38,557 nucleotides of DNA, from positions 1-38,557 of the IMG/VR virus record IMGVR_UViG_3300032157_000371. One strand, 5' to 3'. Positions 1 to 38,557 of the stretch are shown here, piece after piece (the first letter of the stretch is position 1; each line of letters opens with the position of its first letter). The position numbers and the translations under genes are program-made. The stretch comes from a virus. The notes under the pieces were generated by a model. The model ran no database searches. It worked only from the letters and a program-made list of their open reading frames with translations, and had not been told where the DNA came from.

Positions 1-1011
1 ATGGCCCTCAATGGAGCGTACGAGAACAAGAAAACCAGACGCCTGGCGCGCGCGCTGAAGATGCCGCCGTGGGCGGCGCTTGGGCTGATGGAAGCCGTCT
101 GGGCGTGGGCGAGGAAGTCCGCTCGGACGGGCCGCATCGAAGCCGATCAGTGGGAGGATCTTGCCGACTACCTCCAGTGGCAGCAGCCGAGCGACGAGTT
201 GCGCGACTTGTTAATCGGTGCTCAGTTCATCGACGAGATGGGCGGCTGGGACTTCATTCACGATTGGCACCAGCATGCCGATGACAACCTCCGCCGGCAG
301 TTGGAGTATCACCAGGAAAAGTTCGCGAACGGTGCCGAAACGAGGAACTGGACGAATAAGCCTGGCCGCGTTAGTTCTCGAAAGGTTCCCGAAAAACATG
401 GAGTAGTTCTCGAAAAGTCAGAAATTCTCAAGCCATCGCACGGGCGCGCAGGACCAGTGCCAGAGCCAGTGCCAGAGCCAGCGGCGGCGGAGCGCGCGGG
501 GCACGCGCCCGCCCGCGAGGACTCGCCGCCGCCGCTTTCCGAAGGCGAACGCGCCGAGCTGGCGAAGCTGCTGCAGAGCGCTATGGCGAGGGGAACACCG
601 CCGCCGGATCGGGCGATTGTGCGACGCGTTGAGGCCGAGATGCAGGGCGCCACTCTACAGCAGCTCGCCGCGGCGCTCGTGGGGCTGAAACGCCGGAGGC
701 AGAAACCGCCGGATAGCTACGGTTTCTGGCCTGGATTCTTCGCAGACGCGCTCTCGCCGGAAGCACGAGCCCGGCTACCTGCGCCGATTCATGCCGACAT
801 CGAGCACGCTCCGGAGGAGGCCGCGCCGACTTGCGGGAGCTGCGGCGGGTCCGGCGTGGTCGGGCGGAAGGAGGCACACAGCGCGGACATGGTGCGAGCT
901 GCGATCAAGACCGGGGCTGCGATCTGCTCTTGTGAACGGGGGGAATTCTGGCGGGAGTATCTCGCCATGGACGATGTGCCGGTTATCCGGCGGGAAGCGA
1001 GGGTTGGATGA
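1..1011 (+). CDS. Phage replication-organiser-like protein with C-terminal Cys motif, possibly 5' partial
   Basis: 336 residues. The N-terminus (about 10-100) is rich in Trp and basic residues, with KTRRLARALKMPPWAALGLM followed by EAVWAWA. This resembles the winged-helix start of phage replication-initiation (DnaD/replisome-organiser-like) proteins. A Pro/Ala-rich linker with VPEPVPEP (about 153-180) follows. The C-terminus has a CGSCGGSG motif near 277 and CSC near 308, a likely metal site. It sits first, just before an HTH gene that it overlaps by ATGA, which fits an early replication role. The ATG is the first base of the window, so a few N-terminal residues or an upstream start could be missing. 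Function is inferred from pattern and position only. Confidence 0.6.
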   Translation: MALNGAYENKKTRRLARALKMPPWAALGLMEAVWAWARKSARTGRIEADQWEDLADYLQWQQPSDELRDLLIGAQFIDEMGGWDFIHDWHQHADDNLRRQLEYHQEKFANGAETRNWTNKPGRVSSRKVPEKHGVVLEKSEILKPSHGRAGPVPEPVPEPAAAERAGHAPAREDSPPPLSEGERAELAKLLQSAMARGTPPPDRAIVRRVEAEMQGATLQQLAAALVGLKRRRQKPPDSYGFWPGFFADALSPEARARLPAPIHADIEHAPEEAAPTCGSCGGSGVVGRKEAHSADMVRAAIKTGAAICSCERGEFWREYLAMDDVPVIRREARVG

Positions 1012-1346
1012 CTGAGCGAGCTTGCTACACGATCCAAGAGATCATGGAGCTCCTGGGAATAGGGAAATCGGGCGTATACAAAATGCTGCAGTCCGGTAAA
1101 ATCCCGAGCCTGAAGGCCGGGAAAAAATTCGTGATTCCTCGAAGCGCTCTGCACCGCGCCTTAGAAGCAGTGGGCCAAACCACAGTAGCTAATTCACCAC
1201 CACAGAACGATCAAGTGGGGCGGGCCGCGGCGGCGAAGGCGTTGAAGAAGTTCCTCGGAAAACTTGACCGGAAATGCTGTGAATGCCACGACGAGGTTTA
1301 CGCGGATCTTCTGGCGGAGATTGCCGAACTGGAAAGTTGCAAGTGA
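1008..1346 (+). CDS. Helix-turn-helix DNA-binding protein, MerR/excisionase type
   Basis: 112 residues. Residues 6-48 read as an HTH_17/excisionase-type domain: YTIQEIMELLGIGKSGVYKM, then LQSGKIPSLKAGKKFVIPRS, where the turn helix contacts DNA and the wing carries the basic K-x-K motif. The rest (about 60-112) is basic and has CCECHDE, a possible metal ligand cluster. The start ATG overlaps the previous stop as ATGA, so translation is probably coupled. It could be an excisionase, a transcription factor or a replication accessory protein. No integrase is present in the window, which argues against a simple excisionase call. Confidence 0.75.
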   Translation: MTERACYTIQEIMELLGIGKSGVYKMLQSGKIPSLKAGKKFVIPRSALHRALEAVGQTTVANSPPQNDQVGRAAAAKALKKFLGKLDRKCCECHDEVYADLLAEIAELESCK

Positions 1347-1492
1347 GCTTCTACGTCGATCCCTTATCAGTCTTCGGCGGCTGTGTTGTGAACGATGCTT
1401 GGCGCTGTGCATCGCGGCGCCAACTGGCTAACGAATTGACCTGTAAATGTGTTTGCCACACCAACACGAAACAAGACGAATGGCGCAATTAG
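1343..1492 (+). CDS. Small cysteine-rich hypothetical protein
   Basis: 49 residues from a GTG that overlaps the previous stop (GTGA). It contains five cysteines, including CKCVCH near the C-terminus, which could bind metal. No family is recognised. Support comes from the coupled start and from the way it fills the gap between two better genes. It could still be a chance open frame. Confidence 0.4.
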   Translation: MSFYVDPLSVFGGCVVNDAWRCASRRQLANELTCKCVCHTNTKQDEWRN

Positions 1493-1516
1493 CGCAGCTT
1501 ATTTGAGGGGGTATAG

Positions 1517-1945
1517 ATGGAACAAAACGTTGATCTCGACGCGCTGGACGCCTTGTATCAGAAGATGCAATTGCCTGGAGATTGGCATATTGCCTGCTTA
1601 TCTTTCCATCAACAGATCACTGCAGCCTACCAATCCCTATCCGCCGAACTTCGCGCGGCACGCGCCCAGCTCGCCGAGCTGTCCGCCGAGCGGGACCGGC
1701 TGCGGGAGGCATTAGACGGGGCTCCGGACGCAGATACGCTCCGGTGGCATAGACAGCAGCTCGCCGCCCTCGATTCCCGCGCCCTAGCCGCCACGCCGGA
1801 AACCTCGCTGGCCGAGCGGGACCGGCGGGTGCGGATCGAGACGCTGAAGGAAGTCATGGAAATGTGGAAGAACGCAGAGGACGGGCCGTTTTACCACTGG
1901 CTGACGACGGCTATCGAAGCCGGGGAGGAGCCACATGGACGCTAA
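1517..1945 (+). CDS. Hypothetical coiled-coil protein
   Basis: 142 residues, with a strong Shine-Dalgarno GAGGGGG just before the ATG that fixes the start. Residues 40-70 form a heptad-like Ala/Leu/Glu/Arg coiled coil (ELRAARAQLAELSAERDRLR). The C-terminal part, MEMWKNAEDGPFYHWLTTAI, is probably a separate short helical unit. Such proteins are frequent in the early region of GC-rich phages, but no function can be assigned. Confidence 0.65.
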   Translation: MEQNVDLDALDALYQKMQLPGDWHIACLSFHQQITAAYQSLSAELRAARAQLAELSAERDRLREALDGAPDADTLRWHRQQLAALDSRALAATPETSLAERDRRVRIETLKEVMEMWKNAEDGPFYHWLTTAIEAGEEPHGR

Positions 1946-2031
1946 CAGGCGGCGGGAAGCGAGGATGCGATGAAATCAATGGGAATCGACGCTACCGGTT
2001 TCTGGCTGGCTAGGGATATGGGCGGTGGGCG

Positions 2032-2961
2032 ATGTCGAGTATCGTAGCGTCCATTAAAAAGGAAGGAATTGCTGAGGTCGTTCGTGCATACTCTGCCACT
2101 GAGTGGCCGTTTGTCAGGATGAACAGGGTCACCGCTGAGGCAATGCCTAATCCGCCGGAATTAATTGAGTTGCGCGAGCTTTTTCCCAGTCAGCTAAAAA
2201 CACTAAGTCTATCCCTCAAAGAGGATTCGCTCAAGCTGGTGCGAATAGATCAGGTGTTTTCCGATACCAATGATTCTGCGCATAGCTTGGCTGAGGTTGA
2301 AGAACAGTTCTTCGGCCAGTTCCAAAGGGTTATACCGCCCTTTGCGGATATGTGGCTCGAAGGTTTTGATCACTATGGTGGTGGCTCTACGGCCGCTTAC
2401 CTTGTTCGATCCAGCAAGGCCGATCAATTTCGGATTTCAGGTTACACCTTTCTAAGGGCACCTGATGACCAAAGTATAGTTGGATATTCAGCGTTCTACT
2501 GGGATACTGACGCGAATGGCGTTCTAGTTGAGTGCGATTGTTGCATTATGTCGAGCCGATTTAAGGCCTTCTGGGCTTGGGGCAGGGCTGCCTTTCATTT
2601 GCTCACGTTACTGCATTCTGTACAAAGAATGAACTGCGCTAACGCCGAGCTGGTGCTGTCGGATAAGTTAGCTGTAAAATCTGGCGGTAAATCATCACGT
2701 GTCCCGAGAGGTATTCGGTGGCATGAAATCAAAATCTCCACCGTTAATAGGCTCGCGGTGACGCGAGGTCTTCAGCATGAGAGCGGACATAAAATTATTA
2801 GCTTCCACTCGGTTAGAGGTCACTATGCCGACTACACCCAAGGAAACGGGTTGTTCGGGAATCCTACACTAAAAAAGCTTTTTTGGATTTCTGACCATGC
2901 CCGCGGGGACAAGGAGATCGGGGAAGTTAAGGCGTCATATCGAATAGTCGGGCCAAAGTGA
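2032..2961 (+). CDS. Hypothetical protein with HxxRGH / GLFG / FW / HxRG motif
   Basis: 309 residues. The C-terminal third carries a clear motif series: H259-x2-R262-G-H264, Y268, GLFG (273-276), FW (284-285) and H289-x-R291-G292. I have seen this order in other uncharacterised phage and bacterial proteins, and the conserved His/Arg residues could form an active or nucleotide-binding site; that is inference. The middle has a CDCC cluster at 168-171. The DNA looks AT-richer than the flanking genes, and codon use differs (AAA, TTA, AAT), which suggests separate acquisition. The ATG follows GGTGGG, a weak ribosome site. Confidence 0.65.
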   Translation: MSSIVASIKKEGIAEVVRAYSATEWPFVRMNRVTAEAMPNPPELIELRELFPSQLKTLSLSLKEDSLKLVRIDQVFSDTNDSAHSLAEVEEQFFGQFQRVIPPFADMWLEGFDHYGGGSTAAYLVRSSKADQFRISGYTFLRAPDDQSIVGYSAFYWDTDANGVLVECDCCIMSSRFKAFWAWGRAAFHLLTLLHSVQRMNCANAELVLSDKLAVKSGGKSSRVPRGIRWHEIKISTVNRLAVTRGLQHESGHKIISFHSVRGHYADYTQGNGLFGNPTLKKLFWISDHARGDKEIGEVKASYRIVGPK

Positions 2962-2969
2962 GGATTAAG

Positions 2970-3260
2970 ATGCGAAATCGGGAATGTCGGAGACGTGATT
3001 CCAGTGGGATGGTTATCCCGACTGAAGTCATGTTGAAGATCTTCAGTAAGCAATTGGGGTTCGAATGCAAATCCCTTAGGGCAGCCGATCGATTTATACG
3101 AAAACAAGGCGTAGATCCAGAGTTAGCCTGGGCGGGTATATTTGCTAACGAATTTAGAACGCTCGGGGATCTCGAGGCCTGGGGGCTCTATCCATGCAGT
3201 TCAGAGGCAAACCGTCTGGTGAAGCTAGATTTGGCCATCTTTGCGCATAGACCGAGATGA
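2970..3260 (+). CDS. Hypothetical protein
   Basis: 96 residues from the ATG at 2970, which has AGGA six bases upstream. A GTG at 2958 overlaps the previous stop and would add four residues. The first 14 residues are very basic; the rest (VMLKIFSKQLGFECKSLRAA onward) looks helical. It shares the AT-richer composition of the upstream gene and is probably in the same transferred unit. No family recognised. Confidence 0.5.
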   Translation: MRNRECRRRDSSGMVIPTEVMLKIFSKQLGFECKSLRAADRFIRKQGVDPELAWAGIFANEFRTLGDLEAWGLYPCSSEANRLVKLDLAIFAHRPR

Positions 3261-3427
3261 ACAGCGAGAGCCTGAAATCACACCACTGTCTCCGGGAGCG
3301 GATGCGGATGCTTGCCAGACAGCATCTCGAATTGGCGAAGCAGGTGACCGCTCCAATGGCAGTGGTGCTGCGGAACCGGGCGGCGAGGCTGCAGGAAGCC
3401 AGCCGGACGTGGGTTAGTTCGAAATGA
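3257..3427 (+). CDS. Small basic helical protein
   Basis: 56 residues. The ATG overlaps the upstream stop (ATGA) and its own TGA overlaps the next start (ATGA), so it fits exactly into a coupled operon. The composition is basic and strongly helical (RERMRMLARQHLELAKQV). No family recognised. The double coupling is the main evidence that it is real. Confidence 0.5.
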   Translation: MNSESLKSHHCLRERMRMLARQHLELAKQVTAPMAVVLRNRAARLQEASRTWVSSK

Positions 3428-3900
3428 AGCGAACCCCGCTAAAGCGAAAGACACCGCTGCGCGCGAAGAAGCGGCTCGATCCGTATCAAGCCGTATCGAA
3501 GCGGATCGCGAAGGTGAAGCTGAAGCGAACCAGCCGCCTGGCGCCGCGTTCGAAGAAGAACAAGAAGCGGCCGCGGAACATCCCCTACATGCTGTGGATC
3601 AAGACCTTGCCTTGTGCGGTGTGCGGCTGGATGGGATCGGAGGCAGCTCACACGGGGCCGCGGGGTTTGGGGCAGAAGTCACCGGATGAGCAATGTATCC
3701 CGTTGTGCCCGGATCACCATCGACACCGAAAGGATGCGCTGGATGTCGCTGGGCCGAGGCGGTTCACCACTCTTCACCAGATCGAGATTCCGCGCCTGGT
3801 CGCGCAACTCAATTCGATTTGGGGCGAGCTTCAGAAGGAACTCGTAATGCCGCGCGAGAATACAGAGTTTGCAAAAACAAGAAAGCTGGGTTATGTTTGA
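3424..3900 (+). CDS. Zn-binding HNH/DUF968-like phage protein
   Basis: 158 residues. The first 50 are very basic (KRTPLKRKTPLRAKKR), as in nucleic-acid-binding proteins. Then come C64-x2-C67, EAAHTGPRGLGQKSPDEQ (73-90), and C91-x3-C95-x2-H98-H99. This is the pattern of phage DUF968/HNHc_6-like proteins, thought to be Zn-finger nucleases acting in recombination or replication next to lambda Nin-region genes. The likely catalytic histidines are H76 and H98/H99. Its place among early genes agrees. Nuclease activity itself is inferred. Confidence 0.7.
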   Translation: MKRTPLKRKTPLRAKKRLDPYQAVSKRIAKVKLKRTSRLAPRSKKNKKRPRNIPYMLWIKTLPCAVCGWMGSEAAHTGPRGLGQKSPDEQCIPLCPDHHRHRKDALDVAGPRRFTTLHQIEIPRLVAQLNSIWGELQKELVMPRENTEFAKTRKLGYV

Positions 3901-4438
3901 AGCTGATTCCACAGAAGTAACCCGCGCCCGGATTGCAACCCGGCCGGCGTCCCCTGAATACGGGGGAATCGTAGCCAGTACGGGACGAGCGAACACACCA
4001 CACGTGTCTGCTGCCACAATAAGGATCGTCAACCCGCCTGATAGTCGGCGGGCATCAGTGTCTCTGGACCATTGCAAACGATGGTTAAAGCGAGGCATGG
4101 CGGAATGGATTGTGCCGGGCCAGGTCATTCGACTTGGGCCGCAGCTCCGCAGTCGAATGATGGGTTTTGTGGGCCGAGCAGCGAGTATTCCGGGTGGCGA
4201 ATACGATTCGATTCGGCGTCAAATGAAGCAGTATGAGCGTCGCCGGATTCCTATCGCTCAGCCTCCACCGAGACCGACGAAGCGGAAGATCGTGATAGCT
4301 CACGGCGGGCCGGCCGGTAGCGTGCGAGTCGTGTTCAATACCGAACTCGCCGCCGTCGAACAGGCGATCGCCCTACCCCCCCCGGCTTTGGGTCCTTCCC
4401 CAGGTGAATCGCGGGCGGGTGTCTCGATTGCACGCTAG
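3893..4438 (+). CDS. Hypothetical early-region protein
   Basis: 181 residues from ATG 3893, which overlaps the end of the HNH-like gene by 8 bases. An in-frame upstream ATG at 3869 is less likely because it lies deeper in the previous gene. The middle (MAEWIVPGQVIRLGPQLRSR) and a basic Pro-rich tail (IAQPPPRPTKRKIVIAH) are visible. No domain is recognised. It is the last gene before terminase, where many phages carry a small unknown regulator or nuclease. Confidence 0.5.
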   Translation: MFEADSTEVTRARIATRPASPEYGGIVASTGRANTPHVSAATIRIVNPPDSRRASVSLDHCKRWLKRGMAEWIVPGQVIRLGPQLRSRMMGFVGRAASIPGGEYDSIRRQMKQYERRRIPIAQPPPRPTKRKIVIAHGGPAGSVRVVFNTELAAVEQAIALPPPALGPSPGESRAGVSIAR

Positions 4439-4446
4439 CGCTAGCG
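4433..4446. repeat. 14-bp perfect palindrome upstream of terS
   Basis: CGCTAGCGCTAGCG is its own reverse complement and contains two tandem GCTAGC units. It lies across the stop of the preceding gene, 29 bases before terS. It could be a protein-binding site or part of a packaging site. Nothing in the sequence decides between these and chance. Confidence 0.45.
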
Positions 4447-4475
4447 CCAGGGGTTTCAGATGATGTTTTAGGTTT

Positions 4476-5264
4476 ATGTCGTCTCCTAGGAGCTTGAATC
4501 GAGCGCAGTTATCCGAATTTTGCGGTGTTTCTCTCGTCACAATCGATAATTGGGTCCGGGATGGCTGCCCGTACGTTCGCCGGCCGGTCCGGCAGGGTGT
4601 CGGCCAATGGGAGTTCTCGGCGAGCGCCGTCTTTCAATGGAGGATCGATCGCGAGCGCCAAGCGGTTCTCGGTGACGTCGTCACGATCGATGAGAATGAA
4701 GCCCGGCGGCGAAAGCTTGCGGCCGAGGCCGGTCTCACTGAGCTCGAGCTGCATATTGCCAATGGCAAGGTCGTTAAAATCGAAGACGCGTCGCGGCCGT
4801 GGTTCCAAATGGTTGGAGCGGCGCGCGCAAAACTTCTTTCTCTCCCAAACAAACTCGGGCCGGTTCTCGCCATCGAGACAGACCCGCTCATTTGCCAGTC
4901 GCTGGTGGAGGCAGGAATCAACGAGGCTCTCAGCGAGCTCAGCGGGTATGAGCCAACAGCGGCAGAGCCGGAAGCCGAAGAACTGAGTGATGACACGGTG
5001 GACGCCAGGCTCGCCGGCGCCGCCGCGGTGATCACGAGAATTAGAAACTCTGCCGCGAGCGGCGGGGTGAAACAGCTTGCAGTCATCATCACCGAGTGCG
5101 ACCGAGCCAGATCCGAAATCTTCGGAGTTCAAGTCGAGCCCAGAGGGACTGGCAAACCTCCGCGAGGCCACAAAAAAGGTAGCGTCGATCTGGGCGCCGC
5201 CGCCGAAGCTGACCATCAGCGAGTGGGCCGACAAGGAAAGAAAGCTAAGTCCAGAGTCAAGTAG
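4476..5264 (+). CDS. terS: Terminase small subunit, Nu1/gp1-like
   Basis: 262 residues. Residues 7-36 form an HTH (LNRAQLSEFCGVSLVTIDNW), which recognises the packaging site in Nu1-type small subunits. Residues 74-135 (EARRRKLAAEAGLTELELHI and PWFQMVGAARAKLLSLPNKL) match the dimerisation/linker helices of this family. The C-terminus is basic and Gly-rich. The gene precedes the large subunit directly and overlaps it by 188 bases in a different frame, an unusually long overlap. An AGG six bases before the ATG serves as ribosome site. Its job is to bind the phage end site and regulate the TerL motor. Confidence 0.85.
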   Translation: MSSPRSLNRAQLSEFCGVSLVTIDNWVRDGCPYVRRPVRQGVGQWEFSASAVFQWRIDRERQAVLGDVVTIDENEARRRKLAAEAGLTELELHIANGKVVKIEDASRPWFQMVGAARAKLLSLPNKLGPVLAIETDPLICQSLVEAGINEALSELSGYEPTAAEPEAEELSDDTVDARLAGAAAVITRIRNSAASGGVKQLAVIITECDRARSEIFGVQVEPRGTGKPPRGHKKGSVDLGAAAEADHQRVGRQGKKAKSRVK

Positions 5265-7107
5265 CGAACCTGGTCAATGGATCACATCGCGAGCCGAATT
5301 CCAGCGAGGAATTATGGACGCGATGTCCGATCCGCGTGTCAAGCGAGTCGTCATAAAATCGAGCGCCCAAGTGGGTAAGTCAGAAATTCTCCTCAATATC
5401 CTGGCGTTCTTCGTCGCCCACGATCCGTCTCCAGTGATGCTGCTGCAGCCGACGCTGGAGATGGCGGAAGCGTTCTCTAAGGACCGCCTAGCGCCGATGA
5501 TCCGGGACACGCCGGCGATCCGCCACAAGTTCGCAGATCCGCGATCGCGCGATTCTGGCAACACGCTGCTGCATAAGAAGTACCCGGGCGGCCATATCAC
5601 GCTCGCTGGCGCCAATTCGCCAGCTTCGCTGGCGTCCCGTCCGATCCGCGTCGTCCTCGCCGACGAAGTCGATCGATATCCGATCTCGGCAGGAACGGAA
5701 GGCGATCCAATCACCCTGGTGATGAAGCGGAATACGACCTTTTTCAATGCGAAGGAACTGCTGACGTCGACACCCACGACTGCCGGCGCTTCGCGAATTG
5801 AAGCCGCATTCGAAGAGTCTGATCAGAGTCTCTTTTACGTTCCCTGCCCGGCATGCGGTGCTTTCCATATCCTGCAGTTCGAGAACTTCCGGTGGGAAGA
5901 AGGAAAGAGTATTCCCGGGCAGGACGGGCGCCAAGTGCGCACGGCTACCGCGGCGTGGTTTGAATGTCCGCACTGCCAAGCGAAGATGGACGAAGTCGCG
6001 CGACTGCGAGCGATTCGCCAGGGATACTGGGAGGCCTCGGCAGAATTCCGGGGCACGCGTGGATTCTGGCTCTGGGAAGCGTATTCGCCTTGGTCAAGCT
6101 GTCTCCGGATCGCCAATGGCTGGCTCGCCGCGCAAGGCCGGCCGGAACAGCTCAAAGCCTTTGTTAACACGACACTCGGCCGCACCTGGCGCGAGACTGG
6201 CGAGGCGCCGGACGAAGAGAAACTCCTCAGCCGCTGCGAGGACTATCACCTGGGCAAGGTGCCCTCGGGCGGACTTTTCCTCACGGCCGGCGCCGACGTC
6301 CAGGCTGATCGCATAGAGGTGCAGGTCGTTGCATGGGGTCGCGGGAAGGAATCCTGGCTGGTCGATTACCAGATTCTGCTGGGCGACACGGCACGGCTCG
6401 ATTCGCCGGCGTGGGTAGGGTTAACCGGGGTTTTAAACAGGTCCTATCCTCATGAGGGCGGCGCAACGCTGGGACTCCAGATGATGGCCGTGGACTCCGG
6501 CTATCAAGCCCAGACCGTATATTCCTGGGCGCGCCAACAGGGAGCTACGCGGGTACTTGTCATCAAGGGAGAAGACAAGGGCATAGGCCTCCTGGGATTA
6601 CCGGTTGCGGCTGAGACGACGCGCAAGGGCAAGCGGATGAAGCGTGGCTTTCGCGTGTGGCCGCTGAACGTGTCCATGGCGAAGGCCGAACTGTACGGAT
6701 GGCTCCGGCAGGAGCGTCCAGCGGCCGGAGAAGGTTATCCGCCAGGGTGGTGCCATTTCCCGCTTACGACGCCCCTTGAATGGTTCCGCCAACTCACTGC
6801 CGAGCAATACGTGTTCCGGATCCACAAGGGATTTCGAAAGGGCGAATGGGTAAAGGTTCGAGAGCGAAATGAAGCCCTCGATACGAGAAACTACGCCCGC
6901 GGCGCCGCCGAGCGGGTAGGCCTCTCGCGGATGCATGACGCGGATTGGAAAAACCTCGAGGAGAGGCTGCTCCCTCAGCCGAAGGAGATTCGGCCGGCAA
7001 CCTCGACGCCTCAGCCGCCCACGGAACAGCCGAAAACGGTTCCTCCTGCGCCGAAACAGCAGGGCGGATGGCTCCAAGGCCGAGGAAGCGGATGGTTCAA
7101 GCGATGA
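5077..7107 (+). CDS. terL: Terminase large subunit, GpA family
   Basis: 676 residues. The packaging ATPase shows a Walker A-like SSAQVGKS (95-102) and a Walker B VVLADE (192-197). The CPAC (257-260) and CPHC (297-300) pairs form a probable Zn ribbon. The C-terminal nuclease shows acidic residues at D407 (AGADVQ), D473 (AVDSGY) and D602 (ALDTRNY), as in the lambda gpA family. PPPKLTISEWADKERKLSPE is the family's usual N-terminal signature. The start is a TTG with GGGGTGA upstream; no ATG precedes the conserved region, so the 188-base overlap with terS seems real. It translocates and cuts DNA at the portal. Confidence 0.95.
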   Translation: MQSSSPSATEPDPKSSEFKSSPEGLANLREATKKVASIWAPPPKLTISEWADKERKLSPESSSEPGQWITSRAEFQRGIMDAMSDPRVKRVVIKSSAQVGKSEILLNILAFFVAHDPSPVMLLQPTLEMAEAFSKDRLAPMIRDTPAIRHKFADPRSRDSGNTLLHKKYPGGHITLAGANSPASLASRPIRVVLADEVDRYPISAGTEGDPITLVMKRNTTFFNAKELLTSTPTTAGASRIEAAFEESDQSLFYVPCPACGAFHILQFENFRWEEGKSIPGQDGRQVRTATAAWFECPHCQAKMDEVARLRAIRQGYWEASAEFRGTRGFWLWEAYSPWSSCLRIANGWLAAQGRPEQLKAFVNTTLGRTWRETGEAPDEEKLLSRCEDYHLGKVPSGGLFLTAGADVQADRIEVQVVAWGRGKESWLVDYQILLGDTARLDSPAWVGLTGVLNRSYPHEGGATLGLQMMAVDSGYQAQTVYSWARQQGATRVLVIKGEDKGIGLLGLPVAAETTRKGKRMKRGFRVWPLNVSMAKAELYGWLRQERPAAGEGYPPGWCHFPLTTPLEWFRQLTAEQYVFRIHKGFRKGEWVKVRERNEALDTRNYARGAAERVGLSRMHDADWKNLEERLLPQPKEIRPATSTPQPPTEQPKTVPPAPKQQGGWLQGRGSGWFKR

Positions 7108-7313
7108 CGACGGAAGAGCTACTAGTCAAACGAGAAACGCTGATTACCCGGATTGCTGATGCGGTGAAACGCACTCAATTCGGTGACAGATCGGTTGAAT
7201 ACGCCACGGTCGAAGAGATGGAGCGCGCCCTGGCAATCCTCGACGGGCAAATCGCGGCAGCTAGCAGCACTCCTACGAAGCGATGTCTCCTAATACAACA
7301 CAGCAACGGGTAA
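7104..7313 (+). CDS. gpW-like head-tail joining protein
   Basis: 69 residues from an ATG that overlaps the terL stop (ATGA). TTEELLVKRETLITRIADAV, QFGDRSVEYATVEEMERALA and ILDGQIAAAS match the small alpha/beta fold of phage lambda gpW, which joins the packaged head to the tail connector. Between terL and portal it is exactly where gpW lies. The next gene starts inside it (31-base overlap). Confidence 0.8.
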   Translation: MTTEELLVKRETLITRIADAVKRTQFGDRSVEYATVEEMERALAILDGQIAAASSTPTKRCLLIQHSNG

Positions 7314-8776
7314 AACCGAACGCCCTTGACCGGGTGATTTCCTGGTTTGATCCGGCTGCCGGCTTCCGCCGGATGCGATTCCGTGAGGCGGAGTCCATTC
7401 GCGCGTCTTATGACGCCGCAAGGACTGGTCGACGGACGGCAAATTGGGCGACTTCCGGCGCTTCGGCCAACTCTGAGATTGCCGCGGCGCAACCACTCTC
7501 TCGAGATCGATCTCGCGATCTGATCCGGAACAACCCGCTCGGGAGTAACGCACAGGGGAAATGGGCTGACTCGATCGTTGGGCCCGGGATTCTTTGCCGA
7601 TGGGAAGATCCCGCTGTCCAGGAGAAGTGGGACGCCTGGACGAAGCGGGCCTCCGCGGATGGACTGCCTCACTTCGAAGCGGTTCAGTACCTAGCCTGCG
7701 AATCGGAATTCGAATCGGGCGAAGTGCTGACTCGGTACCGGTCACGCCGGCGGTCGGATGGCATTTGGCCGCCCTTTCAGATTCAAGTTCTCGAAGCCGA
7801 TCATCTGGACACGGCAAAAACACAGCCGACAGATGCAAATGGCTACATCATTCACGGCGTCGAGTTCAATGCCGTTGGGAAAAGGGTCGCTTACTGGCTT
7901 TTCGAACACCATCCGGGCGATTCCAGTTCCGTAGGTATGCGGGGCTCTGTCGGGAATGCTTCTAAACGAGTGGATGCTGCCGAAATCCGGCACGTTTATA
8001 AGCCGTCCCGTCCCGGCCAGGTTCGCGGTGTTCCACGGTTGGTGTCGACTACGGCGGCGGCGAAGGATACCGCTGACTGGGAGGATGCGGAAATCGTTCG
8101 GAAACGGACGGAAGCCTGTATCGCCGCGGCGGTCACTTCTCCGGAGGGCGACGATTTCACCTTCACGGCCCAAGTGATGGACGCGAATGGGAATCAGGTC
8201 TCGACCTTTGAGCCCGGAATGATTTTGAAGACGAAACCGGGCGAAGAGGTAGTTTGGAACAATCCTGCGTATGCCGGCGGGTATGACGATTACAAAACGA
8301 GTCGGCAGCGCGACTTCGCCGCCGGCGCAAAAATGCCGTTCGAGCTGCTAACAGGGAACTACTCGAAGTCGAACTACAGCAGCTCTCGCATGGGGGTCGT
8401 CGCTTATGAACGGACTGTCGTTTCGACGCAGTGGAATGTGATCATCCCGCTCGTATGCGAAGCAGCTGCAGAAGAGTTCCTTCGGCTCCTTGAGATTTTG
8501 GACGGGCCGATCGCTAATAAGCGGCATGAGTGGAACCCGCCCGCATTCAATTTGTTAGACCGGCTGACGGAAGCAAAGGCGGACGAAGTGGAGCTTCGGA
8601 CCGGTAAGACGAGCTGGCCGCAACTCGTATCGAGAGCCGGTAACGATCCGTCGAAGTTGATCGAACAGATCGAGGAATTTGCAAAACGGCTGAAGAAAGC
8701 GGGCGTTAGCTTCTTCAATGGGCAGGATCTCAACATGGGCAAAAGCCAACAGGACCAACAGCAGGAGGAGCAATGA
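7283..8776 (+). CDS. Portal protein, lambda family
   Basis: 497 residues. The first 130 (FREAESIRASYDAARTGRRT, then LIRNNPLGSNAQGKWADSIV) are typical of lambda gpB-type portals, including the region where conserved Arg and Asn residues start the clip/wing. Later parts (EIRHVYKPSRPGQVRGVPRL, YDDYKTSRQRDFAAGAKMPF) match the family core. It forms the dodecameric DNA channel and binds TerL. The C-terminus is Gln-rich (QQDQQQEEQ). It overlaps gpW upstream and the protease/capsid gene by ATGA. Confidence 0.95.
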   Translation: MSPNTTQQRVKPNALDRVISWFDPAAGFRRMRFREAESIRASYDAARTGRRTANWATSGASANSEIAAAQPLSRDRSRDLIRNNPLGSNAQGKWADSIVGPGILCRWEDPAVQEKWDAWTKRASADGLPHFEAVQYLACESEFESGEVLTRYRSRRRSDGIWPPFQIQVLEADHLDTAKTQPTDANGYIIHGVEFNAVGKRVAYWLFEHHPGDSSSVGMRGSVGNASKRVDAAEIRHVYKPSRPGQVRGVPRLVSTTAAAKDTADWEDAEIVRKRTEACIAAAVTSPEGDDFTFTAQVMDANGNQVSTFEPGMILKTKPGEEVVWNNPAYAGGYDDYKTSRQRDFAAGAKMPFELLTGNYSKSNYSSSRMGVVAYERTVVSTQWNVIIPLVCEAAAEEFLRLLEILDGPIANKRHEWNPPAFNLLDRLTEAKADEVELRTGKTSWPQLVSRAGNDPSKLIEQIEEFAKRLKKAGVSFFNGQDLNMGKSQQDQQQEEQ

Positions 8777-10815
8777 GCCCTTTAGATAAGCTTTTTGCCG
8801 ACAACAAATCCAGCCCGCGCCGGTATGAAATTAAGGCCTCTACGGCCGCGGACGAAACGGAAGTGTTTCTGTACGACGCGATTGGCGGGTATTGGGGTGT
8901 CGATGCGGGCCAGTTCGTTAAGGATTTAAAGGCGATCAAGTCGTCGACAATCCATTTGCGGGTTAACTGTCCGGGTGGAGAAGTTAACGCGGCACGGGCG
9001 ATTGCCACGGCGATCGCTCAGCATCCTTCCAAGATCGTCGCGCACGTCGACGGAGTGGCCGCCTCAGCCGCCTCCTTTCTAATCCTTGCTGCGAAAGAGA
9101 TCGAGGCGACGGCTGGCGCATTCGTGATGGTTCACTCGCCGATGATGCTGACGGTTGGGAATGCCGCCGATCATGAGGCAGCGATCGCGCTCCTCGAAAA
9201 GTACGCTGACGCGATGGTGTCGGACTACATGCGCCGGACCGGCAAGGATGAGGCCACGGTTCGGGGCTGGATGGCGGCGGAAACATGGTTCACCGCTGAG
9301 GAAGCGGTGGAGGCAGGCCTGGTCGATCGCGTGGTGGAAGCGATTGCGGTCAAAAGCCAATGGAATCTTTCGGCGTATAAAAACGCTCCCGTCGCACTTC
9401 GCGCGGCCGAGCTCGGCGCCGTTGCGGTGGAGGTCTCGCCGATAACCGAAGTCCAGGGGTCTGCCCCTGATGACAACCAACCAAAGGAGTGCAACATGCA
9501 CAATCCAAACCCTGTTGATCCTACGGGGCAGAACCCGACCCTCAACGCGGAGGCAATCAAGGCTGAAGCACAGAAGGTCGAGCGCGCCCGTGTTTCCGAA
9601 ATTAGCCGCATTGGCGCAGCAGCGTCTCTGCCGGCCGCAACCATTCAAGCAGCGATTGCCGACGGACAGTCGGTGGAGGCCTTCAAGGATGCCGTCATTG
9701 AGGCGATGTATAAGAACAGTACCAAGGTCGAAACCCGCGTTGGCGCGCCTTCGGCAGAGATCACTCGCGACGAAGTAGAGACTCGCCGGCAGCTGATGAC
9801 CGGCGCCATCCTGAACCGCGTCGACGGCAATGTGTATAAGGTGGAATCGGCAAACGACTTCAAGTTCATGAGCCTTCCGCGCATGGCCGAAGAGTCGCTG
9901 ATTCGCGCTGGCGTGAACACCCGTGGCAAGTCGCCCAACGAAATCGCCGTCCTGGCGCTGCATTCCACCAGCGACTTCCCGATCATCCTGGAGAACAGCC
10001 TTCGGAAGGTTCTCCTAGACGCTTACGGCACTGCCGAACCCACATATCGGAAGTGGGCGAAGAAGTCTCAGGCTACGGATTTCAAGACCATGCGGCGCAT
10101 CCGAAAGGGTGAGATGCCGGTGTTCCTGGAAGTCCCCGAGGGCGGCGAGATCTCGATGGGCACGATGGGCGAAGAGCGCGAATCCTACGCGATCGCCACG
10201 TACGGTCGCGGGATCAGCTTCACCCGCCAGATGCTCATCAACGATGACCTCGGCGCCTTCAACGATATGGCCGGCGCGTTCGGTCTTCAGGCTGCCCGCC
10301 TCGAGAATAAAACCGTGTATGCCATTCTCACGGCGAACGCAGCGATGGCGGACGGAGTAACTCTGTTCCACTCCGATCACGCCAATAGCGGCACTGGCGC
10401 AATCGGGAACACCGGTCTCGATTCGATGTTCGTGGCAATGGCGACACAAAAGGGCATCGATGGTGTCACCGTCCTCAACATCGTTCCGAAGTACCTGATC
10501 GTTCCGCCTGCCAAGCGGATGACGGCGGTTACGGCAATGCGCGAAACGGGTCCGAGCGTAAAAATCTCGGAGCAGAACTGGTTTGCCGGCATGCTTGAAG
10601 TCGTTTCCGACGCCGAGCTGACGGACACGGCCAAGTGGTATGGCGCCGCCGCCACCGGGGACGTCGAGTATTCGCACCTGGCCGGGGCCGAAGGGCCGCA
10701 GTTCATTCGGCAGGAGAACAACGGCGGAGTCCTGGGGGTCACGATGTACGCGTTCCTGGACTTCGGCGCGAAAGCTGTGGGCTGGAAAGGCCTGTACTAC
10801 TCGACTGGCTCCTAA
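8773..10815 (+). CDS. Prohead protease / major capsid fusion protein (ClpP-like S14 plus Mu gpT-like)
   Basis: 680 residues. Residues 25-195 are a ClpP-fold protease: LRVNCPGGEVNAARAIATAI, nucleophile Ser98 (DGVAAS), His121 (VMVHSP) and the TWFTAEEAVEAGLVD block. The ClpP Asp position is Glu170, as I recall is common in phage versions. A linker at 225-245 (APDDNQPKEC) is followed by a helical, scaffold-like segment (246-330). Residues 390-680 are a Mu gpT-like major head subunit (KKSQATDFKTMRRIRKGEMP, then ISMGTMGEERESYAIATYGR). Such fusions are known but uncommon. An internal ribosome site could make the capsid part alone. Start overlaps portal by ATGA. Confidence 0.9.
   Translation: MSPLDKLFADNKSSPRRYEIKASTAADETEVFLYDAIGGYWGVDAGQFVKDLKAIKSSTIHLRVNCPGGEVNAARAIATAIAQHPSKIVAHVDGVAASAASFLILAAKEIEATAGAFVMVHSPMMLTVGNAADHEAAIALLEKYADAMVSDYMRRTGKDEATVRGWMAAETWFTAEEAVEAGLVDRVVEAIAVKSQWNLSAYKNAPVALRAAELGAVAVEVSPITEVQGSAPDDNQPKECNMHNPNPVDPTGQNPTLNAEAIKAEAQKVERARVSEISRIGAAASLPAATIQAAIADGQSVEAFKDAVIEAMYKNSTKVETRVGAPSAEITRDEVETRRQLMTGAILNRVDGNVYKVESANDFKFMSLPRMAEESLIRAGVNTRGKSPNEIAVLALHSTSDFPIILENSLRKVLLDAYGTAEPTYRKWAKKSQATDFKTMRRIRKGEMPVFLEVPEGGEISMGTMGEERESYAIATYGRGISFTRQMLINDDLGAFNDMAGAFGLQAARLENKTVYAILTANAAMADGVTLFHSDHANSGTGAIGNTGLDSMFVAMATQKGIDGVTVLNIVPKYLIVPPAKRMTAVTAMRETGPSVKISEQNWFAGMLEVVSDAELTDTAKWYGAAATGDVEYSHLAGAEGPQFIRQENNGGVLGVTMYAFLDFGAKAVGWKGLYYSTGS
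9485..9498 (+). promoter_or_regulatory. Strong in-frame internal ribosome-binding site and ATG for the capsid part
   Basis: AGGAG (9485-9489) with a six-base spacer precedes an ATG at 9496 that is in the same frame as the protease-capsid fusion (codon 242). This start would give a 439-residue product with the scaffold-like segment and capsid domain but no protease. The site matches the consensus better than those of most genes here. Use of this start is inferred. Confidence 0.65.
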
Positions 10816-10842
10816 TCGGGGCAACAACGACAGGAACCAACC

Positions 10843-10866
10843 AGGGGCGGCAGTGATGCCGCTCCT
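10843..10866 (+). terminator. Hairpin after the capsid gene
   Basis: AGGGGCGGCA and TGCCGCTCCT pair over 10 bases (one G-U) around a GTGA loop, which is a GNRA tetraloop. It lies 27 bases after the capsid stop and just before the ribosome site of the next gene. No T-run follows, so it may stabilise or attenuate the message rather than end it. Confidence 0.55.
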
Positions 10867-10889
10867 TAAACGAACAAAGGAAAAGCATC

Positions 10890-11651
10890 ATGACCAACAA
10901 AGTACGATCTGGTAATGTCGTTCCAGTCACGGCGCCGTACGCTCTCTCCAGCGGCGATGGATGCCTGGTCGGCTCGCTGTTTGGCGTCGCGATCGCGGAT
11001 TACGCCATCAGCACAGCCGCGGAAATCGATACCGTAGGCGAGTTCACTCTGCCGAAAACGTCTGCTCTCGCCATCTCGGCCGGTGACGTCCTGTACTGGG
11101 ATGACACGGAGAAGGAACTCAACAAAACTTCCACTGGCGTGGCTGTAGCCGTTGCGACGGCCGCTGCCGCAAACCCCAGCTCTACTGTTCAATGCCGTCT
11201 CACCAGCGGCTACAGCGGCGCCGTGGGTGAGACCGTTTTCCGGCAGGCAACCTTCACTATCAGCAACGCCGAGATCAAGGCTCTCCGGGCCGCCCCGAAG
11301 ACGCTTGTGGCGGCGCCAGGTGCAGGTAAGATCCTGGAGTTCATCAGCGCGTTGCTGTACCTGGATTACGGGACGAACGTGTTGACGGAATCGAGCGATA
11401 ACCTCGCCATCCGGTATACAGACGGCTCCGGGGCCATCGTTTCGCAGGCCATCGAATCCGGTGGCTTCATCGACGCCAGCGCTGACACGATTACCAACGC
11501 TCTGCCGAAGATCGACGCTATTGTCGCTGCATCGGCCGGCATCAACAAGGCGCTGGTCTTGCACAACACGGGCGACGGTGAAATCGCTGGCAATGCCGGT
11601 GCTGACACTGTGATCCGCGGCATCATCAACTATCGCGTCCACACGATCTAG
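10890..11651 (+). CDS. DUF2190-like capsid decoration/stabilisation protein
   Basis: 253 residues. Residues 1-110 (MTNKVRSGNVVPVTAPYALS, GDGCLVGSLFGVAIADYAI) match the DUF2190 fold found just after many major capsid genes, where it trims or decorates the shell. Residues 125-253 (TISNAEIKALRAAPKTLVAA onward) form a second beta-rich domain that often accompanies phage surface proteins. AAAGGA precedes the ATG. Placement between capsid and connectors supports the role. Confidence 0.75.
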   Translation: MTNKVRSGNVVPVTAPYALSSGDGCLVGSLFGVAIADYAISTAAEIDTVGEFTLPKTSALAISAGDVLYWDDTEKELNKTSTGVAVAVATAAAANPSSTVQCRLTSGYSGAVGETVFRQATFTISNAEIKALRAAPKTLVAAPGAGKILEFISALLYLDYGTNVLTESSDNLAIRYTDGSGAIVSQAIESGGFIDASADTITNALPKIDAIVAASAGINKALVLHNTGDGEIAGNAGADTVIRGIINYRVHTI

Positions 11652-11661
11652 TGGCAGCGTG

Positions 11662-11691
11662 GAGGAGAAGGCGTTCGCCCGCCTTCTCCTC
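11662..11691 (+). terminator. Perfect 12-bp stem hairpin after the decoration gene
   Basis: GAGGAGAAGGCG and CGCCTTCTCCTC form a perfect 12-base stem around TTCGCC, ten bases after the stop. This is the strongest hairpin seen in the window. No T-run follows, so it could act as a weak intrinsic or factor-assisted terminator or as a 3' RNA stabiliser that keeps head-gene message abundant. Confidence 0.65.
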
Positions 11692-11727
11692 GAACGTTGA
11701 TGGAAAGAAAATGCGGATTCTACACAA

Positions 11728-12024
11728 GTGAGCTGGCTCACCGCAAGAGAGGGACTGAGGGACATCGTCGAATCGACGTTTGCCGAGACGTTTCTTTACA
11801 CCCCACCGGGCGGAAGTCAGACTACTCTTACCGGCGTTCCTGAGTTTGGAACCAATCCCGAATTATCGATTGCTGGCATCATTTATCGCATGTGGGTGAG
11901 CCTTTCCGGCTTCTCTCCGGTGAAGGGTGCGTCGGTTTCCTACCAGTCGGCGACCTACCTGGTCATTGACATCGAGGTCGAGACGGACCAATCGGCCTGG
12001 TTAGTGTTGGAAAGACAAAGATGA
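11728..12024 (+). CDS. Head-tail adaptor-like protein
   Basis: 98 residues from a GTG (no better start). The beta-rich pattern, with GASVSYQSATYLVIDIE near the C-terminus, resembles gpFII-like/head-tail joining proteins that form the neck ring. Gene order (after the decoration protein, before the tail tube) agrees. A six-codon frame (11711-11731) ends at this GTG and might couple translation. Confidence 0.55.
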   Translation: MSWLTAREGLRDIVESTFAETFLYTPPGGSQTTLTGVPEFGTNPELSIAGIIYRMWVSLSGFSPVKGASVSYQSATYLVIDIEVETDQSAWLVLERQR

Positions 12025-12503
12025 CGAATCCTGGCAACCTGATCGACGGGATTGTCACTGGGCTGCGTGCCGTAGCGGACCTGGTAACCGAACATGGTGG
12101 GGACGCACAGAAAATCTCCGCATTTCTGGGGTTCTATCCCGACGGCGCTTGTCTTGCGCGCGCGGTCTATGAAATGCACGTACCCGGCACATTGGTGGTG
12201 TATCAAGGCTATGGCCCGGGCGGCGCGGGTAACACGTGGCATCACCGGGTCAGCTTGATTCATCGACCGCGCCGGAGCACAGATAACGACACGGCTTCCA
12301 CTTATCTAAAGTCGCTTTGGCTGTTCACGAATGGGACTCCGGCGGGGCAATCTCAGCGCCTGATCGATTACGAATTTCACGCCGACTATGAATCGATGTT
12401 GCCGCCGGTGCTCAGTCGCCAGACGATGATTTTCGATGAAAAGGGCGCCGCGATCGACTATTTCGAGCTCCAAATGCAAATTCCGGAAAAAGGGGATTAC
12501 TAA
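12021..12503 (+). CDS. Putative tail terminator / neck protein
   Basis: 160 residues, ATGA overlap with the gene before. N-terminal helix (LIDGIVTGLRAVADLVTEHG), then a beta-rich core with YEMHVPGTLVVYQGYG and a C-terminal strand region. Size and place between adaptor and tail tube fit gpU/gpZ-type tail completion proteins. The name is inferred from synteny; no clear signature is seen. Confidence 0.5.
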   Translation: MTNPGNLIDGIVTGLRAVADLVTEHGGDAQKISAFLGFYPDGACLARAVYEMHVPGTLVVYQGYGPGGAGNTWHHRVSLIHRPRRSTDNDTASTYLKSLWLFTNGTPAGQSQRLIDYEFHADYESMLPPVLSRQTMIFDEKGAAIDYFELQMQIPEKGDY

Positions 12504-12667
12504 TGAAGGGCAAAGTTACAATGCGCGGCCCCGAAGGGGATGTGGTGGAGGTCGACGCCAGTCCCGAGTCGCTGACTCCATTAATGGTTCTGGGCTATGT
12601 CCAGGTGATGAAAACAAAGCCCGCCGCCGGCGGAGAAAAAAAGAGCGAGGTGACCCTTGAGCGTTAA
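12503..12667 (+). CDS. Small structural-region protein
   Basis: 54 residues, starting at TAATG shared with the previous stop. KVTMRGPEGDVVEVDAS and LMVLGYVQVM look like a small beta barrel-like unit (x-x-R-x-P-x-G) often found between connector and tail tube genes. Function unknown. It overlaps the tail tube start by 11 bases. Confidence 0.6.
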   Translation: MKGKVTMRGPEGDVVEVDASPESLTPLMVLGYVQVMKTKPAAGGEKKSEVTLER

Positions 12668-13685
12668 CGCACGCGAACTGCTGGTCGGCTGGGGTAAAGG
12701 CAAACAGTCCGACATCGATACCGCTAACCTGGTGGGCGCCATCTGGCGTCTGAACAAAATCAACACGGCGCCGCTGGATCCGCAATTCATCACCGAGGAC
12801 GACGCGGCCGAATCTGGGAAGGGCCATGAGTTCGCCACGGCGACCTACAAGAGCCACGTCCTGATTGGCCCGCATCCAATCGAAAAGTTCCTTTCCTCCG
12901 AGATCATGGCTTGGGCGGCCGCGTTTGGCTTGGGCGCATGCGTGAAGACCGGCTCCGGACCGTACGTCTATACGTGCACTCCGCAAGTGCCGGCGACGGC
13001 GGGCATCGAAACTCCCTATTTCAGCTATATCGAGCAGATCCGGCCCGGCGGTTCGGCGATCTGGGACAAAATGTACCCTGGCTGCCGCGTCGCGGGCTTC
13101 CTGGTCTCATTGATCACGGCTCCCGGGCGCGCGAGCTCGAAAATCACCATCGATATGGTGGGCAGCGGAAAAATTACCGAGCCCAGCGCGATCACGCTGC
13201 CGGCGAAGACCACGGAAAAGGAGTTGCCTGCCGCCTCGCTCGCCTTCACCTCCATCAGCGTCAACTACGTCAGCCTGAAATGCATCATCTCGCTCGAGTG
13301 GGGATGGAACAATAACGTTCGCGAGAGCACGGGCTTCTACCCTGGCTCGGGAACCCAGAGCGGGTATGCGAAAAAGGGCCGGATTGAAAACGGCGACCGC
13401 ATGCCCGTTTTCCGTTTTGTTGCCCGGTGCCGTGTGGGGACGCCAGAGTACACGCTGCTGATCGCCCTGACGACGGGGACGGCCGTGATCACCCAGACGT
13501 ACGACGCCGACAACACCTACACGGCGACGTTCCATCAGCTCGCCTATAAGTCGGTGCAAATAGGCGACGATGAGGGCCTGGTGACGATCTCCGTCGAGGG
13601 CAGCCCGATGTACCACACCAGTAACGGAGTTCTAACCGTGGTCGCCACTACCGCGGTCGACGGAATTTGCGACGCGCCCGCCTAA
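12657..13685 (+). CDS. Major tail (tube) protein
   Basis: 342 residues from a TTG with GAGG six bases upstream. The start ARELLVGWGKGKQSDIDTAN is typical of tail tube proteins that begin with a short helix and then a two-sheet barrel. The long beta-rich body and the place before two chaperone-like genes and tape measure agree. It polymerises into rings around the tape measure. A long insertion (residues 200-280, with FYPGSGTQSGYAKKGRIENG) may be a surface domain. Confidence 0.75.
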   Translation: MSVNARELLVGWGKGKQSDIDTANLVGAIWRLNKINTAPLDPQFITEDDAAESGKGHEFATATYKSHVLIGPHPIEKFLSSEIMAWAAAFGLGACVKTGSGPYVYTCTPQVPATAGIETPYFSYIEQIRPGGSAIWDKMYPGCRVAGFLVSLITAPGRASSKITIDMVGSGKITEPSAITLPAKTTEKELPAASLAFTSISVNYVSLKCIISLEWGWNNNVRESTGFYPGSGTQSGYAKKGRIENGDRMPVFRFVARCRVGTPEYTLLIALTTGTAVITQTYDADNTYTATFHQLAYKSVQIGDDEGLVTISVEGSPMYHTSNGVLTVVATTAVDGICDAPA

Positions 13686-13699
13686 AGGAAAGATTTGCA

Positions 13700-14332
13700 A
13701 TGTTCGACGTTACGAGAGAAATCGAGATCAACATATACAGCGGCGGCAACAAGAAATGTGTTGTCGCCTGGCCGGCGGATTCCGACTGGAAGCGCCGCGC
13801 CAATAAAGTGCGCATCAAGCAGGAGGCGGCCGGCCGCGATAAATCGAAATCGAGCGTCATTGGTGCAGAGCCAGCAGCGCTGGAGATGTTCGAAAAGGTT
13901 CGCCGCGATACCGGTGCTGAGGCGGCCGAGTTTGACGCCGCCGAGGCGCTGACGGTGATCGACCGGTTGGAATACTGCGAATTGGAAGCCGGTGACGATG
14001 GAAATCCTGCCGTCGATATGCACGGCGATCGGATAACGGTGCGGATTGGCGCACTGCTACATCGCGGCAAGCCACTGTTCAGTGATTTGGTCCACGTGCT
14101 GCGACATCCTTCTTTGAAGCAACTTCGCGAGTACAAGCTCTCCTGCATCGACATGCATTCGGTGCGGCGTGGCACGGAAATGACTCAGCCGCTGGCGCCC
14201 GGCGAGGCGCTCTACGATGCGCTTGTGGAACGCCACGAGGGATACGCTGGTGCTGTTCCTGTAGTTCACAAGGACTTCGTCATCACAAATATTGTGGAAG
14301 CCGTTCGCGACCTGGAAGAATCTGGCGGATAA
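13700..14332 (+). CDS. Putative tail assembly chaperone (first gene)
   Basis: 210 residues from ATG 13700 with AAAGGAA upstream; an upstream TTG is within the previous gene. The fold seems alpha/beta (FDVTREIEINIYSGGNKKCV, then EMFEKVRRDTGAEAAEFDAA). Position right after the tail tube, followed by a short Glu-rich ORF, matches gpG/gpT chaperone pairs. No slippery heptamer was found at the junction, so the pair seems separately translated. Confidence 0.5.
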   Translation: MFDVTREIEINIYSGGNKKCVVAWPADSDWKRRANKVRIKQEAAGRDKSKSSVIGAEPAALEMFEKVRRDTGAEAAEFDAAEALTVIDRLEYCELEAGDDGNPAVDMHGDRITVRIGALLHRGKPLFSDLVHVLRHPSLKQLREYKLSCIDMHSVRRGTEMTQPLAPGEALYDALVERHEGYAGAVPVVHKDFVITNIVEAVRDLEESGG

Positions 14333-14337
14333 GCGCA

Positions 14338-14601
14338 ATGATGCGCGAGTTTCGGGAAGCCGTGGCAGAGATTCTGCGCAGCCAACAGCCGGAACTCCCA
14401 CCCGCCCTCTCTGAATTCATCCGCATAACCTTCGAGCTGGAAGTCGCGCTGGAGCTGGGCTTCACCGTTACCCTCGCCGAGGTCTCTCCTTTGGAGTTCC
14501 GCGCTTTGGTGATTCTGCGTGAGGAACGCGGCAAATTTGAAGAAGAAGAGCGGCGAATCGCCGAGGCGCAGGCGTCGCTCAAGAATCGAGGGTCTTACTA
14601 A
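14338..14601 (+). CDS. Putative tail assembly chaperone (second gene)
   Basis: 87 residues, helical and acidic. AEVSPLEFRALVILREERG and KFEEEERRIAEAQA resemble the C-terminal gpT-like helical unit that binds tape measure protein. It begins five bases after the preceding stop, in the -1 frame relative to it, and its stop overlaps the next start (TAATG). Identity is inferred from order and helical composition. Confidence 0.5.
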   Translation: MMREFREAVAEILRSQQPELPPALSEFIRITFELEVALELGFTVTLAEVSPLEFRALVILREERGKFEEEERRIAEAQASLKNRGSY

Positions 14602-15155
14602 TGGCGACAAAATACCAGACTAAGATCACTAAAGCGCGCTTCGTTGTGAGCCCTTTCACCGGGAGTCAGATGGTGGAGTTTGGGGATTCCATCCTGTCCA
14701 TGATTATGGCCCGCTGGGACCGGGGAATGGACGTCAATGACGCGACCGCTCCGCCGTTGGTCTCATTCCAAAAGTCGTATTTCGACAATGTATTCAAGGC
14801 GACCGGGTCCGGATTAGTTAGCATTCTTAGGTTCAACCGTGTTAGTGCCGACCGAGGTTACCGAGGATTCAAACAACGAAAGACTGGCCGTACGATCCGT
14901 GACCTGAATCTCACAGGCCGTTTGCGTCGTTCGATCAAAGTCTTATCTGCCAGCCAGAACAAAATGACGTTGGGCCCAACAGACGGGATGCACACCAGCC
15001 TGAAGCGTGGTGGCCAACTGAGCTTTTCAGATGTCCTGACCTTAAACCAGCGCCGGTGGCGACTGTGGGGAATTAGTCCGTCTGAAAAAGCGAAGATTGT
15101 CAAAATGTTCGCCGCCGGACGGCCGGTTCGAGCGGTCCAGACGAGGGCGGCATAA
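14601..15155 (+). CDS. Phage virion morphogenesis-like protein
   Basis: 184 residues. The middle (GRTIRDLNLTGRLRRSIKVL, SASQNKMTLGPTDG) and the C-terminus (RRWRLWGISPSEKAKIVKMF) resemble phage proteins annotated as virion morphogenesis or tail completion. In those, an IRDLxLTG motif is followed by a loop and a short helix. The N-terminus (MVEFGDSILSMIMARWDRGM) is helical. It lies just before tape measure, where related phages often carry it. Confidence 0.45.
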   Translation: MATKYQTKITKARFVVSPFTGSQMVEFGDSILSMIMARWDRGMDVNDATAPPLVSFQKSYFDNVFKATGSGLVSILRFNRVSADRGYRGFKQRKTGRTIRDLNLTGRLRRSIKVLSASQNKMTLGPTDGMHTSLKRGGQLSFSDVLTLNQRRWRLWGISPSEKAKIVKMFAAGRPVRAVQTRAA

Positions 15156-18100
15156 GTGGCTGACGAAAGAATTGTACTATCCTACGACCCCGCGGAAGCG
15201 GTGGCTGCCGCCAATAAGGCTAATAAGGCGATCGAGGCCAACGAGAAGACGGCGGAACGGGCCGGGGCGGCGATTGGGAAATCGACGGAAGCACAAATTA
15301 CGTCGATCGTTTCGATTACTGATCGTAGCCAGAAAGAAATCAATCGGATCGTCCAGCAGGCCGAGCGAAAAGCCGCCTTCGCCGGAGCCAGCTCGAGCGA
15401 GCGGTTACAGATAGAGAGAAAGCTCCAGTTGAGCCGGGTCGCCGGCGATCCGAACGCGATCAACAGGATGACCGCCGCGTACGATAAGCTCGCGCTTGCG
15501 CAGGACAAGGTCACCGCCGGCGGATCCAAGTTGGCGGAGTTTCTGCGCAACCCGATGCAGGCTGCCGGAGATGCCGTCGATAGTATCGCCGCAAGCCTCG
15601 GCCGGGTCGGGGCGATCGCTTTAGGCGTCGGCGCCGGCTTGACTGTTGTGGCGAAGGCCTCCTTCGACCTGGTGGCCAGCCAGGGGCGGGCGGCGGAAGC
15701 CGTCACTAATTTCGCTGATACGGTAGGGATCAGTGCCACGGAAGCGTACAAGCTTGATATCCAGGCGAAGCTGGTAGGTTCATCCCTCGAAGGCCTGACC
15801 GCTGGCTACAAGAAGCTCTCGCAGGGCATCGCCGAGGGAACCGAAGAAGGCAAGAAGAGCGCTGAGGCGCTCGAAAAGAACGGTGTCCGGATCTTCGAGC
15901 TCAGTGGCCAGGTCCGCCCATTCGGCGATTTGTTTGGGGATATAGCAAAGAAGATTCAGTCAATCAAAGAACCGTCAGAGCGAGCGGCCAAAGCCGTTGA
16001 AATTTTCGGGAAAAGTGGCGTTGCGTTAATGCCCTTACTCCTGCAGTTTGATGAAACCGCAGAACGGGCGAAAAGAGCGTCGGGTGGAGTAAACGACACC
16101 TTATTGAAGACCCTTGCCGATACCGATGACGCGATCGGCGAAATCGAGGCGAGCTGGAAGTCTCTGAAGTTGCAGCTCGCCGGCGGTATCGTCGCGACCA
16201 TTAAATTCGTTCAGAGCATTAACAAGGGGCCGTTAGACTACATCGATCCAGGCATAGGGTCACTCTCCGAGGACGCTGCGAGACAACGACAGGCCAGGCT
16301 CAATGAAACAAATCGGGGTTTGGTGGCAGCCGAGGGCGCCGCGCTGATTGCGAAATTCAAGAAACAGCAAGGTGAAACGGACGCGGGCCTAAAAGAGCGA
16401 CTTGCCGACGTTACCGAACAGCGCAAGGCGGCCGAGCAATTCGGGAGCGGAATGGGCGCCGCTGAAGTGCAGAAGAGGATCGATCTAGCCAAGAAATTGA
16501 GAGCTGAAGAGGCCTCGCTCACTGCCCAGATCAAGGCGCGCGCGGAAGCAGAACAGAAGGCCGAGCAGGCGCGGCGCGATCGTGAAAAGGGTATCGAGAA
16601 AGCACGCGAAATCATGGCGCAACGAGCCGCCGGCGGGTTCAAAGTCGACGTGATAAAGGACCTGGAAGCGAAGCCGGTAAACGAACTCTACGAAAAGCAG
16701 TTCCGCGCCGCTCAGAAACTGTCAGAAGAGACCGTTGAGATGGAGCTGGCGAACCTTCGCGAGCAGCTCTCCCAGGAGGAGATCTTCGCGCAGGCCAGCC
16801 GGGACAAACAACTGGCGCAGGCGGAAGGCTACAACGCCAAAACGGTGGAGCAAAAGATTGCGGTGGAGGATAAGAAGGCCGCGATCGAGAAGGAATACCT
16901 TCTCAAGAACTTCGAATTAAAGGCGCGGCTGTTGCAGGCGGAGCAGGAGATCGAACTCGCGAAGGCGGCAGAGAATGCCGAGCTCCGCGCGGCGATCAAT
17001 CAGAAGTATGCGCTGGCCGGCCGGGAGTTGACACTGAAGACCGAGGCGGCGATCGCCGCGGCGGGGGATACGGCTGCGATTAAGTCCGGCCAGATCATCC
17101 AGGACCAGCTGCAGAGGAATTTCGACAGCATCAAGCATGCGGCGGAGGGGCTTTTTGACACATTGTTCCTGCGAACAAAGTCATGGGGCGACCTACTGAA
17201 GAATGCCGTCCTACTGCCGGCCCTCACTTACTTGAAACAGATCGCTAGCACGGCTGTGGCCAGCGCCCTCACCGGAACTAGCGGTGGAGGTAGCGGGTCC
17301 GCGAGCGGCATCGGCGGCCTGCTCGGCGGGCTACTGGCCGGCGGAGGGATTGCGCGGGCGGGCGCGCCAGGTGGAACTCCTGGCTTTGCTGGACCAGTTG
17401 GTGGATTGAGCGGAATGCTCGGCGGCGGCGCGGGCGGCGGTACGGCCGGCGGTCTTGACGCTTTGGGCCTGCTCACGCAGCTAGGCCAGATCGGCGCCAC
17501 GAACAAACTGTTCGCGGAAGGCATCTATGGAGCCAAGGGCGGCGCGCTGCTTCTGGGCGGCGGTCTGCTGGCTACGGACGGCCTCCGGAGAGGCGGGGTA
17601 GGCGGGATGTTTGAGACGGCCGCCGGCGGAGCGCTGATCGGCGCGAAGTTCGGCGGACCCTGGGGCGCGTTAATTGGCGGCGCGATCGGACTCGGTGCCG
17701 GGGCGCTGCGGATGATGATAAAGGGCGCCACGGAAAAAGCGCGGGACCAGATCAAAGAGGTCTATGGCATCGACGTCAAAGAGAAGGGCATTCTCAATCA
17801 GATCGTAAAGACGGCGAAGGAAAGCTTTGGCGGAGATATCGGTACCGCGATCCGGTCGCCTCAAATCAGGGAACTGATCGAGCTTTACGCTATGTCCACC
17901 GGCCAGGGCTTCGGCGTCCAGGCGAAGGTTCGGTCGGTCAGTCTCGCTCAGAGCAACTTTGGGCTGCTCCAAAACGCCACGTTTGAAAACGGCAGGGCGA
18001 TTGCATTTGCCGGCATCGGCTCGAGCACGCCGTCACTCACCATTCCAGGTAACCCCGGGGGCGTTGGCTATGCCACGAATTACGTAGGCCAGGGTCAGAT

Positions 18101-18281
18101 GACGAACATCATCAAACTGGACGGACCGGCGACGACCAAACTGCTGAGGGGCGAAGCGGAAGTAGTGATCGACACGCAGCCGCGACGAGTGCAGGATGCC
18201 ACCGCTGTAGCCCAAAAAGGGAACTACGGCCGGCGGGAGTTGGTCGCCCAGCAGAACGGCAAAGGGGAGATTCTGAAGTAA
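15156..18281 (+). CDS. Tail tape measure protein
   Basis: 1041 residues, the usual tape-measure design. The N-terminal 30-130 and 440-660 regions are helical and charged. A hydrophobic segment lies at about 151-167 (VGAIALGVGAGLTVVAKAS). Another region (about 705-860) is Gly/Ala-rich with hydrophobic patches (GGLLGGLLAGGG and GGPWGALIGGAIGLG), probably membrane-inserting during DNA ejection. It starts at GTG just after the previous stop (TAAGTG). Its length sets tail length, roughly 150 nm by the usual 1.5 angstrom per residue rule. Confidence 0.9.
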   Translation: MADERIVLSYDPAEAVAAANKANKAIEANEKTAERAGAAIGKSTEAQITSIVSITDRSQKEINRIVQQAERKAAFAGASSSERLQIERKLQLSRVAGDPNAINRMTAAYDKLALAQDKVTAGGSKLAEFLRNPMQAAGDAVDSIAASLGRVGAIALGVGAGLTVVAKASFDLVASQGRAAEAVTNFADTVGISATEAYKLDIQAKLVGSSLEGLTAGYKKLSQGIAEGTEEGKKSAEALEKNGVRIFELSGQVRPFGDLFGDIAKKIQSIKEPSERAAKAVEIFGKSGVALMPLLLQFDETAERAKRASGGVNDTLLKTLADTDDAIGEIEASWKSLKLQLAGGIVATIKFVQSINKGPLDYIDPGIGSLSEDAARQRQARLNETNRGLVAAEGAALIAKFKKQQGETDAGLKERLADVTEQRKAAEQFGSGMGAAEVQKRIDLAKKLRAEEASLTAQIKARAEAEQKAEQARRDREKGIEKAREIMAQRAAGGFKVDVIKDLEAKPVNELYEKQFRAAQKLSEETVEMELANLREQLSQEEIFAQASRDKQLAQAEGYNAKTVEQKIAVEDKKAAIEKEYLLKNFELKARLLQAEQEIELAKAAENAELRAAINQKYALAGRELTLKTEAAIAAAGDTAAIKSGQIIQDQLQRNFDSIKHAAEGLFDTLFLRTKSWGDLLKNAVLLPALTYLKQIASTAVASALTGTSGGGSGSASGIGGLLGGLLAGGGIARAGAPGGTPGFAGPVGGLSGMLGGGAGGGTAGGLDALGLLTQLGQIGATNKLFAEGIYGAKGGALLLGGGLLATDGLRRGGVGGMFETAAGGALIGAKFGGPWGALIGGAIGLGAGALRMMIKGATEKARDQIKEVYGIDVKEKGILNQIVKTAKESFGGDIGTAIRSPQIRELIELYAMSTGQGFGVQAKVRSVSLAQSNFGLLQNATFENGRAIAFAGIGSSTPSLTIPGNPGGVGYATNYVGQGQMTNIIKLDGPATTKLLRGEAEVVIDTQPRRVQDATAVAQKGNYGRRELVAQQNGKGEILK

Positions 18282-18282
18282 C

Positions 18283-18786
18283 ATGCCGGGAAACGTTCCC
18301 GCGGCCACGCTGGAAGGCCTGGTGGTCCTCCCGCTCACACTGTCCACGGCTTTTACTCAATCCCGCGAACTCGCGATTCTTACAAACGAATACCCGGACG
18401 GCAGCACGCAGCGCCGGATCCTGATAAGCAACGGCGGCGATCGGGAAGAGATCCTGGCGCGGCTTCACTGGAAACTCTCAAAGCGGTTGACGGCCGACGA
18501 TCTTGTCGCGCTGCGCAACTTTTACGACGCCCGCGGCGGAGCGGCCGAAGCCTTCATCTTCTATGACCCTTACGGTGGAGTTGGGATCGGGAACCACGAC
18601 CCCACTGGCGTTGACCCGGATGGGCGGTACATCGTCCACTTCCTTGGTGAGTGGAAACAGGAAATGGACGTTGCACGATCGAACGTCTCGCTCGAAATGA
18701 TCGAACTGGCATTGGCGGCTGGAAGTGGAACGCTGGATTTCACTGATGCGGATGAGTCCGGAAACTTGATGGTCTTGGGGCTATAA
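18283..18786 (+). CDS. Minor tail protein, gpM/DUF2460-like
   Basis: 167 residues. ADDLVALRNFYDARGGAAEA followed by FIFYDP is the core of gpM/DUF2460-type minor tail proteins, which join the tape measure to the tip. It starts one base after the tape-measure stop. A related segment occurs at the N-terminus of the 1477-residue gene downstream, so there may be two copies of this module. Confidence 0.65.
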   Translation: MPGNVPAATLEGLVVLPLTLSTAFTQSRELAILTNEYPDGSTQRRILISNGGDREEILARLHWKLSKRLTADDLVALRNFYDARGGAAEAFIFYDPYGGVGIGNHDPTGVDPDGRYIVHFLGEWKQEMDVARSNVSLEMIELALAAGSGTLDFTDADESGNLMVLGL

Positions 18787-18787
18787 A

Positions 18788-19603
18788 ATGGCAGATAATT
18801 TCGATGTAGTCACATCGTCCGGCACGCGGACTATGCGCACAACCGACACGGGCGGGGTGCACAAGGCGCACGTCGTTGTCGAGTCTATGCCGGCGGACCC
18901 ACTCGGAGCCAACGCAGACGCAGCGGTTTCGACCGATGCCGTTGGCTCTATCAACGCCCACCTTCGCGGCGTCGTTAAGATCCAGAATGAGCGCACGCCC
19001 GCCTCTCTTGGCCAGAAAGCAATGGCCGCCTCGCTCGCGGTTGTTGTAGCGTCCGATCAGTCGGCGATCGCCGTATCCGACGGCGCCGGATCACTCACGG
19101 TCGACGGCACAGTGACCGCCGCGGCCTCCGAGAACCATATCGGCGAAGTCGGCGGGAAACTCGTTATCGTTTCAGCGATCCCCGTCGTTTCCATTTCGCC
19201 CGCATACGCGTCCGGCGATGCTGTCGGAGCGGTTCTAAGTTTCGCCTCTGCTGTGCGCGTTTCAGCCGGCTCCGGAGTGATCGAATCCGTAACGATCACG
19301 GACCTCGCCAAGCAATCCGCAAACCTCGACTTGTTTCTTTTCGACACAAACCCCAGCGTCCCGCCGACGGATAACGATCCCGCGGACATTGCCGACGCTG
19401 ACTTGGTGACGTGCGTCGGTGTAATTCCGGTCACCGGACACCATACGGCGAATGACAACGGCGTTTCTTGCGCGCGGGCGATTGGGCTGGGCTTCAAGCT
19501 GGCCAGCGGTACGACGCTTTACGGAATGCTCGTGAGCCGTGGAACGCCTACGTATTCCGGCGTTTCGGATCTTACTGTTCGGTTGGCTGTGAGGCAGAAC
19601 TGA
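18788..19603 (+). CDS. Phage structural/fibre-like protein
   Basis: 271 residues. LGQKAMAASLAVVVASDQSA is a unit often repeated in phage surface proteins. The rest is beta-rich and Ala/Ser/Thr/Val-rich with few charged residues, as in fibres. It lies between the minor tail and the tail-tip gene. Its 3' end is overlapped by an antisense ORF. No enzyme motif is seen. Confidence 0.6.
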   Translation: MADNFDVVTSSGTRTMRTTDTGGVHKAHVVVESMPADPLGANADAAVSTDAVGSINAHLRGVVKIQNERTPASLGQKAMAASLAVVVASDQSAIAVSDGAGSLTVDGTVTAAASENHIGEVGGKLVIVSAIPVVSISPAYASGDAVGAVLSFASAVRVSAGSGVIESVTITDLAKQSANLDLFLFDTNPSVPPTDNDPADIADADLVTCVGVIPVTGHHTANDNGVSCARAIGLGFKLASGTTLYGMLVSRGTPTYSGVSDLTVRLAVRQN

Positions 19604-19790
19604 CCCCAAGCTGCGATGCTTTCTTGCCGTTTAGCAGACGTAAAACAGAAGCCAATCCATTTGTTGGCGTGGGTGAGATAACCACATCCAAGAGAGCCTG
19701 ATCCTTGACCTGCATTGCCCGCGTCCAGAAGTGAACTCGATCTTCGTGGGGCAGTGATTGAATAGCCGCGAAGATTTCATCTACGGTCAT
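19572..19790 (-). CDS. Small minus-strand ORF within the tail module
   Basis: 72 residues from the ATG at 19790 (a GTG one codon earlier is also open). The start MTVDEIFAAIQSLPHEDRVH resembles the N-terminus of many small antitoxin-like and hypothetical proteins. It fills the only gap (203 bases) in the tail module and reads against all its neighbours, which suggests a later insertion. The ribosome site is weak (GGAG only two bases away), so it may not be expressed. Confidence 0.4.
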   Translation of the reverse strand: MTVDEIFAAIQSLPHEDRVHFWTRAMQVKDQALLDVVISPTPTNGLASVLRLLNGKKASQLGVSSASQPTEQ

Positions 19791-19806
19791 CACTCCAGTC
19801 TAACCG

Positions 19807-22800
19807 ATGCCAACCATAGGCAACATAACGGTTCCCGAACCGGCAATCAGCGCCACGCCTTGGCCTGTTGAGCCAGAATACCCGAGCGGCCGCGCCCACA
19901 CGCCGCAAGTTGTCGTCCATCGGATGGGACCGAATTCCGCTAACGGAAAAGTTTCCCAGCGGTACCTTCTCGGCAGCGGTGCGAAGCAGTTCACCGTTCG
20001 GCGAACGAATCTGACGTTCCTCAAACGCCAGGATCTTCTCGACTTTTGGATTGAGAATCGCGGCGCGGAGGGTTCGTTTTCCTACGACGCCCCGAACGAA
20101 GACGGCACAACGACGGAATACCTCGTCCGCTTCAAGGACCCGGAGCTGACGCTCGAGCATCTTTACGGCTCGATTTCGTCGGTTGGAATTGAATTGGTGG
20201 AGGTCCCGACCGCCAATCCAGAGTATGCCATCACCGATACGCTCCTCCGCTTCCCAACTGACGGGCTGGAAGACGCTCTGGCGGCGCAGGTCCAGGAAAT
20301 CATCCCGCTCATCCGCATCGAAGCGACGGACGCGGAATACCCGGTGATCTATCTGTCGGACCGGCGCTGCATCGTCGGCGAGCAGCAGTACGAGCCCCGT
20401 CTACTGGATTGGGCCGGCATCGAGCAGTCGATGGACGGCGCGAGCGACCAGGCGTCTTTCACGCTGGGAAACGCCGACAAGGTCTTCACGGAGCTCGTAA
20501 ACGAAGTCGATCTCTTCCGCGCCGACATCCAGTTCAGCCTGTACCATGTCGGCTCCGGGTTCAAGCTCGATCTCTGGCGCGGCGATGTGACGGATTGGAA
20601 GGCAGGCGCCGCCTCGGACACGATCAGCATTTCCGCGTCCGATGGCTTCTATGAACTGAATCAGTCCTATCCGCGCCGCAAGATCAGCCGGACGTGCTGG
20701 AAGAAATACAACGATGCCGCGAATGGCTGCCCATGGGAGGACGAAAGCAACACGACCCACACAAGCCGGACTCTGCCCAAATCTGACGGCTCGACGCGCC
20801 TGTACGAATTCACGCCGGACGCTTCGAAATGCGACAAGTCTTTTGATGGCCCGAACGGCTGCCTGGCGCATGAAATGGAAAGCCGGTTTGGTGGCATCAT
20901 CGCCTATCCGCAGAATGTCCGGACGAAGGACAATGGCACGGGTGTCTGGGGAATTGGCCGTTCAATGCTCACCAGCACGTCGCTGATTGCAGATTCCATC
21001 TACGGGGAAGTCATTCCGGAGATTTACTGCGACGTTCAGAACCCGGATTCTTCTATCGGATTCCCCGTGAACTGCAAGATCGCCGCCGGCCGGGATGAAG
21101 GCGACTTCTATTCCGCGCTCGGTATCGTCGGCGAGGGTCCGATCGTCGAGTACGCGGCGCCGCGGTTCACCACTCTCGGCACGTCCCCGCCCTACAACCC
21201 GCACAAGTTGGACGGCCAGGATCACCACGGATTCATCGCGAAGCAGCCGAACAACTACGGCCTCCGCGCCGGCGACATTACCGGCGAGCTTGGCACCTAC
21301 GGCCGCGATCCCGTTCCAGCCGGCTCGAAAAACAATTTCTCGTTGGGTGAGGGCGGCGCGGGTATCCAGCGTTACGGCCCGGAGCGCGCGGCCGGAACGG
21401 CGTTTATTGAAATTCGCCGAACCGATGAGAAGGGACTGCAGCTCTCGCGGCTGGAAGAGCACTCCATGCAGACCGCCATCCGGAAAGGCCTGGCCGTTTG
21501 GACCTGGTCAGACGGTGTGCGTTCGGAAACAGTGGAAGTCAGCACAAATCCAATCTGGATCGCCGTTAACGTGGTGCTGCGCGCCCGCGGGCTATTTGGC
21601 GCGACGGCGGAGGAACAGGAAGCCGTCTTTGACGTGGATGCGGCGGAGCTCGCCGCCGGCGTGTGCGATGAGACCGTCACAAAAATGATCGGTACCGGCA
21701 CAGAGACGCAGTTCACCTTTACCGGGATTCTGGGCGAGGCGAAACCGACGCGCGATTGGCTTCAGGAGATCCTGAACAACTGCCTGGGCTACTACACGTT
21801 CGCCTTCGACAAGATCAAGTTCGGAATCCGCTTCCACTCCGGCGCCGCGGAGCAGTTCAGCGACGGAAATATCATCTGGGGCTCGCTCGAGTATGAGCCG
21901 CTGAAACCGTCGTTCTGGCACATCACCGGGCAGTTTGCGGACGAGGAATACGCCTACGTTTCGAATTCGGTGGAGATCTACGACGAGACGTACGGCGAAC
22001 AGGTGGGCGGCGTTCCAATGCGATCGCAGATGAACTTCGCCGGGGCCTCGTCGAAGTCCCAGGTAGCGCGGCTCATCACAACCCGGTTGCGGGAGGAGAC
22101 GGGAGGCTGGCGGCCCGAAGTTCAGAAGGTCGCTCGCCGCGGCCGTTTCAAGACAACGCTCCTCGGTCTATCCGTTGAGCCTGGGACCGTTTGCCGTATC
22201 GACCATGAGGACATGCCGAATTACCCGGCGACGGCGGAAGGCTCTCCGGATCCAGAGGAAGCGCGGTCGAATCACATACAACTCCGCGTCGGCCGGTGGA
22301 GGCTGAACAAAGACTATTCCATCGACGTCGAATGGCGCTCTCTTCACAACGAGATTTATGAGCTCGTCAGCGGGCCGAAGCCTTCCGATGTGGCGCTCAT
22401 TCCGCTACCGATCGAGGAGACCTTCGCGCCGGCGAACTGGCAGTTCCACGCGCACACGAATCGCGACGGGCTGCTGCGGCTGAACAATATCTCCGTCCGG
22501 ACCAATAAGGAAACCGTTCACCGCGGCACGTTCGAGGTTTACCACGCGAACGAAGCGACGAATGCTTATGGCACGCTCGTCGGGAGTATCAGTGACTCCG
22601 ACACCGAGTTCCCCATGTCAGGCCATCCGCCGATTGACGGCCGCTGGCTACAGATCGACCGGGAATTAATGTACGTGGAGGTATTCGAGCCTGGCGCTAC
22701 GGAGCTGGACTTCGGCACGGTAACCGTTCGGCGAGGTCAGCTCGGAACGACGGCCGTTGCACACACCCGGGTAGAATGCACGGTGCTTTACAAAGACTCT

Positions 22801-24240
22801 GCGAATCCCTGCCATTTAAGGGTGGAGCCTGGCCTGGATTTGCGGCCGGGAACAAACATCGTCGTAAACGATGGCGGCGGACCTCCATACGACCAGCAGC
22901 CGATCGCCAGTTACGACCATGTCACCGGGGATCTATTTACCACGCTTCCCCTCGAGACGGCGGACGTTGGCGACGACATGTATGCGGACGTGCGGCTATG
23001 GCTGGTGGACGTTCTCCGCGAGGAAGTTCCGTTCCAGCCGCGATTCTTTTCCAGTCCGAACCGCGCCAAGTGGGAGCACGTCATTGAGATGAAGAACGCC
23101 GGCGTCGTTCTGATCCGCGGACGGCTTCTGAACACGCGCGGCATCCGCTCGGACTACGTGACTGTGGTACCGGTGGGCGGGGATGAGATGGCGCCGGCGG
23201 CCGACGGCGAGCACGCTTCGCCCTGGCCGCATCGCATCCGGACGCTGGGCGGCCATGCATTCCAATTCCCGTTCCGTGATCTCCCCATCAGCACAACAGA
23301 GAACGCATTCCAGACCGTGCGAGCGGCCGAGCCGCAACCGTTCGAAGTTGCCTATGCCGAAGTAACCGGCGGCGTCTCGAACGCGATCGGCGCGCCGCCA
23401 GGCGTATCGGCCATCGTCCCGACGGAACTGCGCTCCTCCGGTACCATCACGCTCGGGGGCTCGATCGACGAAGATTCGCAGATCGAAGTCCGGATCGAAG
23501 GCGGGAATGAGCTGCAGCTCGCCGTCTGGGTAGCGCGCGACTGGCCGGACGTGGACACTCTCGACGAAGCCGCCCAATCGCTGACAGACTGGCTGAACGG
23601 TGGGGAGCAGTTCGAAGCGTACTATTCCGCCGAGGCCTCCGGCGCCGTCGTCTCGATCACGGCGAAGATCGGTATCGGCGGGGAGATCGTCACGGACGTG
23701 GCTGGCTCGGTGACGGCGACGCCGGACGGCATCAACAGTTCGCTCGGAATAATGAGCGGCCGGAAGTACGCCGTGGCCTACCGCGGCAGCGGGTTCCTGT
23801 CAGCTCTCTCCCCTATTTCGAATTCGACGGGCCCAACAGGATCAGCCGATCGAGTCGAGATCAAGGACATTCCGGTTTCCGGAGACGAACGGGTAACGGA
23901 AATCTGGCTATATGCCACGCCGGACGGCCGGGACGAGCCTTTCTACCGGATTGCTGAAATCAGCAACGGCCAGATAGCGGCCGTGGATTTGGTGAATGAA
24001 GCAGATCTCGCCGCCCTGCCGAAATACACCGGTGCGATCCAGCCGGCGATGGATGGACCGATCCTGGTCACGCTCAAGAAAAACAGCGATCCATGGTGCC
24101 ATCTTTTTATTCCATCGTCGGCAGCACGGTCGAACGAGGTTCACGGTTTCGCCCTCGATCCAATCCCGGAAGGAACTGCCATCACTGTCGACGTCGACAA
24201 CGGTGCCGAAGAACTTGATTTGACGGTACATGCCCGGTGA
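19807..24240 (+). CDS. Fused tail-tip/hub protein (gpM-, gpL- and gpJ-like parts)
   Basis: 1477 residues. Residues 20-135 look gpM-like (LLDFWIENRGAEGSFSYD). Residues 165-370 resemble gpL/DUF2163: IYLSDRRCIVGEQQYEPRLL, SFTLGNADKVFTELV, then four cysteines C297-x10-C308-x33-C342-x9-C352, spaced like the gpL iron-sulfur site. Residues 500-860 resemble the tip hub. The rest is beta-rich (REEVPFQPRFFSSPNRAKWE; GVSAIVPTELRSSGTITLGG) and may be fibronectin-like or fibre domains. A separate gpI/gpK (NlpC) region was not seen. This would make the central hub and fibre in one chain. Confidence 0.75.
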   Translation: MPTIGNITVPEPAISATPWPVEPEYPSGRAHTPQVVVHRMGPNSANGKVSQRYLLGSGAKQFTVRRTNLTFLKRQDLLDFWIENRGAEGSFSYDAPNEDGTTTEYLVRFKDPELTLEHLYGSISSVGIELVEVPTANPEYAITDTLLRFPTDGLEDALAAQVQEIIPLIRIEATDAEYPVIYLSDRRCIVGEQQYEPRLLDWAGIEQSMDGASDQASFTLGNADKVFTELVNEVDLFRADIQFSLYHVGSGFKLDLWRGDVTDWKAGAASDTISISASDGFYELNQSYPRRKISRTCWKKYNDAANGCPWEDESNTTHTSRTLPKSDGSTRLYEFTPDASKCDKSFDGPNGCLAHEMESRFGGIIAYPQNVRTKDNGTGVWGIGRSMLTSTSLIADSIYGEVIPEIYCDVQNPDSSIGFPVNCKIAAGRDEGDFYSALGIVGEGPIVEYAAPRFTTLGTSPPYNPHKLDGQDHHGFIAKQPNNYGLRAGDITGELGTYGRDPVPAGSKNNFSLGEGGAGIQRYGPERAAGTAFIEIRRTDEKGLQLSRLEEHSMQTAIRKGLAVWTWSDGVRSETVEVSTNPIWIAVNVVLRARGLFGATAEEQEAVFDVDAAELAAGVCDETVTKMIGTGTETQFTFTGILGEAKPTRDWLQEILNNCLGYYTFAFDKIKFGIRFHSGAAEQFSDGNIIWGSLEYEPLKPSFWHITGQFADEEYAYVSNSVEIYDETYGEQVGGVPMRSQMNFAGASSKSQVARLITTRLREETGGWRPEVQKVARRGRFKTTLLGLSVEPGTVCRIDHEDMPNYPATAEGSPDPEEARSNHIQLRVGRWRLNKDYSIDVEWRSLHNEIYELVSGPKPSDVALIPLPIEETFAPANWQFHAHTNRDGLLRLNNISVRTNKETVHRGTFEVYHANEATNAYGTLVGSISDSDTEFPMSGHPPIDGRWLQIDRELMYVEVFEPGATELDFGTVTVRRGQLGTTAVAHTRVECTVLYKDSANPCHLRVEPGLDLRPGTNIVVNDGGGPPYDQQPIASYDHVTGDLFTTLPLETADVGDDMYADVRLWLVDVLREEVPFQPRFFSSPNRAKWEHVIEMKNAGVVLIRGRLLNTRGIRSDYVTVVPVGGDEMAPAADGEHASPWPHRIRTLGGHAFQFPFRDLPISTTENAFQTVRAAEPQPFEVAYAEVTGGVSNAIGAPPGVSAIVPTELRSSGTITLGGSIDEDSQIEVRIEGGNELQLAVWVARDWPDVDTLDEAAQSLTDWLNGGEQFEAYYSAEASGAVVSITAKIGIGGEIVTDVAGSVTATPDGINSSLGIMSGRKYAVAYRGSGFLSALSPISNSTGPTGSADRVEIKDIPVSGDERVTEIWLYATPDGRDEPFYRIAEISNGQIAAVDLVNEADLAALPKYTGAIQPAMDGPILVTLKKNSDPWCHLFIPSSAARSNEVHGFALDPIPEGTAITVDVDNGAEELDLTVHAR

Positions 24241-24638
24241 TCACCCGAAAACTCGTAGTCGTGCCGCCGGTTGGCGGTGGAAATTCCCAGCGGTATTTTC
24301 ACAGCCGGCTTCTGCTCAAGGACGCGACAGTCGGCAACGATATTGCCGACATGATCTCGGTATATGGCTCCGGGGTTGGGTACCGTCTCACCGGGATGCT
24401 TCACGAAGTAATCGTTTCCGATCTTACTATCCGCATTAAAAAGGCTGGAACGCCGATCATCACGTTCACCATCCCGTCAGCGACGGCCGTTGGCGTAAAC
24501 ATCGAAAGCACCGCATTCAATAGCGACCCGCAGCCGTTCACGGATGGCGAGCCGTTGACGTTCGACGTGACTGCAAGCGACGGAAGCATTTCCAGGACCG
24601 GTATCGCCTCATACATGTTGGAGTGGATCGAAAATTAA
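24237..24638 (+). CDS. Small structural protein after the tail tip
   Basis: 133 residues, GTGA-coupled to the tail-tip gene. Mostly beta-strand pattern (VIVSDLTIRIKKAGTPIITF, IPSATAVGVNIESTAF). It looks like a small virion surface or fibre-attachment domain. No family assigned. Confidence 0.55.
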   Translation: MITRKLVVVPPVGGGNSQRYFHSRLLLKDATVGNDIADMISVYGSGVGYRLTGMLHEVIVSDLTIRIKKAGTPIITFTIPSATAVGVNIESTAFNSDPQPFTDGEPLTFDVTASDGSISRTGIASYMLEWIEN

Positions 24639-25591
24639 TGGGCCTCGCCTACACCGACCTGCCGATTGTCATGGAGACCGTCAGCGCGAATCCGGCGACG
24701 TTTTTAGACGCTCTGCGCTCGATCCTTACTGCGGCTGGCTGGACGTCGGCGGCATACCTGACCGGATATGTGTACGCCTGTCTCTCGCCTCAAGGCTTCG
24801 CGGTTCAGTTGAGAGTATGGGACCCAGCCGATTCTAACTTTGATGATTGCTTCGCTTTCCAATGGGTGAGCTCATACGATCCGTACCCCGAAGGGTTGAT
24901 CCACCACCTCCGCATGGACGCCGCGCTTACGTATTTCGTGTGGGCTAATTGCTGTTCGCTCTTCATTGCCAGGCCGGGCATTACGCATACCGGCGATTTC
25001 CTGCCATGGTCGGTTTTCGGGGGAGTGCCGCACGCGGCCGGCTTGACCGAGCCGACGCCGCAGTGTGAGGCGCAATCGCCGGCGGCGCCGGAGGTGACTA
25101 CGGAACTCTGGTTCTCGTCCGGCTCCGACAATGGCGTGGCTGGATTTGGATCCTCCCACAGCCAGAATTTTCGCTCTAGCAGCTTCTGCCAGCGGTTCTC
25201 GTTTTTCCGGAACGGCATGAATTTAGGTGGAGACGCGGTAAACGAAGGCGCTGCTTTACAGCTCGGCGTGATCCGCCCGCCTGGCTACCTCAATAACAAG
25301 CGGCCAAGCGGTTTCGAGTCAGGCATCCTCTGGGTCGATAGCACACCGATGGCCAGCGACCCGTTAATCAGTGTCGCGGGCATCTGGTACGGGCAGTTAT
25401 ACGACGCTTGCTGCCTATCGAAGCCAATGGCGCTGGAGGCGACGGAGCAGATATTTGAAACCGATGGCGACATCCTGACTGATTGGGTGAACTACATGAA
25501 CGGCGTCGGCTTTACGGCTGCGGATGGTAGATTCTCCAGCCTGCTATTGCTAACCGGCGGTCCAACCGTGGTGGAAAACATTGCTTATTGA
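24638..25591 (+). CDS. Putative fibre / receptor-interaction protein A
   Basis: 317 residues from ATG 24638 (TAATG with the previous stop); a GTG 15 bases earlier is less likely. Aromatic-rich, Ser/Gly-rich, with several cysteines. It shares a short N-terminal pattern with the next gene (ILTAAGWTSA here, LLMAAGWSVV there), so the two may be distant relatives. No enzymatic motif; host-contact function is inferred. Confidence 0.55.
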   Translation: MGLAYTDLPIVMETVSANPATFLDALRSILTAAGWTSAAYLTGYVYACLSPQGFAVQLRVWDPADSNFDDCFAFQWVSSYDPYPEGLIHHLRMDAALTYFVWANCCSLFIARPGITHTGDFLPWSVFGGVPHAAGLTEPTPQCEAQSPAAPEVTTELWFSSGSDNGVAGFGSSHSQNFRSSSFCQRFSFFRNGMNLGGDAVNEGAALQLGVIRPPGYLNNKRPSGFESGILWVDSTPMASDPLISVAGIWYGQLYDACCLSKPMALEATEQIFETDGDILTDWVNYMNGVGFTAADGRFSSLLLLTGGPTVVENIAY

Positions 25592-26903
25592 TCCGTTCTA
25601 CATCCCAGACGCGAAGTACAGCGGCACATCGACGGGTGTACGGACCTTTGAGTATGGGTCCTCGTATGTGAATGCTGGGGTCAGTTTAGTAAGCCTGCTG
25701 ATGGCGGCTGGCTGGTCAGTGGTGGATAGCTTCCCGAGCGTGGCAATCCAGCGGCGGCCAGCGTATTATTTTCAAACCAATATCGGCGCCGGCACGCCTG
25801 GCGAGATGTCGCCCGTACAATGCGCCAACACGATGGGTGCATCCTGGAGGCGCGCGAGCGTTGGGAGCCTGATTTACAACTCATACGACCCCTACATTCA
25901 CACGCCAACCTGCCCGGCTGGCACGAACGTTATGCGGTGGTTTGAGGCCGGCGAAACGACGCTGGACACGGCGAATAACCTCGCCGACAAGATCACCGAG
26001 GGCGGCGTATTCTCGGTCAGTGTGAGCGGCATAATAGGTGATCCGTCGGCAGGCGGGTCTTACGAATTCACATTAATCCCGAATGTTCCCGCGTTCGAGT
26101 TCGACGAGATCCCCATCGGCATCGGCTCGCCAGTGGGCTCAACATCTCTGCGCGGTTATTACACGCTTCGCTCGCCTTCGCTCAACGATATTTACCTGGA
26201 GTGCAAGGTAGAGACCCGGATCACCAATAATTCCGGTGGGTTCTTCGCCTACGACGGCGTAGGCACGCCTAAACTATGCCTCACCATCACATCATCCGCT
26301 GGCGGCTCCTATTATATGCCGCTCATGCCTGGCTCGTACTATTTCTGCGGCTGTAATTATCAGTTCGCCATCTGGCCACAGGCCGGACAGGTGGCCTCGC
26401 GCAACGCGAACACGTCGATGTTTGTCAGCCTCATCGAAGCGCCGGACGGGTGGCACGGCGCTGGCGGCAATTGTCCTTTCGTGGTCGGGGCGAATAACGG
26501 CGACCTCAATATTTACGCGGACCATTTCCGGACGCAGCTCCACTGGTCGCAATCGCTTGCATGTGGGCATTCCGGCGTGATGGATGACACCCAGTACCTC
26601 AAAGGCACCTGCGACGGTTATCAGACGGTCGCGATGCTGGTGCGCGGCACGAAAGGCCGGCCGACAGTGAGCCTCGCTGGCCAGCCTCTGGTCCAGGCGC
26701 CATATATCGTGCTGCCGGCGAATCCGACGGCCGGGCCGGAGGCGGAAATAGCAGGCAAGCTATGGGACATCGTGACCACCAGCGGCAACGCGGAGATCGG
26801 GGCATCCATGATGCACGATGGCCGGCGCTGGGAGTGTTTCTCGACGACCAGGCCGACGGGAGACGTCGGCTGCGACATGTGGATGCTGAAGAGCGCGGGG
26901 TAA
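25581..26903 (+). CDS. Putative fibre / receptor-interaction protein B
   Basis: 440 residues from TTG 25581, overlapping the previous stop. A start inside the previous gene with GGAAA ahead is the best available. Gly/Ser/aromatic-rich, with a segment TLDTANNLADKITEGGVFSV that resembles a fold also seen near 1235 of the tail-tip protein. Probably a fibre or surface protein. The longer size than the upstream relative suggests domain gain. Confidence 0.55.
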   Translation: MLIDPFYIPDAKYSGTSTGVRTFEYGSSYVNAGVSLVSLLMAAGWSVVDSFPSVAIQRRPAYYFQTNIGAGTPGEMSPVQCANTMGASWRRASVGSLIYNSYDPYIHTPTCPAGTNVMRWFEAGETTLDTANNLADKITEGGVFSVSVSGIIGDPSAGGSYEFTLIPNVPAFEFDEIPIGIGSPVGSTSLRGYYTLRSPSLNDIYLECKVETRITNNSGGFFAYDGVGTPKLCLTITSSAGGSYYMPLMPGSYYFCGCNYQFAIWPQAGQVASRNANTSMFVSLIEAPDGWHGAGGNCPFVVGANNGDLNIYADHFRTQLHWSQSLACGHSGVMDDTQYLKGTCDGYQTVAMLVRGTKGRPTVSLAGQPLVQAPYIVLPANPTAGPEAEIAGKLWDIVTTSGNAEIGASMMHDGRRWECFSTTRPTGDVGCDMWMLKSAG

Positions 26904-26910
26904 AGGACTT

Positions 26911-27318
26911 ATGGCAGGCGGAAAATCAACGTATTTGAGCAACCTCTTTTTGAATTGGCTGTATGGTGGAGACGCGATTGAGTCGGAGGTTCCGGCGACG
27001 CTGTACTTCGCGGCGATGACGGTCGCGCCTACGGCTGCCGGGGGCGGAACGGAATGGACCGACGCGGGGATCTCGCGTGTTGCGAAGACCCGAAACACGA
27101 CGAACTTCCCAACCAGCACGGCCGCGCTCATTAGCAATGCGACATCATTCTCGTTCGGTACACCGGTGGCCGGGGCGACGATCGAAGCGATTGCCGTTTA
27201 CGACGCCTCCAGCGGCGGGAATCTTCTCGACTGGGCTGTATTCGACGTACCGAAAATAGCGACGGCGGGCGTGGTATTCACCATGCAAAGTTGGGCTCTC
27301 CAAAGGACAACGAGGTAA
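26911..27318 (+). CDS. Gp80-like tail surface protein
   Basis: 135 residues. MAGGKSTYLSNLFLNWLYGG, YFAAMTVAPTAAGGGTEWTD and IEAIAVYDASSGGNLLDWAV match a small family of phage tail proteins seen in many siphoviruses. AAAGGA precedes the ATG. The function in the family is structural, probably near the tip. Confidence 0.65.
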   Translation: MAGGKSTYLSNLFLNWLYGGDAIESEVPATLYFAAMTVAPTAAGGGTEWTDAGISRVAKTRNTTNFPTSTAALISNATSFSFGTPVAGATIEAIAVYDASSGGNLLDWAVFDVPKIATAGVVFTMQSWALQRTTR

Positions 27319-27320
27319 CT

Positions 27321-27917
27321 ATGGCATCTCTTACTAAGACACAGGGGATTTCGCTGCTCCCGCTGCAATCGTTAGCGAGCAACAGCGTCGCTATTTCGTC
27401 GGCCGTGGATGTATCCACGAAGCTCGCCGCGACGATCTTCATCCACTTCGGAAGGCGCACGGCAAGTGCTCTCACCGAGGGCGTAGAGTTCCGTATCGAA
27501 GCCTCTGCCAAGTCGAGCGGAGACGGGTTCTGGTGGCCGGTGGCATCATTCAAAACGGCCATCGCGACAGCGGAATCGGAAGCAGTTTCGGGCACAGTTT
27601 CGAGCGGCACGAATGTTATTACGGTAGCCTCGACGACGAACCTCGTCGCAGGAGGTCTGGTCTACATCGACAACGGAACCATCGGGAACTCTGAGTGGGG
27701 CCGGGTGAAATCGATTTCCTTGAATACGTCCATCACCATCGAAGACAACCTTCTTAACGCGCAAACGGGCGCGACGATATACAATCAGGCGGAATACTAC
27801 GTGGCGCAATTAGACCTAACCGCCGTTGGCCGTATCCGCATAGTTGCGGATGGAAGAAATTCCGGGCAGGCAACCGCCGTGGAAGCGTTTATGGTAACAG
27901 GGGACTCGATTGCATGA
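27321..27917 (+). CDS. Structural protein, unknown
   Basis: 198 residues from ATG 27321, with GAGG upstream; an earlier in-frame start at 27291 is less likely. Beta-rich with ISSAVDVSTKLAATIFIHFG and a pattern around FWWPVASFKT. Probably a fibre or surface-layer protein that accompanies the lectin-like gene it overlaps. Confidence 0.55.
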   Translation: MASLTKTQGISLLPLQSLASNSVAISSAVDVSTKLAATIFIHFGRRTASALTEGVEFRIEASAKSSGDGFWWPVASFKTAIATAESEAVSGTVSSGTNVITVASTTNLVAGGLVYIDNGTIGNSEWGRVKSISLNTSITIEDNLLNAQTGATIYNQAEYYVAQLDLTAVGRIRIVADGRNSGQATAVEAFMVTGDSIA

Positions 27918-28762
27918 GATACCGGCAGGGAACAACCAAACCGCTGCCCGGCGCTCGCGTAAACTGGGGCCATCCGCTTGCCGAAAGCCTCATTGGCTGC
28001 TGGAATTTCAATGAAGGTTCCGGCGCACGCGCATTCGATGCGACTGGTAAGTATGGCGATGGGAACCTCCTGGCTACCACTGGCAAGCCAACCTGGGAGA
28101 GAGGGCAGCATGGAATCCAAATCGGCTTCACCGCTGCGAATAATCAGTATGTGGAAGTTGCCAATAATCCATCTTATCCATTATCAAGTGGGCCAAATGG
28201 TGGATATGACGACAGAAGAAATCATTTTACCTATCAAATAAAGTTCTACCTAAACTCCCTTCGGAATTACAACGGTTTATTTACAAAGAACTCCGCAGGA
28301 CTCGCGCGCCCTTTCGACAACTATGTACTTTCGGACGGGACGCTGAAGATAAAGATAGGCACCGTCGGAGATCAGACCGTTACGACACTTGCGGCAGGCG
28401 TCTGGTACGACATGGTAGTAGTCCAATCGTATGACCCTCAATTTACGTACCCGTACATCGGCGCCGAAGTGTATCTCGGAAGCGGCACGAGATACGTTAT
28501 TAATAGCGGCGCTATAGACTGGGTGGCTGATTCCGGGGTAATTAGATTCGGCAATCGGGCGGACGACATAACGGCTCTTGACGGCAAGATTCTGTACGCC
28601 CGTTTATGGAGCCGCTCTCTCCCAGCCTCCGAGATTCATGCGCTCTACGCGGAGCCATACTGCTTCATGGCAAGCCCGTCGCCTGTCGCCCGATTCTCTG
28701 TTGCCGCTACTGGTGGCGCCTCCAAAGCCTATTACTACGCACAGACACAAGGACTCCGCTAA
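27914..28762 (+). CDS. LamG/concanavalin-A-like lectin domain protein
   Basis: 282 residues. LAESLIGCWNFNEGSGARAF followed by DATGKYGDGN is the start of a LamG_3/ConA-like jelly roll, and ILYARLWSRSLPASEIHALY is its usual end. These bind carbohydrates on phage tails and cells, so this is the best receptor-binding candidate in the window. It is ATGA-coupled upstream and TAATG-coupled downstream. Confidence 0.75.
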   Translation: MRYRQGTTKPLPGARVNWGHPLAESLIGCWNFNEGSGARAFDATGKYGDGNLLATTGKPTWERGQHGIQIGFTAANNQYVEVANNPSYPLSSGPNGGYDDRRNHFTYQIKFYLNSLRNYNGLFTKNSAGLARPFDNYVLSDGTLKIKIGTVGDQTVTTLAAGVWYDMVVVQSYDPQFTYPYIGAEVYLGSGTRYVINSGAIDWVADSGVIRFGNRADDITALDGKILYARLWSRSLPASEIHALYAEPYCFMASPSPVARFSVAATGGASKAYYYAQTQGLR

Positions 28763-29457
28763 TGTTTGCAGGCATCTACACTCAATCTGAAACGACGGCC
28801 GCACGGCGCCGGGTGCCGTTCCACTTGGTGGACGCGACCGACGGCATGACGCCGGAGACGGGCGAAGCCGGCGGGCAGCCGGAAATCTCGAAGAACGGCG
28901 GCGCCTGGGCCAGCACCACGGCAACGCTCACAGCGATCGGCAACGGCCGGTATTACGTCGAGTTGACGGCGACGGAGCTGAACACGCTGGGCCGGGTAGA
29001 CTTGCGGTACAAGTCGGCCAACACGGCGGAGGCGATAGCGTCGGCGCAGGTCGGGGCTCTGGACATCTTCTCGGCTGCCGCGGCGGGGCCGTCGGCCGCT
29101 GCGATCGCGGACGCGGTCTGGGACGAAGCAACATCGGGACATACGACCGGGGGTACATTCGGCGAACAGTGTAAAACGGACGTCGACGCGATCAAGGCGA
29201 AGACGGACAATCTGCCGGCGGCGCCGGCGGCGACGGGCGACATTCCAACGGTGGCCGAAATATGGGATCACACGATCGAGGGCAGTTATTCGGCGGAAGA
29301 AGTTGTGCGGCTGATCGCTGCGGTGCTGGCCGGGAAGACGTCGGGCTTTGGGACTGGCACCGTTTACTTCCGAGATCTGGGCGATAGTAAAAACCGAATT
29401 GAGGCCGCGGTCGACGGCATTGGGAACCGCTCGTCTGTGACGACGGATGTGAGCTAA
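28762..29457 (+). CDS. Structural/fibre-attachment protein
   Basis: 231 residues from ATG 28762 (TAATG). VDATDGMTPETGEAGGQPEI at the start and IADAVWDEATSGHTTGGTFG, then KTDVDAIKAKTDNLPAAPAA are typical of minor structural proteins in GC-rich phages. C-terminal EEVVRLIAAVLAGKTSGFG occurs in the same family. Function in the virion unknown. Confidence 0.65.
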   Translation: MFAGIYTQSETTAARRRVPFHLVDATDGMTPETGEAGGQPEISKNGGAWASTTATLTAIGNGRYYVELTATELNTLGRVDLRYKSANTAEAIASAQVGALDIFSAAAAGPSAAAIADAVWDEATSGHTTGGTFGEQCKTDVDAIKAKTDNLPAAPAATGDIPTVAEIWDHTIEGSYSAEEVVRLIAAVLAGKTSGFGTGTVYFRDLGDSKNRIEAAVDGIGNRSSVTTDVS

Positions 29458-29458
29458 T

Positions 29459-30031
29459 GTGTTCTTCGGGCAAGCCTACTTTGGCCATGGCTTCTGGGGG
29501 CCGGGGTACTTTCCTGGCGATCCGACGAGGGGTGTCTACTTCGGGCCGTCGTACTTCGGCGGGCCGTACTTCGGCGGGCCGTACTTCGCTGGCCAGACGA
29601 GGGGTGTCTACTTCGGGCCCGGCTACTTTGGCGCCGGATTCTTCGGGCCGTCGTACTTCCCGGGGATCTCTGAAGGCGTTGACATCCTCCGCGGCGACGG
29701 CGTGTGCGAAGGCGAGTGGCTCAACGAGCTGCCGGATGACAGCGGTTACTGCCGGGGCGAAGGGGTGTGCGAAGGCAGATGGACGGCGGAAGACAATGAG
29801 GCGATCGCGTATTGCGATGGGGTGTGTGAGGGGCAGTGGCTGGGGCTCGTCGACGATGGCGAGGTGTGCCGCGGCGATGGCGTGTGTGAAGGCGCCTGGA
29901 TCTTACCGGAGGTCTGCCGCGGTGAAGGAGTGTGCGAAGGTACCTGGACGCCGTCGATCGGGATCGCCGACGAATGTCTCACCGCCGACGGGGAGAGCGA
30001 CGGGATGGGGGTTAAAAACTATGCGTATTAA
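29459..30031 (+). CDS. YFG-rich and CEG-repeat protein
   Basis: 190 residues from a GTG next to the previous stop (TAATGTG). Residues 1-70 carry repeated aromatic-Gly units (YFG, GYFG, GPSYFGG), with a 24-base direct repeat in the DNA. Residues 75-170 carry five cysteine units of the form C-x-G-x-G-V-C-E-G-x-W: CEGEW, CEGRW, CEGQW, CEGAW and CEGTW. An ATG two bases earlier opens a second long frame (195 codons), but that frame has no meaningful composition. Probably a surface or metal-binding protein; no family assigned. Confidence 0.6.
   Translation: MFFGQAYFGHGFWGPGYFPGDPTRGVYFGPSYFGGPYFGGPYFAGQTRGVYFGPGYFGAGFFGPSYFPGISEGVDILRGDGVCEGEWLNELPDDSGYCRGEGVCEGRWTAEDNEAIAYCDGVCEGQWLGLVDDGEVCRGDGVCEGAWILPEVCRGEGVCEGTWTPSIGIADECLTADGESDGMGVKNYAY
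29524..29619 (+). repeat. 24-bp direct repeat in the YFG-rich gene
   Basis: The 24-base unit GACGAGGGGTGTCTACTTCG (first 20 bases shown) occurs at 29524-29547 and again at 29596-29619, 72 bases apart, which is in frame. It codes for the repeated TRGVYFG segment and suggests internal duplication. Confidence 0.8.
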
Positions 30032-30040
30032 GGCTAACTA

Positions 30041-30115
30041 ATGGCATGGAATTGGCTGAAAAGGACCGGTAAGGTTGCGGTGGAAGTTGCGCCGGCAGCG
30101 GTGGCAAAGCCGTGA
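30041..30115 (+). CDS. Short ORF
   Basis: 24 residues (MAWNWLKRTGKVAVEVAPAA plus four) with a good AAGG seven bases before the ATG. Its stop overlaps the next GTG. It may be a leader peptide or a real small protein; short length leaves it uncertain. Confidence 0.4.
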   Translation: MAWNWLKRTGKVAVEVAPAAVAKP

Positions 30116-30318
30116 TCAACGCCGCGATCATGACGCCGATCGCCGGCAAGCTGGAGAAGCTGCTCAATCCCGATGACGAGCTGCAGGGCTGGAGCATCAT
30201 GAGGTCATCCGACAATGTGCGCGTAGTGCTGACGTACCGCAATGGCGTGACCCACACCATTGACGTTTCGACGGCGGACCCGGAGTTTATCAATGCGAGC
30301 CTCACGAAAAGCAGTTGA
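30112..30318 (+). CDS. Hypothetical small protein before the endolysin
   Basis: 68 residues from GTG 30112. KLEKLLNPDDELQGWSIMRS and VRVVLTYRNGVTHTIDVS are visible; they look like a small alpha/beta fold. It overlaps the endolysin start by 26 bases. No family recognised. Confidence 0.5.
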   Translation: MINAAIMTPIAGKLEKLLNPDDELQGWSIMRSSDNVRVVLTYRNGVTHTIDVSTADPEFINASLTKSS

Positions 30319-30745
30319 TTTGATCAAGCGGTTCGAATCGTTGCGGCGGGAGCCGTATCTGTGCCCGGCGGGGATTCCGACAATCGGGTACGGGCACACG
30401 GCTGGAGTCTCGCTGTCGATGTTACCGATCGAGGAAGCGGATGCGGTGGAGATGCTGGCTGACGATCTGGACCGGTACGAGCGAGCGGTGAACGAGGCGG
30501 TTAAGGAGCCGATCGAGCAACACGAGTTCGATGCGCTGGTTTGCCTGACGTTCAATATCGGGATCGGCGCGCTCCGGACGTCGAGTCTACTCCGGCATCT
30601 GAACGCCGGCGATCGCGCGGCGGCCGCGGTGGAGTTCCTGAAGTGGAACATGGGGATGAAGGCGGGCCATCTGGTGGTGATGCCCGGCCTGGTCGCTAGG
30701 CGCGCAGAGGAGCGACGACTTTTTGAAGGGCGGTCCGGGAGCTAA
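30293..30745 (+). CDS. Endolysin, phage lysozyme GH24
   Basis: 150 residues from ATG 30293 with GGAG seven bases upstream. The catalytic E-8-(D/C)-5-T triad is E15, C24 and T30 (FESLRREPYLCPAGIPT). IGYGHTAGV follows. Position 24 is Cys rather than the Asp of T4 lysozyme, as I recall in P1 Lyz. There is no signal or SAR segment, so it needs a holin for release. It cleaves peptidoglycan between MurNAc and GlcNAc. HEFDALVCLTFNIGIGALRT is the family's other signature. Confidence 0.9.
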   Translation: MRASRKAVDLIKRFESLRREPYLCPAGIPTIGYGHTAGVSLSMLPIEEADAVEMLADDLDRYERAVNEAVKEPIEQHEFDALVCLTFNIGIGALRTSSLLRHLNAGDRAAAAVEFLKWNMGMKAGHLVVMPGLVARRAEERRLFEGRSGS

Positions 30746-30797
30746 AACCGGACGGCAACCAGAAACTAAAGCACGCCCGGGAGGGCGAGGGAGAACT

Positions 30798-31211
30798 ATG
30801 TCTAATCAGCAAACAGGTCTGGATTCACAGACCGCGAGACTAAACAGCCGGCCGCCGCAGGGCGATGAAATCGAAGACACTCGGAGCGCGCTGGAAAAGT
30901 ACCAGGAATGGGAGAAGCGGATTGCCAAGCAGCTCGGCGTCACCGATCTGCGCGCCGACGTCGCAAACGATAACTCCGCGCTGGCGTCCGCTTTGAAGGC
31001 CATCGCCGATTCCGGGGCTCCAGAACCAATTCGGGTGAAGAACACGGTTTCTTACGCGCCAGATCCAACGCGGTCGTTCGAAAACGAAGTGTTGGTCTTT
31101 ACCCACTTTCAGAACCCTCGGTTGCAGTACGCGGCGGGCGAAGCCTGGCTGGCGTTGAATCCGCAGATCGTGATCACCGACTTGCGGGCGCTGGGTATCC
31201 GTAAGCAGTAG
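30798..31211 (+). CDS. Hypothetical lysis-region protein
   Basis: 137 residues from ATG 30798 with GAGGGAGA upstream. ALEKYQEWEKRIAKQLGVTD is helical; the C-terminus (PDPTRSFENEVLVFTHFQNP) is mixed. No membrane or signal segment. It may be a structural or regulatory protein; its place between endolysin and holin says nothing firm. Confidence 0.5.
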   Translation: MSNQQTGLDSQTARLNSRPPQGDEIEDTRSALEKYQEWEKRIAKQLGVTDLRADVANDNSALASALKAIADSGAPEPIRVKNTVSYAPDPTRSFENEVLVFTHFQNPRLQYAAGEAWLALNPQIVITDLRALGIRKQ

Positions 31212-31221
31212 GCGCACCAGT

Positions 31222-31341
31222 ATGCTACGGCTGCGGGGCTGGAGAAACTGGCTCCGCGGCGTACTTCCGAATGCGATAGCCGCCCTGCTAATCGGCGGCG
31301 GGCTATGGATCTTATTTCAGATCAGGAGGCTTTTACGATGA
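31222..31341 (+). CDS. Small membrane protein coupled to the holin
   Basis: 39 residues. A basic N-terminus (MLRLRGWRNWLRG) is followed by one hydrophobic helix (AIAALLIGGGLWILFQI) and a basic end (RRLLR). Its TGA overlaps the holin start (ATGA). It could be an accessory or second holin, or a holin regulator. The ribosome site is weak. The transmembrane segment and exact coupling are the evidence. Confidence 0.55.
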   Translation: MLRLRGWRNWLRGVLPNAIAALLIGGGLWILFQIRRLLR

Positions 31342-31931
31342 GCCGCGCAACAGACTATTTCCCGGAGGCGCCATTGCCACACCGCATACTTGCCTACTTT
31401 TCTCCTTCCGACTCGCTTCCCGCCTGGTTCGGGCCGGTGAATCTGGGAGGGTCTATTGGGTTTGCATTTCTCGCGACTCTGCCAGCCGCCTGGGGCGTAC
31501 TGGCGATCTGCATTGTTCTGGATCTCTGGGTCGGCAGTTACGCCGCCTGGAGACGGAATCGCTTCACGCTGCGCATGTTTGGCGACGGGATTGTACGGAA
31601 GATGACGATCGTGGCGCTGATAGGAGCGGTGTATGGCGTCTCGTATCTGCTTCGCGTCTCCGATCTGCTCGCAACGATTCTCACCTTGTGCCTTGCGGGC
31701 CTTGATTTCGCGTCCGCCGTCAGGAACTACAAGCGAGCACGAATCAAACTGCCGCCCGGCGTGCAGCGCTTGGCGATCTGGGTGGAGCGCATCACCAACG
31801 GCGAGCTGGACCGGCGCGTCGACGGCATCACTCGGTCTTTCTCGGCCGGGGAAGAAGACGAGAAGTGGAAGGAGCTGCACCGGAAGATCGGTGGACCGGA
31901 GAAGAAGGACGAGCCGAATGGCGGACAGTGA
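31338..31931 (+). CDS. Holin, phage_holin_4 type
   Basis: 197 residues from ATG 31338 with AGGAGG eight bases before. ICIVLDLWVGSYAAWRRNRF is the characteristic segment of the toxin-secretion/phage-lysis holin family. Hydrophobic helices are at about 37-65, 88-104 and 106-122. It has a longer charged tail than usual. It forms the inner-membrane hole that lets the endolysin reach the wall. It overlaps the small membrane ORF upstream and the HTH gene downstream. Confidence 0.8.
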   Translation: MSRATDYFPEAPLPHRILAYFSPSDSLPAWFGPVNLGGSIGFAFLATLPAAWGVLAICIVLDLWVGSYAAWRRNRFTLRMFGDGIVRKMTIVALIGAVYGVSYLLRVSDLLATILTLCLAGLDFASAVRNYKRARIKLPPGVQRLAIWVERITNGELDRRVDGITRSFSAGEEDEKWKELHRKIGGPEKKDEPNGGQ

Positions 31932-32265
31932 GAGGGCGGCGCGGCAGAGGAAAATCATCATGCTCTGCCTGGCCGAAGGCTGCGGGCCGGCGGCGATTGC
32001 GAGGTTGCTCTCGGTTGATCTGGCAGTCGTTCAATCCGTCGTCGCGTCGCATGGTCTTACCGAACGACAGCTACAGGTCTACTTGCTTGCAGCTCAAGGG
32101 TATTGCCTGAAGGAAATCGCGTGCCGGTTGGACATCTCTTGCAAGACGGCGGATGCGCATAAAAACGCGGTTTATAAACGATTTGGGATCCACACTCAAT
32201 CCGCATTGACTATCCACGCCCTTCGAACCGGATTCATTACGCTCGATGATCTCCCCGCCGGATAG
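31918..32265 (+). CDS. LuxR-type HTH regulator
   Basis: 115 residues from ATG 31918 with AAGGA eight bases upstream, starting inside the holin end. Residues 47-104 (LTERQLQVYLLAAQGYCLKE onward, then TADAHKNAVYKRFGIHTQ) are a GerE/LuxR HTH. Residues 12-46 (MLCLAEGCGPAAIARLLSVD) may be a second HTH. There is no receiver or ligand domain, so activity is likely controlled by amount. It lies in the lysis operon and overlaps a sigma-like gene. Confidence 0.8.
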   Translation: MADSERAARQRKIIMLCLAEGCGPAAIARLLSVDLAVVQSVVASHGLTERQLQVYLLAAQGYCLKEIACRLDISCKTADAHKNAVYKRFGIHTQSALTIHALRTGFITLDDLPAG

Positions 32266-32692
32266 AGACGACCTTCGGCAAGAAGCCGCCATAGCCGCAT
32301 GGCTGGCTGAGGGCACTTACGACGGTAGTTGCCCGTTGGCAGCCTGGAAGGCGAAAAAAGCGCTCGGTGCGCGGCTGGACTACGCCCGCTGGTGGCGGCA
32401 ATCCAGGCGGCCGTCCGGCAAGTTTCTCGAACTCCTGCCCACCTTCGCTATCGAAGACCTGCCGTCATTTGAGCCGCGACTCATGCGGGCAATGGCGATG
32501 CTTCCCGAGCGATCGCAGGACCTTATCTACCTTCACTATTGGCTCGGCTACAACGGCGCGGAAGCGGCTGCGGCAGTCGGTCTCCGCCCTTCACGGTCCA
32601 GTCAAATCTTCAAAAAAGCCCACGACAAATTAAGGAGTCTGTTATGTTCTTCCGCAACCTTGCCTTCTGTGTTCTGGCGGCCGCCTGCCTAA
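32246..32692 (+). CDS. Sigma-70/ECF-like transcription factor
   Basis: 148 residues. RDDLRQEAAIAAWLA and GARLDYARWWRQSRRPSG look like sigma region 2. Residues 80-132 (MRAMAMLPERSQDLIYLHYW and GYNGAEAAAAVGLRPSRSSQ) look like region 4. Its size and lack of region 3 fit an ECF-like factor. It overlaps the LuxR gene upstream, so the two could act on the same promoters. It may direct host polymerase to late or host genes. Confidence 0.65.
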   Translation: MISPPDRDDLRQEAAIAAWLAEGTYDGSCPLAAWKAKKALGARLDYARWWRQSRRPSGKFLELLPTFAIEDLPSFEPRLMRAMAMLPERSQDLIYLHYWLGYNGAEAAAAVGLRPSRSSQIFKKAHDKLRSLLCSSATLPSVFWRPPA

Positions 32693-32982
32693 TTGCCGCC
32701 GCGGCACAAACCGTAACCATCGAATGGTCCGACGTGCAGGCCGACACTTACAGCGTTTACCGGGCCACTGGTCCGTGCGCGACGGCTACGACGTTCACGC
32801 TGCGAGCCCAAGGCGTCACTGGAACGGTATGGACTGATTCGGGACTCACCAGCGGGACGTACTGCTACTACGCCACGGCCGTCGAGAACGGGGTGGAGTC
32901 GGAGGCCGGGCACTCAATGGAGATATCGCTGCGGCCGGTGGCGCCGGGCATCAAATCGCTAAAGTCTGGAGTCGCGAAATGA
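32644..32982 (+). CDS. Secreted single fibronectin type III protein
   Basis: 112 residues from ATG 32644 with AAGGAG six bases upstream, inside the sigma-like gene end. A signal peptide (MFFRNLAFCVLAAACLIAAA) is followed by one Fn3 fold: VTIEWSDVQADTYSVYRATG, and SGTYCYYATAVENGVESEAG. It probably leaves the cytoplasm or sits on the outer face. Lipobox fit (AAAC) is weak. Role in a lysis operon is unclear. Confidence 0.7.
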   Translation: MFFRNLAFCVLAAACLIAAAAQTVTIEWSDVQADTYSVYRATGPCATATTFTLRAQGVTGTVWTDSGLTSGTYCYYATAVENGVESEAGHSMEISLRPVAPGIKSLKSGVAK

Positions 32983-33347
32983 AAGCCCTCCTAATCACCG
33001 CCATTTTGTCGCTTGCCGTCACCGCCCAGGACGCCGTAACGATCACCATTAAAGCTGGCGACACCACGCGGACGGTTACGCTATCCGGCGAGGCGGCGGC
33101 GCCCATCATCCAAGCCGCCGAGCACACGGTCAAGCAGTCGCCCGCGCTGTTCAAAAACTCCATCGATGTCCTTCTGCATAACCTCGCCGCGTCCGCCATC
33201 GCCACGCTCCTGTACATGCCGGGCGCGAAACTCGCGGATCTGCTCATCGCACAGAAGGCCGCACAGAGGGCTCTTGATGACGAGGTGGCCAGGGTACAGG
33301 AAGTGATTCGATCCCAAGTCGTGGAGACCCAGGCCGCCAAGCCCTGA
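32979..33347 (+). CDS. Secreted small protein
   Basis: 122 residues, ATGA-coupled. A likely signal peptide (KALLITAILSLAVTAQ) is followed by a beta segment (VTITIKAGDTTRTVTLSG) and helices with a hydrophobic stretch (ASAIATLLYMPGAKLADLLI). No family. It may be a partner of the Fn3 protein or part of the lysis/envelope group, since the two are adjacent and both look exported. Confidence 0.6.
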   Translation: MKALLITAILSLAVTAQDAVTITIKAGDTTRTVTLSGEAAAPIIQAAEHTVKQSPALFKNSIDVLLHNLAASAIATLLYMPGAKLADLLIAQKAAQRALDDEVARVQEVIRSQVVETQAAKP

Positions 33348-33574
33348 TGGACGCACTGGCCAATTCCCGGCCAGGCTGCGCCGCGTGCCACGGCTGCGGG
33401 TATCGGCCGAGCGGCCAGGCGTGCGCGTGCGTATGCCGGCGGCTGGCGCGCGAGCGAGAATCCCTACGAAGCGATTGGGAGCGCCTGTGGCTCGACGCGC
33501 GGCGCCGGCCGTGGGAGTTTCCGCCGTCACCGGTGTTGGCGAGTTCCTGGGCGTCAAACTGGGGGCGCGGCTAG
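33347..33574 (+). CDS. Small Cys-rich protein
   Basis: 75 residues, TGATG-coupled. CAACHGCGY and CACVC (residues 11-30) resemble the CGSCGGSG / CSC pattern at the C-terminus of the first gene in the window, and probably bind Zn. The rest is basic and Trp-rich. It ends the + operon at the point where the minus-strand cassette begins. Confidence 0.5.
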   Translation: MDALANSRPGCAACHGCGYRPSGQACACVCRRLARERESLRSDWERLWLDARRRPWEFPPSPVLASSWASNWGRG

Positions 33575-33606
33575 CCGAAGGAAATCAGGAGCGCGGCGGG
33601 CTAAAA

Positions 33607-34116
33607 CTAAATGTTGACAATTTGGAGTGTAGCCGCCGGGTCGAACTCCGCGCCGCAGCTCGGGCATGTCACCTTGGCGAGGTCCCATCGAGTGACGTAG
33701 CGATAGTATTGGTGGTACAGCGCTCGTCGGCTAAGATCGGAAAGCGATGCGACACGCCGTAGCGTCTCGAGTGCCGATTTTTCAACCGTCATGGGTTCGG
33801 TGAAAGAGACAAACGATTCCGGCAGAAGATCCCTGTATTGCGGCAAAAAGAGAGCCGATAGCACTTTGTTCTTCTTTATGTTCCCGTGCCCGCCACCTGG
33901 AAGTTTTGAAAGGGGAAACACTGGTGCGACGATAAGCCGCGGCGCATTACCTTTGTCTATATCGCAGCTTTGGCTGAGCAACATGGCGAAATGCAAGTCC
34001 TTCGCCGGCACGACTTCAGCGGCGTTGTCTCCGGCAACACGGAAAAAACGGACGTCTGCGAAGATGTCGCCTTGCCGCAGATTTGCGATTGGCTGCTCGA
34101 AGTATTCTTCGCCCAT
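33607..34116 (-). CDS. Hypothetical protein with SQSCD motif and C-terminal CxxC
   Basis: 169 residues, minus strand. LRQGDIFADVRFFRVAG and LHFAMLLSQSCDIDKGNAPR are typical of an uncharacterised family in which SQ-x-CD is conserved. The C-terminus ends TCPSCGAEFDPAATLQIVNI, a CxxC metal-like motif. It is the last of three minus-strand genes, eight bases after the previous stop. Function unknown; may be defence or stress related. Confidence 0.55.
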   Translation of the reverse strand: MGEEYFEQPIANLRQGDIFADVRFFRVAGDNAAEVVPAKDLHFAMLLSQSCDIDKGNAPRLIVAPVFPLSKLPGGGHGNIKKNKVLSALFLPQYRDLLPESFVSFTEPMTVEKSALETLRRVASLSDLSRRALYHQYYRYVTRWDLAKVTCPSCGAEFDPAATLQIVNI

Positions 34117-34124
34117 TCTAAGAG

Positions 34125-34502
34125 CTAGTCCATGAAATACGGCTCGTCGACGACGTCATCATCTGCGGACGGCACGAAGAGGGTGTGGGAAAGAAGTGCA
34201 AGGCGGGAAGTGGAAAGACCTGCGTTGGCAATTCCTTGAGATGGAGATCCGCGGTCTGGGTTGCGGTCCTGGCGTGCCGTAAGGAATCGTTCGAAGGTTT
34301 CACGGTCGCTCGAAGTATATGCTGCCGCCGATGACGCTTGAAAGCCGGAGCCAAGGACGATTGCAATCGCCACCTTCGCAATTCGGCTGGATGATGCGGT
34401 GACGCGATCCGGTGAAGGTTTTGCGGAACGCGATTGAGGCATCGCATCGACGATGTCGTCGACTACATCCCATTTCCGCTCAGTCAGCCGTTTTGTGATC
34501 AT
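34125..34502 (-). CDS. Hypothetical membrane/exported-type protein
   Basis: 125 residues from ATG 34502, chosen because AAGGAG lies at a proper distance (an ATG at 34508 is too close). Residues 41-61 (IAKVAIAIVLGSGFQASSAA) are hydrophobic and may be a membrane anchor. The end is acidic (DDDVVDEPYFMD). It overlaps the gene upstream and is close to the gene downstream on the same strand. No family recognised. Confidence 0.5.
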   Translation of the reverse strand: MITKRLTERKWDVVDDIVDAMPQSRSAKPSPDRVTASSSRIAKVAIAIVLGSGFQASSAAAYTSSDRETFERFLTARQDRNPDRGSPSQGIANAGLSTSRLALLSHTLFVPSADDDVVDEPYFMD

Positions 34503-35103
34503 TCCCATACTCCTTTTCTAATAACTCGCCAAATGGAATAACCTGCTGGAGGAGCTCATTTAACAAGGGGGTCGAGATGGATACTCGTATAACCGGGTTT
34601 AAGTCGATGGAATTTTTCCTTCCAGTTCGAGCATGGTGCACGTCGCCCGGGGAGATGTAGTAGAAATCCAGGACTGCTTCCGAAGCCATAACCGATATGA
34701 ATACGGTACTTACGTGAAACGTTTGGACTTTTTCTAACGTTCTGAGGTTGGAGGGAGCGACGGGATTTAACTCGTGGCCGCGCGAGAGATTTGCAACTGT
34801 TTCTACCAGTCGCCGTGAGTTAACCCAGACACCTCGGTAAAAGTGTTCTTCGGACCACGTGATTTCAATTTTGGAACGCAAGTTCTCTTCGCCGCCGGCG
34901 AGCTTTCCGAAGCACAAAGCGATACCGGTTCGAGTTCGCAGAACTTCGCAGAAGTCTGCATCATAGTGAAGGTTCGGGACGTCGGCGGTAGAATAGTCTA
35001 CGTCTATTTCCAGCGTCGCCGTGGTTTCATCCCTCGGCAACACCCGTAAAGTTACGGGCCCCCTCCCGGAAATCTCCAGCGCTTTTTGCTTGGGGTTCCT
35101 CAT
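34480..35103 (-). CDS. Hypothetical protein, first of minus-strand cassette
   Basis: 207 residues. VDYSTADVPNLHYDADFCEV and KIEITWSEEHFYRGVWVNSR look like a beta-rich fold; the end (NELLQQVIPFGELLEKEYG) is helical. This layout is slightly like DUF3467-type proteins but that is a weak guess. It heads the three-gene cassette; no clear ribosome site. The cassette is bordered by the + operon and a minus-strand nuclease-like gene. Confidence 0.55.
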   Translation of the reverse strand: MRNPKQKALEISGRGPVTLRVLPRDETTATLEIDVDYSTADVPNLHYDADFCEVLRTRTGIALCFGKLAGGEENLRSKIEITWSEEHFYRGVWVNSRRLVETVANLSRGHELNPVAPSNLRTLEKVQTFHVSTVFISVMASEAVLDFYYISPGDVHHARTGRKNSIDLNPVIRVSISTPLLNELLQQVIPFGELLEKEYGNDHKTAD

Positions 35104-35199
35104 AGACTTGGATCGACAGGCCTCATTAAAAGTGTAGACGCATTTTTCAAACCATTCGAGGTTACTTTTGTTTGGAACGCCGCGCGGCGGCGGGTGCGT

Positions 35200-35589
35200 T
35201 CATTCTACTCGATCCTTCGCTCTGGCAGCTTCAATAGTCTGCCATTGCATATTGCCGGGAGAATCGGCTCCGCCGCGTTTCAACGGATGGACATGGTCGA
35301 TAACGTAGCCTTTACAGGCTCCGGAAGTTTTTCCGGTGGAGGGACAGAGATTGGCCTTCCGGAAGGACGCGCGCGCCGTGGAGCTGCGGTGGATCCGACC
35401 GGTCGACGTACGCGTGCAGGAGTGGCATTTCGCCGGCGGCCGCCTGGCGGTGGAGGCTTTCGGGACGGGGCCGCGGTAGTGGGGCCGGGCTGTTGTCCGC
35501 GAGGTAGCGCTACTCGAGGAGCGGCCTTTCGCGTCGACGGGCTGCAGGCCGGCGATCGCCAGTAAGACGAACAGCAGGAGCTTAGTCAT
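35200..35589 (-). CDS. Secreted HNH endonuclease-like protein
   Basis: 129 residues. A signal peptide (MTKLLLFVLLAIAGLQPVDA) is followed by a basic, low-complexity spacer. The HNH core is visible: FRKANLCPSTGKTSGACKGY, then VIDHVHPLKRGGADSPGNMQ with the Asp-His pair and the N of the HNH loop. It would cut DNA outside the cytoplasm. Similar exported HNH proteins exist in bacteria. It is on the minus strand, divergent from the next gene. Confidence 0.75.
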   Translation of the reverse strand: MTKLLLFVLLAIAGLQPVDAKGRSSSSATSRTTARPHYRGPVPKASTARRPPAKCHSCTRTSTGRIHRSSTARASFRKANLCPSTGKTSGACKGYVIDHVHPLKRGGADSPGNMQWQTIEAARAKDRVE

Positions 35590-35635
35590 TGGGGGCGACC
35601 AGTATCATACACTTTTCTGGCTGGCATTCACTTGA

Positions 35636-35658
35636 CGCCTGGGGCCGGTTACCAGGCG
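35636..35658. repeat. Inverted repeat between divergent genes
   Basis: CGCCTGG and CCAGGCG form a 7-bp stem around a nine-base loop in the 106-base gap between the HNH gene (minus) and the KOW-like gene (plus). It may be an operator or a hairpin. TATGAT at 35672-35677 with TTACCA 18 bases before could serve the + gene. Confidence 0.4.
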
Positions 35659-35695
35659 CCTCCGAGCGGCGGTATGATGTCGGAGAATCTTCGCC

Positions 35696-35962
35696 ATGAC
35701 AATAAAGCTTACCGATCGAGTTCGAATAGAGTGCGCGTCGAGTGCGTACAACGGGATAGCCGGCGTCGTTCATGAGATCCAGGAATCCAGTCGTTATGCC
35801 ATAGTCCTACTGCCGGCTGGAACGGAGTTGCGGGTTGAGAAGATCGAGCAAAACGCAATTCGGACCCAACGCGCCGCTTCTGAAAAGAAGAACCCGATCC
35901 CGCCGGGAGACCCACAATGGTTTCCGCTGGAGTGGCTGGTACCTGCAGGTGGAGATTCATAA
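35696..35962 (+). CDS. Small KOW-like protein
   Basis: 88 residues. KLTDRVRIECASSAYNGIAG and VVHEIQESSRYAIVLLPAGT form a beta-barrel pattern like KOW or SH3 units (D-x-V-x-I ... G-x-x-G-x-V). The opposite strand has an 83-codon open frame here, but this one has the better composition. It meets the BRCT gene tail to tail. Confidence 0.5.
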   Translation: MTIKLTDRVRIECASSAYNGIAGVVHEIQESSRYAIVLLPAGTELRVEKIEQNAIRTQRAASEKKNPIPPGDPQWFPLEWLVPAGGDS

Positions 35963-35984
35963 GTTCATATTCAGATGGCGGTGG

Positions 35985-36641
35985 TCAGGCCAGTGATCGC
36001 AGCCAGGTCTCCTCACTTATGATGGCGATTCGCTTCGATTGCTGAAGCTCTTTCGCCCGTTCGATCTTCCGTCCCCATGGGGTGTGGATCCAGTCCCGCG
36101 AGCCCATTGCCCCGATAACCAGGTAGTTGATCCTCAACGTGACGGAATCCTCGCAGAGACCGCCGCGAAGTTCAGTCTCTCGCTGGCAGTAAGCACGTGT
36201 CCCGGATGCAAATTTCCCCGTGAACACGAAGACATTGTTGTCGAAAACGACAGCCGGCACCGGTTTACAGAGTGGAAGCTCCGTGGCCGCGTCGACGGAC
36301 TGCTCGTCGCCTCCGATAACCTCCAAAAGTAAGTCCTTTAAACCGTCCAGCTCGCTCTCGGTTACCACCCCGTCTTCATAGATCCTGTTTAGCCGAGCGA
36401 CGATGGGACCGGCCGGCCACTCACCCGCCTCAACTCCGTAGTTTAGACACCATCTGGCCAGCAGGTCGGACTCGGCGCGGCAGACGCGGCCGTCCGCGAT
36501 GATACCCCGGATGATGCCGATTAACTCGTCGTAATTGCGACCGGTCCGGCGCGGCCGATTGAAAAACGCGTTGAGAGGTTGGCCGTCACCATCCCGTTCA
36601 TTGGGAATTTGGGGCGGCCCGCCAAGGTTGTAAATAGACAT
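35985..36641 (-). CDS. Helical (TerB-like) plus BRCT domain protein
   Basis: 218 residues; GGAGG precedes the ATG. Residues 38-110 (NYDELIGIIRGIIADGRVCR, RIYEDGVVTESELDGLKDLL) are helical and TerB/EF-like. Residues 133-216 are a BRCT domain: VFVFTGKFASGTRAYC, LRINYLVIGAMGSRDWIHTP and WGRKIERAKELQQSKRIAII. This pair is common in bacteria, often annotated as BRCT or NAD-dependent DNA ligase-like. It has no ligase catalytic domain. It may bind damaged or phosphorylated partners. Confidence 0.75.
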   Translation of the reverse strand: MSIYNLGGPPQIPNERDGDGQPLNAFFNRPRRTGRNYDELIGIIRGIIADGRVCRAESDLLARWCLNYGVEAGEWPAGPIVARLNRIYEDGVVTESELDGLKDLLLEVIGGDEQSVDAATELPLCKPVPAVVFDNNVFVFTGKFASGTRAYCQRETELRGGLCEDSVTLRINYLVIGAMGSRDWIHTPWGRKIERAKELQQSKRIAIISEETWLRSLA

Positions 36642-36716
36642 CGCTCCTCCATGGGCCGAAAAGAGGCGATCGGCTGGAAGCCGCTGTCACTCTTCGGTTT
36701 ATAAAGGTGGTCTTCC

Positions 36717-36737
36717 CGGGCGGCTTGGCCCCGCCCG
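36717..36737. repeat. Inverted repeat (hairpin) between minus-strand genes
   Basis: CGGGCGG and CCGCCCG form a 7-bp stem with a seven-base loop. It lies between the regulator-like minus gene and the BRCT gene. No T-run follows on either strand, so a terminator role is weak. It may also be chance in GC-rich DNA. Confidence 0.3.
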
Positions 36738-36814
36738 TATTGAGTAATCCATCCTGGATTCACTGCTTCGACTCACCCGCACGTCGGCGGGCCTTCCGCT
36801 TCCGCACGACGGCA

Positions 36815-37393
36815 TCAGCGGGCAACTTGCTTCTTTACTGCTCTCTTTGCAGGAACTCTTCGACCAGCTTGGTTTCCACCTCGATAGCCTCGACTTGCAT
36901 CAGCAATATCTTTTTTCTCGCCTCTGCCAAGCTCTTCCATCGTTGGAGAAAGTCCTGTTTCCACTCCTTCGGATCCGGTGGCTGTTCCGGCATTGTGAAG
37001 ATCGATGCCATGGTTGGTTTCCTTTATGCGCGCGGCGGCGCTGGTTGCGTCTGCCGAGCGCTTGGCGAGCTCGGCGATCAGCGTCTGGGTGTGGTTAAGA
37101 ATTAGTAGCAAACTTTCGATTTCGTCGGAATAGGCCGTTTGACCCGTTTGTTCCTCGGGTATTTGCGGCGTGGGAATAGGCTCGTCGATGGAAGTTCCTA
37201 AGGGATAGGGCTGACGTTCGCCGGTGATATGGCTCTTGCGCCATGTATCAACGATGTCCCATTGCGTAAGCTTTTGCTTTCGCTGTTTCGCCTCATAGCT
37301 CAACCGGTCGATTTCGGACTTGGCAGACTCAGACACTTTGACGGTTGGAAATTTATTTGACGTGTTATCAGCACTTTGCGAACGACTCTGCAT
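36815..37393 (-). CDS. Hypothetical regulator-like protein
   Basis: 192 residues from ATG 37393. An ATG/GTG further upstream would run through the promoter region and the opposite gene. FPTVKVSESAKSEIDRLSYE and AKQRKQKLTQWDIVDTWRKS look like a small DNA-binding helix unit. The last 65 residues are low complexity and overlap the nested 58-residue ORF, so the true protein may end earlier or the overlap may be real. It lies divergent from the RHH-like gene. No ribosome site. Confidence 0.5.
   Translation of the reverse strand: MQSRSQSADNTSNKFPTVKVSESAKSEIDRLSYEAKQRKQKLTQWDIVDTWRKSHITGERQPYPLGTSIDEPIPTPQIPEEQTGQTAYSDEIESLLLILNHTQTLIAELAKRSADATSAAARIKETNHGIDLHNAGTATGSEGVETGLSPTMEELGRGEKKDIADASRGYRGGNQAGRRVPAKRAVKKQVAR
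36835..37011 (-). CDS. Small helical protein nested in a longer ORF
   Basis: 58 residues with a good AAGGA eight bases before the ATG. MASIFTMPEQPPDPKEWKQD, then FLQRWKSLAEARKKILLMQV and a Glu-rich end have a natural protein composition: coiled-coil or helical. It is wholly inside the 3' end of a longer minus-strand ORF in another frame, and its composition is better than the C-terminus of that longer frame. Confidence 0.6.
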   Translation of the reverse strand: MASIFTMPEQPPDPKEWKQDFLQRWKSLAEARKKILLMQVEAIEVETKLVEEFLQREQ

Positions 37394-37398
37394 ATTTG

Positions 37399-37428
37399 GT
37401 GATTTTTCTACTTGTGATTTTTCTACTT
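37399..37428. repeat. Tandem 15-bp repeat in divergent promoter region
   Basis: GTGATTTTTCTACTT occurs twice, back to back, without mismatch. It lies between the regulator-like gene (minus) and the RHH-like gene (plus), which have a 61-base gap. It is AT-rich in a GC-rich window. A likely operator, perhaps for the RHH-like protein, which bind tandem half-sites. TTGTGA (37413) and GATACT (37435) could be the plus-strand promoter. Confidence 0.65.
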
Positions 37429-37454
37429 TTAAGCGATACTCACAATCACAACTG

Positions 37455-37649
37455 ATGGAACAAACGTTACCACAAGCACAGCCGGAACTGATGACGACAA
37501 GGATCACGGTACCGGTAGAGGTGTGGCTGAGGTTCAAGTCCAAGGCGGTAGCAAACGGGCGGACAGTGATTGATGCGCTTCCAGAGGCGCTGGATCAGTG
37601 GACCGAGTCTCAACAACAACCAACAAATAAGGCCAAAACAAATGAATAA
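37455..37649 (+). CDS. Ribbon-helix-helix-like DNA-binding protein
   Basis: 64 residues from ATG 37455. Residues 13-52 (MTTRITVPVEVWLRFKSKAV, ANGRTVIDALPEALDQWTES) match the ribbon strand and two helices of CopG/Arc-type proteins. The long upstream extension (37320) is not likely. The ATG is close to a putative promoter, so a short leader is probable. Might be a repressor, a partition accessory protein, or an antitoxin. Confidence 0.6.
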   Translation: MEQTLPQAQPELMTTRITVPVEVWLRFKSKAVANGRTVIDALPEALDQWTESQQQPTNKAKTNE

Positions 37650-37929
37650 ACAATCAACAGCCTTGCAACTAATAGACGGGGGGCGATTTACGGCCGCGCA
37701 TGCAGCATTAGCGCGGGCGAGGGTGCGGGAAGAAGTGGTGGAGGACCGGCGGCGGGGGGAGCGGCTGCAGGCGATCGCGAAGCGGCGAAAGATCGGGTAC
37801 AACGATGTACTGACGTTGGTGGAGGAAGCGGGTGCAGAACGGGTGAGAGCCGCACGCCAAGACGGCTTTCGGGACGGTCTGTGCGCGGCACGGATGGCGC
37901 CGGCGACTTCGCCGCGGAGGGCGGCATGA
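37642..37929 (+). CDS. Hypothetical basic protein
   Basis: 95 residues from ATG 37642, overlapping the RHH-like gene by 8 bases. Arg/Ala-rich and helical (AHAALARARVREEVVEDRRR and GERLQAIAKRRKIGYNDVLT). It may bind nucleic acid or be a partner of the RHH-like protein. No family. Followed by an ATGA-coupled membrane peptide. Confidence 0.5.
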   Translation: MNKQSTALQLIDGGRFTAAHAALARARVREEVVEDRRRGERLQAIAKRRKIGYNDVLTLVEEAGAERVRAARQDGFRDGLCAARMAPATSPRRAA

Positions 37930-38012
37930 AGAGCCGAACTTGGATTTACGTGACAGCGACAGTATTCATCGGCTCCTTGCTGGGTGTGTTGCTCGCGTGG
38001 AGGTTTGAGTAG
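37926..38012 (+). CDS. 28-residue membrane peptide
   Basis: 28 residues, ATGA-coupled with the gene before: MKSRTWIYVTATVFIGSLLG plus VLLAWRFE. One hydrophobic helix with a basic N-terminus. Too short for family assignment. The coupling and composition support it. Confidence 0.45.
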   Translation: MKSRTWIYVTATVFIGSLLGVLLAWRFE

Positions 38013-38014
38013 CC

Positions 38015-38557
38015 ATGAGCATCGATATCTTAAATCGGTGGACCAGGGCGACGGTGTACCACGCCGTCGACGCAACGGACATTCGTTCCGCCGTGCTGGC
38101 GGCGATAGACGCCGGGGCGAACCTTCGCGAGGCGAACCTTGCCGAGGCGAACCTTCGCGAGGCGAACCTTGCCGAGGCGAACCTTGGCGGGGCGAACCTT
38201 GGCGGGGCGAACCTTCGCGGGGCGAACCTTGGCGGGGCGAACCTTGGCGGGGCGAACCTTGGCGAGGCGAACCTTGGCGGGGCGAACCTTCGCGGGGCGA
38301 ACCTTCGCGAGGCGAACCTTGCCGAGGCGAACCTTCGCGGGGCGAACCTTGGCGGGGCGAACCTTGGCGGGGCGAACCTTCGCGGGGCGAACCTTCGCGG
38401 GGCGAACCTTGCCGGGGCGAACCTTGCCGAGGCGAACCTTCGCGAGGCGAACCTTGCCGAGGCGAACCTTCGCGGGGCGGACCTTGCCGAGGCGAACCTT
38501 GGCGGGGCGAACCTTCGCGGGGCGAACCTTCGCGGGGCGAACCTTGCCGGGGCGAAC
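38015..38557 (+). CDS. Pentapeptide-repeat protein, 3' truncated by window end
   Basis: 181 residues seen, open to the last base. An N-terminus of about 34 residues (MSIDILNRWTRATVYHAVDA then TDIRSAVLAAIDAG) is followed by 29 full A-N-L-x-x units plus two residues. Every unit fits A(N/D)LXX, giving a right-handed beta helix (Rfr fold). Only XX varies: RE, AE, GG, RG, GE or AG. Family members can mimic DNA and protect gyrase or act on phage/host surfaces; function here is unknown. It starts two bases after the membrane peptide stop. Confidence 0.85.
   Translation, partial: MSIDILNRWTRATVYHAVDATDIRSAVLAAIDAGANLREANLAEANLREANLAEANLGGANLGGANLRGANLGGANLGGANLGEANLGGANLRGANLREANLAEANLRGANLGGANLGGANLRGANLRGANLAGANLAEANLREANLAEANLRGADLAEANLGGANLRGANLRGANLAGAN
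38117..38557 (+). repeat. 15-bp tandem repeat array, 29 units and more
   Basis: Units of GCGAACCTT followed by SGC/GCC and GRG continue unbroken to the window end. All third positions are fixed and only three bases of 15 vary, with a single AAC-to-GAC change at unit 25. Such uniformity suggests recent expansion or gene conversion and probably broke the assembly. Confidence 0.95.

Follow-up and report, generated by a model that had tools for sequence, protein, structure and literature searches.

A 2010 study of Gifsy-2 reportedly described a single gene that encodes a ClpP-like protease, a scaffold-like middle part and a capsid protein. That the tripartite fusion is already known from Gifsy-2 is indicated by the title of the work (doi 10.1016/j.virol.2010.03.041) as cited in PMC3121763 and PMC8538268. 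One gene for protease, scaffold and major capsid protein (MCP) was proposed for gp5 of the Pseudomonas phages MD8/F10 (PMC8508860), a tripartite fusion was noted in Paracoccus phages (PMC6536676) and capsid-protease fusions were reported for small-genome actinophages (PMC9671004). Such a fusion is puzzling with regard to stoichiometry, as a single gene would yield protease and capsid in a 1:1 ratio, whereas only a few protease molecules are used for each shell in other phages.

The window, i.e., the whole stretch of DNA analyzed here, is a virus record of 38,557 bases. The neighbourhood of the fused gene is an ordinary head operon, namely the terminase small and large subunits, the portal, the fused gene, a decoration-like gene and the tape measure. 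The decoration-like protein (window 10890-11651, 253 aa) matches phrog_122 in its first 105 aa, and its C-terminal half is without a match. Translation of the window revealed that the ORF at 8773-10815 encodes 680 aa uninterrupted by a stop codon. Its ATG overlaps the stop codon of the portal gene (ATGA, 8773-8776) and therefore translation of the long form may be coupled to that gene. The fused gene is organized as follows:

8773-10815, plus strand: fused head gene in the order protease, linker, scaffold, capsid; long form, 680 aa (72.8 kDa)
8763-8775, plus strand: Shine-Dalgarno sequence (SD) AGGAGGAG and the ATG from which the long form starts, read from the sequence; SD:anti-SD -9.7 kcal/mol
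8860-9342, plus strand: ClpP-type head maturation protease domain, residues ~30-190, from profile matches and triad positions
9406-9543, plus strand: disordered linker holding the internal start, residues 212-257, pLDDT < 50
9535-9822, plus strand: helical scaffold/delta-like region, residues ~255-350, from the predicted structure
9940-10797, plus strand: HK97-fold major capsid domain, PF25209, residues 390-675

The preliminary description had placed a ClpP-like protease and a gpT-like capsid in one 680-residue frame, and profile searches agreed with this. The protease region matched NF045542 (head maturation protease, ClpP-related) with 159.3 bits, above the cut-off of 120, and also PF00574. 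S98, H121 and D185 occupy the ClpP triad positions, lie in ClpP-like motifs and are invariant in the clade of the window. The capsid domain matched PF25209 (3e-46) and, more weakly, the Mu gpT family PF10124 (1e-6), and profile comparison attributed it to the JBD30 gpT type (6e-12). Over residues 29-679, the chain matched NF045540 (ClpP-like prohead protease/MCP fusion protein) at 3e-129; the score of 432.6 bits is below the curated cut-off of 475, and the window protein is therefore regarded as a relative outside the named subfamily. NF045541 (protease/MCP fusion) and phrog_133 were also matched at length in the same domain order, with scores below the NCBIfam curated cut-offs. An AlphaFold2 model of the long form contained a ClpP fold, disorder at residues 212-257, helices at residues 255-350 and the capsid, and the modelled protease part matched ClpP structures in a fold comparison.

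The disordered linker contains a second putative translation start with the following features:

9484-9489, plus strand: internal SD AAGGAG (encodes K238-E239), 6 nt upstream of the ATG
9496-9498, plus strand: internal in-frame ATG, Met242, read from the sequence, inside the disordered linker
9496-10815, plus strand: predicted short form, scaffold/delta-like region and capsid, 439 aa (47.2 kDa)
9489-9501, plus strand: small hairpin GTGCA-ACA-TGCAC, which includes the internal ATG and is of uncertain function

This is the AGGAG with an in-frame ATG at 9496 that had been noticed at the linker earlier, and no stop codon occurs from 9496 through the end of the capsid domain. The predicted length of 439 residues for the shorter chain also stands, but the product would not be a capsid alone; it would comprise scaffold and capsid, like HK97 gp5. 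In the predicted structure, the length and helices of the scaffold/delta-like region fit the delta domain of HK97 gp5 (~100 residues), and the short form alone matched HK97-fold shells (JBD30 procapsid, HK97 and encapsulins) in a fold comparison with modest TM-scores. The ribosome site had been called stronger than most gene starts, and it was found that the best SD is no stronger in 38 of the 45 candidate genes of the window. An SD as strong as that of 9496 precedes only 29 of 952 window ATGs on both strands; the start of the long form itself is stronger still (SD:anti-SD duplex energy of -9.7 kcal/mol at 8773 versus -8.2 kcal/mol at 9496). The internal site of the window is not locally open (60-nt MFE of -16.1 versus -7.7 at 8773). 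A sigma-70-like promoter was looked for between the domains and none was found.

The family was collected by a capsid profile from viral contigs, prophages and phages, which resulted in 284 fused loci and 89 representatives at 80% identity. Among the 284 fused genes, 70 have a ClpP-type and 214 an S78-type (HK97 gp4-like) protease, the S78 label resting on an HMM seeded from the locus L103 and on both kinds of fusion being represented in NCBIfam. The L103 protease is one that we take to be HK97 gp4-like (S78 type). A boundary site was defined as an in-frame ATG no more than 65 residues after the protease domain with an SD of -5 kcal/mol or lower. The preliminary description had treated absence of the site from homologous fusions as evidence against a second start; the site was present in 81/89 representatives, and in 55/89 when an SD of -6.5 kcal/mol or lower was required. 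It was absent or weak in 8/89, which have a weak SD only or no ATG; in an earlier set of 77 representatives, the site-poor loci were L101, L128, L137, L148, L151, L153, L175 and L248. Enterobacterial ClpP fusions have a weaker internal site (EEFxxM). SD-ATG pairs within the protease region (ETWM) of some enterobacterial fusions were set aside as probably reflecting a conserved protein motif. Four Rhodobacterales-type S78 fusions (L201, L285, L309 and L321) carry two boundary SD-ATG sites ~24-30 residues apart, which possibly correspond to two alternative short forms. Enrichment of permissive second residues after the internal Met was tested in the family and was not significant (p 0.057). The distance from the start to the capsid domain has a median of 118 residues (91-159) in the family, which is close to the size of the delta domain in HK97, given as 102 residues in PMC8508860. 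The predicted internal start characterizes the fused family as a whole and is not peculiar to the window phage.

In the 89 representatives, 94/132 SD pentamers at the boundary had an in-frame ATG behind them at start spacing, versus 11/266 in the capsid and scaffold, and an out-of-frame ATG followed only 4/132 of the boundary pentamers (Fisher p of 8e-47 and 2e-34, respectively), although these counts are not fully independent because the fused relatives share ancestry. The contrast persisted at 60% clustering (46/71 versus 3/136), and in the tails of stand-alone, unfused ClpP proteases, an SD pentamer with an in-frame ATG was found in 2/32. The family RNA is less folded at the site than at the remaining ATGs in these genes (-12.1 versus -17.3), and the RNA at the downstream ATG with the best SD is more folded (-18.7) than at the internal site. 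The position of the motif at a domain boundary would also suit an SD-like sequence that slows ribosomes between two domains and aids folding, with no initiation. However, pausing requires no ATG, while the boundary motifs strongly prefer an in-frame one, and the more open RNA in this region is what is seen at starts, so that this explanation has hardly any credibility.

In synonymous-codon shuffles that kept the protein, the SD became weaker (mean of -7.4 kcal/mol for the real genes versus -5.3 kcal/mol for the shuffled ones, z = -7.9), and 47 strong SD sites were observed in the family versus 22.7 expected. Since the SD is lost on codon shuffling, selection acts on the DNA in addition to the encoded protein; for the window gene by itself, the test was not significant (p = 0.36), the significance being family-wide. 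Across lineages, the SD occurs in all three codon phases (30/11/4), and the surrounding residues are poorly conserved. It could be assumed that only the full-length fusion is made and then cut by the protease, with the internal SD-ATG unused: the frame of the fusion is unbroken, its catalytic positions are preserved and the disordered linker could be cut. But the SD and in-frame ATG are retained at start spacing in these 81 of the 89 lineages despite residue change, the codon choice favouring the SD would be left unexplained, and the protease would be present 1:1 with the capsid; we consider this assumption unlikely. The codon-shuffle, out-of-frame and stand-alone-protease controls all point to a real start, and the two-start reading of the preliminary description is supported.

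The closest relatives of the window show the same pattern. Six IMG/VR relatives with capsids 74-76% identical keep the fusion and AAGGAG-N6-ATG, as does the more distant L343 (65%). This arrangement is present in all four distinct clade members with differing flanking residues and linker length, and the residues at the site vary (KECNM, KEGYM and KEVTM). In the clade alignment, L086 has deletions on both sides of the site, with the SD, spacing and ATG unchanged. A hairpin around the internal ATG occurs at this position in L081, L343 and L086 too, although the stems are not those of the window (GGGC-TATAT-GCCC and GGTCA-CTA-TGACC, compared with GTGCA-ACA-TGCAC). The stem sequences differ and still pair, so both arms of the hairpin have changed together. 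Family-wide, stems of 4+ bp at the site numbered 13 versus 7.4 in permutations (sd 2.2) and stems of 5+ bp 6 versus 1.8 (sd 1.2). A 4-bp stem is also formed at 22% of other ATGs. The start-codon hairpin is therefore weak as a family-wide element and was not retained as one.

The protease of the window has its nearest counterparts (~50%) among stand-alone ClpP proteases from HK97-like cassettes without this capsid, and the closest relatives of its scaffold-capsid part outside the clade are S78-fused genes. BLAST homology between the window and the S78-fused L183 begins at residue 237, at the SD itself, which indicates that proteases were exchanged there. The capsid tree places S78 fusions as the sister group of the window's ClpP clade (100/99 support), and the supported branches force at least 4 changes into or out of the ClpP type. 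The internal site accompanies either fused protease, the ClpP type or the unrelated S78 (HK97 gp4) type. Proteases of two unrelated folds have thus repeatedly been exchanged before the same scaffold-capsid part, with the predicted internal start at the joint. This start would make the protease/scaffold joint a safe place for exchange of the protease module, and it would explain how unrelated proteases can be swapped before the same capsid.

The separate genes of the nearest protease relatives in HK97-like cassettes, and the one split relative, L103, could also indicate that the SD-ATG is a relic from a time when the capsid had its own gene and has merely persisted by inertia since a stop codon was lost. 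Nevertheless, the site is kept with two protease types and with capsids down to ~30% identity, while the neighbouring residues have turned over and indels have accumulated; a neutral relic would have decayed, and this origin is very improbable. In L103 (2481-5044), which is nested among fused genes, the S78-type protease and the capsid are separate genes; a terminator-like hairpin and AAAAAGGAG precede the start of the capsid gene, and an odd hydrophobic N-terminal stretch is present. Stand-alone ClpP genes of HK97-like cassettes (L002 4714-4800, L003, L005, L007, L012 and others) have a terminator-like G+C hairpin and T run at the 3' side, which directly precedes the capsid gene although it lies inside a head operon.

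Our main reading is that one frame gives two nested proteins and that a few long chains carry the protease into a shell of short chains; we assign it a probability of roughly 0.83. Translation from 8773 would produce the 680-aa protease-scaffold-capsid chain, and translation from 9496 the 439-aa scaffold-capsid chain, similar to HK97 gp5. The short chain, required in hundreds of copies, would form the procapsid. The minority long chains, whose scaffold and capsid parts are identical to the short chain, would co-assemble with it by means of these parts, bringing the protease inside, where it would later cut away the scaffold and itself. The sequences show the fused frame, the SD-ATG, its conservation, its position where protease and scaffold join, and the selection acting on it; translation from the internal start, the long:short ratio, co-assembly and processing are what we infer from them. 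As an internal start would yield additional short chains, the problem of the 1:1 ratio would be solved. For annotation, this would mean two products per fused gene, the short one being the main capsid protein, and protease incorporation by co-assembly is a directly testable model.

A comparison with the described tripartite fusions showed that F10, like the window, has an SD-ATG, at aa 220. The Gifsy-2 CDS has one at aa 221, with 29% full-length homology to the window, from which its sequence is far. In the available parts of the tripartite-fusion literature found (e.g., PMC8508860 and PMC6536676), an internal start is not described; the text of PMC8508860, where the tripartite gene of MD8-like phages is proposed, does not contain the terms "internal" and "start codon". 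The names and descriptions shown for NF045540, NF045541 and phrog_133 do not mention an internal start either. The fusion itself is known, and the conserved internal start is apparently new relative to the literature compared, in which Gifsy-2, the main source of doubt about this novelty, is represented by a title.

Nesting as in lambda C/Nu3, with the capsid in the same frame, had been proposed in the preliminary description, and the conserved in-frame SD-ATG after the protease, with no stop before the capsid end, agrees with this. In lambda, an in-frame internal start after the protease leads to a shorter protease-free product, as would be the case here. However, the short product of lambda C/Nu3 is a scaffold only, with the capsid encoded by a separate gene, whereas that of the window would contain scaffold and capsid. 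Mu I/Z likewise has an in-frame internal start after the protease and a shorter product without it. The predicted short form resembles HK97 gp5 in having a helical N-terminal region of ~100 residues followed by the HK97 fold, but the HK97 protease gp4 (S78 type) has its own gene upstream and the window protease is fused. In retroviral Gag/Gag-Pol, the part that builds the shell is common to all chains and only a minority also bear the protease. This is an analogy only, since there the opposite end is extended, by readthrough or frameshift, while in the window the longer chain would arise by start choice. On balance, we lean slightly towards the view that alternative initiation within one fused gene determines the protease:capsid ratio in a large, diverse group of tailed phages, as a prokaryotic counterpart of Gag/Gag-Pol, with the internal start also serving as an exchange joint for ClpP-type and S78-type modules and, in the clade of the window, a small start-codon hairpin that may tune the ratio.
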